Under the pieces are notes generated by a model. The model was not told the origin of the DNA and searched no databases. It saw only the letters and a list, made by a program, of their open reading frames with translations. From the NCBI GenBank assembly GCA_963971405.1, contig OZ020485.1, forward strand, positions 32,073,921 through 32,137,920: 64,000 bases of DNA, written 5' to 3'. The position numbers and the translations under genes were made by a program. Within the stretch, counting starts at the first letter, position 1. Each line of letters begins with the position of its first letter. Below are positions 1 through 64,000 of this stretch, one piece after another. Source of the stretch: Psococerastis gibbosa (taxonomy: Eukaryota; Arthropoda; Insecta; Psocodea; Psocidae).

Positions 1-4
1 TATA

Positions 5-24
5 TTCATTCATTCATTCATTCG
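5..24. repeat. (ATTC)n microsatellite
   Basis: Five tandem ATTC-type units at the left edge. Nothing else is recognised between here and base 198. Confidence 0.7.
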
Positions 25-198
25 TGACTTTATGAAGTTGTCATAATAACAAATATTCTGTAGAAGAGCTCCCCAACGCAGCTAAACTCAAGGAGCTTGG
101 GAAAGCCGAAAAAAAAATATATCCCGGGTAAAGGTGTCGTTAAGCAACCCCGCTGCATCAAAAGTCCAATGAAAATGCTTTTAATATGGAAGGAAAAC

Positions 199-582
199 AT
201 CCCATTTGCATAAACATAATAGTCTCCTTAGTAACTTTGTAAAACTTGCTGTCACTCATTGTTAAAATTAACTTTGTATAGTTTTACGTAACAAAATAAA
301 ATTAAAAATTCACAACCGGTTTTCGACTCACGCCATCGTCAAGTGCGATTGAAAACAGATAACACAAAAGGTATGCAAGCTAAAACAAAATAAAACTCAT
401 TGTCAGGATAAAACACAGCATCGCATAAAGTAAACCATTTAAATTGAACAATTAAACATTAACCAATGGAAGCGCCAACAAGGGGGAACTACTGGCGTGA
501 GCCGAAACCGGTTGTGAATTTTTAATTTAATTTTATTACGTAAAACTATACAAAGTTAATTTTAACAATGATCCCATTTGCA
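199..582. mobile_element. Foldback element with about 78-bp inverted repeats
   Basis: Bases 257-336 and 493-570 are near-perfect inverted repeats; both contain AACCGGTT and GTAAAACTATACAAAG blocks. A 12-bp direct repeat, ATCCCATTTGCA, flanks the unit at 199-210 and 571-582 and looks like a target duplication. The left arm has about 45 extra bases (211-256) that recur near 42611. Read on the - strand, the left arm contains TTGACGA, a short GGC/GTC stem with a GTGA loop, then GAAA, which resembles a hammerhead ribozyme core. No ORF is present. It may be a derived terminal piece of a Penelope-like element or a MITE. Confidence 0.7.
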
Positions 583-2177
583 AGGTAATTCATATTTTAA
601 GCAAGGGTTGTATTATTTACATGCCTCTGACAATGTTCCTTCCATAAAAATTTTTATGAGCAATTTGTCCCTATATCTGCCCATGCAAAATTTCGAACTA
701 AATTGGGCTGTAACTAAAAAACTATACTTTTCCGACTTTTAATTCTTTCGGAAATGGGTTTCTTTAAAGCTAAATCAACGATATAGAACCAAATTTTGTG
801 ATTTTATGAGGGGTAGCTAAACTACACCTTTACCATATCCCGCAACCACTGTGTATCCGGTGTCTTACTTGAAGTCAGAAACATGGTTGGTTTGAACCGA
901 AGATGAATAAGCTTTTTTATGGTGTACGAATTCGATATCGGCCAGTTTTTGCAGGACTAATTTGAAGATTTGTTTTTTAAAAATTCCCAGGCATAGGCCT
1001 ATTATACAGGATTACTTGTCAATACTGATAAGCAATACCTTGAGGAGTTGCTAGAAACCCCATTAATTAAAGCATTGGCTTTTAATATATTTTTTTGAGG
1101 GAAGTTGTATTAGTAAATAACTAAATAAGACGTGGAGCCACTGTTACAATGTTTGCGTTTTAGAATAGATCATCAGTGTTTCATTGCTTTTATTTGGTAG
1201 TCAGACCTTTAGTATTATTATTGTCTAATTATATACTTACAGCAGAATATAGTGTATTTTGAGAAGTGCAAGAGACGAAAGTTATTATGTAGTTGGTCTG
1301 GACGATTATATATACTAAAAATTTTAACGAAAATACCTAAAATTCTAAACATCCGCCATATTTATTCAGGGGGCTGTCAACGCTGTATAAAATGGAATTT
1401 TGCCTTTCTTCCACTAAGAACCGTCTTCTGCTAAGTGGACGGAGATTATTTTTTCCGCACCGCGGCGCTTGCAGCGTTCCCGCTTAAATTCAAATTTTGG
1501 TCTGTAACATTTTAGTTGCCATATTCCAATGGAGATTAATATTATTTTTTTTATATTCCATTATAATGACAGTTGACTGTATTATAACGCTTATATTATG
1601 TAATGTGCCATTGGCAGTGTAAAGTCTAATAAGCTTACGCATGATAAGTAGATAAGTATCGGTAATACAGTAAGCAGCGTTAGTCAATTGCAGTTCAAAC
1701 GTTAAATTTCCACATTTCAATTTTATTCATATACTTTTATACTGTACTGAACATTCCCATTAATACGGTAGTTTATTTTTACTCTTTGGCGCTACAGTCT
1801 AGAGCCCGTAATGTCCTAAAAAACTTTTTCATAGCCCGTACGTAGCACATTGTTTATTACTCTAGATTATTATTAGTAACCCATTCGTCCTATGTCGAAT
1901 GCCTAATACCAACGACCAAAATTGATTGTTTTTTCCATTAGCAATCCGTTAAACGTCTTCGATGTCAACTTATGCTATCTACTATACGAGGGATAATGGA
2001 CACGATGAGAGAATGAGCCATGCTCAACATGGACAAAATGTGCATAAACATAGCATAGTCGTATGAATGACATTACCAAGTCAAAACTGAAACCCATGAA
2101 CGACCTTGGTCTACTAGGCAAGCCACAGCTACCCCGATGCCTTGTAGCCATTGCATCCGTGGTCGTCCCACTACTAC
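583..2177. other. Intergenic stretch, no gene recognised
   Basis: AT-rich sequence with no coding region, RNA gene or clear element. A GC-rich motif starting AAGTGGACGGAG near 1433-1487 has a diverged same-strand copy near 2579-2625. That may mark the ends of an old insertion. Confidence 0.4.
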
Positions 2178-2285
2178 CTATTCCTTCTCCCTAGGACTTA
2201 TCACCCTTTTGACTGGCATATTAATTGAATTGAAACAGCCCACAACCGAGCAATATCGGACTCTTCTTTTGCTAGCTTTCGGCAT
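2178..2285 (-). CDS. Possible THAP-type zinc-finger start (fragment or first exon)
   Basis: A 35-codon frame opens with ATG at 2285. It reads a basic leader followed by YCSVVGCFNS, a C-x4-C spacing like the first half of a THAP (C2CH) DNA-binding domain. The expected C-x2-H second half is not in the same open frame. A weak GT donor (GGGTGATAAG) follows the NMPVKR segment, so this could be a first exon, or a decayed piece of a THAP-containing transposon. No supporting downstream exon was found. Confidence is low because the motif is short. Confidence 0.2.
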   Translation of the reverse strand: MPKASKRRVRYCSVVGCFNSINMPVKRVISPREKE

Positions 2286-3053
2286 TTTTCTACTAAAACT
2301 AAAATCTAAAATATAATAGTGCCCAGTTGAAAATGTAAACAAAACAATGTCAGTGACAGTAATGGCTTTTGGCTGGTAGGCTGGATGGCGTGCGTCCTTC
2401 AGTCCTTGATTTTGGACTATCTTTTTGAAAATATGTTTCAAATTGAGATTTTAGTGATAGTTTTAGAATTTGTAAAAAAATCATTACAATTTTTAAAATA
2501 CATTTTATTCCCATGAATATTTAATTTGATATTTAAATATTTACAAAAGAATTTAACTTGAGCTCTGTTGTTCAAGGAAAGTGGACGGAGAAAAAATTTC
2601 CGCTGCGCGGCGTGGCGCTGCTATCGCGAACTGAATCCCTATCCCGGTGACGAGTCTAGTTATCTGTTGTCTATGTATTTATTTAACAAATTTGACAATG
2701 ACTACGTAAGTATAATAAGTATGTAACTCACTATTTAACACTCTTCCATTCCTGATCTCCATAAATAACGTCAAATAAATGTATATATCCAATGAAAAAT
2801 ATTAATATGAAAATATATTTTCATAATTTAAGGTCTTGGTGACTTGGTCTTGGAAACATTTTGCGAATGAACAACGTAGTAGTCGACTATATTAAATTGT
2901 TGTTGTTTAATGTTTATGTTTCGTCTGCTAGTGCTATATATTTTATAGTGCTAGTGGCAATCAATTGCTCAATCTTTTAAAATGTGCTGACTTTCATAAA
3001 AATTTACTTCAAATTTACGGGAATATTACCAGCCTAATTTATTTACATTTATA

Positions 3054-3086
3054 ATGAGCGCAGGAAATAATTCTCTTCGAAAACAG
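3054..3086 (+). CDS. LYRM7: LYRM7-like exon 1
   Basis: Eleven codons, MSAGNNSLRKQ, end exactly at CAG followed by the donor GTAAAA. Phase 0 joins to VLTIFKQLHRTR in exon 2. The resulting LR-x-x-VL-x-x-FK-x-LHRTR pattern is the family signature. That supports this tiny exon even though it is too short to detect alone. Confidence 0.8.
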
Positions 3087-5146
3087 GTAAAAACAAAAAT
3101 AGATTTTAAGTTTTAAAACTTATAAGCAGCACGCACACTACTGTTGTACTGCTGTACATGGAGTTACTGAGCTAAGCACCTCCTCCTGCATTGACCACAT
3201 TACCGTATTACAAAACTTAAAAACGATGACCACAGGTATAGTTTACAGACTTACAGCAGGTGAAAATGAGGAGTCTGTTTACAAACATGACCAACTCGAA
3301 GTTGTGGAATTTTTCAGGAGAGCGGATTTTCTGTTAAAAATTGCAATTGCATTAAGTTTATAGCTAACCCTAGACTTCTCAGCGCTTCTATGCGCAATCT
3401 GGCTGCTTTTGTCACTTTATTTTACAACGGGCAGGTGGACATTACAATTTTCTGCAAGGTCGGATCAAAACCCCATTTTGTGAAAAAATGGAGTTGGCCA
3501 CGTTTGTAACCAAGCTCCTCAAATATTTATTGTGAGATGATGAGACCACGAGACGTACGGTACCTTATGAGAAAACGTCGCAGTTGTTGCTGTTAAAGTC
3601 CCAATTTGGTAGTTACCGGTTAGGACCTTCATGGGGAAAATTGGTGTAATAACGTAATAATCCAGTACAGTTTAATTAATAATTGAGGAGCATATATGCA
3701 AAAGGCCATTTGTCGTTTGAAACTGTAAAATGCAGGAGAGACAAAAAACTTATTGTAAAATCTAAATGCTTACTGGGCAGGCCTATGCATTAACTCATGG
3801 GATGTAATATTTTAATTAATATTATTTGATAATATACCTATGAATCGCATTACGCTTTTTATTAAATTTTTGTAGTAGTAATGCAATGATCCTAGTGGTA
3901 CGCCAAACTAAAAAAATTATTTTTTGTGACAAATCGCCTTTTGCATTCATGCTCCTCAAATAATAATAATTGGCTACAGTATATAATAGGTACCTAATTG
4001 ATGGACGAGTCCATTAAATGCTAGACATATTGTAAATTCCAGGTTCTTACGATCTTCAAGCAACTCCATCGCACTCGTTGTATTGTATTTCAAAACGATT
4101 TTAAAACGTTGGAGGCTGCTCGAAAGAAAATTAACAATGAATTTAAAAAGAACAGCCATGTAACCAATGTAGAGGCGATTGAAGAACTCGTCAACCTTGC
4201 TGCTAACGTTGAGAAAGAGTTGCTGACTTCAGTAGTGCAAGCTGAAGAAAGAGAGCCCGGAAAATATCGTGAGTATTTTCTTTTTAGCGATGGTTTGACG
4301 ACTGGTTTTTTTAATTAGCCTTCAATTTTTAGTTCCCTTTTGCCTATAAGCTACACATTCTTAATTTCTATGTGATAATATAACGTGGGGGGGTTACTGT
4401 CATTGGGAAAACTAGTAAAATGTGAGCAGGTTACATTTGGCGGATACAATTTAAAATTTAATTATAAGGGGGTCATATAAGCCGATCTTGTGTAGCCAAT
4501 CTAATATAATAAAACTTCTTCCTGGCTTGACTTACAAGACAGGAAGTGTGCGTTAAAAAATCTCACTCCTTTGTCGTTAGGATGGTTACTTTATATGTGC
4601 AGTTGCGGTTAATATTTTTGGCGCGCTCAAATGTCCCATCTCTCATACCTTCCCCCATGGGCCTTTTACCTCCCAACAAAAAAATAAATAAATGATGTCC
4701 CTGCGCCTAGTCTGTACCCTCCCTAGACTTCTTCTCTTAAGTAGTGTAACTGACAGTTTACAGTGTTATTAGAGGACTGAATAATAAAATTCCCTGACTT
4801 CGCTCACTTGACAGTTAGCTCACAGGTGAATTGAGCATTATTATTTTTTAAACTTTTAGTATAGAAATTAGAACACGGAAAACAGTCCACGTCCCCTAAT
4901 TCCAAATTTCTAGATGCAAAAGAACCGCTAATTTGTAGTTATGTCAAGTAGGCAATGTTTAATGTTAGCCCATGGCTGAAACATAGCGTCAGCCATCATC
5001 GTCCGAATATTTGATAAATTTATCGTCGCGGTGACATAATAGGCTATACCCATGAACTTAAATGAAAAATTGTTTTAGGCCTAAACCTGCGACCAGAAGT
5101 GAGAAAATTAGACAATGTTCCATATAAAGACTGTCCTAAGGGATAA
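3054..5146 (+). CDS. LYRM7: LYRM7/MZM1-like complex III assembly factor, full gene (3 coding exons)
   Basis: The spliced product is 108 residues (human LYRM7 has 104). LYRM7/MZM1 is a mitochondrial-matrix LYR-motif chaperone that holds the Rieske iron-sulfur protein before its insertion into respiratory complex III. The sequence shows the family's LYR-type block FKQLHRTR at residues 16-23, then EAARKKINNEF (35-45), EELVNLAANVEKELLTSVVQ (58-77) and the C-terminal NVPYKDCPKG (99-108). Coding exons are 3054-3086, 4043-4268 and 5079-5146. Intron 1 is phase 0 and intron 2 is phase 1, and all splice sites are GT-AG. The ATG at 3054 is the first in frame and gives a short leader before the LYR helix, as in homologues. 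The gene converges with the chloride channel gene on the other strand. Confidence 0.9.
4043..4268 (+). CDS. LYRM7: LYRM7-like exon 2
   Basis: Acceptor AAATTCCAG precedes 4043 and donor GTGAGT follows 4268. The exon encodes most of the LYR helical bundle (residues 12-86) and ends in phase 1 after GKY. Confidence 0.9.
5079..5146 (+). CDS. LYRM7: LYRM7-like exon 3 with stop
   Basis: Acceptor TTGTTTTAG precedes 5079. The split codon C|GC gives Arg87, then LNLRPEVRKLDNVPYKDCPKG with a TAA stop at 5144-5146. NVPY matches the conserved C-terminal NVPY of vertebrate LYRM7. Confidence 0.87.
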
Positions 5147-5461
5147 ATGGTCAAGATGTTGATACGAGAACTTAGAAGCTTACTGATTGGAATTCATTGG
5201 ATAGAATGTGGTTACATATAAAAGGTAAGGCCACTTGAAAATCATTTTTTTGATTTGTATTACTATCTTCACTTTGTTATTGTATTGTATATATCGTACT
5301 GGTCACCTGTGTACATTATTAGATACCGTACTATAAAAATCTGATTGGAATTTAATTCTATTTTTATATTTAAGATTTAAGAAGTTACCAAAAGCTAAAA
5401 ATCTTGTGTTGTTGCCTACCAGCAAATTCCTCCCCAATGTATAGATACGGACACTCAGCCA

Positions 5462-5467
5462 AATAAA
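5462..5467 (+). terminator. Polyadenylation signal AATAAA for the LYRM7-like gene
   Basis: A canonical AATAAA lies about 315 bp after the stop codon on the same strand. No earlier canonical hexamer was noticed. Confidence 0.45.
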
Positions 5468-5469
5468 CT

Positions 5470-6434
5470 TTCTAGGCTGTAAGGTGGGAAATATCTAAGC
5501 ACTCTAATGTCATGTCTTGTAAGTGGTGGGTAAGTTAATATAATTTCATAACCGTCAAATTCACAAGTCACAAAGACTTGAACTTAAAGTGTAATTCTAA
5601 GGATAAGGCAAGTGGCTCTTAAACTTCGGAACAAAAAACACAATTCAATGGCTCGTTTTCTCGCTAAACCAGAACTCAACATTGCTGCAGTCGCGCCTAA
5701 TGATCTTTACTCTAAACATGGAAAAGTTTTATGAGTCTCACTAAATGAAGTAAAATTACATTTTAAAAATTGCATACGACCACTTTTACATGATGGTTAA
5801 GGCATTGAAGGGGTCAAAATTATGTTGATCATTGGTACTGTGCTAGAGAAATGTTGAGCCCGATTCAGTGGAAAGGCCCGAGGCGTCTATAATTTGAAAG
5901 CCCCCTCATTTATTCCTCCCAATCTCGATCCATCTTTTCTTTATCTACTGACCATCGATTCCTAGTCCCCATTATTCTAATTTCTATTGGCTCGCTGTAC
6001 TGTTGGATCCGCCATAACCGTTCTAAAAAGCAATGCAGATCATATACTCTTATGAGGAATAATAGCACAGTTATTTATTATCATTGTATTATAAATAACA
6101 TGAATGCTTAATAAATTAACAATTGTATGTAAAAAGGTGCAACAAGACATATATAATTATTGGCGTCACACAATGATCTGGGTCTCAACCACCATTGCAT
6201 TTTTTTGACTGACAATCCGATAATTCCGAAAATGTAGCCTTGTTAATCAAGGGTATCACACAATTTGAATTAACTTATATAGAAAAGAAGTTGATTAAAT
6301 TATTATTTTTTTCAACAAAAGAGAAATATTTTACTAGAATCATCTGGCTTTGAACGAAATGAAGTGGGCATTTTATTGCGAAATAATGGCTGAGTGAGTA
6401 GGCTACATTCAAGTGCTTTCACTTGTTAATGCCC
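5470..6434. other. Intergenic stretch, nothing recognised
   Basis: Between the LYRM7-like 3' end and the next foldback element I see no ORF, splice-site-bounded exon or repeat I can name. Confidence 0.4.
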
Positions 6435-6640
6435 TTTCACAGCAGGCGGGTGCAGGAGCGGGTCAGGCGTAAAATAAACATAAAAAAAGCTTGTAGTTAG
6501 TTTATTTACATAGAGCGTAGTCCCTTTTTTAGATAAGTTTCACAAGGTTTATAAGGAGGAAACACTTTGCTCAATGTAAACACGAAATGACAAGCTTATC
6601 CTATATGATTGACCAGCTCCCGCAGCCGCTTGCTGTGAAA
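6435..6640. mobile_element. MITE with long inverted arms (about 206 bp)
   Basis: The ends read TTTCACAGCAGGCGGGTGCA and the near reverse complement, ending CCGCTTGCTGTGAAA. Similarity continues inward through AAGCTTGT and TTTACAT blocks, so nearly the whole unit can fold back. No ORF and no certain target duplication. The CACAGCAG terminus is loosely hAT-like. Confidence 0.6.
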
Positions 6641-8904
6641 TGCTAAATATTACGGAGGGTCAAGCTACTATTACCTCTGTATGTACTATTTGTTCCATGA
6701 TTTGACATTGACATTTGCTATAAATGCGTTTAAATTGTAATTGACCTGGTGCATTTCTTTGTTTAATCAGTCATGCAGAAGACAATTGGTTTAAAACTAT
6801 ATATTTAGCCTAGCTACTTATTGTAAATGAGTATACTGATGGCTAAGTAGCATTATAATAACGTGAGCCGTTACGCATGCTGCGTCTAAAAATTTTTTTC
6901 GAGAGGGGGGGGTCACGGCCAAAAAATTTTAAGTTTTAAAATCAGATGAGGAAGCGGATTCTAATGGTATAAGCAAAAAATATCTTTATGATAGAGTAAA
7001 CTGTCGAAAAAAAGGTAACCAAATGGCGGTCTCCGTATTTGGGTTAGGCGTCCAATTCCATAGCTTATGCGGATATTTACAGTACCTATGTTGCCTTCAG
7101 CAATGTTACGAGCACATTATTAGAAACACAATGTTAATATTAAAACACAATATTACAATTATAAGATCTGTCAGAGTTTTAAAATATAGAGATTACTTAA
7201 CCTAAGGCGCTTGGGACCTAATGGTTTTTTCCATTAAGTATAAATAAATTTTGTATGGTACGGTTCACGTTACTTTAATTCCACTGTAAGTGCTGTGTTA
7301 ACACAATATAATATTCAAAACGTGAATTAACGGTGTACGGTAGGCCTACATAGTAAACCTACTGTATGACTTCCTTCTGAATTAGGCAATAACTAATTAT
7401 ACATACTTGTCCTTTGCAAATAGACCTTCTGCAAGTTTGGAACCAGGCTTTGATTTTTTTTTCACTACATAAATTGCTTACGATATACCCGTACGTTATG
7501 TATATACAGTTAGCATGTGACAGTTTAATGCAATACAATGGTGGTTCACATAAAATAACAGAAAATATTAGCTAGAAAATTAAGCACTTGATTTGAAGTC
7601 AATATCTACAATAGGAAAGTAAGTCAAATACAATCGAAAGCCACACATAAGTTTTTAAGTACCGGTACATGTACTTAAGTAAAAAATTTAAGGCTTTCAG
7701 TAAAGTGCACAATAATAACTAAACCGCGTGTTGTACGATATTTACAAGGCTTGTCATGTAAGGAAAATATTAAGAAATCGGCGCGGCGCTTATGAAATTC
7801 GTCTTTTTATGCGAAAAAGTCTAGATATCTTAAATTACAGTATATACAACGTGGTGAGCTTAGCCATATTATAGATAACTACATTTTTTAAGGCTAATCT
7901 TGTACTAAATGCACACCAAAAGCTTATTTTGATGCCATCATTAACCATCAAAAGTATAACTAATAATAATAATTCTGTTCTGCTTCTTTCTCTTGCATCG
8001 AAAATAAGGCGTTTTGGCATGTAACGAAATAAATGACCTGGATTTAACAACTTGCATAAAAGTAGGCTACCAGCAGCTCTTCAGAAGTTACCCATTAAAA
8101 AGATCCAATCTATTATTTTATTTATTTATTTATTTTATTTTATTATTTTACACTATAAAGTTTTCAAATTAATAACCTACTGACTGATTTTGTTGCGGTA
8201 TACCTTTCGCCACTAACTTACTGCTTGTAGTTTAGATAGTGCGATCCTGACTTAAGTTTACGTGGAATTGATTTATTAAAAATCTAGGCTGGTCTAACAG
8301 GAAAGTTATTAACTACGAAAAAAGGAAATGTCGCACTATATGCTGCAACAATGCGGAAACTACTAGATACTATATTGCAGGTATACAATAGGCTTTCGGT
8401 ATCTTGAGGTTTCCTACTATATTAATATCTAGAAAATTTTAGAACATAATTTCACTCTCAGCTTATACACTGTGCATTCTCACATTTACTAAAATAATTT
8501 TAGCGCAAGGCAATAGCGAAAGCGTTCATAAATTATCTTACCACTGAAGTTTTATCATCACAGAACAAAAGGTGAACAATTGGCCCACTTTATAGACTAC
8601 GTCTTCTCGAAAATAGTTGAGTTAAGCGCACATACTGTTCATACATAATATAAAGAGGAAATATTTCTCATAAATTAAACGGGTCAGTTTTACCATTAAT
8701 ATAAATAAGCAACCATCTTTTCGTGTGTACTATAGTGTCAAAAGTTTCTTTTCTAATTTAATTACAAGTACGGGTTAAGTTATGGTGTACTTTCTTAGTA
8801 CCTGTATCTATCTTTAGAATTTATGGTCAATTCTTTCGTTTGTAAAGAACTTTGCATTTCTAAATATCTCTTAACAAGGAGAAATTCCCTACTCTCCACC
8901 AACA
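6641..8904. other. Intergenic stretch, nothing recognised
   Basis: AT-rich sequence with only short chance ORFs and a TTTA-rich tract near 8113-8148. No supported gene. Confidence 0.4.
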
Positions 8905-9160
8905 AGGTCCGATACACTCGGAAGATTCTCGCAGTCGCGATTGTCCGACGATTTTTCCACTGTAGCCAAAACCACCAGAGTCGATTTCTTGACGATTTCG
9001 AATGCGAAGCCGTGAAGCCAACTGCTCGCAGGTTTTCTCATATAGACGCGGCAGGTCCTAAAAATCCTCTGTAGTAGAACCATTCACCAAGCTCATTGTC
9101 TGCTATGGAAAAGACGTCGGCAAATCGTGACTGCAAGAATCGTCCGTGTGTACCGGGCCT
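8905..9160. mobile_element. MITE with about 55-bp terminal inverted repeats
   Basis: The left arm begins AGGTCCGATACACTCGGA and runs to about 8965. The right arm ends with the reverse complement of AGGCCCGGTACACACGGACG. Both arms share GATTCT-GCAGTC-CGATT-CCGACG with a few substitutions. The unit is more GC-rich than its surroundings and non-coding, and its superfamily is not certain. Overlapping short ORFs on both strands are by-products of this repeat. Confidence 0.6.
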
Positions 9161-9778
9161 ACCGCCTAAGTGGAAGAACTTACAGCCAGTTCATTTCAAC
9201 AGTTCACACAAATACCTTAAAAAGGCTGCAATCAAATTGGACATTTTATTTCTCGCATAATTATGTGGTCACGAAGTAATAGATATCTTGTAAGCGCGAT
9301 AATTCTTTAAGAATCCCGAAAGAGCAACAAAATCAACATCTAATCAACACAATAATACAAATTTACAAAAATATGTAGGCTATCAGCTTTTACACCTTTT
9401 TCTCCTTACCTTAGTTATTAATGAATGATATGTAATTTAAAATCAACACATTTCACAAGACTGTTAATAAGGCTAAGTATTTCTAATGCCGCATACCATT
9501 TAGTGATTTAATAGTCATTTTTTAATTTGGGCTTGTTCGCTAATCCAATTGCAATAGTAATATACTTAGGCTATAATATCTCAGTGATAGACAATGTGTA
9601 GATTCTTCGCATAGGCAACAATGACAATGTTTTCGCTATGAAAAAAAACGAGAGGACAATTTTTGTGAAATCAGATTAATTATCGCGTCATCTAATGTAC
9701 ACATAGTGTTATTTTGACCAGTAATGGAAAAATGCCTAGGGCCTCCACAATATCGTATGTCAAGGCTTTTGCAGGGAG

Positions 9779-9880
9779 CCAATCAGGTGCGAAAAAGACT
9801 CCGCCTCCACTCCCCACCACTCCCCACCACCCCGCAGCATGGTATAAATATCAGTGCACATCCCCTTGCCCAAACAGTTG
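9779..9880 (+). promoter_or_regulatory. CCAAT/TATA/initiator-type core promoter
   Basis: CCAAT lies at 9779-9783. A GC-rich segment with repeated CTCCCCAC follows, then TATAAATA at 9843-9850, and an ACAGTTG initiator-like site at 9874-9880. The TATA-to-initiator distance of about 31 bp is what RNA polymerase II core promoters use. A short hydrophobic ORF starts about 58 bp downstream. Transcription itself is inferred. Confidence 0.45.
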
Positions 9881-9931
9881 CTGCTGAGCCTCCGAAATCC
9901 AATCTTAGAAGTCAACGCAGTTCGACTGAAG

Positions 9932-10003
9932 ATGTCATCCCGGATTCTACTGCTTCTACTGCTAGGAAATATTAACCCGCTCTTTCACAGACTCCTTAAC
10001 TAA
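9932..10003 (+). CDS. Tiny signal-peptide-like ORF downstream of the TATA block
   Basis: ATG at 9932 opens a 23-codon frame, MSSRILLLLLLGNINPLFH and four further residues. It has a strongly hydrophobic Leu run like the start of a secreted peptide or cuticle-protein precursor. It follows the CCAAT/TATA/initiator arrangement at first-exon distance. No GT donor is present where one would be expected: AGGAAAT follows the Leu run, where AGGTAAAT would be a donor. It may be a decayed first exon, a real micropeptide, or chance. No homologue is recognised. Confidence 0.3.
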   Translation: MSSRILLLLLLGNINPLFHRLLN

Positions 10004-10480
10004 CGATATTGGCACGGGCCCTAAGCATTTTATTAATTTCTATCTGGTATTCATATCTTTAAAATTTATGTTTTGACTCGCGTGGGATATTACTTTTACT
10101 TGGCTACTTGCTCGATTAACAAAACCATAAGCGGAACTTTTAGCTTGCGGTATGGTACAGTTCTATGAGATACAGCTACAATTATCTAAAGTTTTCTTTT
10201 CGCTTCTCGTATGGACCAATTTCATTTCATTGAACCCTGTTTATTTTATGAAGTACCTACTGTATTACACAAAATACATAAACATACAGTATTACATATT
10301 GCTCAAGTATAAATAATTGGTTGAATTCGTGCCAGGGTCTTCTGTGAACGAATCTTAACATTTTGTAATTTTAGCAGACTATAAAGGAGGGAAAATATTG
10401 TTGGTACCTACTGTATACTAAGAATATTTCCCGTGCTATTTTCTAAAGCCTTATTTGCTTTGGGCAAATGCCTTCCTATA

Positions 10481-10703
10481 ATAAATAAATAAATATTTAC
10501 TTTTTTTGTGTTCTATTACTAAGGCAACCTAGCGGGGTTAGGGCTATAAAGCCCTCTCTTATACTCAACTAGGAAGGCCCGGGGCCGCCTGCTTTACATA
10601 CCCTCCGAAGCATTGCCAGAAAATGTAGCAAGTGTGGGACTCGAACTCGAACTAACAACCTTTCGGGTGAAAGTCGGAGTCTGAACCACTACTCTCCATG
10701 TCC
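10481..10703 (-). mobile_element. tRNA-derived SINE, copy 1
   Basis: Read on the - strand the unit starts GGACATGGAGAGTAGTGGTT (polymerase III A-box region). It then has a B box within TTCGAGTCCCACAC, a shared body including GCATGTAAAGCAGGCGG-like sequence, and a TATTTATTTATTT tail. The B box carries a short internal duplication (TTCGAGTTCGAG). Three further copies occur in the window. Confidence 0.85.
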
Positions 10704-12773
10704 TGACATAATGTCGAATATGAGCGATTGTTACAGATACAGCTTAGTTTTTGGAATGTTAAGGTAACTCACTACATTTTCAATTAAACTGATAACAATA
10801 AAAAGTTAATTTCAGGTTGATCCCAAATTTTTTCAGCTGAATTTAACAAAATCTCTTAACTTACAGTTACTTTTTGTCAAACATTTCATTATAGTACCAT
10901 TGAGAGCACTATTTAAGCCGTTCATAGCATATAGCATATCTACTAAAATATAATCTTAATGCAAACTGTAAAGACATTTACACTGTAAACCTTTCATACA
11001 ATAATTAACATTAAAAAAAAAAGTATTTCCGTGTATGTGCCGTTAATTATCACACTTTAGTATAGACTTTAAGTGAGAGGCTTAAGCATTTTACCTAAAT
11101 TCTGAATTGTTCTAATTGAAAAAAGTCCGCTTTTAGTTTGGTCTAGGCTACAATATGCTGTATATGATAGGAAATTTGCGAGATTTATTTAAGAGCTACT
11201 TACTAAACTCGTCCCACCGAACTATAGAGAAAATTGGCCAAAGTAAAAAGAAAAGTTATTCATTATCAAATTAAAAGAATATTATTGTATACTGTATAGA
11301 GGCTCTTTTCTATGTTGTTAGTTTTAAATTTACTTGTCATTTTTACATATCTTACAATGATACAAAATTTACATGGCTCGCAACATTCATTAGGTCTATT
11401 TTGGTAGCCTGTTTTAGTATTATTTACATGAATTCTTCTTTTCGTTTGAAATACCGCATGGTTTCGTTGATCAAATAAATTGGTAAACGTTGTACAAAAC
11501 AGATGACTGGGGCTGGAGTTAGGGCATACATACAGTAAGTAGACTTATCTGCGTAAATATGGGAACAGTCACGATTTTAATTTTTACTTAGTACGTATTT
11601 TGACATGAAAATACCGTAAAAAGGGCATTTATTATAGGAGTACATAGCACAAATTTATAGTGGGGATGTTCACTATGTGATTGAGCATGCTAAATGTATA
11701 AAATTTTAAATTTAGAAATCGTGAAGATAGCTTTATAGATCCAGCTAAAATATTTAAAATCGACAAATTATTTCTCATAAAATATAAATAAATAATATGT
11801 AAAATTAAAATATAAGAAAATAATAATAAATCATTAAAAATTAACCACCTACATTCAAAATATCCACGGATAAACTAATAAAAATTATAGTAAAATGAAA
11901 ATGGCCGCGGCCACAAGACTGTTTTAGCAAATTTACGATTTCTCAATATTTACGATGGATTTAGGGAACCTCAGGGGTAGCTAAATTTCAGTGCGTTGAT
12001 TTATAATTTTCCGTTGTTTTCATTTACGATCGAGAATGGAATTCTCGATTTAACCTATCTAACACGGCTTAGCATGCTAAATACCGGATAGCGAATACCC
12101 CTAAAAATTGTTGGCATTTTTGGTCGCCTTCTAATTTTTTTTTCATCATTAGCTATATATGCTGTAGTGCAAAACTATGGCAACTAGTAGAATTCTCATT
12201 ACGCGACTATTGGTGATTCAGTAGATTACTGAGGTGATAATTTGCAACTATTCTAACCCCAAAATTGGCCTACACCCTCAAGTTAGGCTGTCTCATATTT
12301 ATCGGGCTTTCAACGAATTTTATCACTGACTGACCATGCCAGGAAGACATCATTGTATTGCGGGTTGTTGAAAAGCCTATCCTAAGTAGCCCATTCAGAA
12401 GGCAAGGCGTCCTTCATGCCGTTCTCCGCCACTCATATAATCCGTACACCCCTGACATCGGTCTTGGGTTGAGTGTTTCAGTGTTTGACTGATTAAGTGA
12501 TTACGCTCGTGGTACAACAGAATAATTTACATTTTCCAATTCAATTTGTCAGCAGATAAATTCACAATCATTACATGGGTTCTCAAGTCAGTGCTCCATG
12601 ACTTCGTAGAACATTATAATAGAAAATAAAAATATTATTACGACTGTGAATGATTTTTGTTATAACATAAGTAGACCTTAGCAGGTTTGCAGAGTTCGGT
12701 CTCTGTTTCATTATGATTATGAACTTACCTATCTTCTACTTAGCCTACCTATTCTTATTTATAGCTATAAAGT
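10704..12773. other. Intergenic stretch, nothing recognised
   Basis: Very AT-rich sequence. A short ATG frame near 12337 (+) reads MPGRHHCIAGC then a stop; it is too short to support as a gene. Confidence 0.4.
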
Positions 12774-12779
12774 TTTATT
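12774..12779 (-). terminator. Polyadenylation signal of the chloride channel gene
   Basis: AATAAA on the - strand about 64 bp beyond the TAG stop codon of the channel gene, in the right place and orientation for its 3' end. Confidence 0.6.
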
Positions 12780-12842
12780 TGGTCCTCTCATCGTCTATTC
12801 TCTTCATCTCGTTTATCTTCATAACTGAAGAATCAGCTCGGT

Positions 12843-12989
12843 CTATGACCACGCGGGCGCAGAGAAACCTTTATAATGTTTGAAGAAGAAAATGAGAAAG
12901 ACAGCATATGCAGTGGGGAACGTAATGCGAGCAATTACATCTATTGTTTTCGCGACGCGAATAGGATGTGGAGGTTCTTTTTTTCTTAT
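12843..12989 (-). CDS. pHCl-1: Chloride channel exon 11: M4 and stop
   Basis: Acceptor GGTTTCAG precedes 12989. In phase 0 it encodes IRKKEPPHPIRVAKTIDVIA, then the M4 helix RITFPTAYAVFLIFFF, a short tail and TAG at 12843-12845. The PPHPIRVAKTID segment before M4 is a strong family marker. Confidence 0.9.
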   Translation of the reverse strand: MRKKEPPHPIRVAKTIDVIARITFPTAYAVFLIFFFKHYKGFSAPAWS

Positions 12990-15900
12990 CTGAAACCATT
13001 TAAGAATATATTTTTTCAATTAGGCTATTAACGAAAAAATGGTTATCTACAAAACTACCTACAGTATGTATGTATATCGTATTATATATTATATACATTG
13101 CGTGGTCTATCACAATTACTAAAAAGCATTAAAATAGATTTTCAAAAATTGTGAAGTAGCCTATTATAATATGTACAAAACTTACCACTTCAGGGCCACA
13201 GCCATTGTTGGCGGTGTGTGTACAGGTACTAGGGCCACAGTTGGTACAAGCCACTATCTCGTTAGGAACTCCTGGTGACTCACGCCTTTTGCTGTCTCCC
13301 TGAAACACAAAAGCTATGCTGTAGTTCAGTATGAAGCACATGTTAACATGTTCCGAGTGTTTGTTCGTAGTTCGTACGCATTAAGCAACTTGACTTGTTA
13401 GGAAAGTTGCTCGGTAAACTTCCCTTTTAGGAGTTCTTAATTTTCCATGCCCCTTTTGTCTTTTATGTCCCGTATTCTCCTAAATAATACTTAGAACCAT
13501 GTCTGAATGATTTGCCTCAACTCAAAATAAACTTAGCTGCGAATTTTGGTATCTCTTCACAATAAATTTTGTTCAGCTTGCAGTATTTCGAAGGTATGGT
13601 GCGATAAAGTGTTCACCAGGCTAATTTGTTGATTTCTGATTGCAACAATGTTTTTTCCATTGAAATTGACAGGAACTTACAAGGCTTCTTCAGTGACATT
13701 CCTCGTGAATTATAAGAAAGCGACAGTTCTTTTGCACTACATAATACTATAATTTGTCATAATATGTTGTATTAAAAATTTGAGGTAATTAATGAATCCT
13801 CAGTACTGTATTCTTCTTCAAGAATAACAATCAAAGCGATTTCATTCAGCTTCTCTTGATTTATTCGGAATATTTCACCTCAGTAGGCTTTCAATGCATA
13901 AAGTTTGAATGAACAATAATCTTACCAAATATTGTGTAGGCTTATTTGTAAAAAACACTACAGAAACTGAGTGAGTTAGCAGTCAATACCAAGCATTGTG
14001 AGTGAGTGAGGCACTATACGAGCAAAATTCTGAGTAGAAAGCTAAAAATATTAAAGCTGTTCGTAAGCAAGTCTATTTTGCTGTAGAAGCCCTCATTACG
14101 GCCAAGCTTTATTGGAGTGTGCGTCAATGAACTTACTAAAATAACTTACTTCGACGGAGCTTGATGCACTTTATGCCCAAAGTAAGTTAAACCTCTAGTG
14201 GGATTTCACTCTAATTATAGTGACATTCGTACTGCTTGTGAGTACAGTGTACCTTTATGCAGCTATTACGTTTGTAGAGTATCTAATACTACAATACGAA
14301 TGGCTAAAGTATTTTTATGGCAATTACAAAAAAATAAGCCTACATCTAACCTCTGGCTTTTCATTTATTGTAACATTTAGCATAATCAACACTGAAAATA
14401 TGATAGCTAAGAATTATACTATTCAAAACCAGCAAAATTAATTCACGATGTAATACATCTTTTGGATGTGTCCAACAGTATACAATAGATAGGTAATGAA
14501 AATGCCCAACAGTGTATATCTCACCTGCAGCAACTGCTGTAGTGTTTCCTCTTCTCCTTTTTTATTCTAAAAATAACAAATAGTCTATTGACATTAAAAT
14601 GATATTAGACTACAGAAACTTGGTTATGTTAAGAAAGGATGAAAAATAGGATTGTAACCATGGCATGTATTACACGCACTAATGTATGGTCCATACTAGG
14701 ACACAAAATATTTGTAAATAAGCAAACTGGACCCCAATTCAGTTGTATATTCTGTAGGTGCATATAGGCTATTTGCGGATAAATATATAATTTTATAATC
14801 AAGTGAATTAAAAACAAAAAAAAAGCAATTGGTCAATTGGTCCAGTATGGGCTTATATCAGTCCACGTAATACGCCAATGAAATGGATAATGGAAATAGT
14901 TAACAACTTGTAGAATCAAAAAAACGGCCTATCATACTCATATCATAGCCTACATAATTATAGAGGTACCTACGTTATAGAAAGGAGAGGGTGGTACTTA
15001 AAGCATTTATTTATAAGTTACTTTCGAACTTTTTAGTGTTGATATGGATCTTGAGAAGTTGGACATGCAGTTTTCCTAATATCGATCTCTATGGCTTTAC
15101 ACGACCAACAATATATTAATGCAAAAGTAATTTTATACAGCATGTTTACATCTTCGGACAACATTTAATGGCCAAAATTAACATTTAATGTGATAATTAA
15201 TTATGTACTGAGCCTTCATTGTTACAATAGAAAGACTGCCCACAACATTTTGCAAAAAATGTTTTGCGTTGCATAGTTGCATCTGACGTCATTTGCTTAT
15301 AAATCGATGAGAAGACTTGGCCGTCTCTCGCTACCGAAGTGAGGTTCTCTCAATCAATCAATCAATGTATAAATCAATCAAGAAATATCGTGTACATTAT
15401 TGATGTAAGACGTAAAGTCGTCACTATAATGTCTATATTGGTAACGCGATTAATTAAAGGAAGAAGCCCATTTCCATGGTGAGGAACAATCAAGCGCACT
15501 CTTCTTATAGATTTGTAAGAAAATAACGTTAGAGATGGAATAAATGAAAGTTGCACTTGCACTCTAGCTCATTTTGGTTCTTCTTACCATATATTTCTTA
15601 TCATATCCATCCACAACTACTATTGTATATTCTTCGATGAAAAAAAGAACATTTTTATAGTTTTTAAAAAACCATTCTTCCTGAAATGGTATCTTAAAAT
15701 GTGTATAATAGTAGCTCTGTCATGTTGAAATCTAAAACGTCGCGTTTTTAACTGGATTAAAAAAAAAAAAAAAAAAAAACTAAGTCTATGACTCTATGAT
15801 GGACAAATATTATCACAAAATAACTAGCCTATCTGATCGCTTTTGATTAGTAATATCGTACAACCTGGGGACGTTGAAGTTGGAAATTTTTAACTAAGCA

Positions 15901-18900
15901 GCTCCTGGATTAAATTCAAACATTTTAATAACTGGCAATTTTGATTATCGTAAACAAAATGTGTGTTTATGGATAATTTTCCCATTAGTAGGTACATTTT
16001 TTTTATTAATTATATGTACAGGACCAAATTTATAAAAAATGGCTTAGTGATAAGCATTTGAGCGAAAGTCGTAACTAGTTTATGGCCCCATATTGTTCAA
16101 CGCATCCAGCGCAAGCCTTGTTTTATACTGCAAAGTTACTGTCTCTTTTCAGCCATACTATACTGTAGCATGCTACATGCGAGGAGTTTATCATGAGAAA
16201 GAGGGACAACATGCACAGTCTGGAATTGATTTTTGGCATTTCCTATAAAATGACATGATTGGCGTTTCTGAAACTTGTTTAGCCTGCAGGTTACGCTGGA
16301 TCCCTAAAGTCAATGGTATTGTATTATAGGCCATCTAACCACATTGATATGCCTATTCTTTTCATGTAAAGAAATGAAAAAGAATGTAAGAATTTTTGTT
16401 TGAGATAGCCTACACGTCTTTTTATGAATTAAGTTTCAGCGTTTTGAGTTGCTGCAGTTTTTTCTCGGATTCTTCTCTCGGTCATTCGAATAGAATCCCT
16501 AACAGCCAATAAAAATGCTGTATTGTAAGTTAGGCCTGGTAAAGCAGTTAGGCCAGCGCATTTAGGTTTGAACGTTTTGTTATTAGAAGAGAAAGACCGC
16601 GAAATGCGTTAAGAAAAAGTAAAATCAAAAAGCCTTATTAAAGTGGAATCTATTGGGATAGCTTGGGGAAACAATGACCGGCTCTAAAGTCTCAATGATA
16701 GGCACCGTAAGAGTTGCCGCAGTTTTTCCCCTGTCTTGAGGGATTAATTACCACCTGTTAGAATCCCTATAACTATCCCGAAATAGGGCACAGTTGGCGT
16801 AAACATAAACTGCCGCAGCTGAACTGCCCTATCAAAAAAGATAAAAACCGTAAAACTTGTTTTAAAAAAAAGTATTCGCATCGGATCAGTTTTCCAAGTA
16901 TCTAATAACCAAGGTCTGAAATAAGCTCTACCTGAAAGAAGAGGAAACCTGATCCAGCCAAAATATATTACAAGCGCTCATTGTAAATTATAACTTACTG
17001 TATACCAATGTTATAGCCTACTGGAGGCAGAAAAAGCAAAACATAACAAAATGAAAGCAGTTAGTGCCAACGCTTCCGTGCCATAAGCTTTGGAATTTAG
17101 AATTTTCTGTGCTTTGGCAAATACACGGACAATAATGGTTATGTACGTTACTATCGCGGTTTCTAGCCAAAATGCCTGCAAACTACGAGCCAGTCAACTG
17201 TATTCAAATTAGAGTTTGTGGTAAAAACAAGCTGGTTCTAGAGAGAAGCAATGTTAGATGAAGATTTTGACGACGGAGACTTGGTTGGTTCTTACCAAAG
17301 GGCTAGCTATGACGACGCCTATTCCTCTCAGAACCGCTGGCAACCTCTAGAACACACAACATGTCGAAATAACAACATGCCGTCAAGCAGCAGAAGAGAA
17401 CACAGGTCTTGAAAGCTATAGTAAAGAATGAAAACAAGCAACTGCTATACGTTATATAGGTTTGCTCAAGCTACAGTTTACTAGCCCCGTTCATCCATCA
17501 TTGTTGAGAGATAATGGATTCTACCTTGTGCCTAAAAAATGTAATTCTTTAAAAGAATTTTCTAGCCACCATTATACATCCGCAAAAGTTGCTTTGTGTT
17601 TCATACTCCTTGACAATATGTACCTTTTATAAATGATAATTTCCACAATATGATAATACTGGAAACAGTGTAGAGATGGCAGGCCAGTTGAAATGTGCGG
17701 GAATAAATAATTGGCTTAATAATTTTGTTATGTACGAGTATGTTTGTATGATATACCACCATCAATAACGAAATCAATAACAAAAAAATGAATAGGTAGA
17801 TGTTTTTTATATGCTGTACCACTGTACCAGTATGCCCTGCCGACATGAGTATTTGAGGATAAAGCACAGAAACTAGGAAAAGAGAAAAAAGAAATTGGGA
17901 GTCAAATGGTCTAAGAAATTCGGATTGAAAACTTAGCAAGACTAAAAATATACCTAACTGGCTAATGAACCTGACTATACTAATATGGAACAATAAAGAA
18001 ACCTAGATTGATTTGAACTTGGAAATTAATTAAAATACCAGATTTATCACGAATTAAAACTAAGAATTTGATCAGCAAAAGAAGTAATGCGACATATCAA
18101 GTACTGCTCCAATCCACTAGCGTCATATCGGTGTAAATAAGGATTTCCGATATAAAGATAATGATAAAATCTATTCCCGGAGAATACATATAAATAATTC
18201 AGTTAATATTGATAATAATTTAACTAGGGATGTCACGAATAGTAATTTCGCCGAATATTGAATGTGCGGGATAGCCGAATATGTTCATTGATAATTTTTG
18301 ATATAAAATTGAAATTAACAATTCAATTATAATTAAATCGTATAATCTTAGTGTGAGTTCCATTTTTCATGATTTGTTATTTGTTATTCGACCGCATAGT
18401 GCCCTCTATTTCAGCTTAGTTCAATTGGTAGACGCCGAAAACCTATTTTTTCTCAAATATTTTAAGTAAATACTTGTGTGATGCTGCTGCAGATATATGT
18501 TCCCATGCGTAGTAAGAAAAGTATGTATTGTACTTTTCTAAAAATTTTAGCACTTCAGCTCTGCTATATCACATTTTATTTGCAGCCCTAAACAGAAGGA
18601 GCCTCTGCCATCATCTCCTCTTATTTCCCGACGATGAAAAATCCTAGAAAATGTTGAAAACAAAAGGCTCTCCTAATTAAATCCGAACGCGCCGCGGAAG
18701 TTCATTATGTGACATTTTCCAGCAGCTTCCAAGTTTGACAATGGCTCTATTGATACATGTACGTTAGTTGCGTCAACATCACAATACTCAGTAACTTAAC
18801 TGATATAACTGATATTCCGTACTTACAAATACTGTATAATATAGCTTGAGACGCGCACAGCCCATTCAGACTTAATTTTAAGATGAAAACAGATTAATAT

Positions 18901-21900
18901 CTGAATATATTTTTTTTAATCGTTCCACTACTTATAATATAAGACTACTTAATTGTAATTTATTATATGCCAGTTTATCAATATACTGTATATGCAGTGT
19001 GAATTTATCAGATCGGTTAGATAATGTGATCATGCCATTACATGCTTGAAAATTTTATAAGTTTGCTAAAGAGGTACGGTACTGTGGCTTTTGTAATTCG
19101 ATTGAACCCCTGTTTTGAATGGTGCCTTTTGTGTTCGAAATTAGATTATTTATGGGCTCCTTATTATGCTATAAGAATGCCTTATACACATCTGATATTG
19201 CTTCTACGCTACAATATTGTATAATTAAAAAAATGCATGCAAATTGCATAGCATAATAATGCAATATTCAGGTACCATACTAAATTATGAGGAACACTAT
19301 GAGATTCAGGCATTTAAAAAATCTACCGAAACAACAAAAGTCAATGGAGAATATCTGCCGTGCTAGTAGGCTATAAAATATTACAGGGTAACATTATGAG
19401 TAGCCTACCGTACTCAGTATTTATTAATTAATTAAAAACATAATACAATCACTAAATATCAAAAATATTAGGCTGAAAAATATCGTAAAAATGAAAAAAC
19501 TCGGATTAAACACATTATTTGCAATTCGGAACCGTAACTATTACATTATCATTGCGTATCGCTAGGTTGGTACCTACATTGTTTTCAGTTTCGACAGTTA
19601 AAAATTGTCTCTTTCCGGTGATATCTTCCATTGTATATCGTACAAAGGATACGGGCTACGTTTCACTATCTACAAATCAAGCACAACTTGGCGTATAGTA
19701 AGCTAATATTTGTTTTTGCATAACGGGTCTAAATACTCGTCTATCGGAATGGGTAGCGCTAAGCTCAAAGGAAAACTAGAGGAAGACAGAAATTAATTAA
19801 TTTATAACACCCTGAAATTTCTATAAATTCAGCGCCTTCCCATTATCAACATTACTGTGGCCGGAGGGGGCTGACGAACGGAATATATTGCCTTTATTTA
19901 CAAATACACATCTTTTATGGATCATCATTTTAATAAACAAAAAGATTTATCTATTCATTTATTTTTCATTTATTCTATTAGTATAATCATGCTTGAGTAT
20001 TCGATAATCAAAGTGCAGGAAATACAAGTTGTTGTAAAATAGTTATTAATTTTCAATATAATAGAATTAATCATTAGAAATAAAGCATTAAATAATGAAG
20101 GTTAACAGAGTTTTATCGATAGGTTGCCCAGCAAGTACGATATATCTATGCATGAGTCGAAATGGGGAAAGTAATAGCTGATTTGGTTGCTGGCTGCAGC
20201 GTGTAGCTTGGAAGTTTATATAAGTTAACAGTGCAATATGGTTTCTATTATCTAAATATATTTGGAGTCTTCCTTTCCATACAAATAAAAAAATCAACAC
20301 TATGGGCAGGTAGGCTACCTAACTTTTCATAAAGCCATTGAATGTTATTTTTTAATGTAAAATTGAAACAATAAAGTAAATATAATTTAAAATACGTAGT
20401 AAGTACCACTGACCCCTGTTATGATGCTTCTCGCGATAACGAGTATATTTTACCTAAGGCAGAGCTTTCCTTTTTTTTACAAAGTCATTTTGATATGAAA
20501 ATAATTCTTCTACGGCCTAGCTATAAGAAAATAGCAGAAATTGAAGTTTTCGCAGTAAATCAGCAAATTTCCCAACGGTAATATAATTAATTTAATTTAA
20601 AAAAACACGAAGAGTTTATATAATAGTAAAAGTAAATCATTTGGGTATATACTATAGTATATGTACAAATATGCAGACATACGGCAGTCTTGCGTTTTGG
20701 AAGATCTTTCATTTTTTTGACTTTTTTATAAAATTATTGTAATGTGTCTACAGTTGTGGAACGAAAAATGTTCTTCACAATGACTCGATTTCACTAAACA
20801 TTTGGAAAGCTCAGCTTTAAAAATACTGTAAAAACAAACACTCACCCCAAACCTGTCTCTAGCTTTTCTCGCCACCTTTAAAATATATAACAGAATTTTA
20901 ACACAAGTGTTAATATTAAGTCTAATATTAAGTGAAAAATGCTCAAAGTGTTCCTCATATATTGCGAAATTTATTGTAATTAATTTTCTTAGAATGTTCT
21001 AAATAATTTTGTTAGCATTTGGGTAAACGGAAAACGCCTGGAATCGTAAAGCTATCAACTTGCATCATGTACTGTAAAAGCCACCGCGATAAGACTTTAT
21101 ATCTGCTGTAAAATATCGTTATATACTGCACTGGCTCATTACAAACGCATTACACTGGAGCTCATTTTACAAGCTCCAAAAGGATAAATTCTTATAAAAA
21201 TGTAAAATTAATGGTCTGAAAGCAGTCTGAGAGCTTTGCTTGTTCATACAATATACCGTATTCACCATTTATGTTTAATATTTTGGAGACGTATAGTGGA
21301 GTAAATTACAAAACTTATAAACCCTCTGAAGAGGCACATGATGCCATTGACGAGGAAGTTTTCTCGTATATTAGCCTATGTTGATTTTTATTTTCGTTCC
21401 TTACTTTTTACTTAATGTTTTAACCTACCTATACTCTATTCTATATTTGTGTAGCTAGCTTTTTAATTAAGAAGACAAGAGAGAATGGAGCATGTACTGA
21501 CTTAAACACATCAATTGCCTGGAAACATATCGTATTTAGCACAGCCTGTCTTTTCCTGCTGTAACCATACCATTGGTCATGGCTTCATGGACACGGCAAA
21601 ATCAAACCACATGAGAATTTTTCTCTGAATAATCCAAATTATGGCTACATTCAGAAGCCCGTATTCTCTAACATGATGCTTTACAGGGGCTATGTAATCC
21701 TGTCCCACTGCAGCAATGGAGATAGTACTGGATTTCCCACCCCTCCATGTTGCAGTGGAAACTTCAGCAGAAATGGCATTATTAGGAGTGGAAGGGCAAT
21801 TAAGAGAGACTCAGCCTCTCTGACTACGTCTGACCACTGCCTGGATATGCCAAGCGATAGAATCCATCCAAAACACTGTTTTAGGAGGGAATTCGAAACT

Positions 21901-24900
21901 ATATTAGGGACAATGAAAGAATGCTGCGAATCAGCAGGAATTCTCAATAGTTACACAATCAAGTGGTTTACTGATGGCTCTAGGCTAGGAAGTACCAAAC
22001 CAAGAACAGGCCTTGGCGTCTTTGCTCCTGGGGTTAAATATCTGGCATCTCTTAGGGAGACAACTATAGTCTTGCAGATTTTGCAATGAAGGTGCGGAGG
22101 ACGATGCGATGCAATCGCACGAAGAAGAGCAGCATGCTAGGAAAGCTTGCAGTAACATGTAAAAGACCTGCCACTTCTGAATCCCCTCAAGATCCTGGCT
22201 CTCGTGAGAGAGATAGGCCTCGAGAAAGTGATGTAGAAGTGATGTAGATACTTTGTTGTAGGGGGCACAATAGGCCAATAGGCTTAAGTGCACACAGGTA
22301 ACACCTGTACCCCAATTTATAAAAAAAAAAAAAAAAATCGTATTTAGTACGGATAGTTCTTCAAGTAAACTATTGTGTAGTTTTGAGTTTGTGACACCTT
22401 AGGTATGAGTGGGCGTCGTCGCAGCTCGGAACCTATAACTCATGCTGACTCTTATTTTAAATGCACCCTTAGTAGTATTTTTTAGGATTTATTGCTACTT
22501 ATTTATGTAAGTGAATAATTTTATAAAGTTCCCGGCCACAACTACTAGACCTAGGCAGGCTATAGTAAATTTTTCTTAGGCTACAAATCATTCCCCGACC
22601 AAGCACATGGTTTCCACAGGAGGGGGGATACAATGACATGAATTTGTAGAATTGCATTACTTAATACCTCTATAAATTGTGTAATTGTGAATAAATTTAC
22701 TTAACTTCACTCTATATGCTAAAAATTGTATCTGTCATAATGAAGCTGTAGATTTAAAGACACTTGCGGTGGCACCGATATTTCAAGATAATTAGAATTG
22801 TCCGCAGGGTAATTTTATGCTACATTTACCCCTCTCCGAAGCATGTGACAACTTTAAGCGCTGCAATGTTCATCTCCATTTTCATATGTTTTTCCTATTT
22901 TGATCCACAACTACCCCCCCCCCCCCCAAATGGGCTGGATCAGTCCCTGGTACCTGGCACAAGTCTCTTCGATTGAGATGGCCAAATAATTATGTGAAGT
23001 CAAGTGCTAATATTGGCAATGTTTTATTTCTTTTACCAAACCAATCTGATGCTCCAAACTAGCATGTGCCATATTATATATTATTAATAATGAAAATCAC
23101 CTTGCAGCAACAAAAGAACTTCGAAGTAAAATTGGCACGAAACGGTGATAATAATCCCTGACTTGCACGTACTCACACAGTAGGAAAACCCCCTGACTTT
23201 ATATATTTTAAGGGGTTGGGCAGGGATTCGCAAATGGACCATGGTTCGGATCTAGGGGAGGGGGGGGGGCACGGGTGTTAATAAAAAGAAATATTGACTT
23301 TTAAGCCATGAGCTGTTACAAAATGAGTTTATTTCTTTAATGTTAGTTACGAAAAACATAGCCTATATAAATGTTGACGGGAATATTTGGTTTTTGTCAA
23401 GTTGGCGACTGCGAGATATTCCTATTTAATACCTTATGAATTTGAGCTTGCAGGGTGCTGTTACTTCCCAAACATAAAGGGGGGGGGGGGGTTTATATAG
23501 TAAGGGGCCACAGCTCAAGTAAAAGTTTTTCTATGGGGCCGCGGATTTTGGTTTGGGAACCCCTATTACCTCTCTTTTACTAGCGAACGCTTGACCCGAC
23601 CGCATGTTCTTATACCAGTATATGCGAGTTCTACTGTACTTTTTTTATTTTATTTTTTTATTTTTTTAAAGGTTAACCGTATTAAATCCATGTTAGTGAT
23701 GTTATGTTTTCTTACACACAGTGTGTTTGTTTCAATAGGCTATTATTTCCGACATGAAGTGTGTAATAAGTTAGTCTACAATTTGAGGAATTATCCGAAA
23801 ATCTGAAAAAAGAGAGTTAGGAACACATAGCAACCTCGGCTTAAATAGGGAACTGTTAGGCTACTTGTAAAAGTCAAGGTGTAAAATTCTACTAATCACA
23901 CAGATAGGGTTACAGGTAAGACCAAGAAGGAATACTCGTAAAAATGGGCACGTACCTGAGTGACAGGATTTTCTCCTGGTCGATAGACTACGTTGTGAAG
24001 TGGTCTTTTCCTACCAACATAGTTTACACAAACGAACTCTAAGAGACTGGCGTAGATAAAGCACATGCAGACACCGTCCCATAGGTTCATCGCTGTCAGA
24101 TTTGAGACCACTGGCAGCGTTGATCGGAAACCGTTGGACGTTGTGAAAAAATTGAGCATTGTCGTCACACCTGTAAAAATATTAATACAATATATATAAT
24201 CTACCCATATTGCAACTATACGAGTAAAACACCTCTTAACTAATTTATAAACATTAAGAAAGAATCAGTAAATGCTGAAAACAGGTGAACCAGGAATTGG
24301 GGCCACACTGTTAGATTTATTAATCTACGAATAAAAGAAATCTTAGTAAGAAATATTTTATTTTTAAATATTTATATAAGTTGGTAGTACTAACAAATAT
24401 TCAATTTGTCAACATGTTGATACAACCGATGTATCCTGTTCACTTTTGCCGATGAAGAAATATGGCTGTAATATAATTTGAAGGAAATTAAATTAATTTA
24501 AACATCATTGGGTGTATTTTTATTACGATATGCCAATATCTGGTTAAATCCAACACACGCTCACCACGCTTAGAAATGTCTTCATCAGGAATAATGGAGG
24601 CACCTCCATCTGCTAATGCACAGCGGTGCCGTCTAGAGTTCTATTAAGGAGAAATGAGACGTTCCCTTCCCGCCTAAAAGATTTCTTTTTTAATTTCTGG
24701 GGCCACTGGGCACATCTCATATAGCCAGTCATTGTAATAATGTTTCAGGTGGCCCCAGGATTCAAAAAAATGCTTATGGCGCAGTCGAATGTCCTCTCTC
24801 CTCTATAGGACTAGTAAAATTGGTAAATAATATTGGATGGCATCGCTGTGCATTGATAAATGGAGGACGTGCAATATTCCTCACGAAAAAACATTTCTAA

Positions 24901-27900
24901 GTGTGGTGAGCGCGGCCCATAAGGGCCGGGGGAATAGGAGGAACGTTTTATAATGGAATTTTATTTAGTCATAACGCATTTTACGTAGCAAAACCATACG
25001 TTCTCTCTCTACATTAAATTATTGTTATGCTTTGCATGATTCAACCTGCTTCCCTCACCCTTCTTATTAGTATTGTTGTTCAAAATGTCTGAACTTTTTT
25101 TTCTTATAACTAATGTGAAATACTTACGCTATAACAGTTATACCTTAAAACTGTTTTGTTATAATAATGCATGGCAAAATGACCTTATGTTTGTTCTCAA
25201 TCGGAGATACAGGCTACACATCATAGAGTAACCTAATTTATTTCACTTGCCGAAGTTTAGTGTGACTTGTTAGACCATTAATAATTCTTTAATTTAATTT
25301 AAAGGCAATTTTATTTTAAAAAACTTGATTCATTAAGGGCATTCCATGATTACGTGATTTAACTTATAATGGTATCATTATACCTTCAGTTTTTCATGTA
25401 TGTATGTTTTTCAGTATCCCTTTTGAAACTTCCTTCTTTCTCATAATCAATTTTATTTTTAGTTCCTCAATGCCTGCATTCCCATGATGAAAGGTTCGCT
25501 TGCTCACTGAGCCTTGAATGGTTGGAAAAGAATTTATTGAACTACTTCAACTTTGCAGCTTGCTCACTATCATTAGAAACAGTAATAGCTTAAGTCTGAG
25601 GTTCAAAATTGACACCACGTTTCCGTCTCATTTCGGAGAGCAATGCCTTTATTTCGTCTCAGTTCCAGTCTCAACGGCAAATTGTAGAAAGTGTAGGTAC
25701 TTAAGACTGTACCGAACAAGCTACAAACAGTACTGTACGAGTACACAAAAAAAAAAAAAGGAAAATTGGTGAAATCACCGGTTTTGTGGTTGGAAACAGA
25801 ATGTAAACTTAACATAAAGATAAAGACATAAAAATAAAAATAAAGTCGTTATTTATTTATTTATTTAAATGAAGAACGAGGCTCTCGGATGGTGCAATCT
25901 TTTTTTTAAACTGAAGAAACAGTAGTACCGCTTGTAGCACTAAGACGTGTTCCTATCTACCGGTAACGTTTTTCGTTACTAAATTCGACTCACCTATCAT
26001 GACTCTAGCAGGCACTGCATTCCACTCAAGCCAGAATGTAATGAATGATGAAGTAACTAATATAATACCCGGGATGAACACGGTGGTAAAGTAGAAGGCT
26101 CTGTCCCTCGTGAAGATAAGGTCCACCCTCAGACAGCTGTAGTCCCCTGTAACAGTTGAATACAAGTGTGCTAAATTCCATGTGAAAATGGCCACTCATC
26201 GTAAAGGGGCCCATTCGCTTGTAGTTTGACTTCAGATCATTTACATTGATGAAAACAAATTTCCCAGCAGACGCTAATTTTCTTGCACTGCAACACAAAC
26301 AGGGCCGTCGACAGCCATTACCGGCCCCGTCATTCCCGAGTCCTACCTAATGACTGCCTACTACTATCTAAAAGTAATGTAACTAGGTACCTACCAACTG
26401 TATAGTCAAATAGGGAACTACTGCATTACTATGCTTTCATTATTTCTACTAGCGGGGGTGCAAACAGGGCCCTGGGCAAAAGAGAAAATGTAGCCCTTTC
26501 CCCCAAGCAGTTGATGTATTGTGTAGCTCCCTTTAATGTTAAAACTGTGGAATCTCTCGGAAGAAGGGGCCTGAGTGTTTCCCCTGGGGGAAAAAAATTA
26601 AAAATGCAGGTGCGAATAAGTACGTTTTCAGGCATTCTACATATTGTATATTTTTAACCCCAGGGAGGTACGCCCCGCGGATTTGCCACTGACTGTACGA
26701 GGTACGTCGTGTATGTGTGTCATACATTATACTGTAGGTACCGTACCTAAAGTAACAAATAAACGCTAATTTAAAGTTGTTGAACTTTCATATTCGTCTC
26801 GCACTAAGAATTTTAAGATGATTTTGTTTTGTTTTGTGACTTGAGGACACTAATGAGCTGGACAACCCAGGGGGGACTCCCCTTAAAAAAATGTTGAACG
26901 TATAGGCGTAAAATAGTTGGAATTTAGCATTTATAATTATAGCTTTCCAAAAAAGCAAGTTTATCGTGCCGGACGCCAAGCCCGGGACACTTGTCCAGTA
27001 GCCCCCTCCCCCCTCCCGCGTCGACGGCCCTGAACACAAAGTTAGCTTGTGTTGCTGTGACATTTGTGGCATAACATGTTACAACGGAAAAGGGGATAAA
27101 CAGCAAACTTGCGGGGAAAATTGGTAAGGTAATTGCATCATGAAAGTAATTTAACGATGCCGTGCATAAGAATATGATTCGTAGTAAGGGTATTCAGGAT
27201 TTGTGGAAAATCCATGGAAACGGTTGGTTCAGTTTACAAGCATTCAGCTGCAACAATACTCATATCGAACGGCTGAATACCGAATACCCTGGATACCCTT
27301 AATAATTAAAACAGAATTTTATGTTATCAATGTAAACAGTTAGTAACATTTTTGGCCATAGCTAAGCCACAGAAAGGGAGTTTAGACACAACTTATAAAA
27401 TTAAAAATTCTATTGACCTTTTAGTAAAATCTAATGCAAATGGGATCCTTGCAACTTTTTTCCTGAAAAGAAAACCTAATCGTGCATAATGTAGCTAGCT
27501 ATTGTATTTTACTTCGTTCGGTGAGACATTTAGTGAAGATACGCTACTACAGTAGTATATACTCGAATATATATATATTATATAGCCAACGTCATATTGC
27601 CACGCTCAGTCTCAAAGATATTTCTTTCGATTTACTTTAAACTTTCCAGCCGCTTTTTTTCAAAGCAAAAGGCATTCGCTAAGTGGAAAAACAGTTTTTA
27701 CAAACGTTTCCATTCATAATCAAGCTTTATTTACTTGCTCTGTCACTGTAAATAACTCCAGAGAGCAACATTGCTTTGCCTGGAAAACGTTTTGGAAATA
27801 AAACATTTTGACAACTTGCAATTCATGAAATTAGAAAGTTGGAGAAACTCAGACTAGAATGTTAAACTGAGGTAGTTAGTGATAATTTCTGGGTCAATTA

Positions 27901-28880
27901 GATCCATGAGTTTATGGAGTTAAGAAGACATGTATTTCTTTAATATTGATCAATAATTGGCTCAAGTTTTCAAAAGACACATGTTCAGAGTTCTTAATTT
28001 TACAAATGAGACGTGGATGAAAGATACAGTTCGCCCAGCCATTGAATATTATTAGAATATTACTAGTATTATTATAATATATTAATATTCAATGGCAAGG
28101 CAAAGAGTGTAATACAGTACATTGTGCATACTGTGTGCACCGTGCTCAATTATATAGTGTATGTTAAACGTTGCAACATTAAAAGCTAGTCTAACTTGAC
28201 TAAAATTTGAGGACTTATAGGTGGGAGACGCTACTCCAAAATTTAATCAATTTTGTCTGCTGCTGGAAAAGGTTCTGTGGCTCATTAAGCTGAGTGCTTC
28301 GGATTTTCAGCATTCACTGACAGCTTTTCAAAGTTAAAGGACTGTTTGAAAACTTGTTCCTCAGTTCAACAGTTTTAAAAAACAAAGGGCACAATTTACT
28401 AATAGTCCAAAAGGCCACCTCGCTGCCATAAAATTTATATGGCACCTTGGGGAAACTGTTCACGTAATTCCTCGAAAGGCGCGTAATTACTTCAAAGGCT
28501 CTTAATTTAATGATTTTAAATATAAATAATTTTGTGAATTTATTTAAGGTGTATTTTTTTTATACTGCACGACACTGCAAATGTAATAGCCTACTTACAT
28601 ACAGTAGGTAACATGAGAGTGCTTTAACATTATGGTTAAAAAAAAGTTGTTATTTGCCAACTTGGAGCCAGGGTCCCGGCTCAAACTCTAAATCTGACAC
28701 TTTATTCTCTTATTAATGTTGCTATGAAATTTATTAAAAACGTGTTTCATACTCTGGTATACAGTAACTTGTTGTCCCTTTCGAAGTTTGAGTCACTAAT
28801 CATAATTTTATGAAATGATAAAAAATAATAATTCTGGTTACACCAGGAGGAGACCAATTCAAACTCAAAGTCGTTATTAC

Positions 28881-28919
<39 letters not shown>

Positions 28920-31900
28920 GTTGAAGGGCTTGTAGTGGCCTATTGAACCTTGCTTGCCCCGCTCATTTTTGCTTGGGTCGAAATATTCAATTTCGAGATT
29001 TCAACGGATTTAGACGTTTTGAGGTCCAAGGAACCCAAAAAAGGGGTAATTACAAAATGTCTGTCTGTCGATTTGTGGGCAAACTACCCGGTGAATTCTG
29101 ATGAAATTGGCATGTACACAAAAATTGTGTCTCGGGACCTTTTGTTTTGGGCTAACCCAACTGTGGGGGATTTTAGGCTCCAAAAACTCGTTATTAATGT
29201 AAAGTAGGTTAGTTACTTCTTGATAGTTTTATTTCGGGGCGAAAAATAAAAAAAAGAATCAAGTTTCATAAAAAATGACTCGAAATAAATTCTACACGGA
29301 ACCTTTCCATCGATGCTTTATAATTATTTTTTGAAGAAATTATGTTTAATTCATGTCCCAATACATTGCATACCCTGTTATTATTACTGTAGTGTATTAT
29401 ATTGGTCTGCCGTTCTTGACAATGCAATCGTCCATTCGATCAATAATTCAGTGCTTTGGGTAGGGAAAGTCGAGGCAACCGAAATTTAACCCTAGGAGAA
29501 TTATGTGCAACTACTATTACAATTAGTTTAGCACGATTTCAGCATGTTGACTGTAAGTAGTCTGAGAAAAGTCTGAGATGTACGCGGTATCAAGGACAAT
29601 AAAAATTCATGCGACGTTTCAAAATGTCCATATCTGCGAAGGTAGCACGACACGCTTAGAATTTTTACTTGCCGGTTGAATTGCGGACCTGAATAAAACA
29701 TCGTACTCCAAATTATGAGGGATAAATTGAAAAATATATATAGTCCAATCAAGTTTTTCACACCGAATAAGACAATATTACAATATTTACATTTTCCTGC
29801 CCTCCAAAATTCTCTCACTATATATATATTCTTTTAAAGGTCTTCCATTCCCAAGTCTTGAAGAAATTAATATAGCAACACCCGCTATAATGTAGCGATC
29901 AAATTTTGCATTCCATTACATTTCATTCCAATATATCGTAACACCAGAAATAAAATGAAACTTGCTGTAAATAGTCATAGAACAACTTTTTATTCGAAGG
30001 CTCCCATCAATACGGCTATAACATTTTATAACAAACTACCAAATACATTCAAAACCTTATCTAGAAATAAATATGAAAGTCAGCTACACTCATTTTTTGC
30101 TAAACAGTATTTCTATACTATACAATGGAAGAAGTGGCTGACAACTTGAGCGATATTTTCACAACGAATGAATTAATGACTCAATATAATATAATAATAC
30201 GGGTTTTATTTGTGTGAATGTGTGTATCTGTTATTTTGAATGTTGGTGTGAATGTAACACCATTATAACACATTTGTAACACCTATTGTTGCCATTCATG
30301 TCTTTTATGGTATGTAACTCTTTTTTGTGCCTTGACTTAAAATAAAGCGACTATTTATTTATTTATTGGATCGCCATACAGGATTGTCGACTTTGTAAAT
30401 AAATTTATGAGTACTTATTTATTAGGTTACAAATGCACCGGACCAAGTTTGGTTGTCTATAGTTGCTGCTGTACATATACTGTACATATGCACGCATAGT
30501 AACTTCAGTACTGTAGTATTTTTCTGAAAATCAGACGAAGTTCTTCCTTCAAGTAGTACAGTGTATTGCCTGAATGGAATGCAGCTTAAATTTGAATCAG
30601 GACAGGTTTCAGGTATTAGCTAATTTATTTCTCCTCCATAACATTATCGTACCTACTTCTACTAACTATGAACGTGTAGCGCTCACGAAATCTGAAATAT
30701 TCATGAAAACTTTTCATTTTTAAATATTTAATTCCTTGTTCCTTTACGTTTTCATGATAGTACGTCAATAAAACTGTATTCATTCAAAAAATATAAGCTA
30801 CGCTTAATTTATCATATTTTTTTTTTTTTTTTAATGCAAAAAGAAGGGAGCACCGAAACATAATTGGGTACCAACGTATCATGCTCGTAAGTGCAGGGTA
30901 GGTAGCTACCGACTAATGATAATCAGCTACCGCATTCATTCTTCCAGTATCCCTACTAAATCTGCGTTTTACCATAATATTTCCACTACTTTCTTTTTGT
31001 TATTTCCACATTAAATGCAAAATATTCATTTCAAAATTTACAGTGGCCCCTCGTAGAACATACTTGTATATAAATAAACAACATACCGTCGTAAAAACTT
31101 AATTAATTAGCTGTTAATTTCCAAGTAATGCAACGGCCACAAAGATTTCAAATTTCATGAGCTCGACCCGAACACATTTTATTTAAAGGGATCGCCATAG
31201 AGAAACAAACTACTTGCACCACTAATGCTAATACTTTTTTTTTAAATAAAAGGTTAATTAAAAGGTAGACGCAAACAATCAAATTAATGCTACTACTATT
31301 ACTACCACCACTAAAATGAAATGATAACTACATAACCTAGGGCAGTCCCGCTATCGCTTGAAAGATATAGGCAAGGAATACTGGCCGATTGACCAATACT
31401 TGCCATTGCTGTGCAGTATACCAATACTTTCAAAGCGTTGTAGGTACCCTCCCTTAAACTGTAAGATAAGCTACTACTGTGTATAAGCTACTACAAGAAA
31501 TGGTGACTTACCCCGCCACATTGACTTTCTCGGGCAGATCATGGTACTGTTGCCCACGAGGTAGGCGTTAAGGGTTGTAAGAGAAGGCGACTTACGTAAC
31601 GTATCTTCATCGTTTTTCCAAACGTAAGTCAAGAAAGCACTTTCATATGATACTGTAAAAAATATCACATCATCGTTCATTAGTCCGCGACTTAAGACAC
31701 TATCCTATGCAAGGTGTTTCAGGCGAATGGTGACAATTATCTTTGGATTACTATAAAACCAAAACGCCGGTATGCATTAGTGACTTTTTCTGTGTTTTAT
31801 TAATTATTCTAATTGATTGCCCATGCTTTAGTAGTTTAGAGTAAGCCTCAAGGTAAATAGTGGCAGTAGGCAAGTTTGTTTTTACGCTTGTCCTATCATT

Positions 31901-34900
31901 GCCAAATAATAAAATAATAAAATCAAGGCCGTGCCCAGGTTTTGATTTCGGGGGGGGGGGGTCCAAATTTTTTTTACATAATAACTTATTCATGAAAGTC
32001 CATTCTATAATATAATAATAATAACCGTGTATTTTGCTAAAACAATTTTTAACCAAATACAAAATACAGTTGAAGTGCCCCCTCATGCCAGCGGCGTGCG
32101 AGGGTAGCACTCACTACCTAACTATAGCCTACCTAATACATTACTGTAATTTGTTGAGTTCGTCCCTGGTCCATAGTCTTATAATTGTCCTGTATGTCGC
32201 TGTTCTTGTGTTACTGTTAGTGTTGTCTAAAGGGGGGTACTTGTATTTGTTTACGTGTATGTCCTTGGTGAGTGCGTTGTAAAGAGTCGTTGCATTGTAT
32301 CGTAGTGTGAATGTTATGTGTGAATACAATAATTCGTTGAGCACTTTAAGAAAGTTTGCTACACTGGAATTTACATTACACGATATGAACAGAGTATGCG
32401 TAAATGTTCGTTGGCTATTTTGATACTTATGAGTATGCTTTCGTGTTCCATGCTTCCCATAGATAATATGATCCTAAAGTCTAAGTTCTGACGAATAAAT
32501 AACGCGACACCACCTGACCTTCCCCATGATCTCCCTTGTAAAATTCCGGTATACCCTGGTAATTTAAATAATTTGAATTCCTTCTCTCCGACCCAGGACT
32601 CAGTAACCACAATTAACTGATAGTCATTTTTCTTACAGATTTCAGAAGACAACAGTATCTTTAGTTTCTATATTCTATCCAGTGTTCAAAGTTCAAACTC
32701 AAATAAATTTATTCCAATTCTTCAAACAATACAGGTTTACACAAAAAAATTATATCGGGGGAGGGGGGGGGGGGTCCGGACCCAATGGACCACCCCCCTG
32801 GGCACAGCCTTGACTAAAATGTTACCGAGAAGTTGTTACCTATATTTGATGTAATTAAATTAAAGCAAAAATAATACAGGCACAAGTCCCGGAAACACAC
32901 CGTCGCCACGAATAGGCTAGGTAAAACGATGTTTTACTAGAAATAAATGCAAGTTGGTGGCGTTGGAGTTGAGGTCTCCCGCATGTAACGTAATTCCTCC
33001 GTAAATCTCTCATTTAACTAATTGCCCACGGGCTTCGATTATTCACCCGAATGCCCCTTTCCATAGTCTATACTGTCTCTAGTTCATATAATACGAAACA
33101 TCATATTTCGCCCTGTACTAGCTATTAGACTAATAATTAATTCTAGTAAGTACCCTAAAATTATACAATAGGTTACGGTGCCGCCACTCCGCTATACCAC
33201 GAGCGCTCACTACATTAATGGGGAATCTTCCAAAATTTGTGAAAAACAGCATGAGAATTATTTATTAATTTACAGGGCTCACATATTCGAAAAAAGTTCT
33301 TTGAAGACATCCTGATAATAATGTCGCTCCTTGATTTGCCAACTGTTCTAACTCCAAAATGCCAACTGTTCAGGAGAGCGTTCCAAAGCTTTTCCGGTGG
33401 TTTTAATCTACATATGTAGGAACCCCAAAAAGTGTTTTTTACGAAATGTCTGTCTGTCTGTCGGTTCATCGATTTCCGGGCAAATTACTCGGTGGATTTT
33501 TATGAAATTTGGCAATTAGGTTCACAAAAATCATGCCTCGGGACCATTTTATTATTATTTTGGGCTAACTTTATTCTCAAAAAGCTCCAAAAAACGTCTA
33601 AAAAAATATAATTTCTCAAAATGTCAGGGCATGTAGCGTAGTGGTACGGGCTCTGACTTTCACCCGAAAGGTTGTTGGTTCGAGTCCTACACTGGCTACA
33701 TTTTCTGGCCATGCTTCGAAGGGCATGTAAAGCAGGCGGTCCCGGGCCTTCCTAGTTGAGTGTAAGAGAGGGCATTGTAGCCCTAACTCCGCTAGGTTGG
33801 CTTAGTAACAGAAACAATAAAAAGTCCTTACTTTTTTTTTAATTTAAAAACGGCTCCAACGATTTCGTTTAAATTCACATATACAGTGTATTGTAGTCAT
33901 TATTAATTTTAATAAAATGCGGGGGGTCGCTTGTCCCTTGATAGTTTGCTTCTGGTGGTAAAAAAAAAATACTAAATTTTCATGAAAAATGACTAAAAAA
34001 TAATTTTTCTGCGGAACCTTTCTATCGATGATATCTACCTTCAGGCATGTTTTAGGTGATAAATTGAGTAACAAAACCGGACAGGTTGCTTTCCCAAAGA
34101 AGTATATTGTTTTGTGCAAAAAATAATTTTTGAAGAAATGATGGAAAATTCACGTTCAAATGCATTGCGTGCCCTGCCATTATTACTGTGTGTTAATGTA
34201 TTGGTCTGCCCGATCTAGAAAATGCAATGATTAATTGAGTGGTTTGGGACAGGGGATATCCTAGGCCGTTGCCAGAGGGGGTCCAGGGTCTCTTCCCCAA
34301 ATGGTTGCAACGTACATTAGAATGTAGTTTTAAAGATTTTTAAATATATTGAGGTCACCTCACCTCCAGTGACGTCAGATGGACCCCGAGATATCCGCGA
34401 AATTTAACCATTAAATTATTTGCTATGAAATTATTAATTTTCTCTATCTACTAATTGATAAATTGGAAAGCATGTTCGAGTAAACTCGGACCGGTTTTTA
34501 TTATGTGTTTCAATTGAACAGTGAAGTTATTGTTTATAATTTCGCATCATTGACTCTTATTACATGTATTATTAGTCGATATTTATATAGCTCTATTAAG
34601 AATTATTTTTTTTTTTAAAATTACATGCAAGTATTTCTTTTAATCTGAGCGTAACAGTTCCTACATTTAAAGGGTTTTGAAATATATTCCCCATTTGGAA
34701 AGTAAAGACGATTTTCTTTCTTTCTTTCTAATATTATTATTGCTGATTATTGATTATTGTTTAATTCATATAATCCCATTCAATTGAAAAAACATTACAC
34801 TATCAAATGAGCATAAAAGGCTCATTTTAGCAGCAGCCAAACAGGGTGGAAATAATTGTTCAACTGGGAATAAAATGAAATTTGAAGCTTGCGGTTGGGA

Positions 34901-37900
34901 TCCTACGGGCTACGGTGGAAGAATAGGAGATGAAAGTCACCACTAATGACGGTAATGGCCCAGTTGATAATATATCGGGAACGGAACCGCTCCCTGACAA
35001 CCGTGACGAGTAATTAACGATATTGCTAAATGCTAAATCCTCAAATGTCAAATCGCAAATTCAATACCAAAGTTATCATCGCCCTCGCCTTCCCCCTATC
35101 CATTAATAACATCGTTATTTTCAAAAAGCTTTTAAGCTCATACCGATCCGCAAGATCTCTCCCCAGCATAAAAAACAAAATTTTTCCTGCAACCTGGATA
35201 GGGGAAAAAGAGTCTATTGATGGGTGTGCTTGCACCTCCAGTGTATAGTGACGAGATCGGGGAAACTTAGCAGCACCAGTTATGATTCGTATAGTACAAC
35301 ATTTTGGACTTTGCCTAACAGCTAGGTTCTTCAATTGTGAATAACTTGATGCGTCTTTGATTTCATCACTGTATTCCATACGACACAGCATTTGTTGCGA
35401 AGAAGTTCTGAGTGCATCCCCATGTCATGGCTGTCAAGTGCTTAAGAGGAATATAGATCTGTTTTTCCCTCTCTGGGCTGGGTCTTCAATTTCATCCGTC
35501 CAAGTCATGGCCGTAGCCAGGATTTTTTTTCGGGGGGGGGGGGGGGTGTTTAGAAATTTCATAGGATATTACATAGCGGTTTTTATTTTTCCTCTCGAAA
35601 TCCGATTCTATCTAGTATTAAGCCATTTCATTTCGGGGGGGGGGGGGGTTGAACCCCCATGAACCCCCCCTTGGCTACGGCCTCGGTCCAAGTTAGTATT
35701 GAGTCCAGTGACAATCCTAGGTATTCAGTGATAGTTTTTTTTCTCGATTCCTCCGCACTGCGTGATCCTTATACTGTAGTGTAGTTTCATTACTTCTTCT
35801 TTTCTCGCTAGAAAGTGTGACTACCTACTTGACAGACGGTTTTTTCGGCACTCACCATCATCACATTATTGTTAGGCCATTCAGTCAGAATTGTAAGTGC
35901 ATGGTTAGGAGTGGCTTTCAGGGCCACTTTTGAATGATATTCAATGGCGGATCCAAGGGGGCGATGCCCCCTAACCCCCTAAATTTGTAAATTCATAAGA
36001 TAGTAAAAAAAAATGAAAAAAACTCAAATTTTCAACAAAAAAATTACTTTTAAAACTTATACAAACAACTTGTGACCTCTCCCCCCTAAATTTTCCGTTG
36101 AATCCGCCCTTGATGGCTTACAGGGATATCACATACTGTACCTACTGTAAACAGTCTGTCCTAGCCTCTAACCTTTCCTACCACGAGAATGAGAAGGATA
36201 GCTTCAAAGGAATTGGAAATGGAAAAATCAAGGGAAGATCTAAAAGTAAATTAAGACATCTCTATCGCACCGATCGAGTTTAAATTTTGCTCACACGTAG
36301 ATTTTATGCAAACATAAATTTAATCTGAATCCGTATAAGGTATACACAAATTGATTTCTAAAATCTTCGTCTTCTTCAGCTTTACCTTGGGTCCATCAAC
36401 CCTATTAAAACCATGCCGCTGTTGTGGGCAATTTATATTCACTCGCCTATTTTAACCAGCATAGCAAATGGATACAGTTTCGGTGTAGTACAGACAATAT
36501 TGTTCTGTAAAAAAATTGATATTAATTTTAGGTACCAATAGTAACAAACACGCCCCTTTCACAACTATCGGTTTTTGTGGATTATAATTGTATATACACT
36601 TACTACTCTCCATGGCGAAGGAGCACAGAGGGTCATCGAAGGGGAAGATGTGCAGACTGCCTTGGCAGCTGAGAATGAGGTGTCTGCGCATTAAGTAGGA
36701 AATAGTGCCATTTCTGTAGATGCGTAGCGCAAAATGCATGGGGTCTAGTGGTTCCTTGAAGTCTCCGTGCATGATGAAATATGTGTCAGGCAGCCAAATT
36801 TTGTTCTGGTGATGAAGGGCGTTAAGGTAGTCGAACTTGCTTTGATTCGAGTACCTGAGTCGCGGATCGTACCACTGCTGTTGAAGAAGAAACTCCACTT
36901 CATATTTCTGAAAATAATGTAAATTAATTTGTGACGTAAATTTTGGTCACAGTAGGTTTTCCGTATGTGTTTGCATGCTTCGGCAAAGTATGCAAACACA
37001 CTGCAACTGAAACATTTCCGTAGGGGCTATAAAATCGCATCCATTTGTAAAAGATGAACGGTATGTTGGGGTGTCATAGATTATAAACATGAAAATAACT
37101 GTATGTAGGAAATCCCCTCCCACAGTATGTTATTTTTAATTAAATAGGTAAAGTATGTTTATTTAAATTACTGAAATGATGATCTTACTTAAGGCAGAGA
37201 TTTATAATTATACATAGGTATACGAGTATATCGTATATCGACTCTCCACGGCCGCAGGGAAGAAAAATCCATAAAAAATACAACCTTTCTCAAAAAGCCG
37301 TCTATTTGCCTGACTACTATACTATATAAAGTCGGAATTATAACTTAATGCACTCTTTCTCGTTTACTTAGTACTGTAATGAAAATGGCATTCATAACCA
37401 GCAACCGTACAATGGCGATTAGGGATTAACTTTAACACCGGGAATAGGGTTAAATTGTTGTAAATAGATCCCAAAGCGTCAGCCATTAATTCACATTGAT
37501 TCAATTGTTTTAAACAAAAGAAATTGCAGGAAATTCAAATAAATCCTCGGCTATATTTTTTGGCAAGTTTTCAATTTTTTCTCCCTTAGGCGGCAATTCC
37601 ACCGGCGATTTTACTTCATTTGTGATTTGGGATTTTTTGTTTGTTTTGTTTTGAGGAGACTATTATGTAGATACTTAACTTATCTATTATAAATTAAGTG
37701 ATAATATGGTAGAGACTTATTAATGATGTCTGCTACCATATTATAACTTAATTTATAATACATAAATTAAGTAGGCCTATCTACATAATAGTCTCCTTAA
37801 AACAAAACAAACAAAAAATCTCTAAATCACAAATGAAGTAAAATCGCCGGTGGAATTGCCGCCTTAGATTTGGACAGATTAATTTTCTTAATGTATTAAA

Positions 37901-40900
37901 AAATTCTAACTGTACATTTTAGTGTTTAGTATTTCCTTCAATTATAAAACAATTCAACCGTTCTTCAACCGTTCTCTATTATTCCAATAATTTATTAATT
38001 TGAATTTTCCGCGCATTTTGCAGTCTTTTGTTTAAAATAATTGAAACAATGCGAATTAATAGCTCACATCTTGGTGTTTATTTTAACACCGTCACGTGAC
38101 ACCATGGGGTTTATTTACAATAACTTAATCCTATTCCCGCTGTCAAAGTTAATCCCAAATCGCTTTAGTTGGGCTATAGGTGTCAAGTCTCAAGTTAAAT
38201 TTATAATGTATTTTGCAATCTCTGCCTTAAACCGCTTGCGCGCGTTGTAGTAGAGGTGAATGCAAGATGACCAACTCAAAGGGAATTCCTAAGCAAGAGT
38301 TCATCCAAAATCTTAACAAACCTGACTAACTATTACACCATCAGGGCCTGAAGTAGCTATTAATTCCTACATTATTTCAGACGTTGCACGAGTATATAGT
38401 TCACGTCTTTTTTTATCTTTTATATATTTTAAAACCCCAGTGCACCTTCTTAGCAGTCAGCCTAGAGTCATTCCGCGTCATAATGTACCTATCGAACCAT
38501 TGTTGATGGACAACTTACTATTCCCTACTGGACTATAGAAGGAAGAAATTTTAAAAACGTATGCTAATTTTTTGAACTGGTGGCACGGTATGTAATAATC
38601 CTGGTGTATTTTGTTAAATGAGGGGGTCAATGCTGCTTTCAAAAAAATGATGAATGCAATTTTTAATGAAACCTAATCTGACATACTACCATCATAACTT
38701 CTTTTTCGGTAAAAAGCATTAGAAAATAAATAAATTTGAAGAAGTTTTTGAAAGATTCTTTATGATAAGTATGACTTGAATTTGCATTCTTCTCTCACAT
38801 AGCCGTCTGCGAATTCTCAAAGTTATTTATGAAATGTCGAGGATTTGAATTTTGAGTAGTTAATGATTAAGATTAACAGTGGAAAAAAACTTCAGAACTA
38901 AGCTCAATATTTTTGCGTTGTTCAATTTTCTTGATGTGTCTCATAGGGTTACGGGGAGGGAATCGTCCCAAATTTTTGGTAAACAACGTAGTGTGAGAGT
39001 TAATTAACTAATTTCTCGCTCCACGGTCTTTTATTGAAAAAAAAACTCTTAAAGGCCTATTGTAATATGTAAACTTTGATTATACCCAATTAATTTACTA
39101 TTTGGACTATTGTTAATCCATAAAAAATGATAATCTGAAAGGAAGAAGCAGACGACGCATTCCAAAAACAGGAGTTACTTTATCTAATCTTATAGATTAA
39201 CTGTTAATCTATTATGTAGTTCACTTGACAAAATCTATAGTGTATTACAACCCAAATACAGAATAGTTCGCATACCTCAAAAGTATCATTAAAAAAAAAT
39301 TAATAACCATCTTAATGGATAAAAGATACTATAGCTATCAATCGATAGAGGACATGATAAAATACATCTAGCAACATAAACTTCAAATATAATACACATG
39401 AACAATTCAGAATTAATATTTCTTTCATCAACTGGCGAGGTGTTCGCACAATCAAAGTGAATCGTCTATCAGTACTGCGATACCCCTCCTTTGTTGTGTA
39501 TAACTGCGGCAATTCTTTTTACCTTTTATTTTTGTATCATTGTTTATAATATAAATATATTATATTCAAGCCATATACTGTATATATAGCCTATATTGGC
39601 CAATATAAGGGCAAAAGATCGAAAAATTGACTAATTATTAGCTCTTATGCCATGTTTACTAAAAATTTGGAAAAATTTCTTTTGGTTGGGTAGGTAACAG
39701 TAGGACTCCTATAATAATATGTGTATGAGAGCCAGCAGCCAAGCTCAATCTCCTTATTTCCCTTGCCTATATAAAGGCATGAAAGGTAACGTATGACCTC
39801 ATGCATAATGCATTCCACATACGAAAGATACAATCACAGTGTAGGTAAGTTACTGCTTTTCAAGACCTTATTTTATTTTTTGCATTGTTAACCAGCTTAC
39901 TACTAGTTCCGCAAATACAAGCCCGTGAAGCCCACAGCGCAAGCGTTACCTTTTTTGGCTTACAGTTGTTTCAAAATTCAAAAAAATAGCCTACCGCACT
40001 ACATGTGGTACTTTAGGTCAAAAATGGTTTAAAATAGCATTTCAATCTTTCTCAACTTTTCATTATTATTCTGCGTTCAATACAGACTCGGTCATATGCC
40101 CGTTTATTAGTTTGTATGAGTTTGTCACACAATGGCATTTCCGTGACAACTAGGTCTATTGTACTTGTACATCTACTATGCATGTTGTAGAAGAGTCATA
40201 AGTAAAGTTAGAGAAATGACAAACTTTGAAGGTGTGTTTCCCCGTTCACTTCTGGACTTTTGAAGCAAAAACAACCTATATATCGTGGTATTTCGATAGT
40301 GCCCGTTATTATTCCCGCGAGCATAAAGGGTAAAACATTTGCAATGTGCACTGTTCCGATAAGGATCTTCCTTCCGATCTAGTTGAACATTTGCAAATAA
40401 GTATAAGTATAAGTACTTTTCGACCATTAATTGAAAATAATGTGACATTTTTGTATACCATGACTTGAATAAATATATATTTATAAAATAGAAGAATTTA
40501 GGTGTTTCGTTTTCTTCAATTCCTAGCCGCACATACTGTACATGTGAGAGCTAATTAAAATTTCCAATTTCCAAACGCGAATTATATTTTCTAAACAACT
40601 TCCCTATAAGCAGCCGGATCATGGCGATTTGTTATTATTATAATACCGGGAAATTCAAATTGATAAATAATTAATACGTCTGGTGAGCTTTCAATTTTTT
40701 TTCCCTTAGATGCAGACATTATTAATTAAAATTCTTATTATATTTCAAAATTTTACCTGTACATTTTAATTTCCTCCAATTACAGGTATTAAACAATGCA
40801 ACCATTCTCTTGTATTCTAATAGTTTATTAATTTGAATTTCCCGCGCATATTTTAACACCATCACATGACACCCTCTACTACTGCGGTATTAAAAAAATA

Positions 40901-43900
40901 AACCCCGGTATTATAATAATCCCAAATCGCCAGGACCGGGCTGCAGCAGGGCAAATTTAAACTTGCTGGAAATATTAAAGTTATCCATGAAAACCACGGT
41001 TTTCATTTCTAGTCGCTTGCATGCTTTAATAGGGTGTAACAAGTTTCTACCTTTTCTCTCATTAGGAAAGTTGGTTCACTGGAATATCGAAACATTGACG
41101 GCCCTGCCAGGAGTCCTACAACCTTTTCACCCATTTAACAATCGCTTGGTTTTTTATAAGGTTTAGAGTGTCTTTCAAGTAATGGAGTTTGAATATGCTG
41201 TAGGACTCCTTTCAAGACAGTCAATGACCTACTTAATGCACAATTTTCTCATGTTTTCCTTGTAGTCTAGTACTTAGGGTACTATAAAGTAAAAAGTCAG
41301 TTGAAATATTTCAACAGAGGCGGAGTAGGGTGGGCATGCGTCGGTCGATAGACCAAGTCTGAACCGCCACAGTCTAATGTGAACAAGGTCACTTTCCTAA
41401 CGGAATAACAAACTCTCTTTCCTCCAAACAGAAAGAGGAGAGTGGGCGAAAAAGGCATCACACAAAGAACAGAAAGAGAGCCGTTCCAAAATAATGCGTT
41501 AGGAAACAAGAGACAGCTACCTAGATTTCCGTTCAGTTTAATCTCCCTATAGCTTACAAATGTTAAAACCCAGATACCTTATCCCCACGTTTACGTGCTT
41601 GCTCATTCTTGTAAAAAATCTCAACTCTAAGCATATTAATAAAAGGTATAACCTGATACTCAACTTAGATGGATAAAGTCAGACTTCATAGTGTCGAACC
41701 GTCAAACCTAGTGATGTCGAAAATTCATGCATGTGTCGTTTTCAGGCAAATTGCAAAGGTGACAGTGATTTTTTAAAGCTACAGTATTTCACATATTTTC
41801 CTCACTTTAAATTTTGACAGTACATTCTAGTTTGCATTGATTGATTGAATACGGTATTATACAATTTATCTTCCTATATAAATTATATACGTAGGTATAT
41901 ACCACTATTTTGGAAATTGTACCCAAATTACACTATATATACATACGTGGCGGTACATACGGTAATTGCAGATTCTGTTCGATTGTATGATGCATATCTT
42001 AATTTGAGACACACTGAAATTCAGCCTATCAAAACTTTTGGCGTTTTTAAAATTTGAAGAAATGATCATTTCAGCACATAAGTTACATATTTTGAAAATG
42101 TATTATTTTATTCTGTGGTGCGTTCGTAGATTCACACAGTTAATAGCATGCTTATTTGTATATTAAAATTTTATTAATGGCGATAAAAGGAGGGCATTTC
42201 ATTTCTTATAAATAACATAAAATAAATTAAAGAGGACGTGGAACGTAGAAATTGGTCATGCCTGGATTATTTGGTTGTTTTGTTTGATTTAATTTAGGTT
42301 CTACTGCGTAAGTTAGAAAGATTTGATCTATGTATGGAAGTTGTAGAGAATTACTTCTTACACAATACACATTTTAAATTTTTGGTGTTGAAATTATTCC
42401 TTGAACTTAACGGAGGACAAAAATGTTGCGCATCTAAAGGTAAAAAATACACAATGGTGTTCTGTATGATGAATATACGAGTATATAGACCAAATCTTTA
42501 TAGCTTATGTAGTAAATTAAATGAAAATAGAAACGGAATGATTTTTGTGCATCCACGTACGTTCCAAATTCTCTTAATTTTGACTTAATTTACAGCTTTA
42601 ATTGTATATACGTAATAGTCTCCTTATTAACTTTGTTAAACTTACTGTTATGTCACTCATTGCGAATAAAACACAATGACACTTGACGATGACGTGAGCC
42701 GAAACCGCTTGTTGGTTTCCAATTTACACGTAGTATAACGAAAGCTTTGTGGTGGTTAAAATTTTCGATTCCGAGATTTCAACGGATTGGAGGTCCCAAG
42801 AACCCAAAAAAGTGGTTTTTACGAAATGTCTGTCGCTCTGTCTGTCTGTTCATCGATTTCCGGGCAAACTACTCGATCGATTTTGATGAAATTTGGCATG
42901 TAGGTTCACAAAAATCATATCTCGAGACAGTTTATTTTATTTTAGGCTAACTACATTTGAGGGGGTTTCATTCTCAAAAAACTCTAAAAACATTATATCT
43001 CAAAAACGGCTCCAACGATTTCTTTTAAATTCACATACATATTGTAATCATTATTAATGTTAACAAAATGCGGAGGATCGCTTACCCCTTGATAGTTTGC
43101 TTCTGGGGGTAAAAAAAATAAAAATAAGTTAATTTTCAAGAAAAATGACTAAAAAATAATATTTCTGAGGAACCTTTCTATCGATGATATCTACCTTCAA
43201 GTATGTTTTTGGTGTTGAATAGAGTAGCAAAACCGAACAGGTTGCATTCCCAAAAAATATTTGGTTCTGTACAAAAAATAGAAGGAGAATATAAAAGGAG
43301 AAAATAATAGGAGAATTCACGCTCCAATACATGGCGTGCCCTGTCATTGTTACTGTTACTACATATTTGTCTGTTCGTTCCAGAATATGCAATTGAGTTT
43401 TAAGGGGTTTTTACTACATGGAGGTGGACACCCCCCCCCCCCCCCCAGGGGTCCGAAATTTAACCATAGAGAAATTATTTACTATGAAATTACTCATTAA
43501 GTATATCTACTAATTTATAAATTGGAAAGCATGTTCGAGTAAACTCGAACCGGTTCTGTGTTTTTTATATTTGTTTGACGTAATACAGTACAAAGTTATT
43601 TTATTCAAAATGAGTGACAGCTTGTACAGCAAGCTTGCAAATGATTTAATCCTACTTTTTTTTATACTGTAGCTGAGAATGCAAAAAACTTACCAAACTG
43701 GATTCGTCCGGAGATGCCAGACTTAGAAGCAGAACACTTACGTTCACTGTTAAGGTACCTGAAATGAAAATTATTTAATTACTTCACAATTACAATATTA
43801 TTGTATTATCAGCTATTTATTGATAAAACTCTTCACGAAGTAAATTCGAAAAAATAGTTTTATCTATTTGTATAGGTATTTATGCAATAACTGAAACTGA

Positions 43901-46900
43901 AAAAAATATTTTGGCTAATTTTGGCTAAATCTCTAGATATGTCGTATTAAATCATCATGTGGGTGCACAGTACGCTTTGTAATGGTGACATCGTTTTGCC
44001 CCTAATCCATATATTTTCAATAATTATTGCTGTCCTACTTATAAGTTAGTACCTATGTGGAAAACTTTATGATGGTCGAAATTTTTGATCTCGAGATTTG
44101 AATGAATTTACGAAATGTCGGGTCTATTTCGATATCTGTTTCTATAATTCTATATCTATTTGTGGCTAAACTTCTCGGTGGATAATTGATTAAATTCAGG
44201 GTATAGGTACACATGCAAACATCATATCTCGGAATTGTATTTTATATTATGGGCTAACTCAGTTTTGGGGGTTTTACCCACACAAAAAAACGTAGATTTT
44301 TTTTCTAACAAACAGCCAAAGTTTTTTTTAAATTCACATATTGTAAATAGTCGTTATTAATTTTAATATAACAAAACCGAATAGGATCTGAAAGCAAACA
44401 AACAAAAATAGGCCCAATATTCAGGAGAAATGACAAAAAACTCTTTTTCTGCCGAACCTTTCTATTAATGCTTTCTAACTCCAATATGTTTTAGGTGTTA
44501 AATTGACTAACATAACCGAATAGTTTGCTTTCCAAAATTCCAATACAAAGTTTTGGGTTTGAATAAAAGATTATTTTTTGAAGAAATTTTTGATAATTTA
44601 TGTCCCAAAACATCCTGCCATTATTACTGCCATAACCTCTAGCATTACCAATATGCAATACGCGCCCTGTAATGGTGATGCTAACTATTTCGCCTCTATT
44701 TCTTTCTGTAATTTATACCCTGTACCTATTACCTGTACCTGTTACCCACTAAAGGCGGCTCTCACGATCGTTGGTAAAAGTTCAGAAAGTAAATATGATG
44801 GAAGCTGTGATTTACTCGTATGTTATTTCCTACTGTTAGACATGGTGACTTCATTCGAATTCAATTTTCCGTAATTTACCAACGGCCGTGCCATAATGTA
44901 TAGCCTAATAGGTTTTCTTTACTCATGCAACTATTTATTATTATTGTAATATTAAATTATTGTTACTATTGTTGTATGTACAGTAGGTACATATATATTG
45001 CTCATGCACCTCCATCGGTACAACAATCATAGCCACTATAGCCAGGTCCCACCATAGCTTGATAAGTCTCGGTAAGGAATATTGGAGGATGGCAGCAGAT
45101 AAAGGTAGCCAAAGCCCGCTACTCATTTAGATGCTGCTCAAAATAGTCCAATCTTATGAAGCGAGACTGTTGGTTAATTGTCAATCATGCAAGATGACAG
45201 TGAATGCCGAAATACAAACATGAAAACTTATCAATCATTACTACACGGAATTTCTAATCAAAAGGGGGTGCCCAGAACATATGATAGAAAGATTAGGTGG
45301 TTCCATGGTAACTACAATATATGGCCTGAGCCCAAATGAACGTAAATATTTTATGTTTGTAATTTATCGGCAATCAAAAGGGGGACAGAGAGAATTTCCT
45401 ATTTGACATGTCCGTTGAATCAATATCATGCCCCCCCCCCTCCCCCTTAGGTTGAAATTCTACAGAAATAACTGCAGTAGGTACTGAAAAGGGCTATCAT
45501 ATCATTATTTATGGCAATGAAAAACTCACAATAGATTGAAAAGTTGGCACTAAGCGGCTAATGAGCAGTTGGTATAATGTTATAGGGAATATATTAGAAT
45601 CTGCCCTAAAAGCCGATTATACAATATTATGCTACTAGTGAGCCTACCTACCTGCGAACAATCGCTGTGCGCAATGTGGATAAGTTTTAAGAACGATTTA
45701 CTTCAATCTGAAGCATTTAAAAAGGATAAGAGTATGTTTGGCTTATTTCTGGGGTTCTAAGGAAGATACAGATACCCCATATACGCTCATGCACGAGAAA
45801 AGTGACACATTGCAAAAAATTGCAAAATTGAGTTATTTGTACAAAAATGTCGAGGAAAATATAGCGAATTTTATGAATATAGTGTCACATATCTAGTTCA
45901 ATTTGTTTCCATAAGATTGCGTTTTGTCACTGATTCATTGTCAAGTTTGACTACTTCGGGTTTGGCAATACTGACATAATTCGGAATGTGCTCCAGGCGT
46001 TGACGGGCTAATTACACTTCTCTTTCAAGTAAACACATCTCAAAAGTATTAAGTGCCTCGATAGTACCTACTACAAGTAAAAACTAAAAAATTGTCAGAA
46101 CTAAAATTTGAATTATCTCAAAAGTCAATATTTAGAAATGTGTCACTTTTCTCGTGCATGAGCGATATGTAACTTAGTGCACGCAGTACCTTCTTTCGGT
46201 ATAAAACCGTCCAGTGGAATAATGTAGGTGGTGTACTATTGGGAACTGATAAATCTCTATAGTTATATCGTACAACAGGGACAGTATAAACCTGCTTCCT
46301 AAAGGCAGTGCAGAGCAGTTCATACAGGCAACCCAAGCACTGCTTGGCCAGTGGCCCAGTAAAATTATAAAATACTTAAAAGAGAACAATGCAAAATGAT
46401 TGTTAAAAAAACATTGAACGGCCTTCCATGTATCATAACATCCAATAAGCTGTGAAGTTATAGCTGTCACTCTATTGGCAAAATTGCATTGAAGGTAGAC
46501 CACTTAGACTATACCCGCCCTGTGAGTTCTACTGACATCACTCCAAGGATCGTTTTCTATATTTCTATTTGCAGGCAAAATTCATAGAATTTGATGAAAT
46601 TTGGCATACATGTGTCATTTTCTCTTTTTGAGTAACTGGGGCGTTTTATCCCCCCAAATCCACAAAAAAAAAAAAACGATTTACCATAAACGGCTTGAAC
46701 GATTTCTTTTAAATTCACAAACATCTTAGTCCTTATTAGTGTAAACACAACCCACTAAGCCACATCCCCCTTGATAGTTTAATTCAGCACAGGAAAAAAT
46801 AAAAAGGCTCAATTTTCATTAAAAATTAGCCTAGTAAAAATTAATGTTTCTGCGGATCATTTTTATCAATGCTTTCTAACGTCTAATGTTCTAGTTGCTA

Positions 46901-49900
46901 AATAGAGTAACAACACTGTCGCTTAGGTAGTGTGGTAGGCCACCGCTCGCTACTGGCTACAGGGAAATGGGACATAGGGATTAGGGGCAAAACACCAGGT
47001 TATTGACATCGCAAAATATATCGCAATGCACACACAGACAGCACATGGAATTAATAAACATCGAAATTACGAAAAGCAACGGACCGCGTATTTTTGAGGT
47101 CGTTCCTTCTGCCAGTCGGACCGATTCCGGTGATGTCATGCCACAGCAGAGATTCAAATCTGTAACAAGGTGCCAGCTACAACAGCAAAATTTCTCAATA
47201 TGTACTGCTGCAGCGGTTTATGCCAAGCTTTTGACTCTATAAAGGTTTATTTTAATATAATTTTATTAATTAATTAATATATATAATATTTTACAGACTA
47301 TTATTGCCAAGCTATAATTTTGTCTTGTGTTATTGTCTTATTGACCATTGTCCAATTAATGTACGGTATAGCCTAGGTATATCATCAGATATAACACTCA
47401 TGTTAAATGCTACACAGAAAATGGGGTTTATTTCAGAGAATATACTAATTAAATTGTGTTAAGTCAAATTGCCGGAGGAGTGGGCTGTATAATTTTCTGG
47501 ATCTTGTTAAACTACAACTAGTACCGCTCTAGCTCTTGAACAGGGTTTTAACCTGTTTGAAAAATAGCGGTTTTGATACGTGTATTAACTATTATTGTAC
47601 GAAACAAGAAACTTACGCTACGCTGGCTACTATAACGGCATTGTGATTATAATAAGTGCTTTATACTAAACATACAAAATTATTATTTAACAATTAATCT
47701 ATTTTTAGAGAATGTTGCATTGGTCTCAAGTGCAAAAGGTTTAATTTAACAACAGCCTAAATATGTAGGTATAGGCCTAGGTATTAAAAACTACCTACGT
47801 AACTAATTTATTAGTTTTCCACTAGCACCTTCAAAAATTTAGAAAAAGGATAAAACAAGGAAAGGTTAGCATTTTCCATACTGACGGTAGCCTACTGTCC
47901 CTTAATAATCGATTCCATTATCAAAAGTTGGAAATTTATGGGTATCTTATGGCATAAAAGATCAATTGCTAAAATCGTTGTAAACCTATGGCGGCTATTC
48001 CATCTGTCAATAACCGGCATTTGTGCATCAAAAATTGATGAGATGTTTGTTTTAAGGAGACTATTATGTAGATACTTAACTTATATATGATAAATTAAGT
48101 TATAATATGGTAGAGACTTATTATTGATGCATAAAAGACGGAATATTGACAAGTGGAATAGCCGCCTAGATAGTAAACAGTACAGAATTCGTAAATTGGT
48201 AAATTTCCGACAACAATATGAAAACACTAGCCGCATGCAACTGTGTTATTTATCAACTGACAACTATAGATACATCAACTATAATAAAATAAAATAGATG
48301 CTGGAAACCCATAAGCTAAGTATTGCCGAAGGTGGCGAAACATAGAGAGGATGGTATCCTTGCGATGCGTGGAAATAGCAAAGGAAGCGTTTCCTTGAAG
48401 TAGGGTTCCAACATAAAAAAAAGAGAAAAGTGGCAAACGATAAACAATTTAACAGGCGCAGTAAAATTCTGCGCATTTGACTTGCCATCAAATCGTTGTG
48501 GGACTGAGCTCTGATTGCCCATCCAGCCCGCATGAGATGCATAGTGTCCCACTTTGTTTATATATGGCTAATGTTCTCGAATAAATTGGTCGGAAAGTCA
48601 CTATAAAAGCTAAAACCTAGTATAGTGGAGATTTATATTTAATGAAAGATTTAAATAACTTACAATGTAAAATAATTGTATAATATATTTATTTATATTA
48701 TTATATATGTAGGTATTATTGATTTTATATGAGATCTTTTGATATAGGCCTATAGTAAAATGCCGACTGTGTACGTTCAGAAATTTTGTGTAGGCTTCTG
48801 TTAGCTTGCATTTTAAATTTTGAAATATGCATTCTTTGCTTGTGCAGGATTCCCATTTAAACCAATCGCCCTCTTGAAAGCATCTAGGCCTTATACAATA
48901 GTATAAAGTAATAGGCTAATATAAACTGCAGTTACCTTCAACGGGTGGTAAAAGCCGTTGATCGTATCGTGTCATCTGCAGTAAGTTGTCTAGAATCTCC
49001 TTATCTGATTTCCCCTCCTCGAATCTGCAATAAATGATAATCACATTAAAAAATTATCCATCCGTATAGAAGTGGCCAGTGGGTGTAATTATGCAATTTA
49101 ATTAACGATAAAACACGAACTATTGTATAAGCTCCAGCAGTTGAAATGCACCTACTTTTAACGTTTAGTTCTTTAAAAAAAGAATTGACTCAGACAAATG
49201 TCACAATGAAAATTTTGCATTAATCCAAAATTGATGCGTTAGGTAACTCATTAATAAGTCATAAAAGAATTGCATAATATAATTGCAGAGATGTTCCATA
49301 TTTTACCCTACACTTTCTACGTACATTTTCTGGCCCAAAACTGAGTTATCCCAAAATAAAAATAAATGGTCTTGAGGTATGATTTTTGTGAACCCACAAG
49401 CCGAATTTCATCAAAATCCACCGGGTAGTTTGCCCACAAATCGACAGACAGACATTTCGTAAAAAAAAACAGTTTTTGGTTTCCTGGGACCTCAAAACGT
49501 TTAAACCCGTTAAAACCTCGGAATCAATCATTTCGACCATCTCAAAGCTTTCCTTAAACTAACGTATAAATATAAAAATATGTAAAACTCATCGACCCGT
49601 TAAAATTTTGCTGCGAGAAAGTAGGCCTACTTTTTGATTGAACTAAAATATGTTTATTTTGTAAACAGCTAAGGGCTAGTGGAGAAGGGGAAATTTAACT
49701 TGGATGGGTGATAAGACAAGTTTTACGAGTTGTGTAGGTTATTTCGAAATATAGCTCCCCAAGGTCCCATAATACGAACATTCACTAGTGTTATAAAACA
49801 TCAAATTAAGATAATGACCCTTTTAAGACTCAGCTTCCCACAGAAACTTTTCTAGCTCATTATTGTCCTTAAGACTAAACTGCCCTGGCTGAAAATAGTT

Positions 49901-52900
49901 GAAACAATATGTTCATCTTCCTTAGTTCCAAACAGTGCTTGGCGTAACTACAATTCGTGGGCTCCGAAGCAAGACAAGGCACATACTATGTAGTAAATTG
50001 TATACTGTAGATGCGCGCCAAACCACCAAAATTCAAATTAAAATGCTGCATTAATTTTCATTATTTTTTTAATTGTGTTTAGTAAAAGTCTGCTTTAATT
50101 TTTAAATATTTTCATGATTTTTAATGAAGATAGATACAGTATAGTATATAAGTCCGGGCCCCGGTGCACCATAGTAATTCCACCACTGGTTCAGGCAAGT
50201 CATATAAGTCGTAGACTAGACTTCTATATTGGAGAGATGGGCCATTCGCTTCCCGAAAAAAATATAGTTTTTTAGTTTCTGGGCTCACCTGCCACGTCTC
50301 CTATGACCAGCATTGAAATCTTTCCTATATAGAAATCTATCGTAGACTAAGGTTGTTTGAGAATTAACCTTGGTCAAGCAAAGCAAACATAGACTACAAA
50401 GTCGGTTGAAACTTTACCTCATGCCAAAGCTGTGTTGTGCGCAGGTTTTGCCTTTAATAATAAAGTTTATTATATCCTTTCAACTAATAACAATACCAGC
50501 AATGCTGGTAGTGGCTAAGGCCTGATTTATAGAAAACTTAAGAGGCTATGCTACGATGAAAAATGGCACCACAAAATTAAAATACTTCTAATAATTTTAT
50601 TTCATTTCCTCAGCAATTTATTACATATTTGGCTCATTTAAGTTGTACAAAGACTACTTCGTGCATCATATAATCGGGTATTTTTACTTTTCGGTTTTGT
50701 AGTTTTTCCAAAAATCCCAGATTACGCGAAATTTTAGCCCCCTCTAGTTTTTATGAAAGAACTAAGGTACCAAAAATTCAATATTTCCTATTATATGATG
50801 CATGAAGTAGTCTTCTACAACTTACATGAGCCAAGTCCTTAATAACTTGCTTTGTTAATTAATTAAAAAATAGAAAGTCAATAAAGACAACAAATTTTTG
50901 TGTGCTAATTTTCTACGTAGCATGTCCTCTTAACACAAACCTTAACCGTCCGTGACCGTGAGAAATTTTTAACCTGGAAGCTTTCTATACGCTATATGAA
51001 TAGGTCATAAGGCCGGATCGTTATGTTTGCCGTGAATGCTTCCATATGACCATTTGCCAAATATAGTGTTGACTTTTATGGTTACGGTTATGGATAAAGT
51101 TATTTTAAGTTTTCTGTAAATCAGAGGCCTTTGGGACGTTGGCTGTAAAGCGCTGTTCATAAACATCTACAATACAAGTATTTCTGTAACGTCCATAAGG
51201 AAATATTGGGTCGTAGCTGGAATGCTGAATTTACTTATACATACAGTACCTTCAAACCGCGTATGTTGGGTCAGAGAGTGTATTTTGGGTCAGCGCGCTA
51301 AAATGTTTAAAAAAATTTATTCTAGAACCACCGACAAGCATCATGGCGATGTTGATGTCTGGAAACACAGTGCAATAACTGAAGTAAATAATTTAGGCAA
51401 AAGTGAGGCACTCCAATAATGGTGAGTTAGTTTATTTTAATTCCTAGTTAAACTTGAAATATTTGAATTCCACAAACCCTGAAAAAACTTCAGTTGCAGG
51501 TTAAAATAAACAAAAATTACAAAAACTTAGAGCTTTAGAAAAACCAGTTGTAACAACCCGAATTAGTAAAACCCAAATAATCGTTAAGAAATTAACTTTG
51601 TCTAAGAAACCCACTTGTGTTAGTATAAAACCCTGAGCGCTTTCGGCAAGAGCTGCCATCTACAGAGGGAAACCCACTAGCACAGTTACACCTTATCTGC
51701 GATTTGAGACTTGCTCAACTCGAGGAGAAGATGCAAATGTGACTAGGGAGAGGAAACCTTGGTTTACATAGCACTGGGAGGAGGGGGTGGGAGAGGGCGT
51801 GGCTGGTTACCTATTCCTAACCTACTAGCTTGATCTATTAGAGAGGATGATTGTGCGAATGTTATGTCGTTTGTTAATTTTTCCCTATTGTGTAAAGCTC
51901 TTTTGATTTCAACATTTTCAAAAATATTTAAAGTGTAACTCTTCTTTATTTTGTGTAGTGCTGTCCAATTGTGAGTATCGAATGTGTGATTTTCCGATTG
52001 AAGGTGTTTCGCGAATGTGCTGTTGGTGTTGGTGTCTCCTATACCTGTTATATGTTCTCTGACCCTAGTTTTAAAGCTTCTGCCTGTTTGGCCTATGTAA
52101 ATTGCGTTACAATCGTTACAATTTAGACGATAAACTCCATTGCCTTTTTCCTTTTCTGGTTTGGTTTTGCAGTTCATGAGTTTATTGGCTGAATTGTTGC
52201 GGTTGTACGGGGCTGGTGTTTTGTCTGTTGTAGAAGAAATGAGGTTACTTATTTTTTGTGTGATTTTTTCTATATATTGTATCCTGAAATATGATTTATT
52301 GGATTCCGGGTTTAAGCTCTCTGGGGGGTAAATAAGTTTAAGGTTGTGTTTGATTTTGTGATGTCGTAGGATTCTGTCTATTAGATTGAGATTGAAATTG
52401 TTATTTTGGGCAATTTGTTTTATTGTATTATTATTATTATTGTTTAATTCATTACTATAGTTGGTTTCATTCATAGGGATGTTAAGGGGTCGAAAAATCA
52501 TACTATGGAATGCTGCGTGTTTGTGCTGGAATGGGTGAGAAGAATCAACAGGGATTATATTATCGCTATGGGTTTCTTTACGAAATATCTTGAAGTCTAG
52601 GTTACTATTATTTTTGATGATGGTGAGGTCTAAGAAGTTCAGGGAGTTGTTTTCTTCTACTTCCATGGTAAATTGGATTTTTGGGTGAATTGGGTTGATA
52701 AAACTTAAGAAATTGTCTAGTTGTCTGTTACTTCCTGTCCAAATGCAGAAGATATCATCCACATACCTTGTCCAGAAAGATTTACATTTAACTAGGGGAT
52801 TGGATTTTTATTGAGTAGAAGTTTGTGCTCGAAGTTATCCATAAAAATTACAGCAAGAAGGGGAGAAAGGGAAGAACCCATAGGTAGGGCTATTTTTTGT

Positions 52901-55900
52901 TGGTAGTAGTCGGATTCGAAACGGAAATAGTTTTGATGAGTGCATGTGTCTAACAGAAGGAGGGTCTCAGAAATAAGGTTGTTCGAGGTATTATTGTGAT
53001 AAAGTGACTGGGCAACTAATTTACGTACTTCGGGTACGGGAATATTAGTAAACAGATTTTTGACATCGAAAGAGACGAGTTTGGCATTGCTGGATAAGGA
53101 AAGGTGCTTAAGGCGGGAAATCAACTCCAATGAGTTTTTGACGCTGTGTCGGGGTGTGAAGTTTGATAGCTCGCGAATGTGTTTGTTGAGAAAACTAGCT
53201 ACTTTGCTGGCTGGGGCACTGTTATACGAAACTACTGGGCGGATAGGTTGATTGGGTTTATGAAGTTTAACCAGACCAAAAAATGAAGGAGCTACGGGGT
53301 TCATGTTGGTAAATTTATAGGCTATATCTTGAGGTATCGTATTAGAGCTTTGTTTAATGGCTTTTTTGGCTGTTTTTTGGAATTTGTTCGTGGGGTCTAC
53401 TTTAAGTTTTACGAATGTGGATTCGTCAGAAATGAGGTCTAAGACTTTAGAAACATAATCTTGGGTAGGTAAAATGACAATAGAATTTCCTTTATCCGTT
53501 TAGGTGAGTGTAAGGTTGTCTTGGGCTAGTTTCTTTTTTATAGATTTAGTGTTATCGTTTTTGTATGTACGTTTGACGTTTTTCAGAATATCTGCTGCTA
53601 TGTGTTTTTCATTATTGTGGTTTTTTAGGCTAAATTCAGTGTCTGACATTAAGTTGGTTAACGTGTTTTTGTTTAGACCTATATCGGGGCAATACTTGAG
53701 GCCCTTGTTGAGAAGTTCCATTTCTTTTGTGCTTAAAATCGTGTTAGAAAAGTTGACGGTACGAGGATAGAATTTATGTGTTGTGATGGGTAGTATAGTG
53801 AGTGTCTGCGCTGAAGGCGTGAGGCCCTGACCTACCCCAGGGGCCCAGTCTGCATCGATCGATGAAGGGGGTTAGACCGGGAACTTACGTGCGTCTCGCG
53901 CATCTGATGTTCCTTGTCGCGATGTGATGTGTGAAGTATTCCGTTGGATTTGTTATTTTGGTTTTGACTCAGTTCTTTTATTTTTTTATTTAGTGTTGTG
54001 CGTTTTTTGTAAGTGATGCCACTAATTTTTGTGTATATTTGATCTTGGAAGGTGGTCCATTCTGAAAAGTGAAGTTTGAAAGATAATTCTGAATGTAAAA
54101 CTTTAAGGTAAAGGCTTATGCTGTCTCTGATTTTGAACCATTTTTTTATTTCTTCTGCTAGCCAGACTTTCTGGGGTAATTTTTTTTGAAAATGTTGAAA
54201 TCAAAAGAGCTTTACACAATAGGGAAAAATTAACAAACGACAGAACATTCACACAATCATCCCCTCTAGGTTACCAGCCACGCCCCCTCCCACCCCCTCC
54301 TCCCAGTCCTATATAAACCTAAGTTTCCTCTCCCTAGTCACATTTGCATCTTCTCCTCGAGTTGAGCAAGCCTCAAATCGCAGATAAGGTGTAACTATGC
54401 TAGTGTGTTTCCCTCTGTAGATGGCAGTTCTTGCCGAAAGCGCTCAGGGGTTTATACTAACATAAGTGGGTTTCTTAGACAAAGTTAATTTCTTAACGAT
54501 TATTTGGGTTTTACTAATTCGGGTTGTTATAACATGTTTTTCTAAAACTCTAAGTTTTTGTTATTTTTTGTTTATTAAAATGAAATACCACGAAGTCACG
54601 AGTAATCTAATTATTTATGTTCAGTTGTAGGCAATTACTGAGAAAAGCTATCCAGTTTTGCCGCTAATATTATTGAATAATGTTTATTTGGACATTCTAA
54701 ATAGTTTTAAGAGTAACCTAAATAAGACGCGTATAGCGCTTAACTGTGGTACAAGAGGGAGGGCACTAGTAAAGAATGGGTTCTTTCAGTGACCCAAATT
54801 ACCCACCCTTAGAGTCCAAATTGGGTCAGTCTTTTTAATTTTTAATTCTTAGTGGGACCATTCTATTCGAAAAACTAGACTCCTGCTAAATCTCGTGTGC
54901 GTGCTGCTATGTTTTAACGTCAATAACTGAGAAATATTACAACAAACAATTTCAAGAGTTGAAAAATTCACTGAAAATTGACCCAATTTAGGCGGTTTTA
55001 CGGTATGCTCTTATTATACTGCATACCGAGTTTGCATACAAACATAAATGTTTAAAAGCAAATCGGACACCCCCATACCTGTTTTTCTTGTACAGAGGCC
55101 AATTTCTCTATTAAAAGAACGATGATTGAGCCATAAATGGGTAGCATAAGAATAAGAGGAAAAAACAATAATAAGAAGAAATGCTCTACACATTTAGATA
55201 CATAGTATGTAGCCGGCACGAACACCGTTTGGCCACAGTTTTAGAAGGAGAGAATGATTTACAGGTTAGATTAGCCTTCAAAAACTGTGGCCAAACGGCG
55301 TTAGTTCCGGCTACATACTATGTATTTAGAGAAGAATTTCTTCTCAATTTGGGTTCTATATTTTACATCAGGAATTTGACTTTGTGCTGGATGTCCGATT
55401 GTCACTTAAGAACCCTAGCAAAAGGGGCGGACGTATGCCCGAAGTTACGATAAATCAATATTCATATTGACATAACTTTATTATTATTTATTATTTATGC
55501 ACTTCGAGACTTCAAGACTTGTGTTTTAGACTGTGCCTACACGTCTATCAATGGGAATGGTTGTACCTTTTTAAGTGTGTAAAATATTCTATTTCACTGG
55601 AAATATTTATCGTCGGGTTTAGAATCATTATAAGCACTCAGTAGCTTACATATACGCGGTTCTTCTATACGATATCTTGATATACAGTACAGTATGTGGC
55701 CGTCATAACCATAGATTGGCCACGATTATGTATTAAGTGGAAAGTGCGCACATTTTCAGGGTTTACGTTAATTTGCTATGGGTTCAATAACTGTGGCCAA
55801 TCGGTATTATTGGCCACATAGTATGTACTGTATGGTATTTTCTCCACTGTATCGGCCATTCTCATGAAAGTGTGACCAAGTGGTAATAATATGGATTTTT

Positions 55901-58900
55901 GTTCTAAACTGTAGGCATTAGGCTCAATGTAATTCGTACTTAACGTAGTATATACCGTAACACAAATTTTCAATTTGGCCTAATTTTTTAAATAATTATT
56001 AGACTTGTATACATGCATGCTGTACAGTAGCTCTACGATCGATATTTTCTGTGAATTCTTATTTTGTTAAAAAAAGCGGGGATATAATCTATTGACTACT
56101 TACCTACTGTATGTTCGCATGCAAAATTATTTTCTTTTAACGAATTTTTACAAATTCAAAATAGAAATCCCTATTGTAAATTAAATAGCCTGAAGTAAGC
56201 AGACGGGCCTCGTCTACGCAACGAAACTCAAAATCGCCTTAAGGCAAATTGTCAACGAATAAGCTAATGAAAAAAAATTCTTTGACATAAGGAGGTCAAG
56301 GCGGTACTTCACTAAAAGGAACAATAAGAGAGAAAATAACAAATAACCCCTTGGGATACTAAAACAGTGACGTATAGTACAAATACAGAAAACAATTTTT
56401 GAAACAAATTACTCTTCAGCAATGATGAGATTTCTTTGTTACATTCAACCAAAATGAGATAATTTGGAAGGGCTCATTTCCCACAAAAATATCAGTCCAA
56501 TTCAGGCTATTTTTCATTCAGGACATGTAGAGTAGTGGTACAGACTCCGACTTCCACCTGAAAGGTTGTTGGTTCGAGTCCCACACATTTTCTAGCCAGC
56601 ATGTTCGGAGGGCATGTAAAGCAGGCGGTCCCGGGCCTTCCTAGTTGAGTGTAAGGCCTAACTACGCTAGGTTGGCTTAGTAATTGAACAAAAAGTCAAT
56701 ATTTATTTATTTATTTTTGGTCTGGGTGGGAGCTAAAGATGGATCTTCTGGCAATATATGGAATTTTCCGTTTGTCGCTGTGTAACTAAATTTGTCCAAC
56801 CAGCCATCTTGGAGCCGATTCGCCTCTATGAGAGCGAAAGCTGGACACCTACAACAAGCGACCTGAGTAAAATAAACGCGACTCAGATGAAGTGCCTAAG
56901 ACGGTGTGGCCGAATCCGAAATGACCACATCAGACAAGATCTGAAAGTGGATTCCATAGAGAGAAGAATGGAGAACAAACAGCTTCAATAGTTCGGCCAC
57001 GTCCAAAGGATGGACGAGAACAGGACCACTTGGAGGTTGGCGGTTGCAAGGTCACAAGGAAGAAGACCCTCGAGGAAAGGATTGAACACTAGAGCGAAGA
57101 AGAAGAAGCCTCATTTGCTGATGATCCTAGCGTATTGTTTTAGTAATTTATACTTCATTGAAAGAAAGAAAGAAAGAAAGAAAGAAAGAAAATTGTTTTT
57201 ATTTTCCATATGGGTGAATGTTGGGCCTTTCGGCCCACTCTTACAATCTATTGTACTAATGTCAGTTTTTTGCTTGTCACGCCAGTTAAGTGTAAGAATC
57301 TAAAGGCCCTAACTTCACTGGCGTGGTAGGAGACGGATCAAAACTCAGAATAAGCCATGGTATGGGAGATGGGTAGTGGAATGAGGTAGCAAAGGATATT
57401 TCGCAACTGAATTAGTATGTATGGGAGAGAGCGGTTAGGTATGCAGGAAACCAAGTGGGGGGGGGGGGGGGGGGGTTGGAGGTATGGGAAATGGGGATGG
57501 ATGCAATGAATTAACATCAAGCTCTTCGTTTAATTATCGCCACCCTTGATGTAACTTACTAATTGCCACCTTGCTAGCTCCGACCAAGGCCTAGCCTGCA
57601 ATAAATCTCAACAGAACGTTCTTTTTAGCGGCCATGATTGTGCCTACTTACTTCATCAGTCAATCCATCAGAGCTGGATTTGCCAAGATCCTGTCAAACG
57701 GTGGGAAAACATGCTTGGATGGGAATTTCAATTTTTTCGTCTTTTTTTTCCTGGCAAAAGGTTATTCGCGTATAAACAATTTAATGAATGTATCCGATCA
57801 ACCTCTTCAAACGCCTCATTAATAGGCACTTGTGTCGAGTTACTGACCGCAAGGTGTGCCAGAGACTTGAACAAGTACGAGTACAAGCACGCTACCACCT
57901 TACCACCAAAGTCGCTTTTTATTTTAATTAGCAGAAGGGTGCAGAACGGTTATTGAACTGCATACGGTACTGTGACGAAAAATCCCACTAAAAAATCTAC
58001 TGTGCCTTTGATGTTAAAGTCTACTCGGCGTTAATGGCACATAAATGGCGCCAAATGCGATACAAGTCTCTGATAGAGAACTTAGTGCTGGGGCAGAATC
58101 TACTAACGTAAACCATACAATGCCATAATCATGGGTTTTGGGTGTCCCTCCCCCCTCCCCCCGAAATGCAAACCCGCAAAATGTATATGGCTAATGCAAT
58201 CCAATATACGCTTGTGTGTTGCCCATGTTCTCATAGGTAGCCATTCTGTTTCAAAACCAACTACAATACCCTATTATTCCAATGCCAAATTTGCAATAGC
58301 TGGAATCGAATCAGTCGATAAGTCGATAATTTGATTCTCGATGCGTAAACTCCCGCTATTTGATATTCCCTCTCTAAATTTAAAATAAAATAAAAAACTG
58401 TAGAGACTTTGAACATCCCCCCCCTGATGAGTCTTCGTCTGTAAAATCATACCTTTACAGAATTGTATTAATGCGTATCCATTATTTCTCTGTTATATTA
58501 CATTTGTTAGAAACAATTTCCCACGGTGGAGAACCCTGGTTGCTTGCAACAAATCCATGTCTTTGTTTGAAAAATCAAAGCTTTCCTGCTGTTAAAATGT
58601 GTAAAAACTCAATATTTATCTACTATATTTTCAAGTATTTTTACCTCCGGGCCCCCCTGGCCCCCTGCATAACCTATGAGCGGCAAAAATAATAATCAGG
58701 GTTTGTGGACGCAAGTTCGACACCCTAAACATATAATGTGCAATATATTATTACTTATACGTAGGCTACTTAAAAGACATAAAACGTAGGCCCGATAGAT
58801 CAGAAAATATTCAGCGGGGTTAAGAGTGTACAGTCCGTATAGGAAATTGTCAGCCCGAAATTTAATACTTTTTATTTTTTATTTAATTAACTAAGCATGT

Positions 58901-61178
58901 TATTAAAGGTTTGGCTCATCCAAGTTGTAGAAGACTACTTCGCATGCATCATATTATAAGATAGTTTTTAATTTTCGAAATTTTAGTTTTTTCATAAACA
59001 TGCAAATATTTTATAAACAATAACTTTTCACGTATAATCGATTTTATAAAAAAAAAAAAAAAACTACCTTATAATATGATGCATGAAGTAGTCTTCTACA
59101 ACTTTAATGAGCCAAATCTTTAATATAATGCTTGGTTAATTAAATAAAAAATAAAAAGTATTAAATTTCGGGCTGTCACTTTCCTATGGGCTGTACACTC
59201 TTAAGCCGTTTTCTTAGTCTGACTTGGCGGCAAAGTTTATGATTGGACAATTGACGATACTCGATAGACAACCCTTCCCACTTCTTTCAGAACTTTTCCA
59301 TTGAAAAAAAGTCGTTGGATTAAAAGGCAAACAAGTATTGTTGTAAAAAGCAGTGAAATTTATTTTTGAGCTCTTTAATATCCAATTATTTTGTTGTTGT
59401 ATTTTTTGTATTGCAGTTTACTTATTTTCGTTTGAGTTGCAGTGATGTGTTCTGTGCTTTGTGCGTTACATTTGTGCGTTTGACATACCTCAAAAGTTCC
59501 GCTGTTCTCTTTTCAAGGGCTTCATTATCGGACAGTGTTAGGCTATGAGGATGATTATATGACCTGAAAACCCAAGTGCTCTATGAGTGAGTGTAGGTAT
59601 TCATAATCAAAGCACATATTATAATAACCCAGTCAATATAGACATTTCAAATAACAAAAATTCCGACAGAGCTAAATTTTGGCAAATACCTTGGTTTTAC
59701 CATTATAAACAAAATGTCAAAAGTCCCCAAAGATCCCATGTGTGCAATAAGAGTTATTCGGGGTCAAAGGTCACAATTTCAGTTTTTTTTCTTTTCTAAG
59801 AGATAATAATTTTCTGTTTCCCGTCATCGTTAAGTTACGTCATGGCATTATTTACAAAAATTTTGTTTTTCAGAAACTTATACCTTAAAGTCGTGTGTTG
59901 CAAGATAATTACGAGTTTAGAACGATTATTATTACTACGATCATATAGACCGAAATATGAATAATTCATTAAATTTTTAGGTAAATAAATAAATAAGGAC
60001 TTTTTTGTTCTATTACTAAGCCAACCTAGCGGAGTTAGGGCTATAAAGCCCTCTCTTACACTCAACTAAGAAAGCCCGGGACCGCCTGCTTTACATGCCC
60101 TCCGAAGCATGGCCAGAAAATGTAGGAAGTATAGGACTCGAACCAACAACCTTTCGGGTGATAGTCAGAGTCCGTACCACTACTCTACATGTCCCGTTTA
60201 GGTGGTCGTTCACATGCATTATATGGCAAAAGTATTATAATAAGTGGCGATTCGCGGTGCCCTCTACTCCTGCAACCCGATCATGGCGATTTGGGATTAT
60301 TATAATACCGGGGTTTATTTCTTAATGCCGCAGTAGTAAGTTATTTAACCGAAATTTACTTACTGGGGTAAAGCGGTTAAAATTTATTTTTGTCTGAGTT
60401 GATTATAATATTAGTTGTGACATATTGTTAAAAGTGGGTGAGCAACTTTATCATTGCCTAATTTTTCATAGCCCTCTATTTAAAAATAAATAAAAAAATT
60501 GAGAACGACCTGTGTTAGTAGGTTAATACCAGCACTAAGTAATTTATTAGGTATATATTGTAATTTCAGTGCATTACTAACTTGTATTTTTATTTACAAT
60601 ACTATGAAATGAAGGGCCTAGAACCCAATTAAGGGGTGCAAGTGACATATTTTGCGTTTTGGAGTTAAGTGCAACATGCTGTTACTCTAACTGTTTTTTA
60701 ATCTATATACCAATAGAAACATCGGTATCTGTCATTTTGAAAATACTGGCTAGATTTCATGGAAAAGGGTTATACCTATACATTTTCATTTGAGGTACAA
60801 ACTTTAGCCTCAATTATCTCTAATGTTTATTTTCGCACATTTTATCTCTAAGCGCTTCAAATATCAATAAACAGCCTATAATATATGGCCCACCTGCAAT
60901 TGGATAAAAATTTGGAACGAATACTTACACGGACGTTTTTTTATTCCAGGACTTCATAATGCGTACAGTACTTAGGTGATTCTTCCAGTAAATGAAAAAT
61001 TCTACACAATATTGCAATATGATACATATTGTATTTCTATATTTCAATTCCTAATTTTTTAATGCAGATATAAAGTTAAAAGTATTATTTTGTACACTTA
61101 CATTTCGGAGTACCCGTGAGCATAGCACAACATGAGGCAAAAGGCGACCCCTCTCACCACCTCCGCAACTTTACCCAT
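12843..61178 (-). CDS. pHCl-1: Cys-loop ligand-gated chloride channel subunit, pHCl-like (11 coding exons)
   Basis: Joining eleven GT-AG exons gives an intact 465-residue pentameric ligand-gated ion channel subunit, an anion-conducting plasma-membrane receptor. In order: signal peptide (1-22); ligand-binding domain with WLPDTYF (115-121); a Cys loop C158-x13-C172; a second pair C218/C230; M1 (about 245-265); PAR (271-273), the anion-selectivity motif before M2; M2 (about 274-296); M3 (304-326); a cytoplasmic loop with ACTNCGPSTC; M4 (about 438-455). N-x-S/T sites fall at N61, N98, N143 and N213. All split codons agree across junctions and the length is normal for the family. The pHCl assignment rests on remembered similarity in the M3-M4 loop and M4. 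Another arthropod GlyR-like subunit is possible. Introns total about 47 kb and are packed with mobile elements. Confidence 0.88.
13186..13299 (-). CDS. pHCl-1: Chloride channel exon 10: M3-M4 loop, Cys-rich
   Basis: Acceptor TGTTTCAG and donor GTAAGT bound 38 codons (residues 380-417) in phase 0/0. Content: GDSKRRESPG, then NEIVACTNCGPSTCTH and NNGCGPEV. Four cysteines cluster in this cytoplasmic segment, which is unusual for a receptor loop but is remembered from pHCl relatives. Confidence 0.85.
14525..14566 (-). CDS. pHCl-1: Chloride channel exon 9: 14-codon loop microexon
   Basis: Acceptor TTTTTAG and donor GTGAGA bound 42 bp, phase 0/0, encoding NKKGEEETLQQLLQ (residues 366-379). Its length is a multiple of three, so skipping would keep the frame. 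It may therefore be an alternatively spliced cassette in the M3-M4 loop. Confidence 0.7.
14567..17295. other. Channel intron 8, nothing else recognised
   Basis: AT-rich intron with a 20-bp poly(A) tract at 15760-15779. No other gene is supported apart from the CRE/TATA-like pair listed separately. Confidence 0.4.
15284..15303 (+). promoter_or_regulatory. CRE plus TATA-like pair
   Basis: A perfect palindromic cAMP-response element TGACGTCA (15284-15291) is followed 6 bp later by TATAAA (15298-15303). No ORF of note follows. The pair lies in a channel intron and may be chance. Confidence 0.25.
17296..17346 (-). CDS. pHCl-1: Chloride channel exon 8: 17-codon post-M3 exon
   Basis: Acceptor TGTTCTAG and donor GTAAGA bound 51 bp encoding RLPAVLRGIGVVIASPL (residues 349-365), phase 0/0. 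It fits directly after NPVTQ of exon 7 and matches the conserved RLPAVL-x-x-IG-x-x-x-ASPL segment I recall from this receptor group. An antisense frame over it (ATG at 17250, + strand) is a shadow. Confidence 0.85.
17347..21528. other. Channel intron 7, left part
   Basis: AT-rich intron. The longest open frame (17601-17993, - strand, 130 codons) is hydrophobic and AT-driven with no family motif. No gene is supported. Confidence 0.4.
21529..22350 (+). mobile_element. 5'-truncated LINE with poly(A) and 14-bp target duplication
   Basis: Direct repeats ATCGTATTTAGCAC (21529-21542) and ATCGTATTTAGTAC (22337-22350) flank the insert. It ends in a 16- to 17-A tract, as expected for target-primed reverse transcription. 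Inside, frames shifted relative to each other encode a reverse-transcriptase C-terminal segment (LDFPPLHVAVE, SAEMALLGVEGQL), an RNase H start IKWFTDGSRLG at about 21961-21990, and a zinc-knuckle-like CRFCNEGAE. The RNase H domain is deleted after its first strands. This is a jockey/R1-type copy that is dead by frameshift and deletion. Confidence 0.8.
21673..22089 (+). pseudogene. LINE RT C-terminus/RNase H fragment
   Basis: An open stretch covering the RNase H active-site start FTDGS. A preceding piece reads in the wrong frame for the RT C-terminal domain, which shows a frameshift. It is part of the flanked LINE insertion and is not a host gene. Confidence 0.65.
22351..23955. other. Channel intron 7, right part
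   Basis: Contains homopolymer C and G tracts (near 22916, 23263 and 23480) and no supported gene. Confidence 0.4.
23956..24170 (-). CDS. pHCl-1: Chloride channel exon 7: M2 and M3
   Basis: Acceptor TTTTTACAG and donor GTACGT bound residues 278-348 plus part of Gly277. It encodes VTTMLNFFTTSNGFRSTLPV (M2 and M2-M3 loop), then M3 with WDGVCMCFIYASLLEFVCVN, and RPGENPVTQ. It is the pore-lining exon. The pattern TT-x-L-x-x-x-T-x-x-x-G-x-R-x-x-LP is typical of invertebrate glycine/glutamate/pH-gated chloride channels. Confidence 0.95.
24559..24912. mobile_element. MITE with about 85-bp inverted repeats
   Basis: The left end CGCTCACCACGCTTAGAAAT and the right end, reverse complement CGCTCACCACACTTAGAAAT, continue inward through GGAGG and AATGCACAGCG blocks. 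The interior holds GGGGCCAC-type sequence distantly similar to the element at 50206-50355. No coding capacity. Confidence 0.7.
25830..25868 (+). repeat. TTTA-rich tail resembling a LINE/SINE 3' end
   Basis: AATAAAGTCGTTATTTATTT matches the 3' ends of the LINE fragment near 30340 and of the SINE copies. It is probably the remnant of a 5'-truncated insertion. Confidence 0.45.
25994..26146 (-). CDS. pHCl-1: Chloride channel exon 6: pre-M1, M1, PAR motif
   Basis: Acceptor CTGTTACAG and donor GTGAGT bound residues 227-276 with split glycine codons at both ends. It encodes DYSCLRVDLIFTRDRAFYF (second Cys of the outer disulfide at 230), the M1 helix around FIPGIILVTSSFITFWL, and NAVPARVMIG. PAR is the anion-channel signature at the inner end of M2. 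Confidence 0.95.
26300..27032. mobile_element. hAT-like non-autonomous element with 8-bp target duplication
   Basis: The ends CAGGGCCGTCGAC and GTCGACGGCCCTG are exact inverted repeats. They are flanked on both sides by AACACAAA (26292-26299 and 27033-27040). CAGGG termini with 8-bp duplications are characteristic of hAT transposons. The interior (733 bp) has only chance ORFs, so the copy is non-autonomous. Confidence 0.85.
27041..28872. other. Channel intron 5, unassigned part
   Basis: No gene. A small perfect hairpin, CCATTGAATATTA with its complement, sits at 28039-28095. Confidence 0.4.
28873..28919. repeat. (TTA)n microsatellite
   Basis: About fifteen tandem TTA/ATT units. Confidence 0.9.
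28965..29500 (+). repeat. Interspersed repeat family B, copy 1
   Basis: Carries the family blocks GAGATTTCAACGGATTT, AAATGTCTGTCTGTC, GGGCAAACTACCCGG, TGATGAAATTGGCATG and CGGAACCTTTCCATCGATG in order. It is non-coding; the overlapping 85-codon frame is a by-product. Confidence 0.75.
29840..30368 (+). mobile_element. LINE 3' fragment (RT C-terminus, TTTA tail)
   Basis: The frame 29955-30149 encodes NSHRTTFYSKAPINTAITFY followed by a NKLPNTFKTL-type segment. This resembles the extreme C-terminus of many animal LINE ORF2 proteins. About 200 bp of 3' UTR follows, ending in AATAAAGCGACTATTTATTT-type tail repeats. The copy is severely 5'-truncated. Confidence 0.6.
30369..31511. other. Channel intron 5, right part
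   Basis: AT-rich. No gene or named repeat was recognised. Confidence 0.4.
31512..31652 (-). CDS. pHCl-1: Chloride channel exon 5: loop C region
   Basis: Acceptor TTTTTACAG and donor GTAAGT bound residues 180-225 with split Ile179 and Gly226. It encodes SYESAFLTYVWKNDEDTLRK, SPSLTTLNAYLVGNST and MICPRKSMWR, including Cys218 of the second disulfide. This is the beta-9/loop C part of the ligand-binding domain. Confidence 0.93.
31924..32812. mobile_element. hAT-like non-autonomous element with poly-G/C arms (889 bp)
   Basis: The left end CAAGGCCGTGCCCAGG and right end CCTGGGCACAGCCTTG are inverted repeats. Flanking octamers AATAAAAT (31916-31923) and ACTAAAAT (32813-32820) agree at 7 of 8 positions. 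Both arms run into long G or C tracts. The interior has captured or been invaded by a LINE endonuclease fragment. Confidence 0.7.
32371..32652 (-). pseudogene. LINE AP-endonuclease fragment
   Basis: The frame reads IVVTESWVGEKEF, LPGYTGILQGRSWGRSGGVA and LFIRQNLDFR. This is the TE-x-W ... GGVA-x-x-I pattern of the apurinic-type endonuclease at the N-terminus of LINE ORF2. It ends shortly after and has no RT domain nearby in frame. It sits inside the hAT-like element at 31924-32812. Confidence 0.75.
33418..34500 (+). repeat. Interspersed repeat family B, copy 2 (split by a SINE)
   Basis: Family blocks resume after the SINE at 33622-33846: compare TCTCAAAA before it and AAAACGGCTCCAACGATTTC after it with the uninterrupted copy near 43003. 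The copy ends at AAGCATGTTCGAGTAAACTC, as copy 3 does. Confidence 0.8.
33622..33846 (+). mobile_element. tRNA-derived SINE, copy 2 (nested)
   Basis: GGCATGTAGCGTAGTGGTAC at the A-box side, B box GGTTCGAGTCC at about 33677-33687, then the shared body (GCATGTAAAGCAGGCGG, GCTAGGTTGGCTTAGTAAC). The tail here is T-rich (CTTTTTTTTT). It is inserted in repeat family B. Confidence 0.88.
34860..35391 (-). pseudogene. Possible decayed LINE RT C-terminal region
   Basis: On the - strand, 35391-35041 reads IRIITGAAKFPRSRHYTLEV and later DLADRYELKSFLK. This recalls the x-LRIITGA...SLEVEA and x-DRYxLK motifs at the end of jockey-like reverse transcriptases. The match is partial and no tail or target duplication was found. 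Confidence 0.3.
35506..35685. mobile_element. hAT-like MITE with perfect 8-bp target duplication
   Basis: GTCCAAGT occurs at 35498-35505 and 35686-35693. The element between them begins CATGGCCGTAGCCAGG and ends CCTTGGCTACGGCCTCG, imperfect inverted repeats. The interior is mostly two poly-G-rich arms. 180 bp, non-coding. Confidence 0.82.
35941..36113. mobile_element. Short MITE, GGCGGATCCAAGG type
   Basis: The ends TCAATGGCGGATCCAAGG and CCGTTGAATCCGCCCTTGA are inverted repeats around an AT-rich core with matching GGGGGC and CTCCCCCC arms. Confidence 0.6.
36604..36907 (-). CDS. pHCl-1: Chloride channel exon 4: ligand-binding domain and Cys loop
   Basis: Acceptor ATTTTCAG and donor GTAAGT bound residues 78-178. 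It encodes KYEVEFLLQQQWYDPRLRY, the loop A segment IWLPDTYFIMHGDF, RIYRNGTISY, and the Cys loop CQGSLHIFPFDDPLC (158-172) with the canonical FPFD. It is the largest exon and the best single identifier of the gene. Confidence 0.96.
36966..37000. repeat. Perfect short hairpin
   Basis: GTGTTTGCAT and ATGCAAACAC are separated by 13 bases; each arm holds an ATGCAAA octamer-like core. It may be structural or chance. Confidence 0.5.
37400..38180. mobile_element. Foldback element C, copy 1, host of a nested MITE
   Basis: The left end AACCGTACAATGGCGATTAGGGATTAACTTT and the right end, whose complement contains GCGATTTGGGATTAACTTTG, are inverted repeats followed inward by CGGGAATAGG. Internal sequence AATTTATTAATTTGAATTT-type is shared with copy 2 at 40609-40951. 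A Harbinger-type MITE interrupts it at 37589-37863. Confidence 0.7.
37589..37863. mobile_element. Harbinger-type hairpin MITE, TTA target duplication
   Basis: TTA at 37586-37588 and 37864-37866 flanks a 275-bp near-palindrome with ends GGCGGCAATTCCACCGGCG. The two arms match for roughly 110-130 bp, including TTTTACTTCATTTGTGATTT and GGAGACTATTATGTAGATA. A TWA duplication and GGC-starting ends are typical of PIF/Harbinger elements. Confidence 0.85.
40609..40951. mobile_element. Foldback element C, copy 2
   Basis: The ends share ATGGCGATTTG and TTATTATAATACCGGG in inverted orientation (right end complement CCCGGTCCTGGCGATTTGGG). The centre contains TAATTTATTAATTTGAAT-like sequence as in copy 1. 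A third, partial copy is at 60245-60345. Confidence 0.7.
42605..42737 (+). repeat. Fragment of the 199-582 foldback family with hammerhead-like motif
   Basis: Shares TAATAGTCTCCTTA, TTAACTTTGT and TGTCACTCATTG with 216-260. It then reads TTGACGATGACGTGAGCCGAAACCG-like sequence (42677 onward), the same core as in the first foldback element. Confidence 0.6.
42745..43560 (+). repeat. Interspersed repeat family B, copy 3 (most complete)
   Basis: Uninterrupted from GAGATTTCAACGGATTGGAG through CGGGCAAACTACTCG and ACGGCTCCAACGATTTC to GCATGTTCGAGTAAACTCG. It includes a C16 tract near 43431. No ORF. It abuts the hammerhead-like fragment at 42605-42737. Confidence 0.8.
43694..43758 (-). CDS. pHCl-1: Chloride channel exon 3: start of ligand-binding beta sheet
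   Basis: Acceptor TCATTTCAG and donor GTAAGT bound 65 bp encoding residues 57-77, TLTVNVSVLLLSLASPDESS and one Leu, after split Gly56. The VNVSVLLLSL-x-SPDESS string is the beta-1/beta-2 region of this channel family. An N-glycosylation site lies at N61. Confidence 0.92.
44073..44600 (+). repeat. Interspersed repeat family B, copy 4 (diverged)
   Basis: Recognisable by TCTCGAGATTTGAAT, ACGAAATGTC, CTCGGTGGAT, ATCATATCTCGG and GAACCTTTCTATTAATGC in the family order, with many changes. Confidence 0.6.
45784..46164. mobile_element. MITE with 26-bp perfect-like terminal inverted repeats
   Basis: Left CGCTCATGCACGAGAAAAGT and right ACTTTTCTCGTGCATGAGCG are exact complements and continue to GACACA/TGTGTC. 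ATA flanks both ends (45781-45783 and 46165-46167). 381 bp, non-coding. Confidence 0.82.
46555..46925 (+). repeat. Interspersed repeat family B, copy 5 (fragment)
   Basis: Shares TTTGATGAAATTTGGCATAC, CGGCTTGAACGATTTCTTTT and CCCCCTTGATAGTTT with copies 2 and 3. The 5' part is missing. Confidence 0.6.
46926..47989. other. Channel intron 2 stretch, nothing recognised
   Basis: A 79-codon frame at 47003-47242 has no recognised motif or splice context. No gene is supported. Confidence 0.35.
47990..48166. mobile_element. Harbinger-type MITE, second family member
   Basis: Ends GGCGGCTATTCC and GGAATAGCCGCC. Inside it reads TTTTAAGGAGACTATTATGT and a TAATATGGTAGAGACTTATT segment nearly identical to the 37589-37863 element. 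The termini differ (TATTCC versus AATTCC), so it is a related subfamily. Confidence 0.7.
48936..49024 (-). CDS. pHCl-1: Chloride channel exon 2: N-terminal helix
   Basis: Acceptor TTATTGCAG and donor GTAACT bound residues 27-55 plus halves of Ile26 and Gly56. It encodes FEEGKSDKEILDNLLQMTRY and DQRLLPPVE. ILDNLL-x-x-TRYD-x-RL-PP is the usual amino-terminal helix of invertebrate chloride channels of this superfamily. Confidence 0.92.
49330..49555 (-). repeat. Interspersed repeat family B, copy 6 (inverted, 5' part)
   Basis: The complement reads GACCTCAAAACG-containing start, AAATGTCTGTCTGTCGAT, GGGCAAACTACCCGG and GTGGATTTTGATGAAATTCG. It is the only family B copy on the - strand. Confidence 0.7.
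50206..50355. mobile_element. Short foldback element
   Basis: GTCGTAGACTAGACTTCTATATTGG and the complement of the right end (AGTCTACGATAGATTTCTATATAGG) form the arms. The interior shares TTTAGTTTCTGGG-x-CAC with the element at 24559-24912. Confidence 0.55.
50600..50875. mobile_element. TTAA-type foldback MITE, truncated copy
   Basis: The arms GGCTCATTTAAGTTGTACAAAGACTACTT and the complement on the right side match each other and the better copy at 58824-59200 (AGACTACTTCG, GCATCATAT). Confidence 0.65.
51641..51665 (-). ncRNA. Hammerhead-like core in the Penelope terminal region
   Basis: Read on the - strand: CTGTAGA, a GGCA/TGCC stem with a 5-base loop, then GAAAGCG. Hammerhead ribozymes are known from Penelope-like terminal repeats. 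The conserved CUGANGA is here CTGTAGA, so activity is doubtful. Confidence 0.4.
51764..52762 (-). pseudogene. Penelope-like RT C-terminus plus GIY-YIG endonuclease
   Basis: The 332-codon open part begins inside the catalytic YVDD (second Asp pair at its start) and covers the RT thumb and an Asn-rich linker. The linker has ten or so Asn residues around ELNNNNNNTIK. Then comes the GIY-YIG domain GVYRLNCNDCNAIYIGQTGR with RVREH, and a Pro-rich end. In Penelope elements the endonuclease nicks the target to prime reverse transcription. The frame is intact here but disconnected from the RT fingers by a frameshift upstream. Confidence 0.88.
52792..53499 (-). pseudogene. Penelope-like RT fingers and palm (N-terminal part)
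   Basis: Open from just after the nonsense codon at about 53500-53502 to the stop at 52792. It includes TDKGNSIVIL, the KLHKPNQPIRPVVSYNS block, the palm motif SFDVKNLFTNIP with its catalytic Asp, and GSSLSP. The end of the frame runs out of register 30 bp before the YVDD motif. Confidence 0.85.
53500..53721 (-). pseudogene. Penelope-like ORF, N-terminal segment
   Basis: A segment ELLNKGLKYCPD with a Lys-rich end (KSIKKKLAQDNLTLT) precedes the RT domain and ends at the premature TAA. It recalls the region before RT motif 1 in many Penelope elements (LNKGL-x-FCP). The frame can be followed upstream towards 53810. Confidence 0.7.
54188..54575 (+). mobile_element. Inverted partial terminal copy of the Penelope-like element
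   Basis: Matches the complement of 51490-51921 closely: AAAATGTTGAAATCAAAAG, the CCACGCCCCCTCCC-rich tract, CATTTGCATCTTCTCCTCG and CGATTATTTGGGTTTTACT. About 26 bp near the ORF end are deleted and there are scattered changes. It lies head to head with the main copy, the inverted 5' arrangement typical of Penelope elements. Confidence 0.85.
54415..54440 (+). ncRNA. Second hammerhead-like core (inverted terminal copy)
   Basis: CTGTAGA, stem GGCA (54423-54426) with TGCC (54432-54435), then GAAA. One loop base differs from the other copy while the stem is preserved. Confidence 0.4.
55173..55343. mobile_element. Foldback MITE D, copy 1
   Basis: The arms contain CATAGTATGTAGCCGG, CCGTTTGGCCACAGTTTT and AAGG in inverted orientation and can fold into a hairpin of about 70 bp per arm. 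The 90-codon frame across it is a by-product. Confidence 0.75.
55680..55834. mobile_element. Foldback MITE D, copy 2
   Basis: ATACAGTACAGTATGTGGCC and its near complement at the right end, each with an inner TTGGCCAC block. Related to copy 1, 340 bp away. Confidence 0.72.
56521..56716 (+). mobile_element. tRNA-derived SINE, copy 3
   Basis: Starts GGACATGTAGAGTAGTGGTA, B box GGTTCGAGTCC at 56571-56581, body GCATGTAAAGCAGGCGG and GCTAGGTTGGCTTAGTAAT, tail (TATT)n near 56699-56716. Confidence 0.9.
56740..57120 (+). pseudogene. LINE ORF2 C-terminal fragment
   Basis: Two frames separated by a stop encode RLYESESWTPTTSDLSKINA, QMKCLRRCGRIR, QDLKVDSIERRMENKQLQ and FGHVQRMDENRTTWRLA, then GRRPSRKG. 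This is the common LYGSE-x-W...MKFLR...FGHV-RM...GRRPRGRP pattern at the end of RTE/CR1-like LINE proteins. It has an in-frame stop and is truncated at both ends. It follows a SINE and ends near a (GAAA)n tract. Confidence 0.8.
57160..57191. repeat. (GAAA)n microsatellite
   Basis: Eight tandem GAAA units. Confidence 0.9.
57200..58823. other. Channel intron 1 stretch, nothing recognised
   Basis: Contains a poly-G tract near 57456-57474. No ORF in it carries a recognisable motif. Confidence 0.35.
58824..59200. mobile_element. MITE with long inverted repeats and TTAA target site
   Basis: TTAA occurs at 58820-58823 and 59201-59204. The ends GAGTGTACAGTCCGTATAGG and CCTATGGGCTGTACACTC start arms of about 160 bp (AGCCCGAAATTTAATACTTTT, GTTGTAGAAGACTACTTCG). 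TTAA duplication suggests a piggyBac-related origin, though the ends are not classical piggyBac. Arm identity is high, so this copy may be young. Confidence 0.82.
59205..59981. other. Channel intron 1 stretch, nothing recognised
   Basis: No gene. The short frames here have no family motif. Confidence 0.35.
59982..60194 (-). mobile_element. tRNA-derived SINE, copy 4
   Basis: On the - strand: GGACATGTAGAGTAGTGGTA, GGTTGTTGGTTCGAGTCC (B box), GCATGTAAAGCAGGCGG and a TTATTTATTTATTTAC tail. Confidence 0.9.
60245..60345. repeat. Foldback element C, partial copy
   Basis: GATCATGGCGATTTGGGATT, ATTATAATACCGGGGTTTAT and a CCGCAGTAGTAA end match the right arm of the 40609-40951 copy in complement. Confidence 0.65.
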
Positions 61179-61188
61179 ATTAAGACAT
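61102..61188 (-). CDS. pHCl-1: Chloride channel exon 1: signal peptide, with mini upstream ORF
   Basis: ATG at 61178 starts MGKVAEVVRGVAFCLMLCYA then HGYSE and a split Ile26, ending at the donor GTAAGT. The hydrophobic core VAFCLMLCYA fits a signal peptide. The exon opens after an acceptor (TTTCAG before 61188), so a non-coding exon must lie further right. The ten transcribed bases before the start codon contain ATGTCTTAA, a two-codon upstream ORF that would be translated first. Confidence 0.85.
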
Positions 61189-61399
61189 CTGAAACAAATT
61201 TAAGTGCTTTTAGAATATGGGTCATTCTAAAAAAAGTGTCAGTTTTCTGTTACTAGTATTTTTTTTTTAAATTAATGTCATTTTAATTATAATGTTATGG
61301 TTATCATCAAGAAGGAAATGAAAACTTCATAATATCACAAAAATTTCGTGTTAATTTTTGTTTTATTTTCTACAGATTGTTCAAAACGGCTTCAAAATG

Positions 61400-62009
61400 T
61401 CCCCTCCGTGCGCGTTACTCACTCCATCCCGGTCCAATTGACTAAACATCAGTTCTTTTAATAAATGTCTAAAACATTTATTTTATTATAAACAGTGAAG
61501 AAACATGCTAAGAAATGCATTGTTTGGCCCTTATACTGAAGAAAAAAATTGTGACATTTCAAAAACATCTGTGGAATTCATGTTACACAAGTTTCGTCCC
61601 CTCCGTGCAAGCCATTTTCCGCGCCAATTTTAATTTTTATTTTGGCCGGAAATTGATCTTTTGCCACGTTGGACGTGGCAGTAGACAGGTTTATTTCTGT
61701 TTTGTTGGCAGCCATTGTGTTTTCATTGTGTGAGTATTTTAGAAGCCGATTTTTAATCAGGTAAATATTTTATAATTATTTCGTTTCACATGATTCGTCC
61801 CCTTTGTGCATGTTTAAAATAATTTATATTATTAAAAATGTATACATTTTTGTTTTTTAAACTAGTCAAGGTTAGTAGTTAATCTCAATTCTTGCGGCTG
61901 AGTATTCTAACCTAAAAGCTATTGCCATGAAAAAATTAACAAATAAGATTTGTCCCCTCCGTTCTAAATGTAGTTGCACGGAGGGGACAGTAAAGGCACC
62001 GTGGAGGGG
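61400..62009. promoter_or_regulatory. Cluster of TCCCCTCCGTGC repeats upstream of the transposase-like ORF
   Basis: Forward copies lie at 61400-61411, 61597-61608, 61798-61809 (two changes) and 61953-61964 (one change). An inverted copy lies at 61976-61987, and a degenerate inverted copy (GCACCGTGGAGGGG) at about 61996-62009. Copies 953 and 976 form an 11-bp perfect inverted repeat, GTCCCCTCCGT with ACGGAGGGGAC. The spacing of the first three is close to 200 bp. Such arrays often bind the element's own transposase or control its promoter. Confidence 0.7.
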
Positions 62010-62074
62010 TTGAAGACTAGAATAATGCTCCGTGAGCACGTCGCAATTAACGATTCTATGTTTTATTATTTCAG
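61730..62074 (+). other. Possible 5'-UTR intron of the transposase-like gene
   Basis: GTGAGTAT at 61730 is a good donor and TTATTATTTCAG ends at 62074, 13 bp before the ATG at 62088. This is a suggestion only; the ORF is also open back to 61974, so in-frame upstream ATGs at 62025 and 62058 exist. Confidence 0.3.
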
Positions 62075-62087
62075 ATACTGTACTGAT

Positions 62088-64000
62088 ATGAAAGTAAAAA
62101 GAACTGCAGAAGATTTAAGAAAGCTGAGGGAGAAAAATCGAGTAAGAATGAAAAAGAAAAGGGAAGAAATTAAGCTAAATCCACAGCTTCATGCAGAAAT
62201 GAAGAAAGCTGAAAGACTTAGATATCATAAACGCGTGAACGAGGGCAAAATTAAACTTGCCAAGGACTTGTCTGAAAGAGAAATAAGAAAAGTGAGGAAG
62301 ACATGGAAGAAGAAAGCTCAAAGACTTCGCAAACAGAGAAAGGAACCTCTCAGGTTAGGTGAACAAATAATGGCATATTCACCCCCTCGAACTCCACCAT
62401 TGGCTTCTCCAAATCCTGAGAGTCATCAAAAAAGAAGCGGCAAAAAAAGAAGTCGAACATGCAGAGAGATGAAAGACATGAAAATTAAAGAGTTGGAACT
62501 AAAGTTAGAGAAGATGAAAGCCAGTCGAGACAAATACAAAATGAGGTGCCATCGAATTGACAAAAAAGGACATGGTGAACCGTCGCCACGAAAAGTTGTG
62601 GACCAAATGCTTCCTCTTGCTGATAGGAATAAAAAGGCAAAGCGAGAGCTACTGTTCAATGAAGCCTTAAAAGCGCAAATCGCAACCAACTACACAAAGA
62701 CCCTGTCTTATAAAAAGAAAAAATCATTTCTGGAGCTCCTTAGTGGTAAAATTATTGAGAAGTATCACTTCAGGTCATTTTTGGGACGAATAGCGCCTTC
62801 TGTATTGCGAAAGAAAAAACTGCAAGAAGATCAAATGGCTAAAACCAAATCAAAGAATTTGAGAGAAAAGATAAGAATGTTTTTGGAGAGAGATGAGTTT
62901 AGCACGCAATGTGCTGGAAAAAAAGAATTTAAATCTCTGAAGGGTGAAAAGAAACAAAGACGTGTATTGAATGATACACTTCTAACTTTGTTTAAAAAAT
63001 TCAAGTTGTTGCATCCGAATGTCAAAGTTTGCTATGCGACTTTCTGCAAGCTGAAACCATTCTGGATTGTCCCCCATGACTTCGGCAAAAAAACATGTCT
63101 TTGTATAACACATGAGAATATGAACTTAGTGATAAGCAAATTGCATCAGCATAAGGTGATTGCGCAACGTTCTACCTACGATGTGATTAATGCCATAATT
63201 TGCAGTGAACAAAATAAGTCGTCCCCTTGCCTAGCACGAACTTGCAGCAATTGCAAACATAAATCAATTGATATTGAAGAGTTTAATGGTAGTAGTGAGA
63301 TTGTGTACCACTACTGGGGGACGAAAACAGTTCCTATTGTTTCAAAAGGGAAGGAAAAGCTGTGCAAAAAAACAGTAAAAGAAGAAAAAGTATGCACACT
63401 GTTAGAGCTTGTGAATATCTTTTTTGCCTTGTGGCCAACCTTTGTAGGACATGTAAGAAAAATGGAGCACCAGAGAGCTGCGATCGACAGAATTAAAGCA
63501 GAACTGACGAGTGATTCGGCAATAGTCCACATGGACTTTTCCGAAAATTATACATCTGCCTACACAAGGGAAGTGCAAAGTGCCCACTTTGGTGGTTCAA
63601 AGGAACAAATATCGTTGCACACTGTAGTTATTTATTATCGAACTGACAGCAATGGCTCACTACTGCATAAATCATTTGCCACTATTAGTGACAATGTTCG
63701 CCACGACCCAGCAGCCATATGCGCGCACCTCAGGCCAATTATTGACTTCCTGCTTGGTTTGTCTAGTATATCATGTGTACACTTCGTCAGCGACGGGCCA
63801 ACGACACAGTACAGGAACCGCAAGATGTTTTCTCTGGTTGGCAAATACCTGGGACCTTCACTAAAAGCCCACAAAATTCAGTGGCACTACACGGAGGCTG
63901 GCCACGGAAAAGGCGCTCCAGATGGCATTGGGGGTACCATAAAAAGAACGGCTGACCGCATGGTTGCACTAGGAAAGGGTGAGATCATTAACGCGGACAG
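62088..64000 (+). CDS. Transposase-like protein of an unclassified multi-copy animal family (3' end cut by window)
   Basis: An uninterrupted frame of at least 637 codons runs off the right edge. Residues 1-90 are highly basic and helical (REKNRVRMKKKREEIKLNPQ, LSEREIRKVRKTWKKKAQRL). A TPPLASPNPESH linker, a Lys/Glu coiled-coil-like segment (about 125-160) and a Cys/His-containing middle (CLCITHEN, CLARTCSNCKHK) follow. The C-terminal part holds MDFSENY (482-488), QSAHFGGSKEQISLHTVV, FVSDGPTTQYRN (Asp569) and YTEAGHGKGAPDGIGGTIKR (Glu603). D483, D569 and E603, with 33 residues between the last two, fit a DDE-type integrase core. That reading is inference; I recall similar proteins as repetitive uncharacterised genes in insects and cnidarians. 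No frameshift or stop is visible, so the copy could be intact. Confidence 0.7.
   Translation, partial: MKVKRTAEDLRKLREKNRVRMKKKREEIKLNPQLHAEMKKAERLRYHKRVNEGKIKLAKDLSEREIRKVRKTWKKKAQRLRKQRKEPLRLGEQIMAYSPPRTPPLASPNPESHQKRSGKKRSRTCREMKDMKIKELELKLEKMKASRDKYKMRCHRIDKKGHGEPSPRKVVDQMLPLADRNKKAKRELLFNEALKAQIATNYTKTLSYKKKKSFLELLSGKIIEKYHFRSFLGRIAPSVLRKKKLQEDQMAKTKSKNLREKIRMFLERDEFSTQCAGKKEFKSLKGEKKQRRVLNDTLLTLFKKFKLLHPNVKVCYATFCKLKPFWIVPHDFGKKTCLCITHENMNLVISKLHQHKVIAQRSTYDVINAIICSEQNKSSPCLARTCSNCKHKSIDIEEFNGSSEIVYHYWGTKTVPIVSKGKEKLCKKTVKEEKVCTLLELVNIFFALWPTFVGHVRKMEHQRAAIDRIKAELTSDSAIVHMDFSENYTSAYTREVQSAHFGGSKEQISLHTVVIYYRTDSNGSLLHKSFATISDNVRHDPAAICAHLRPIIDFLLGLSSISCVHFVSDGPTTQYRNRKMFSLVGKYLGPSLKAHKIQWHYTEAGHGKGAPDGIGGTIKRTADRMVALGKGEIINAD

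Follow-up and report, generated by a model that had tools for sequence, protein, structure and literature searches.

The long open reading frame that runs off the right edge of the window, a stretch of 64,000 nucleotides from the genome of Psococerastis gibbosa, raises the question of whether it belongs to a mobile element, as an earlier note on this DNA had suggested, and whether the short sites repeated in front of it are bound by its product. Comparison with the rest of the genome (409 Mb in 68 contigs) points, with a probability of about 0.78, to an autonomous cut-and-paste DNA transposon of Sola type, complete and recently active, whose transposase would recognise sites specific to its own family. 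The full length of the transposon is 4010 bp (C2:32135139-32139148). The window holds its left two thirds, with element positions 1-2782 at 61219-64000 on the forward strand and the remainder past the window edge. A terminal inverted repeat, for which the earlier note suggested a search past 64000, is indeed present; it is 24 bp long with one mismatch (GGGTCATTCT-A/G-AAAAAAGTGTCAG), the left copy being GGGTCATTCTAAAAAAAGTGTCAG (61219-61242, forward strand) and the right end, on the opposite strand, GGGTCATTCTGAAAAAAGTGTCAG. The element is flanked by a 4-bp target site duplication, ATAT, at 61215-61218, the right copy of which abuts the element end outside the window.

Alignment of the genomic copies of this family (family 1) gave sharp ends and 4-bp duplications. 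Identical 4-bp flanks were found in 18 of 19 two-ended copies, the exception being L012, where the flanks are unequal. The duplications are rich in A+T (78%, n = 18, versus 64% in the flanks), with A-T-A-T as the commonest letters. The exact 24-bp end has 40 matches in the genome, 20 in each direction, of which 38 belong to the 19 two-ended copies, one to L021 and one to L039. The last was rejected as a family 1 copy, being a lone 28-bp left end with neither the family 1 interior nor any array site at ≤3 mismatches. Several family 1 insertions sit inside repeats, and other copies of those repeats therefore show the element-free site. Joined flanks were displayed for six of the 20 copies; they are clean at the junction in L013, L014, L023 and L026, with small differences there in L017 and L028. 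A literature search for the terminus GGGTCATTC returned, among the matches listed, none bearing on the element.

Near-identity of the copies indicates how recently the family moved. Among the 31 matches listed by the DNA search, 20 were full-length at 100%; the copy number is thus at least 20, a lower bound, and all 20 full-length copies were compared. Eighteen measure 4010 bp and have both ends. Of these, 13 are letter-identical, four have one substitution in common and the window copy has one private substitution, which changes I128 to M. L028 (4009 bp, both ends) carries the substitution of those four and has lost one base; it is the only one of the 20 in which the frame is not open over the query. 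L021 is without its first three bases; from position 4 onwards, the stretches compared show no difference. With 13 of 18 copies identical and 19 of 20 frames open, movement must have been very recent; at an assumed substitution rate of ∼3e-9 per site and generation, one private substitution in ∼80 kb corresponds, as a rough inference, to a few thousand generations. The left end of L021, which is without the terminal GGG, perhaps records an imprecise insertion. Contig C19 (35 Mb, ∼9% of the genome) carries five of the 20 copies, numbers that are small and would allow local hopping.

Elsewhere in the window, reverse transcriptase (PF00078) and GIY-YIG (PF01541) matches in two overlapping reverse-strand frames at 51764-53499 mark what we take to be a broken Penelope-like element. 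A match at 36452-36946 (reverse strand), obtained by scanning three of the seven frames of ≥130 codons, covers part of a ligand-gated ion channel (PF02931).

The transposase gene starts at an ATG at 62088 and is read on the forward strand. Codons 1-637 (62088-64000) lie in the window without interruption, as had been claimed, and the stop lies outside it, after 830 codons; the whole open frame has 868. The predicted protein consists of a basic helical N-terminus, an RNase H-like core and, outside the window, a Tudor/SH3-like C-terminus. The three acidic residues singled out in the earlier note, D483, D569 and E603, are at the positions and in the motifs given (MDFSENY, SDGPTTQYRN and a third), and structure prediction agrees with an RNase H-type core for the first two. 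Putative catalytic acid D483 (63534-63536) is within the first strand (residues 477-489) and D569 (63792-63794) directly follows the fourth (563-568); integrase cores top the list of structural matches to the predicted core. Both residues are conserved across three full-length proteins. The third position has to be revised. Among the five families that cover this region, E603 (63894-63896) is kept in three and replaced in two, whereas D612 (63921-63923), within HGKGxxDG, is retained in all five. E603 was therefore dropped as the likeliest third acid, and the triad, as judged from the family comparison, is more likely D-D-D than D-D-E; the loop carrying both candidates (603-612) has a pLDDT <50 in the predicted structure. 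The Tudor/SH3-like C-terminus of one relative, L036, weakly matches other long frames (e.g., of 709 and 753 codons; E ∼1e-4; one example is G000:C12:29854920-29855150), and may be common to other transposon groups.

The second part of the question concerns the sites. The earlier note described five or six copies of the 12-mer TCCCCTCCGTGC in the 600 bp upstream of the gene; at ≤2 mismatches there are five in 61400-61987 and no sixth, three of them perfect, with four on the forward and one on the reverse strand. One further match occurs in the whole window, at 52853. Shuffles of the whole window gave a mean of 0.89 matches, and none of 100 reached six. The site is better written as the 14-mer GTCCCCTCCGTGCA. 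Site 1 (61399-61412, element 181) reads GTCCCCTCCGTGCG, with one mismatch; site 2 (61596-61609, element 378) is perfect; sites 3 (61797-61810, element 579) and 4 (61952-61965, element 734) have two mismatches each; and site 5 (61975-61988, element 757), the only inverted one, is again perfect. Beyond 64000, where a mirror array had been proposed, a second array does exist, at element 3624, 3797 and 3818 (≤2 mismatches). All three of its sites are on the forward strand like most of the left ones, and the mirror-image arrangement was rejected. The ORF contains no 14-mer site, and first-order Markov resampling of both arms (n = 100) produced none at ≤3 mismatches versus the five and three observed. 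Sites 3-5 fall inside a possible 5′ UTR intron (61761-62074, forward strand), suggested by a donor-like GT at element 543 and an acceptor-like AG ending at 856.

The array is as much a property of the family as the ORF is. Had the copies shared only the frame, the idea of a private site would have failed; instead, the exact 14-mer occurs three times in each of the 20 copies. These 60 account for most of the 65 exact matches in 409 Mb. Of the other five, L041 and L043, both diverged relatives, have one each and L042, a third such relative, has two; the last is at C2:31114276, within 24 bp that are similar to element 757-780. The reversed 14-mer pattern, used as a control, has one match. The three diverged relatives retain 217 of 224 site letters versus 2115 of 2438 across the remaining arms. 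Sets of eight windows were drawn at random 5000 times; 47 sets, with too few letters covered, were excluded, and only two of the other 4953 equalled this conservation. The copies in this test are not independent, since L041 and L042, both internal-deletion forms, break off from family 1 at the same position, element 1686. Their match resumes at ∼3512 in L041 and ∼3404 in L042, and each keeps an N-terminal portion of the coding region and some of either array; they perhaps represent a non-autonomous or repressor-type family.

Repeated motifs of this kind can be created by local duplication, and the likeness around three of the left sites does reach 28 bp. That the array is merely a functionless relic of such an event is nevertheless very improbable: the likeness is restricted to ∼14-28 bp around each site, the surrounding arms have diverged more than the sites themselves, and comparable spacings are seen in other families, whose motifs differ.

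These families came from a protein search of the genome, which gave at least 74 matches. Family 2 has at least 13 copies and an open frame of 823 codons, and its protein is ∼30% identical to that of family 1 over nearly the whole length (35% over the searched part). The four copies compared measure 3916 bp and differ from the first by 0-2 bases. Both ends are GGGTCATTCT, and 4-bp duplications were found in all four copies examined, of the 13. The family 2 arms carry a site of their own, GTCACAAGTGTTAC, seven times on the left and four on the right at ≤2 mismatches. Its 65 exact matches in the genome (control, 1) all lie within family 2, five in each of 13 copies. Neither family has the other's site at ≤3 mismatches. 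Four further families, known from one or two loci each, carry yet other motifs: CGTCATAAGTGTAACG in family 3 (L033, L034), and, among decayed elements, GTCCCGTACGTGACG in family 4 (L036), AGGACTGTTAC in family 5 (L038) and TGTCCGCTCCGTA, in the left arm only, in family 6 (L035). The right end of family 3 was defined by comparing its two loci, and no exact GGGCCATTCT end was found at L033; nor were ends found for the decayed families 4-6. At L033, read as the reverse complement, the left arm at ∼435-1219 is next to open frames resembling part of another gene or element. A seventh relative, L037, has no clear left array and has a palindromic repeat on the right.

The sites differ in sequence between families but are similarly spaced. 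Measured start to start, the left sites are 197, 201, 155 and 23 bp apart in family 1, 192, 155, 16, 24 and 19 in family 2 (omitting a doubled first site at 401), 191, 157, 16, 21 and 19 in family 3, 224, 157, 16, 17 and 16 in family 5, and 187, 189 and 174 in family 6; family 4, with 166 and 13, is least alike. The left run closes with one or two inverted sites in families 1, 2, 3 and 5, and also in family 4 if its site, of uncertain orientation because it is near-palindromic, is read that way. Beyond the first 16 bp, no clear likeness connects the arms of family 1 with those of family 2 (259 of 850 positions identical in register). Despite these unrelated arms, the sites at 579 and 734 and the donor-like GT at 543 coincide. 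The exact match of two site positions was reached in 59 of 100,000 random placements and a match of four within 15 bp in ∼1.2%, both figures referring to a coincidence that was tested only after being noticed. In family 3 the donor-like GT falls after the corresponding site, not before it, and is therefore not a general feature. The combination held by this one genome is unusual: the two families tested have the same ends and duplication length and similar spacing, but each has a different private site, and four more families have different motifs again.

These observations suggest a mechanism. The 830-residue transposase would cut at the GGGTCATTCT termini with its RNase H-like core and insert the element through a 4-bp staggered cut, preferably into AT-rich targets. 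For the 14-bp sites in both arms, the probable binding region is the basic helical N-terminus, and several molecules bound there may pair the two ends of their own element and of no other family's. The element would then work like CACTA and hAT transposons, whose enzymes bind many subterminal sites. In addition, the transposase may regulate its own expression through the sites near the gene's 5′ end. On a natural explanation of the family comparison, a transposase and its site evolve in step, and the array would decide which element an enzyme moves. More generally, we suggest tentatively, at somewhat less than even odds, that this is an animal transposon group in which the spacing is kept and the bound sequence swapped, transposase and private site co-diverging into mutually exclusive pairs. 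If so, families with the same left 16 bp and 4-bp duplications could coexist without using each other's ends, and family identity would be carried by the site array rather than by the terminal repeat.

The arrays might instead serve a host protein, or transcription or chromatin (as promoter, insulator or nucleosome-phasing signal), with transposition dependent on the terminal repeats only. The left sites do lie upstream of the gene or within its possible intron, and many spacings, at ∼155-200 bp, are near the nucleosome repeat length. However, the sites occupy both arms, including the 3′ arm past the ORF, and motifs that differ between families 1 and 2, with exact copies almost absent elsewhere in 409 Mb, would be odd for a host factor. 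This explanation is unlikely. Families 1 and 2, both very young and largely intact and of a transposon type that has been little studied, each have their own array; they offer natural pairs for testing how a transposase distinguishes its own element from same-ended relatives, and are candidate starting points for gene-transfer tools.

The earlier note knew of no accepted name for this group, yet its features fit a named superfamily, Sola, and within it most nearly Sola2, the comparison being with published descriptions only. Sola elements are mostly 2-9 kb long with terminal inverted repeats of 11-1124 bp and are said to occur also in bacteria (PMC10741241), and Sola2 is known from animals, where bivalves have yielded 14 curated elements of full length (PMC10294476). 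The likeness extends to AT-rich 4-bp duplications, a short terminal inverted repeat, an element of a few kilobases, a transposase of 800-900 amino acids and a triad that can be read as D-D-D (PMC10741241 and PMC3627910). Here, the corresponding values are 4010 bp, a 24-bp repeat with one mismatch, 4-bp duplications in 18 of 19 copies of family 1 and four of four examined in family 2, and 78% A+T against 64%. In the literature searched, PMC3627910 alone combines Sola, subterminal, transposase and DDE, and the passage concerned applies "subterminal" to Helitrons. No account of subterminal arrays in Sola was found in the literature covered, which takes in few subscription journals.

Membership in an unnamed superfamily outside Sola is rather unlikely. 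It would agree with the database searches: residues 1-637 had no match in Pfam up to E 10 and none in NCBIfam; 13 members of the group matched 14 Pfam families up to E 1, one member each and with a single E value below 0.02, and no integrase family was among them; and neither the partial protein nor a profile of three sequences found a relative in PDB sequences. None was confirmed among viral contigs, bacterial genomes, phages and plasmids either, though Sola has been reported in bacteria too. No literature on GHGKG together with transposase was found. The collections searched, however, do not cover animal genomes, and duplications, element size, repeat length, transposase length and a D-D-D reading of the triad all fit the Sola and Sola2 descriptions.

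The element was also compared with other superfamilies. The duplication of piggyBac and Kolobok is TTAA; here duplications are varied, with TTAA in none of 18, and membership in either was rejected. Ginger2 has a 4-bp duplication and an integrase-type RNase H fold, as here, but a Gypsy-like integrase domain would be expected, and the present protein has a similar predicted fold with no Pfam integrase match. CACTA (En/Spm) elements resemble it in the arrangement of sites, their subterminal TNPA sites being many short copies, direct and inverted, in both arms; they differ in having a 3-bp duplication, CACTA termini and two proteins, versus 4 bp, GGGTCATTCT and one protein here, and CACTA/EnSpm membership was rejected on duplication and termini. 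The 8-bp duplication of hAT elements likewise excludes membership of an element with 4 bp. Subterminal repeats are nevertheless common to hAT elements such as Ac and Kat1 and to the present one, and in Kat1 they are reported to matter beside the terminal inverted repeats (PMC4763223).
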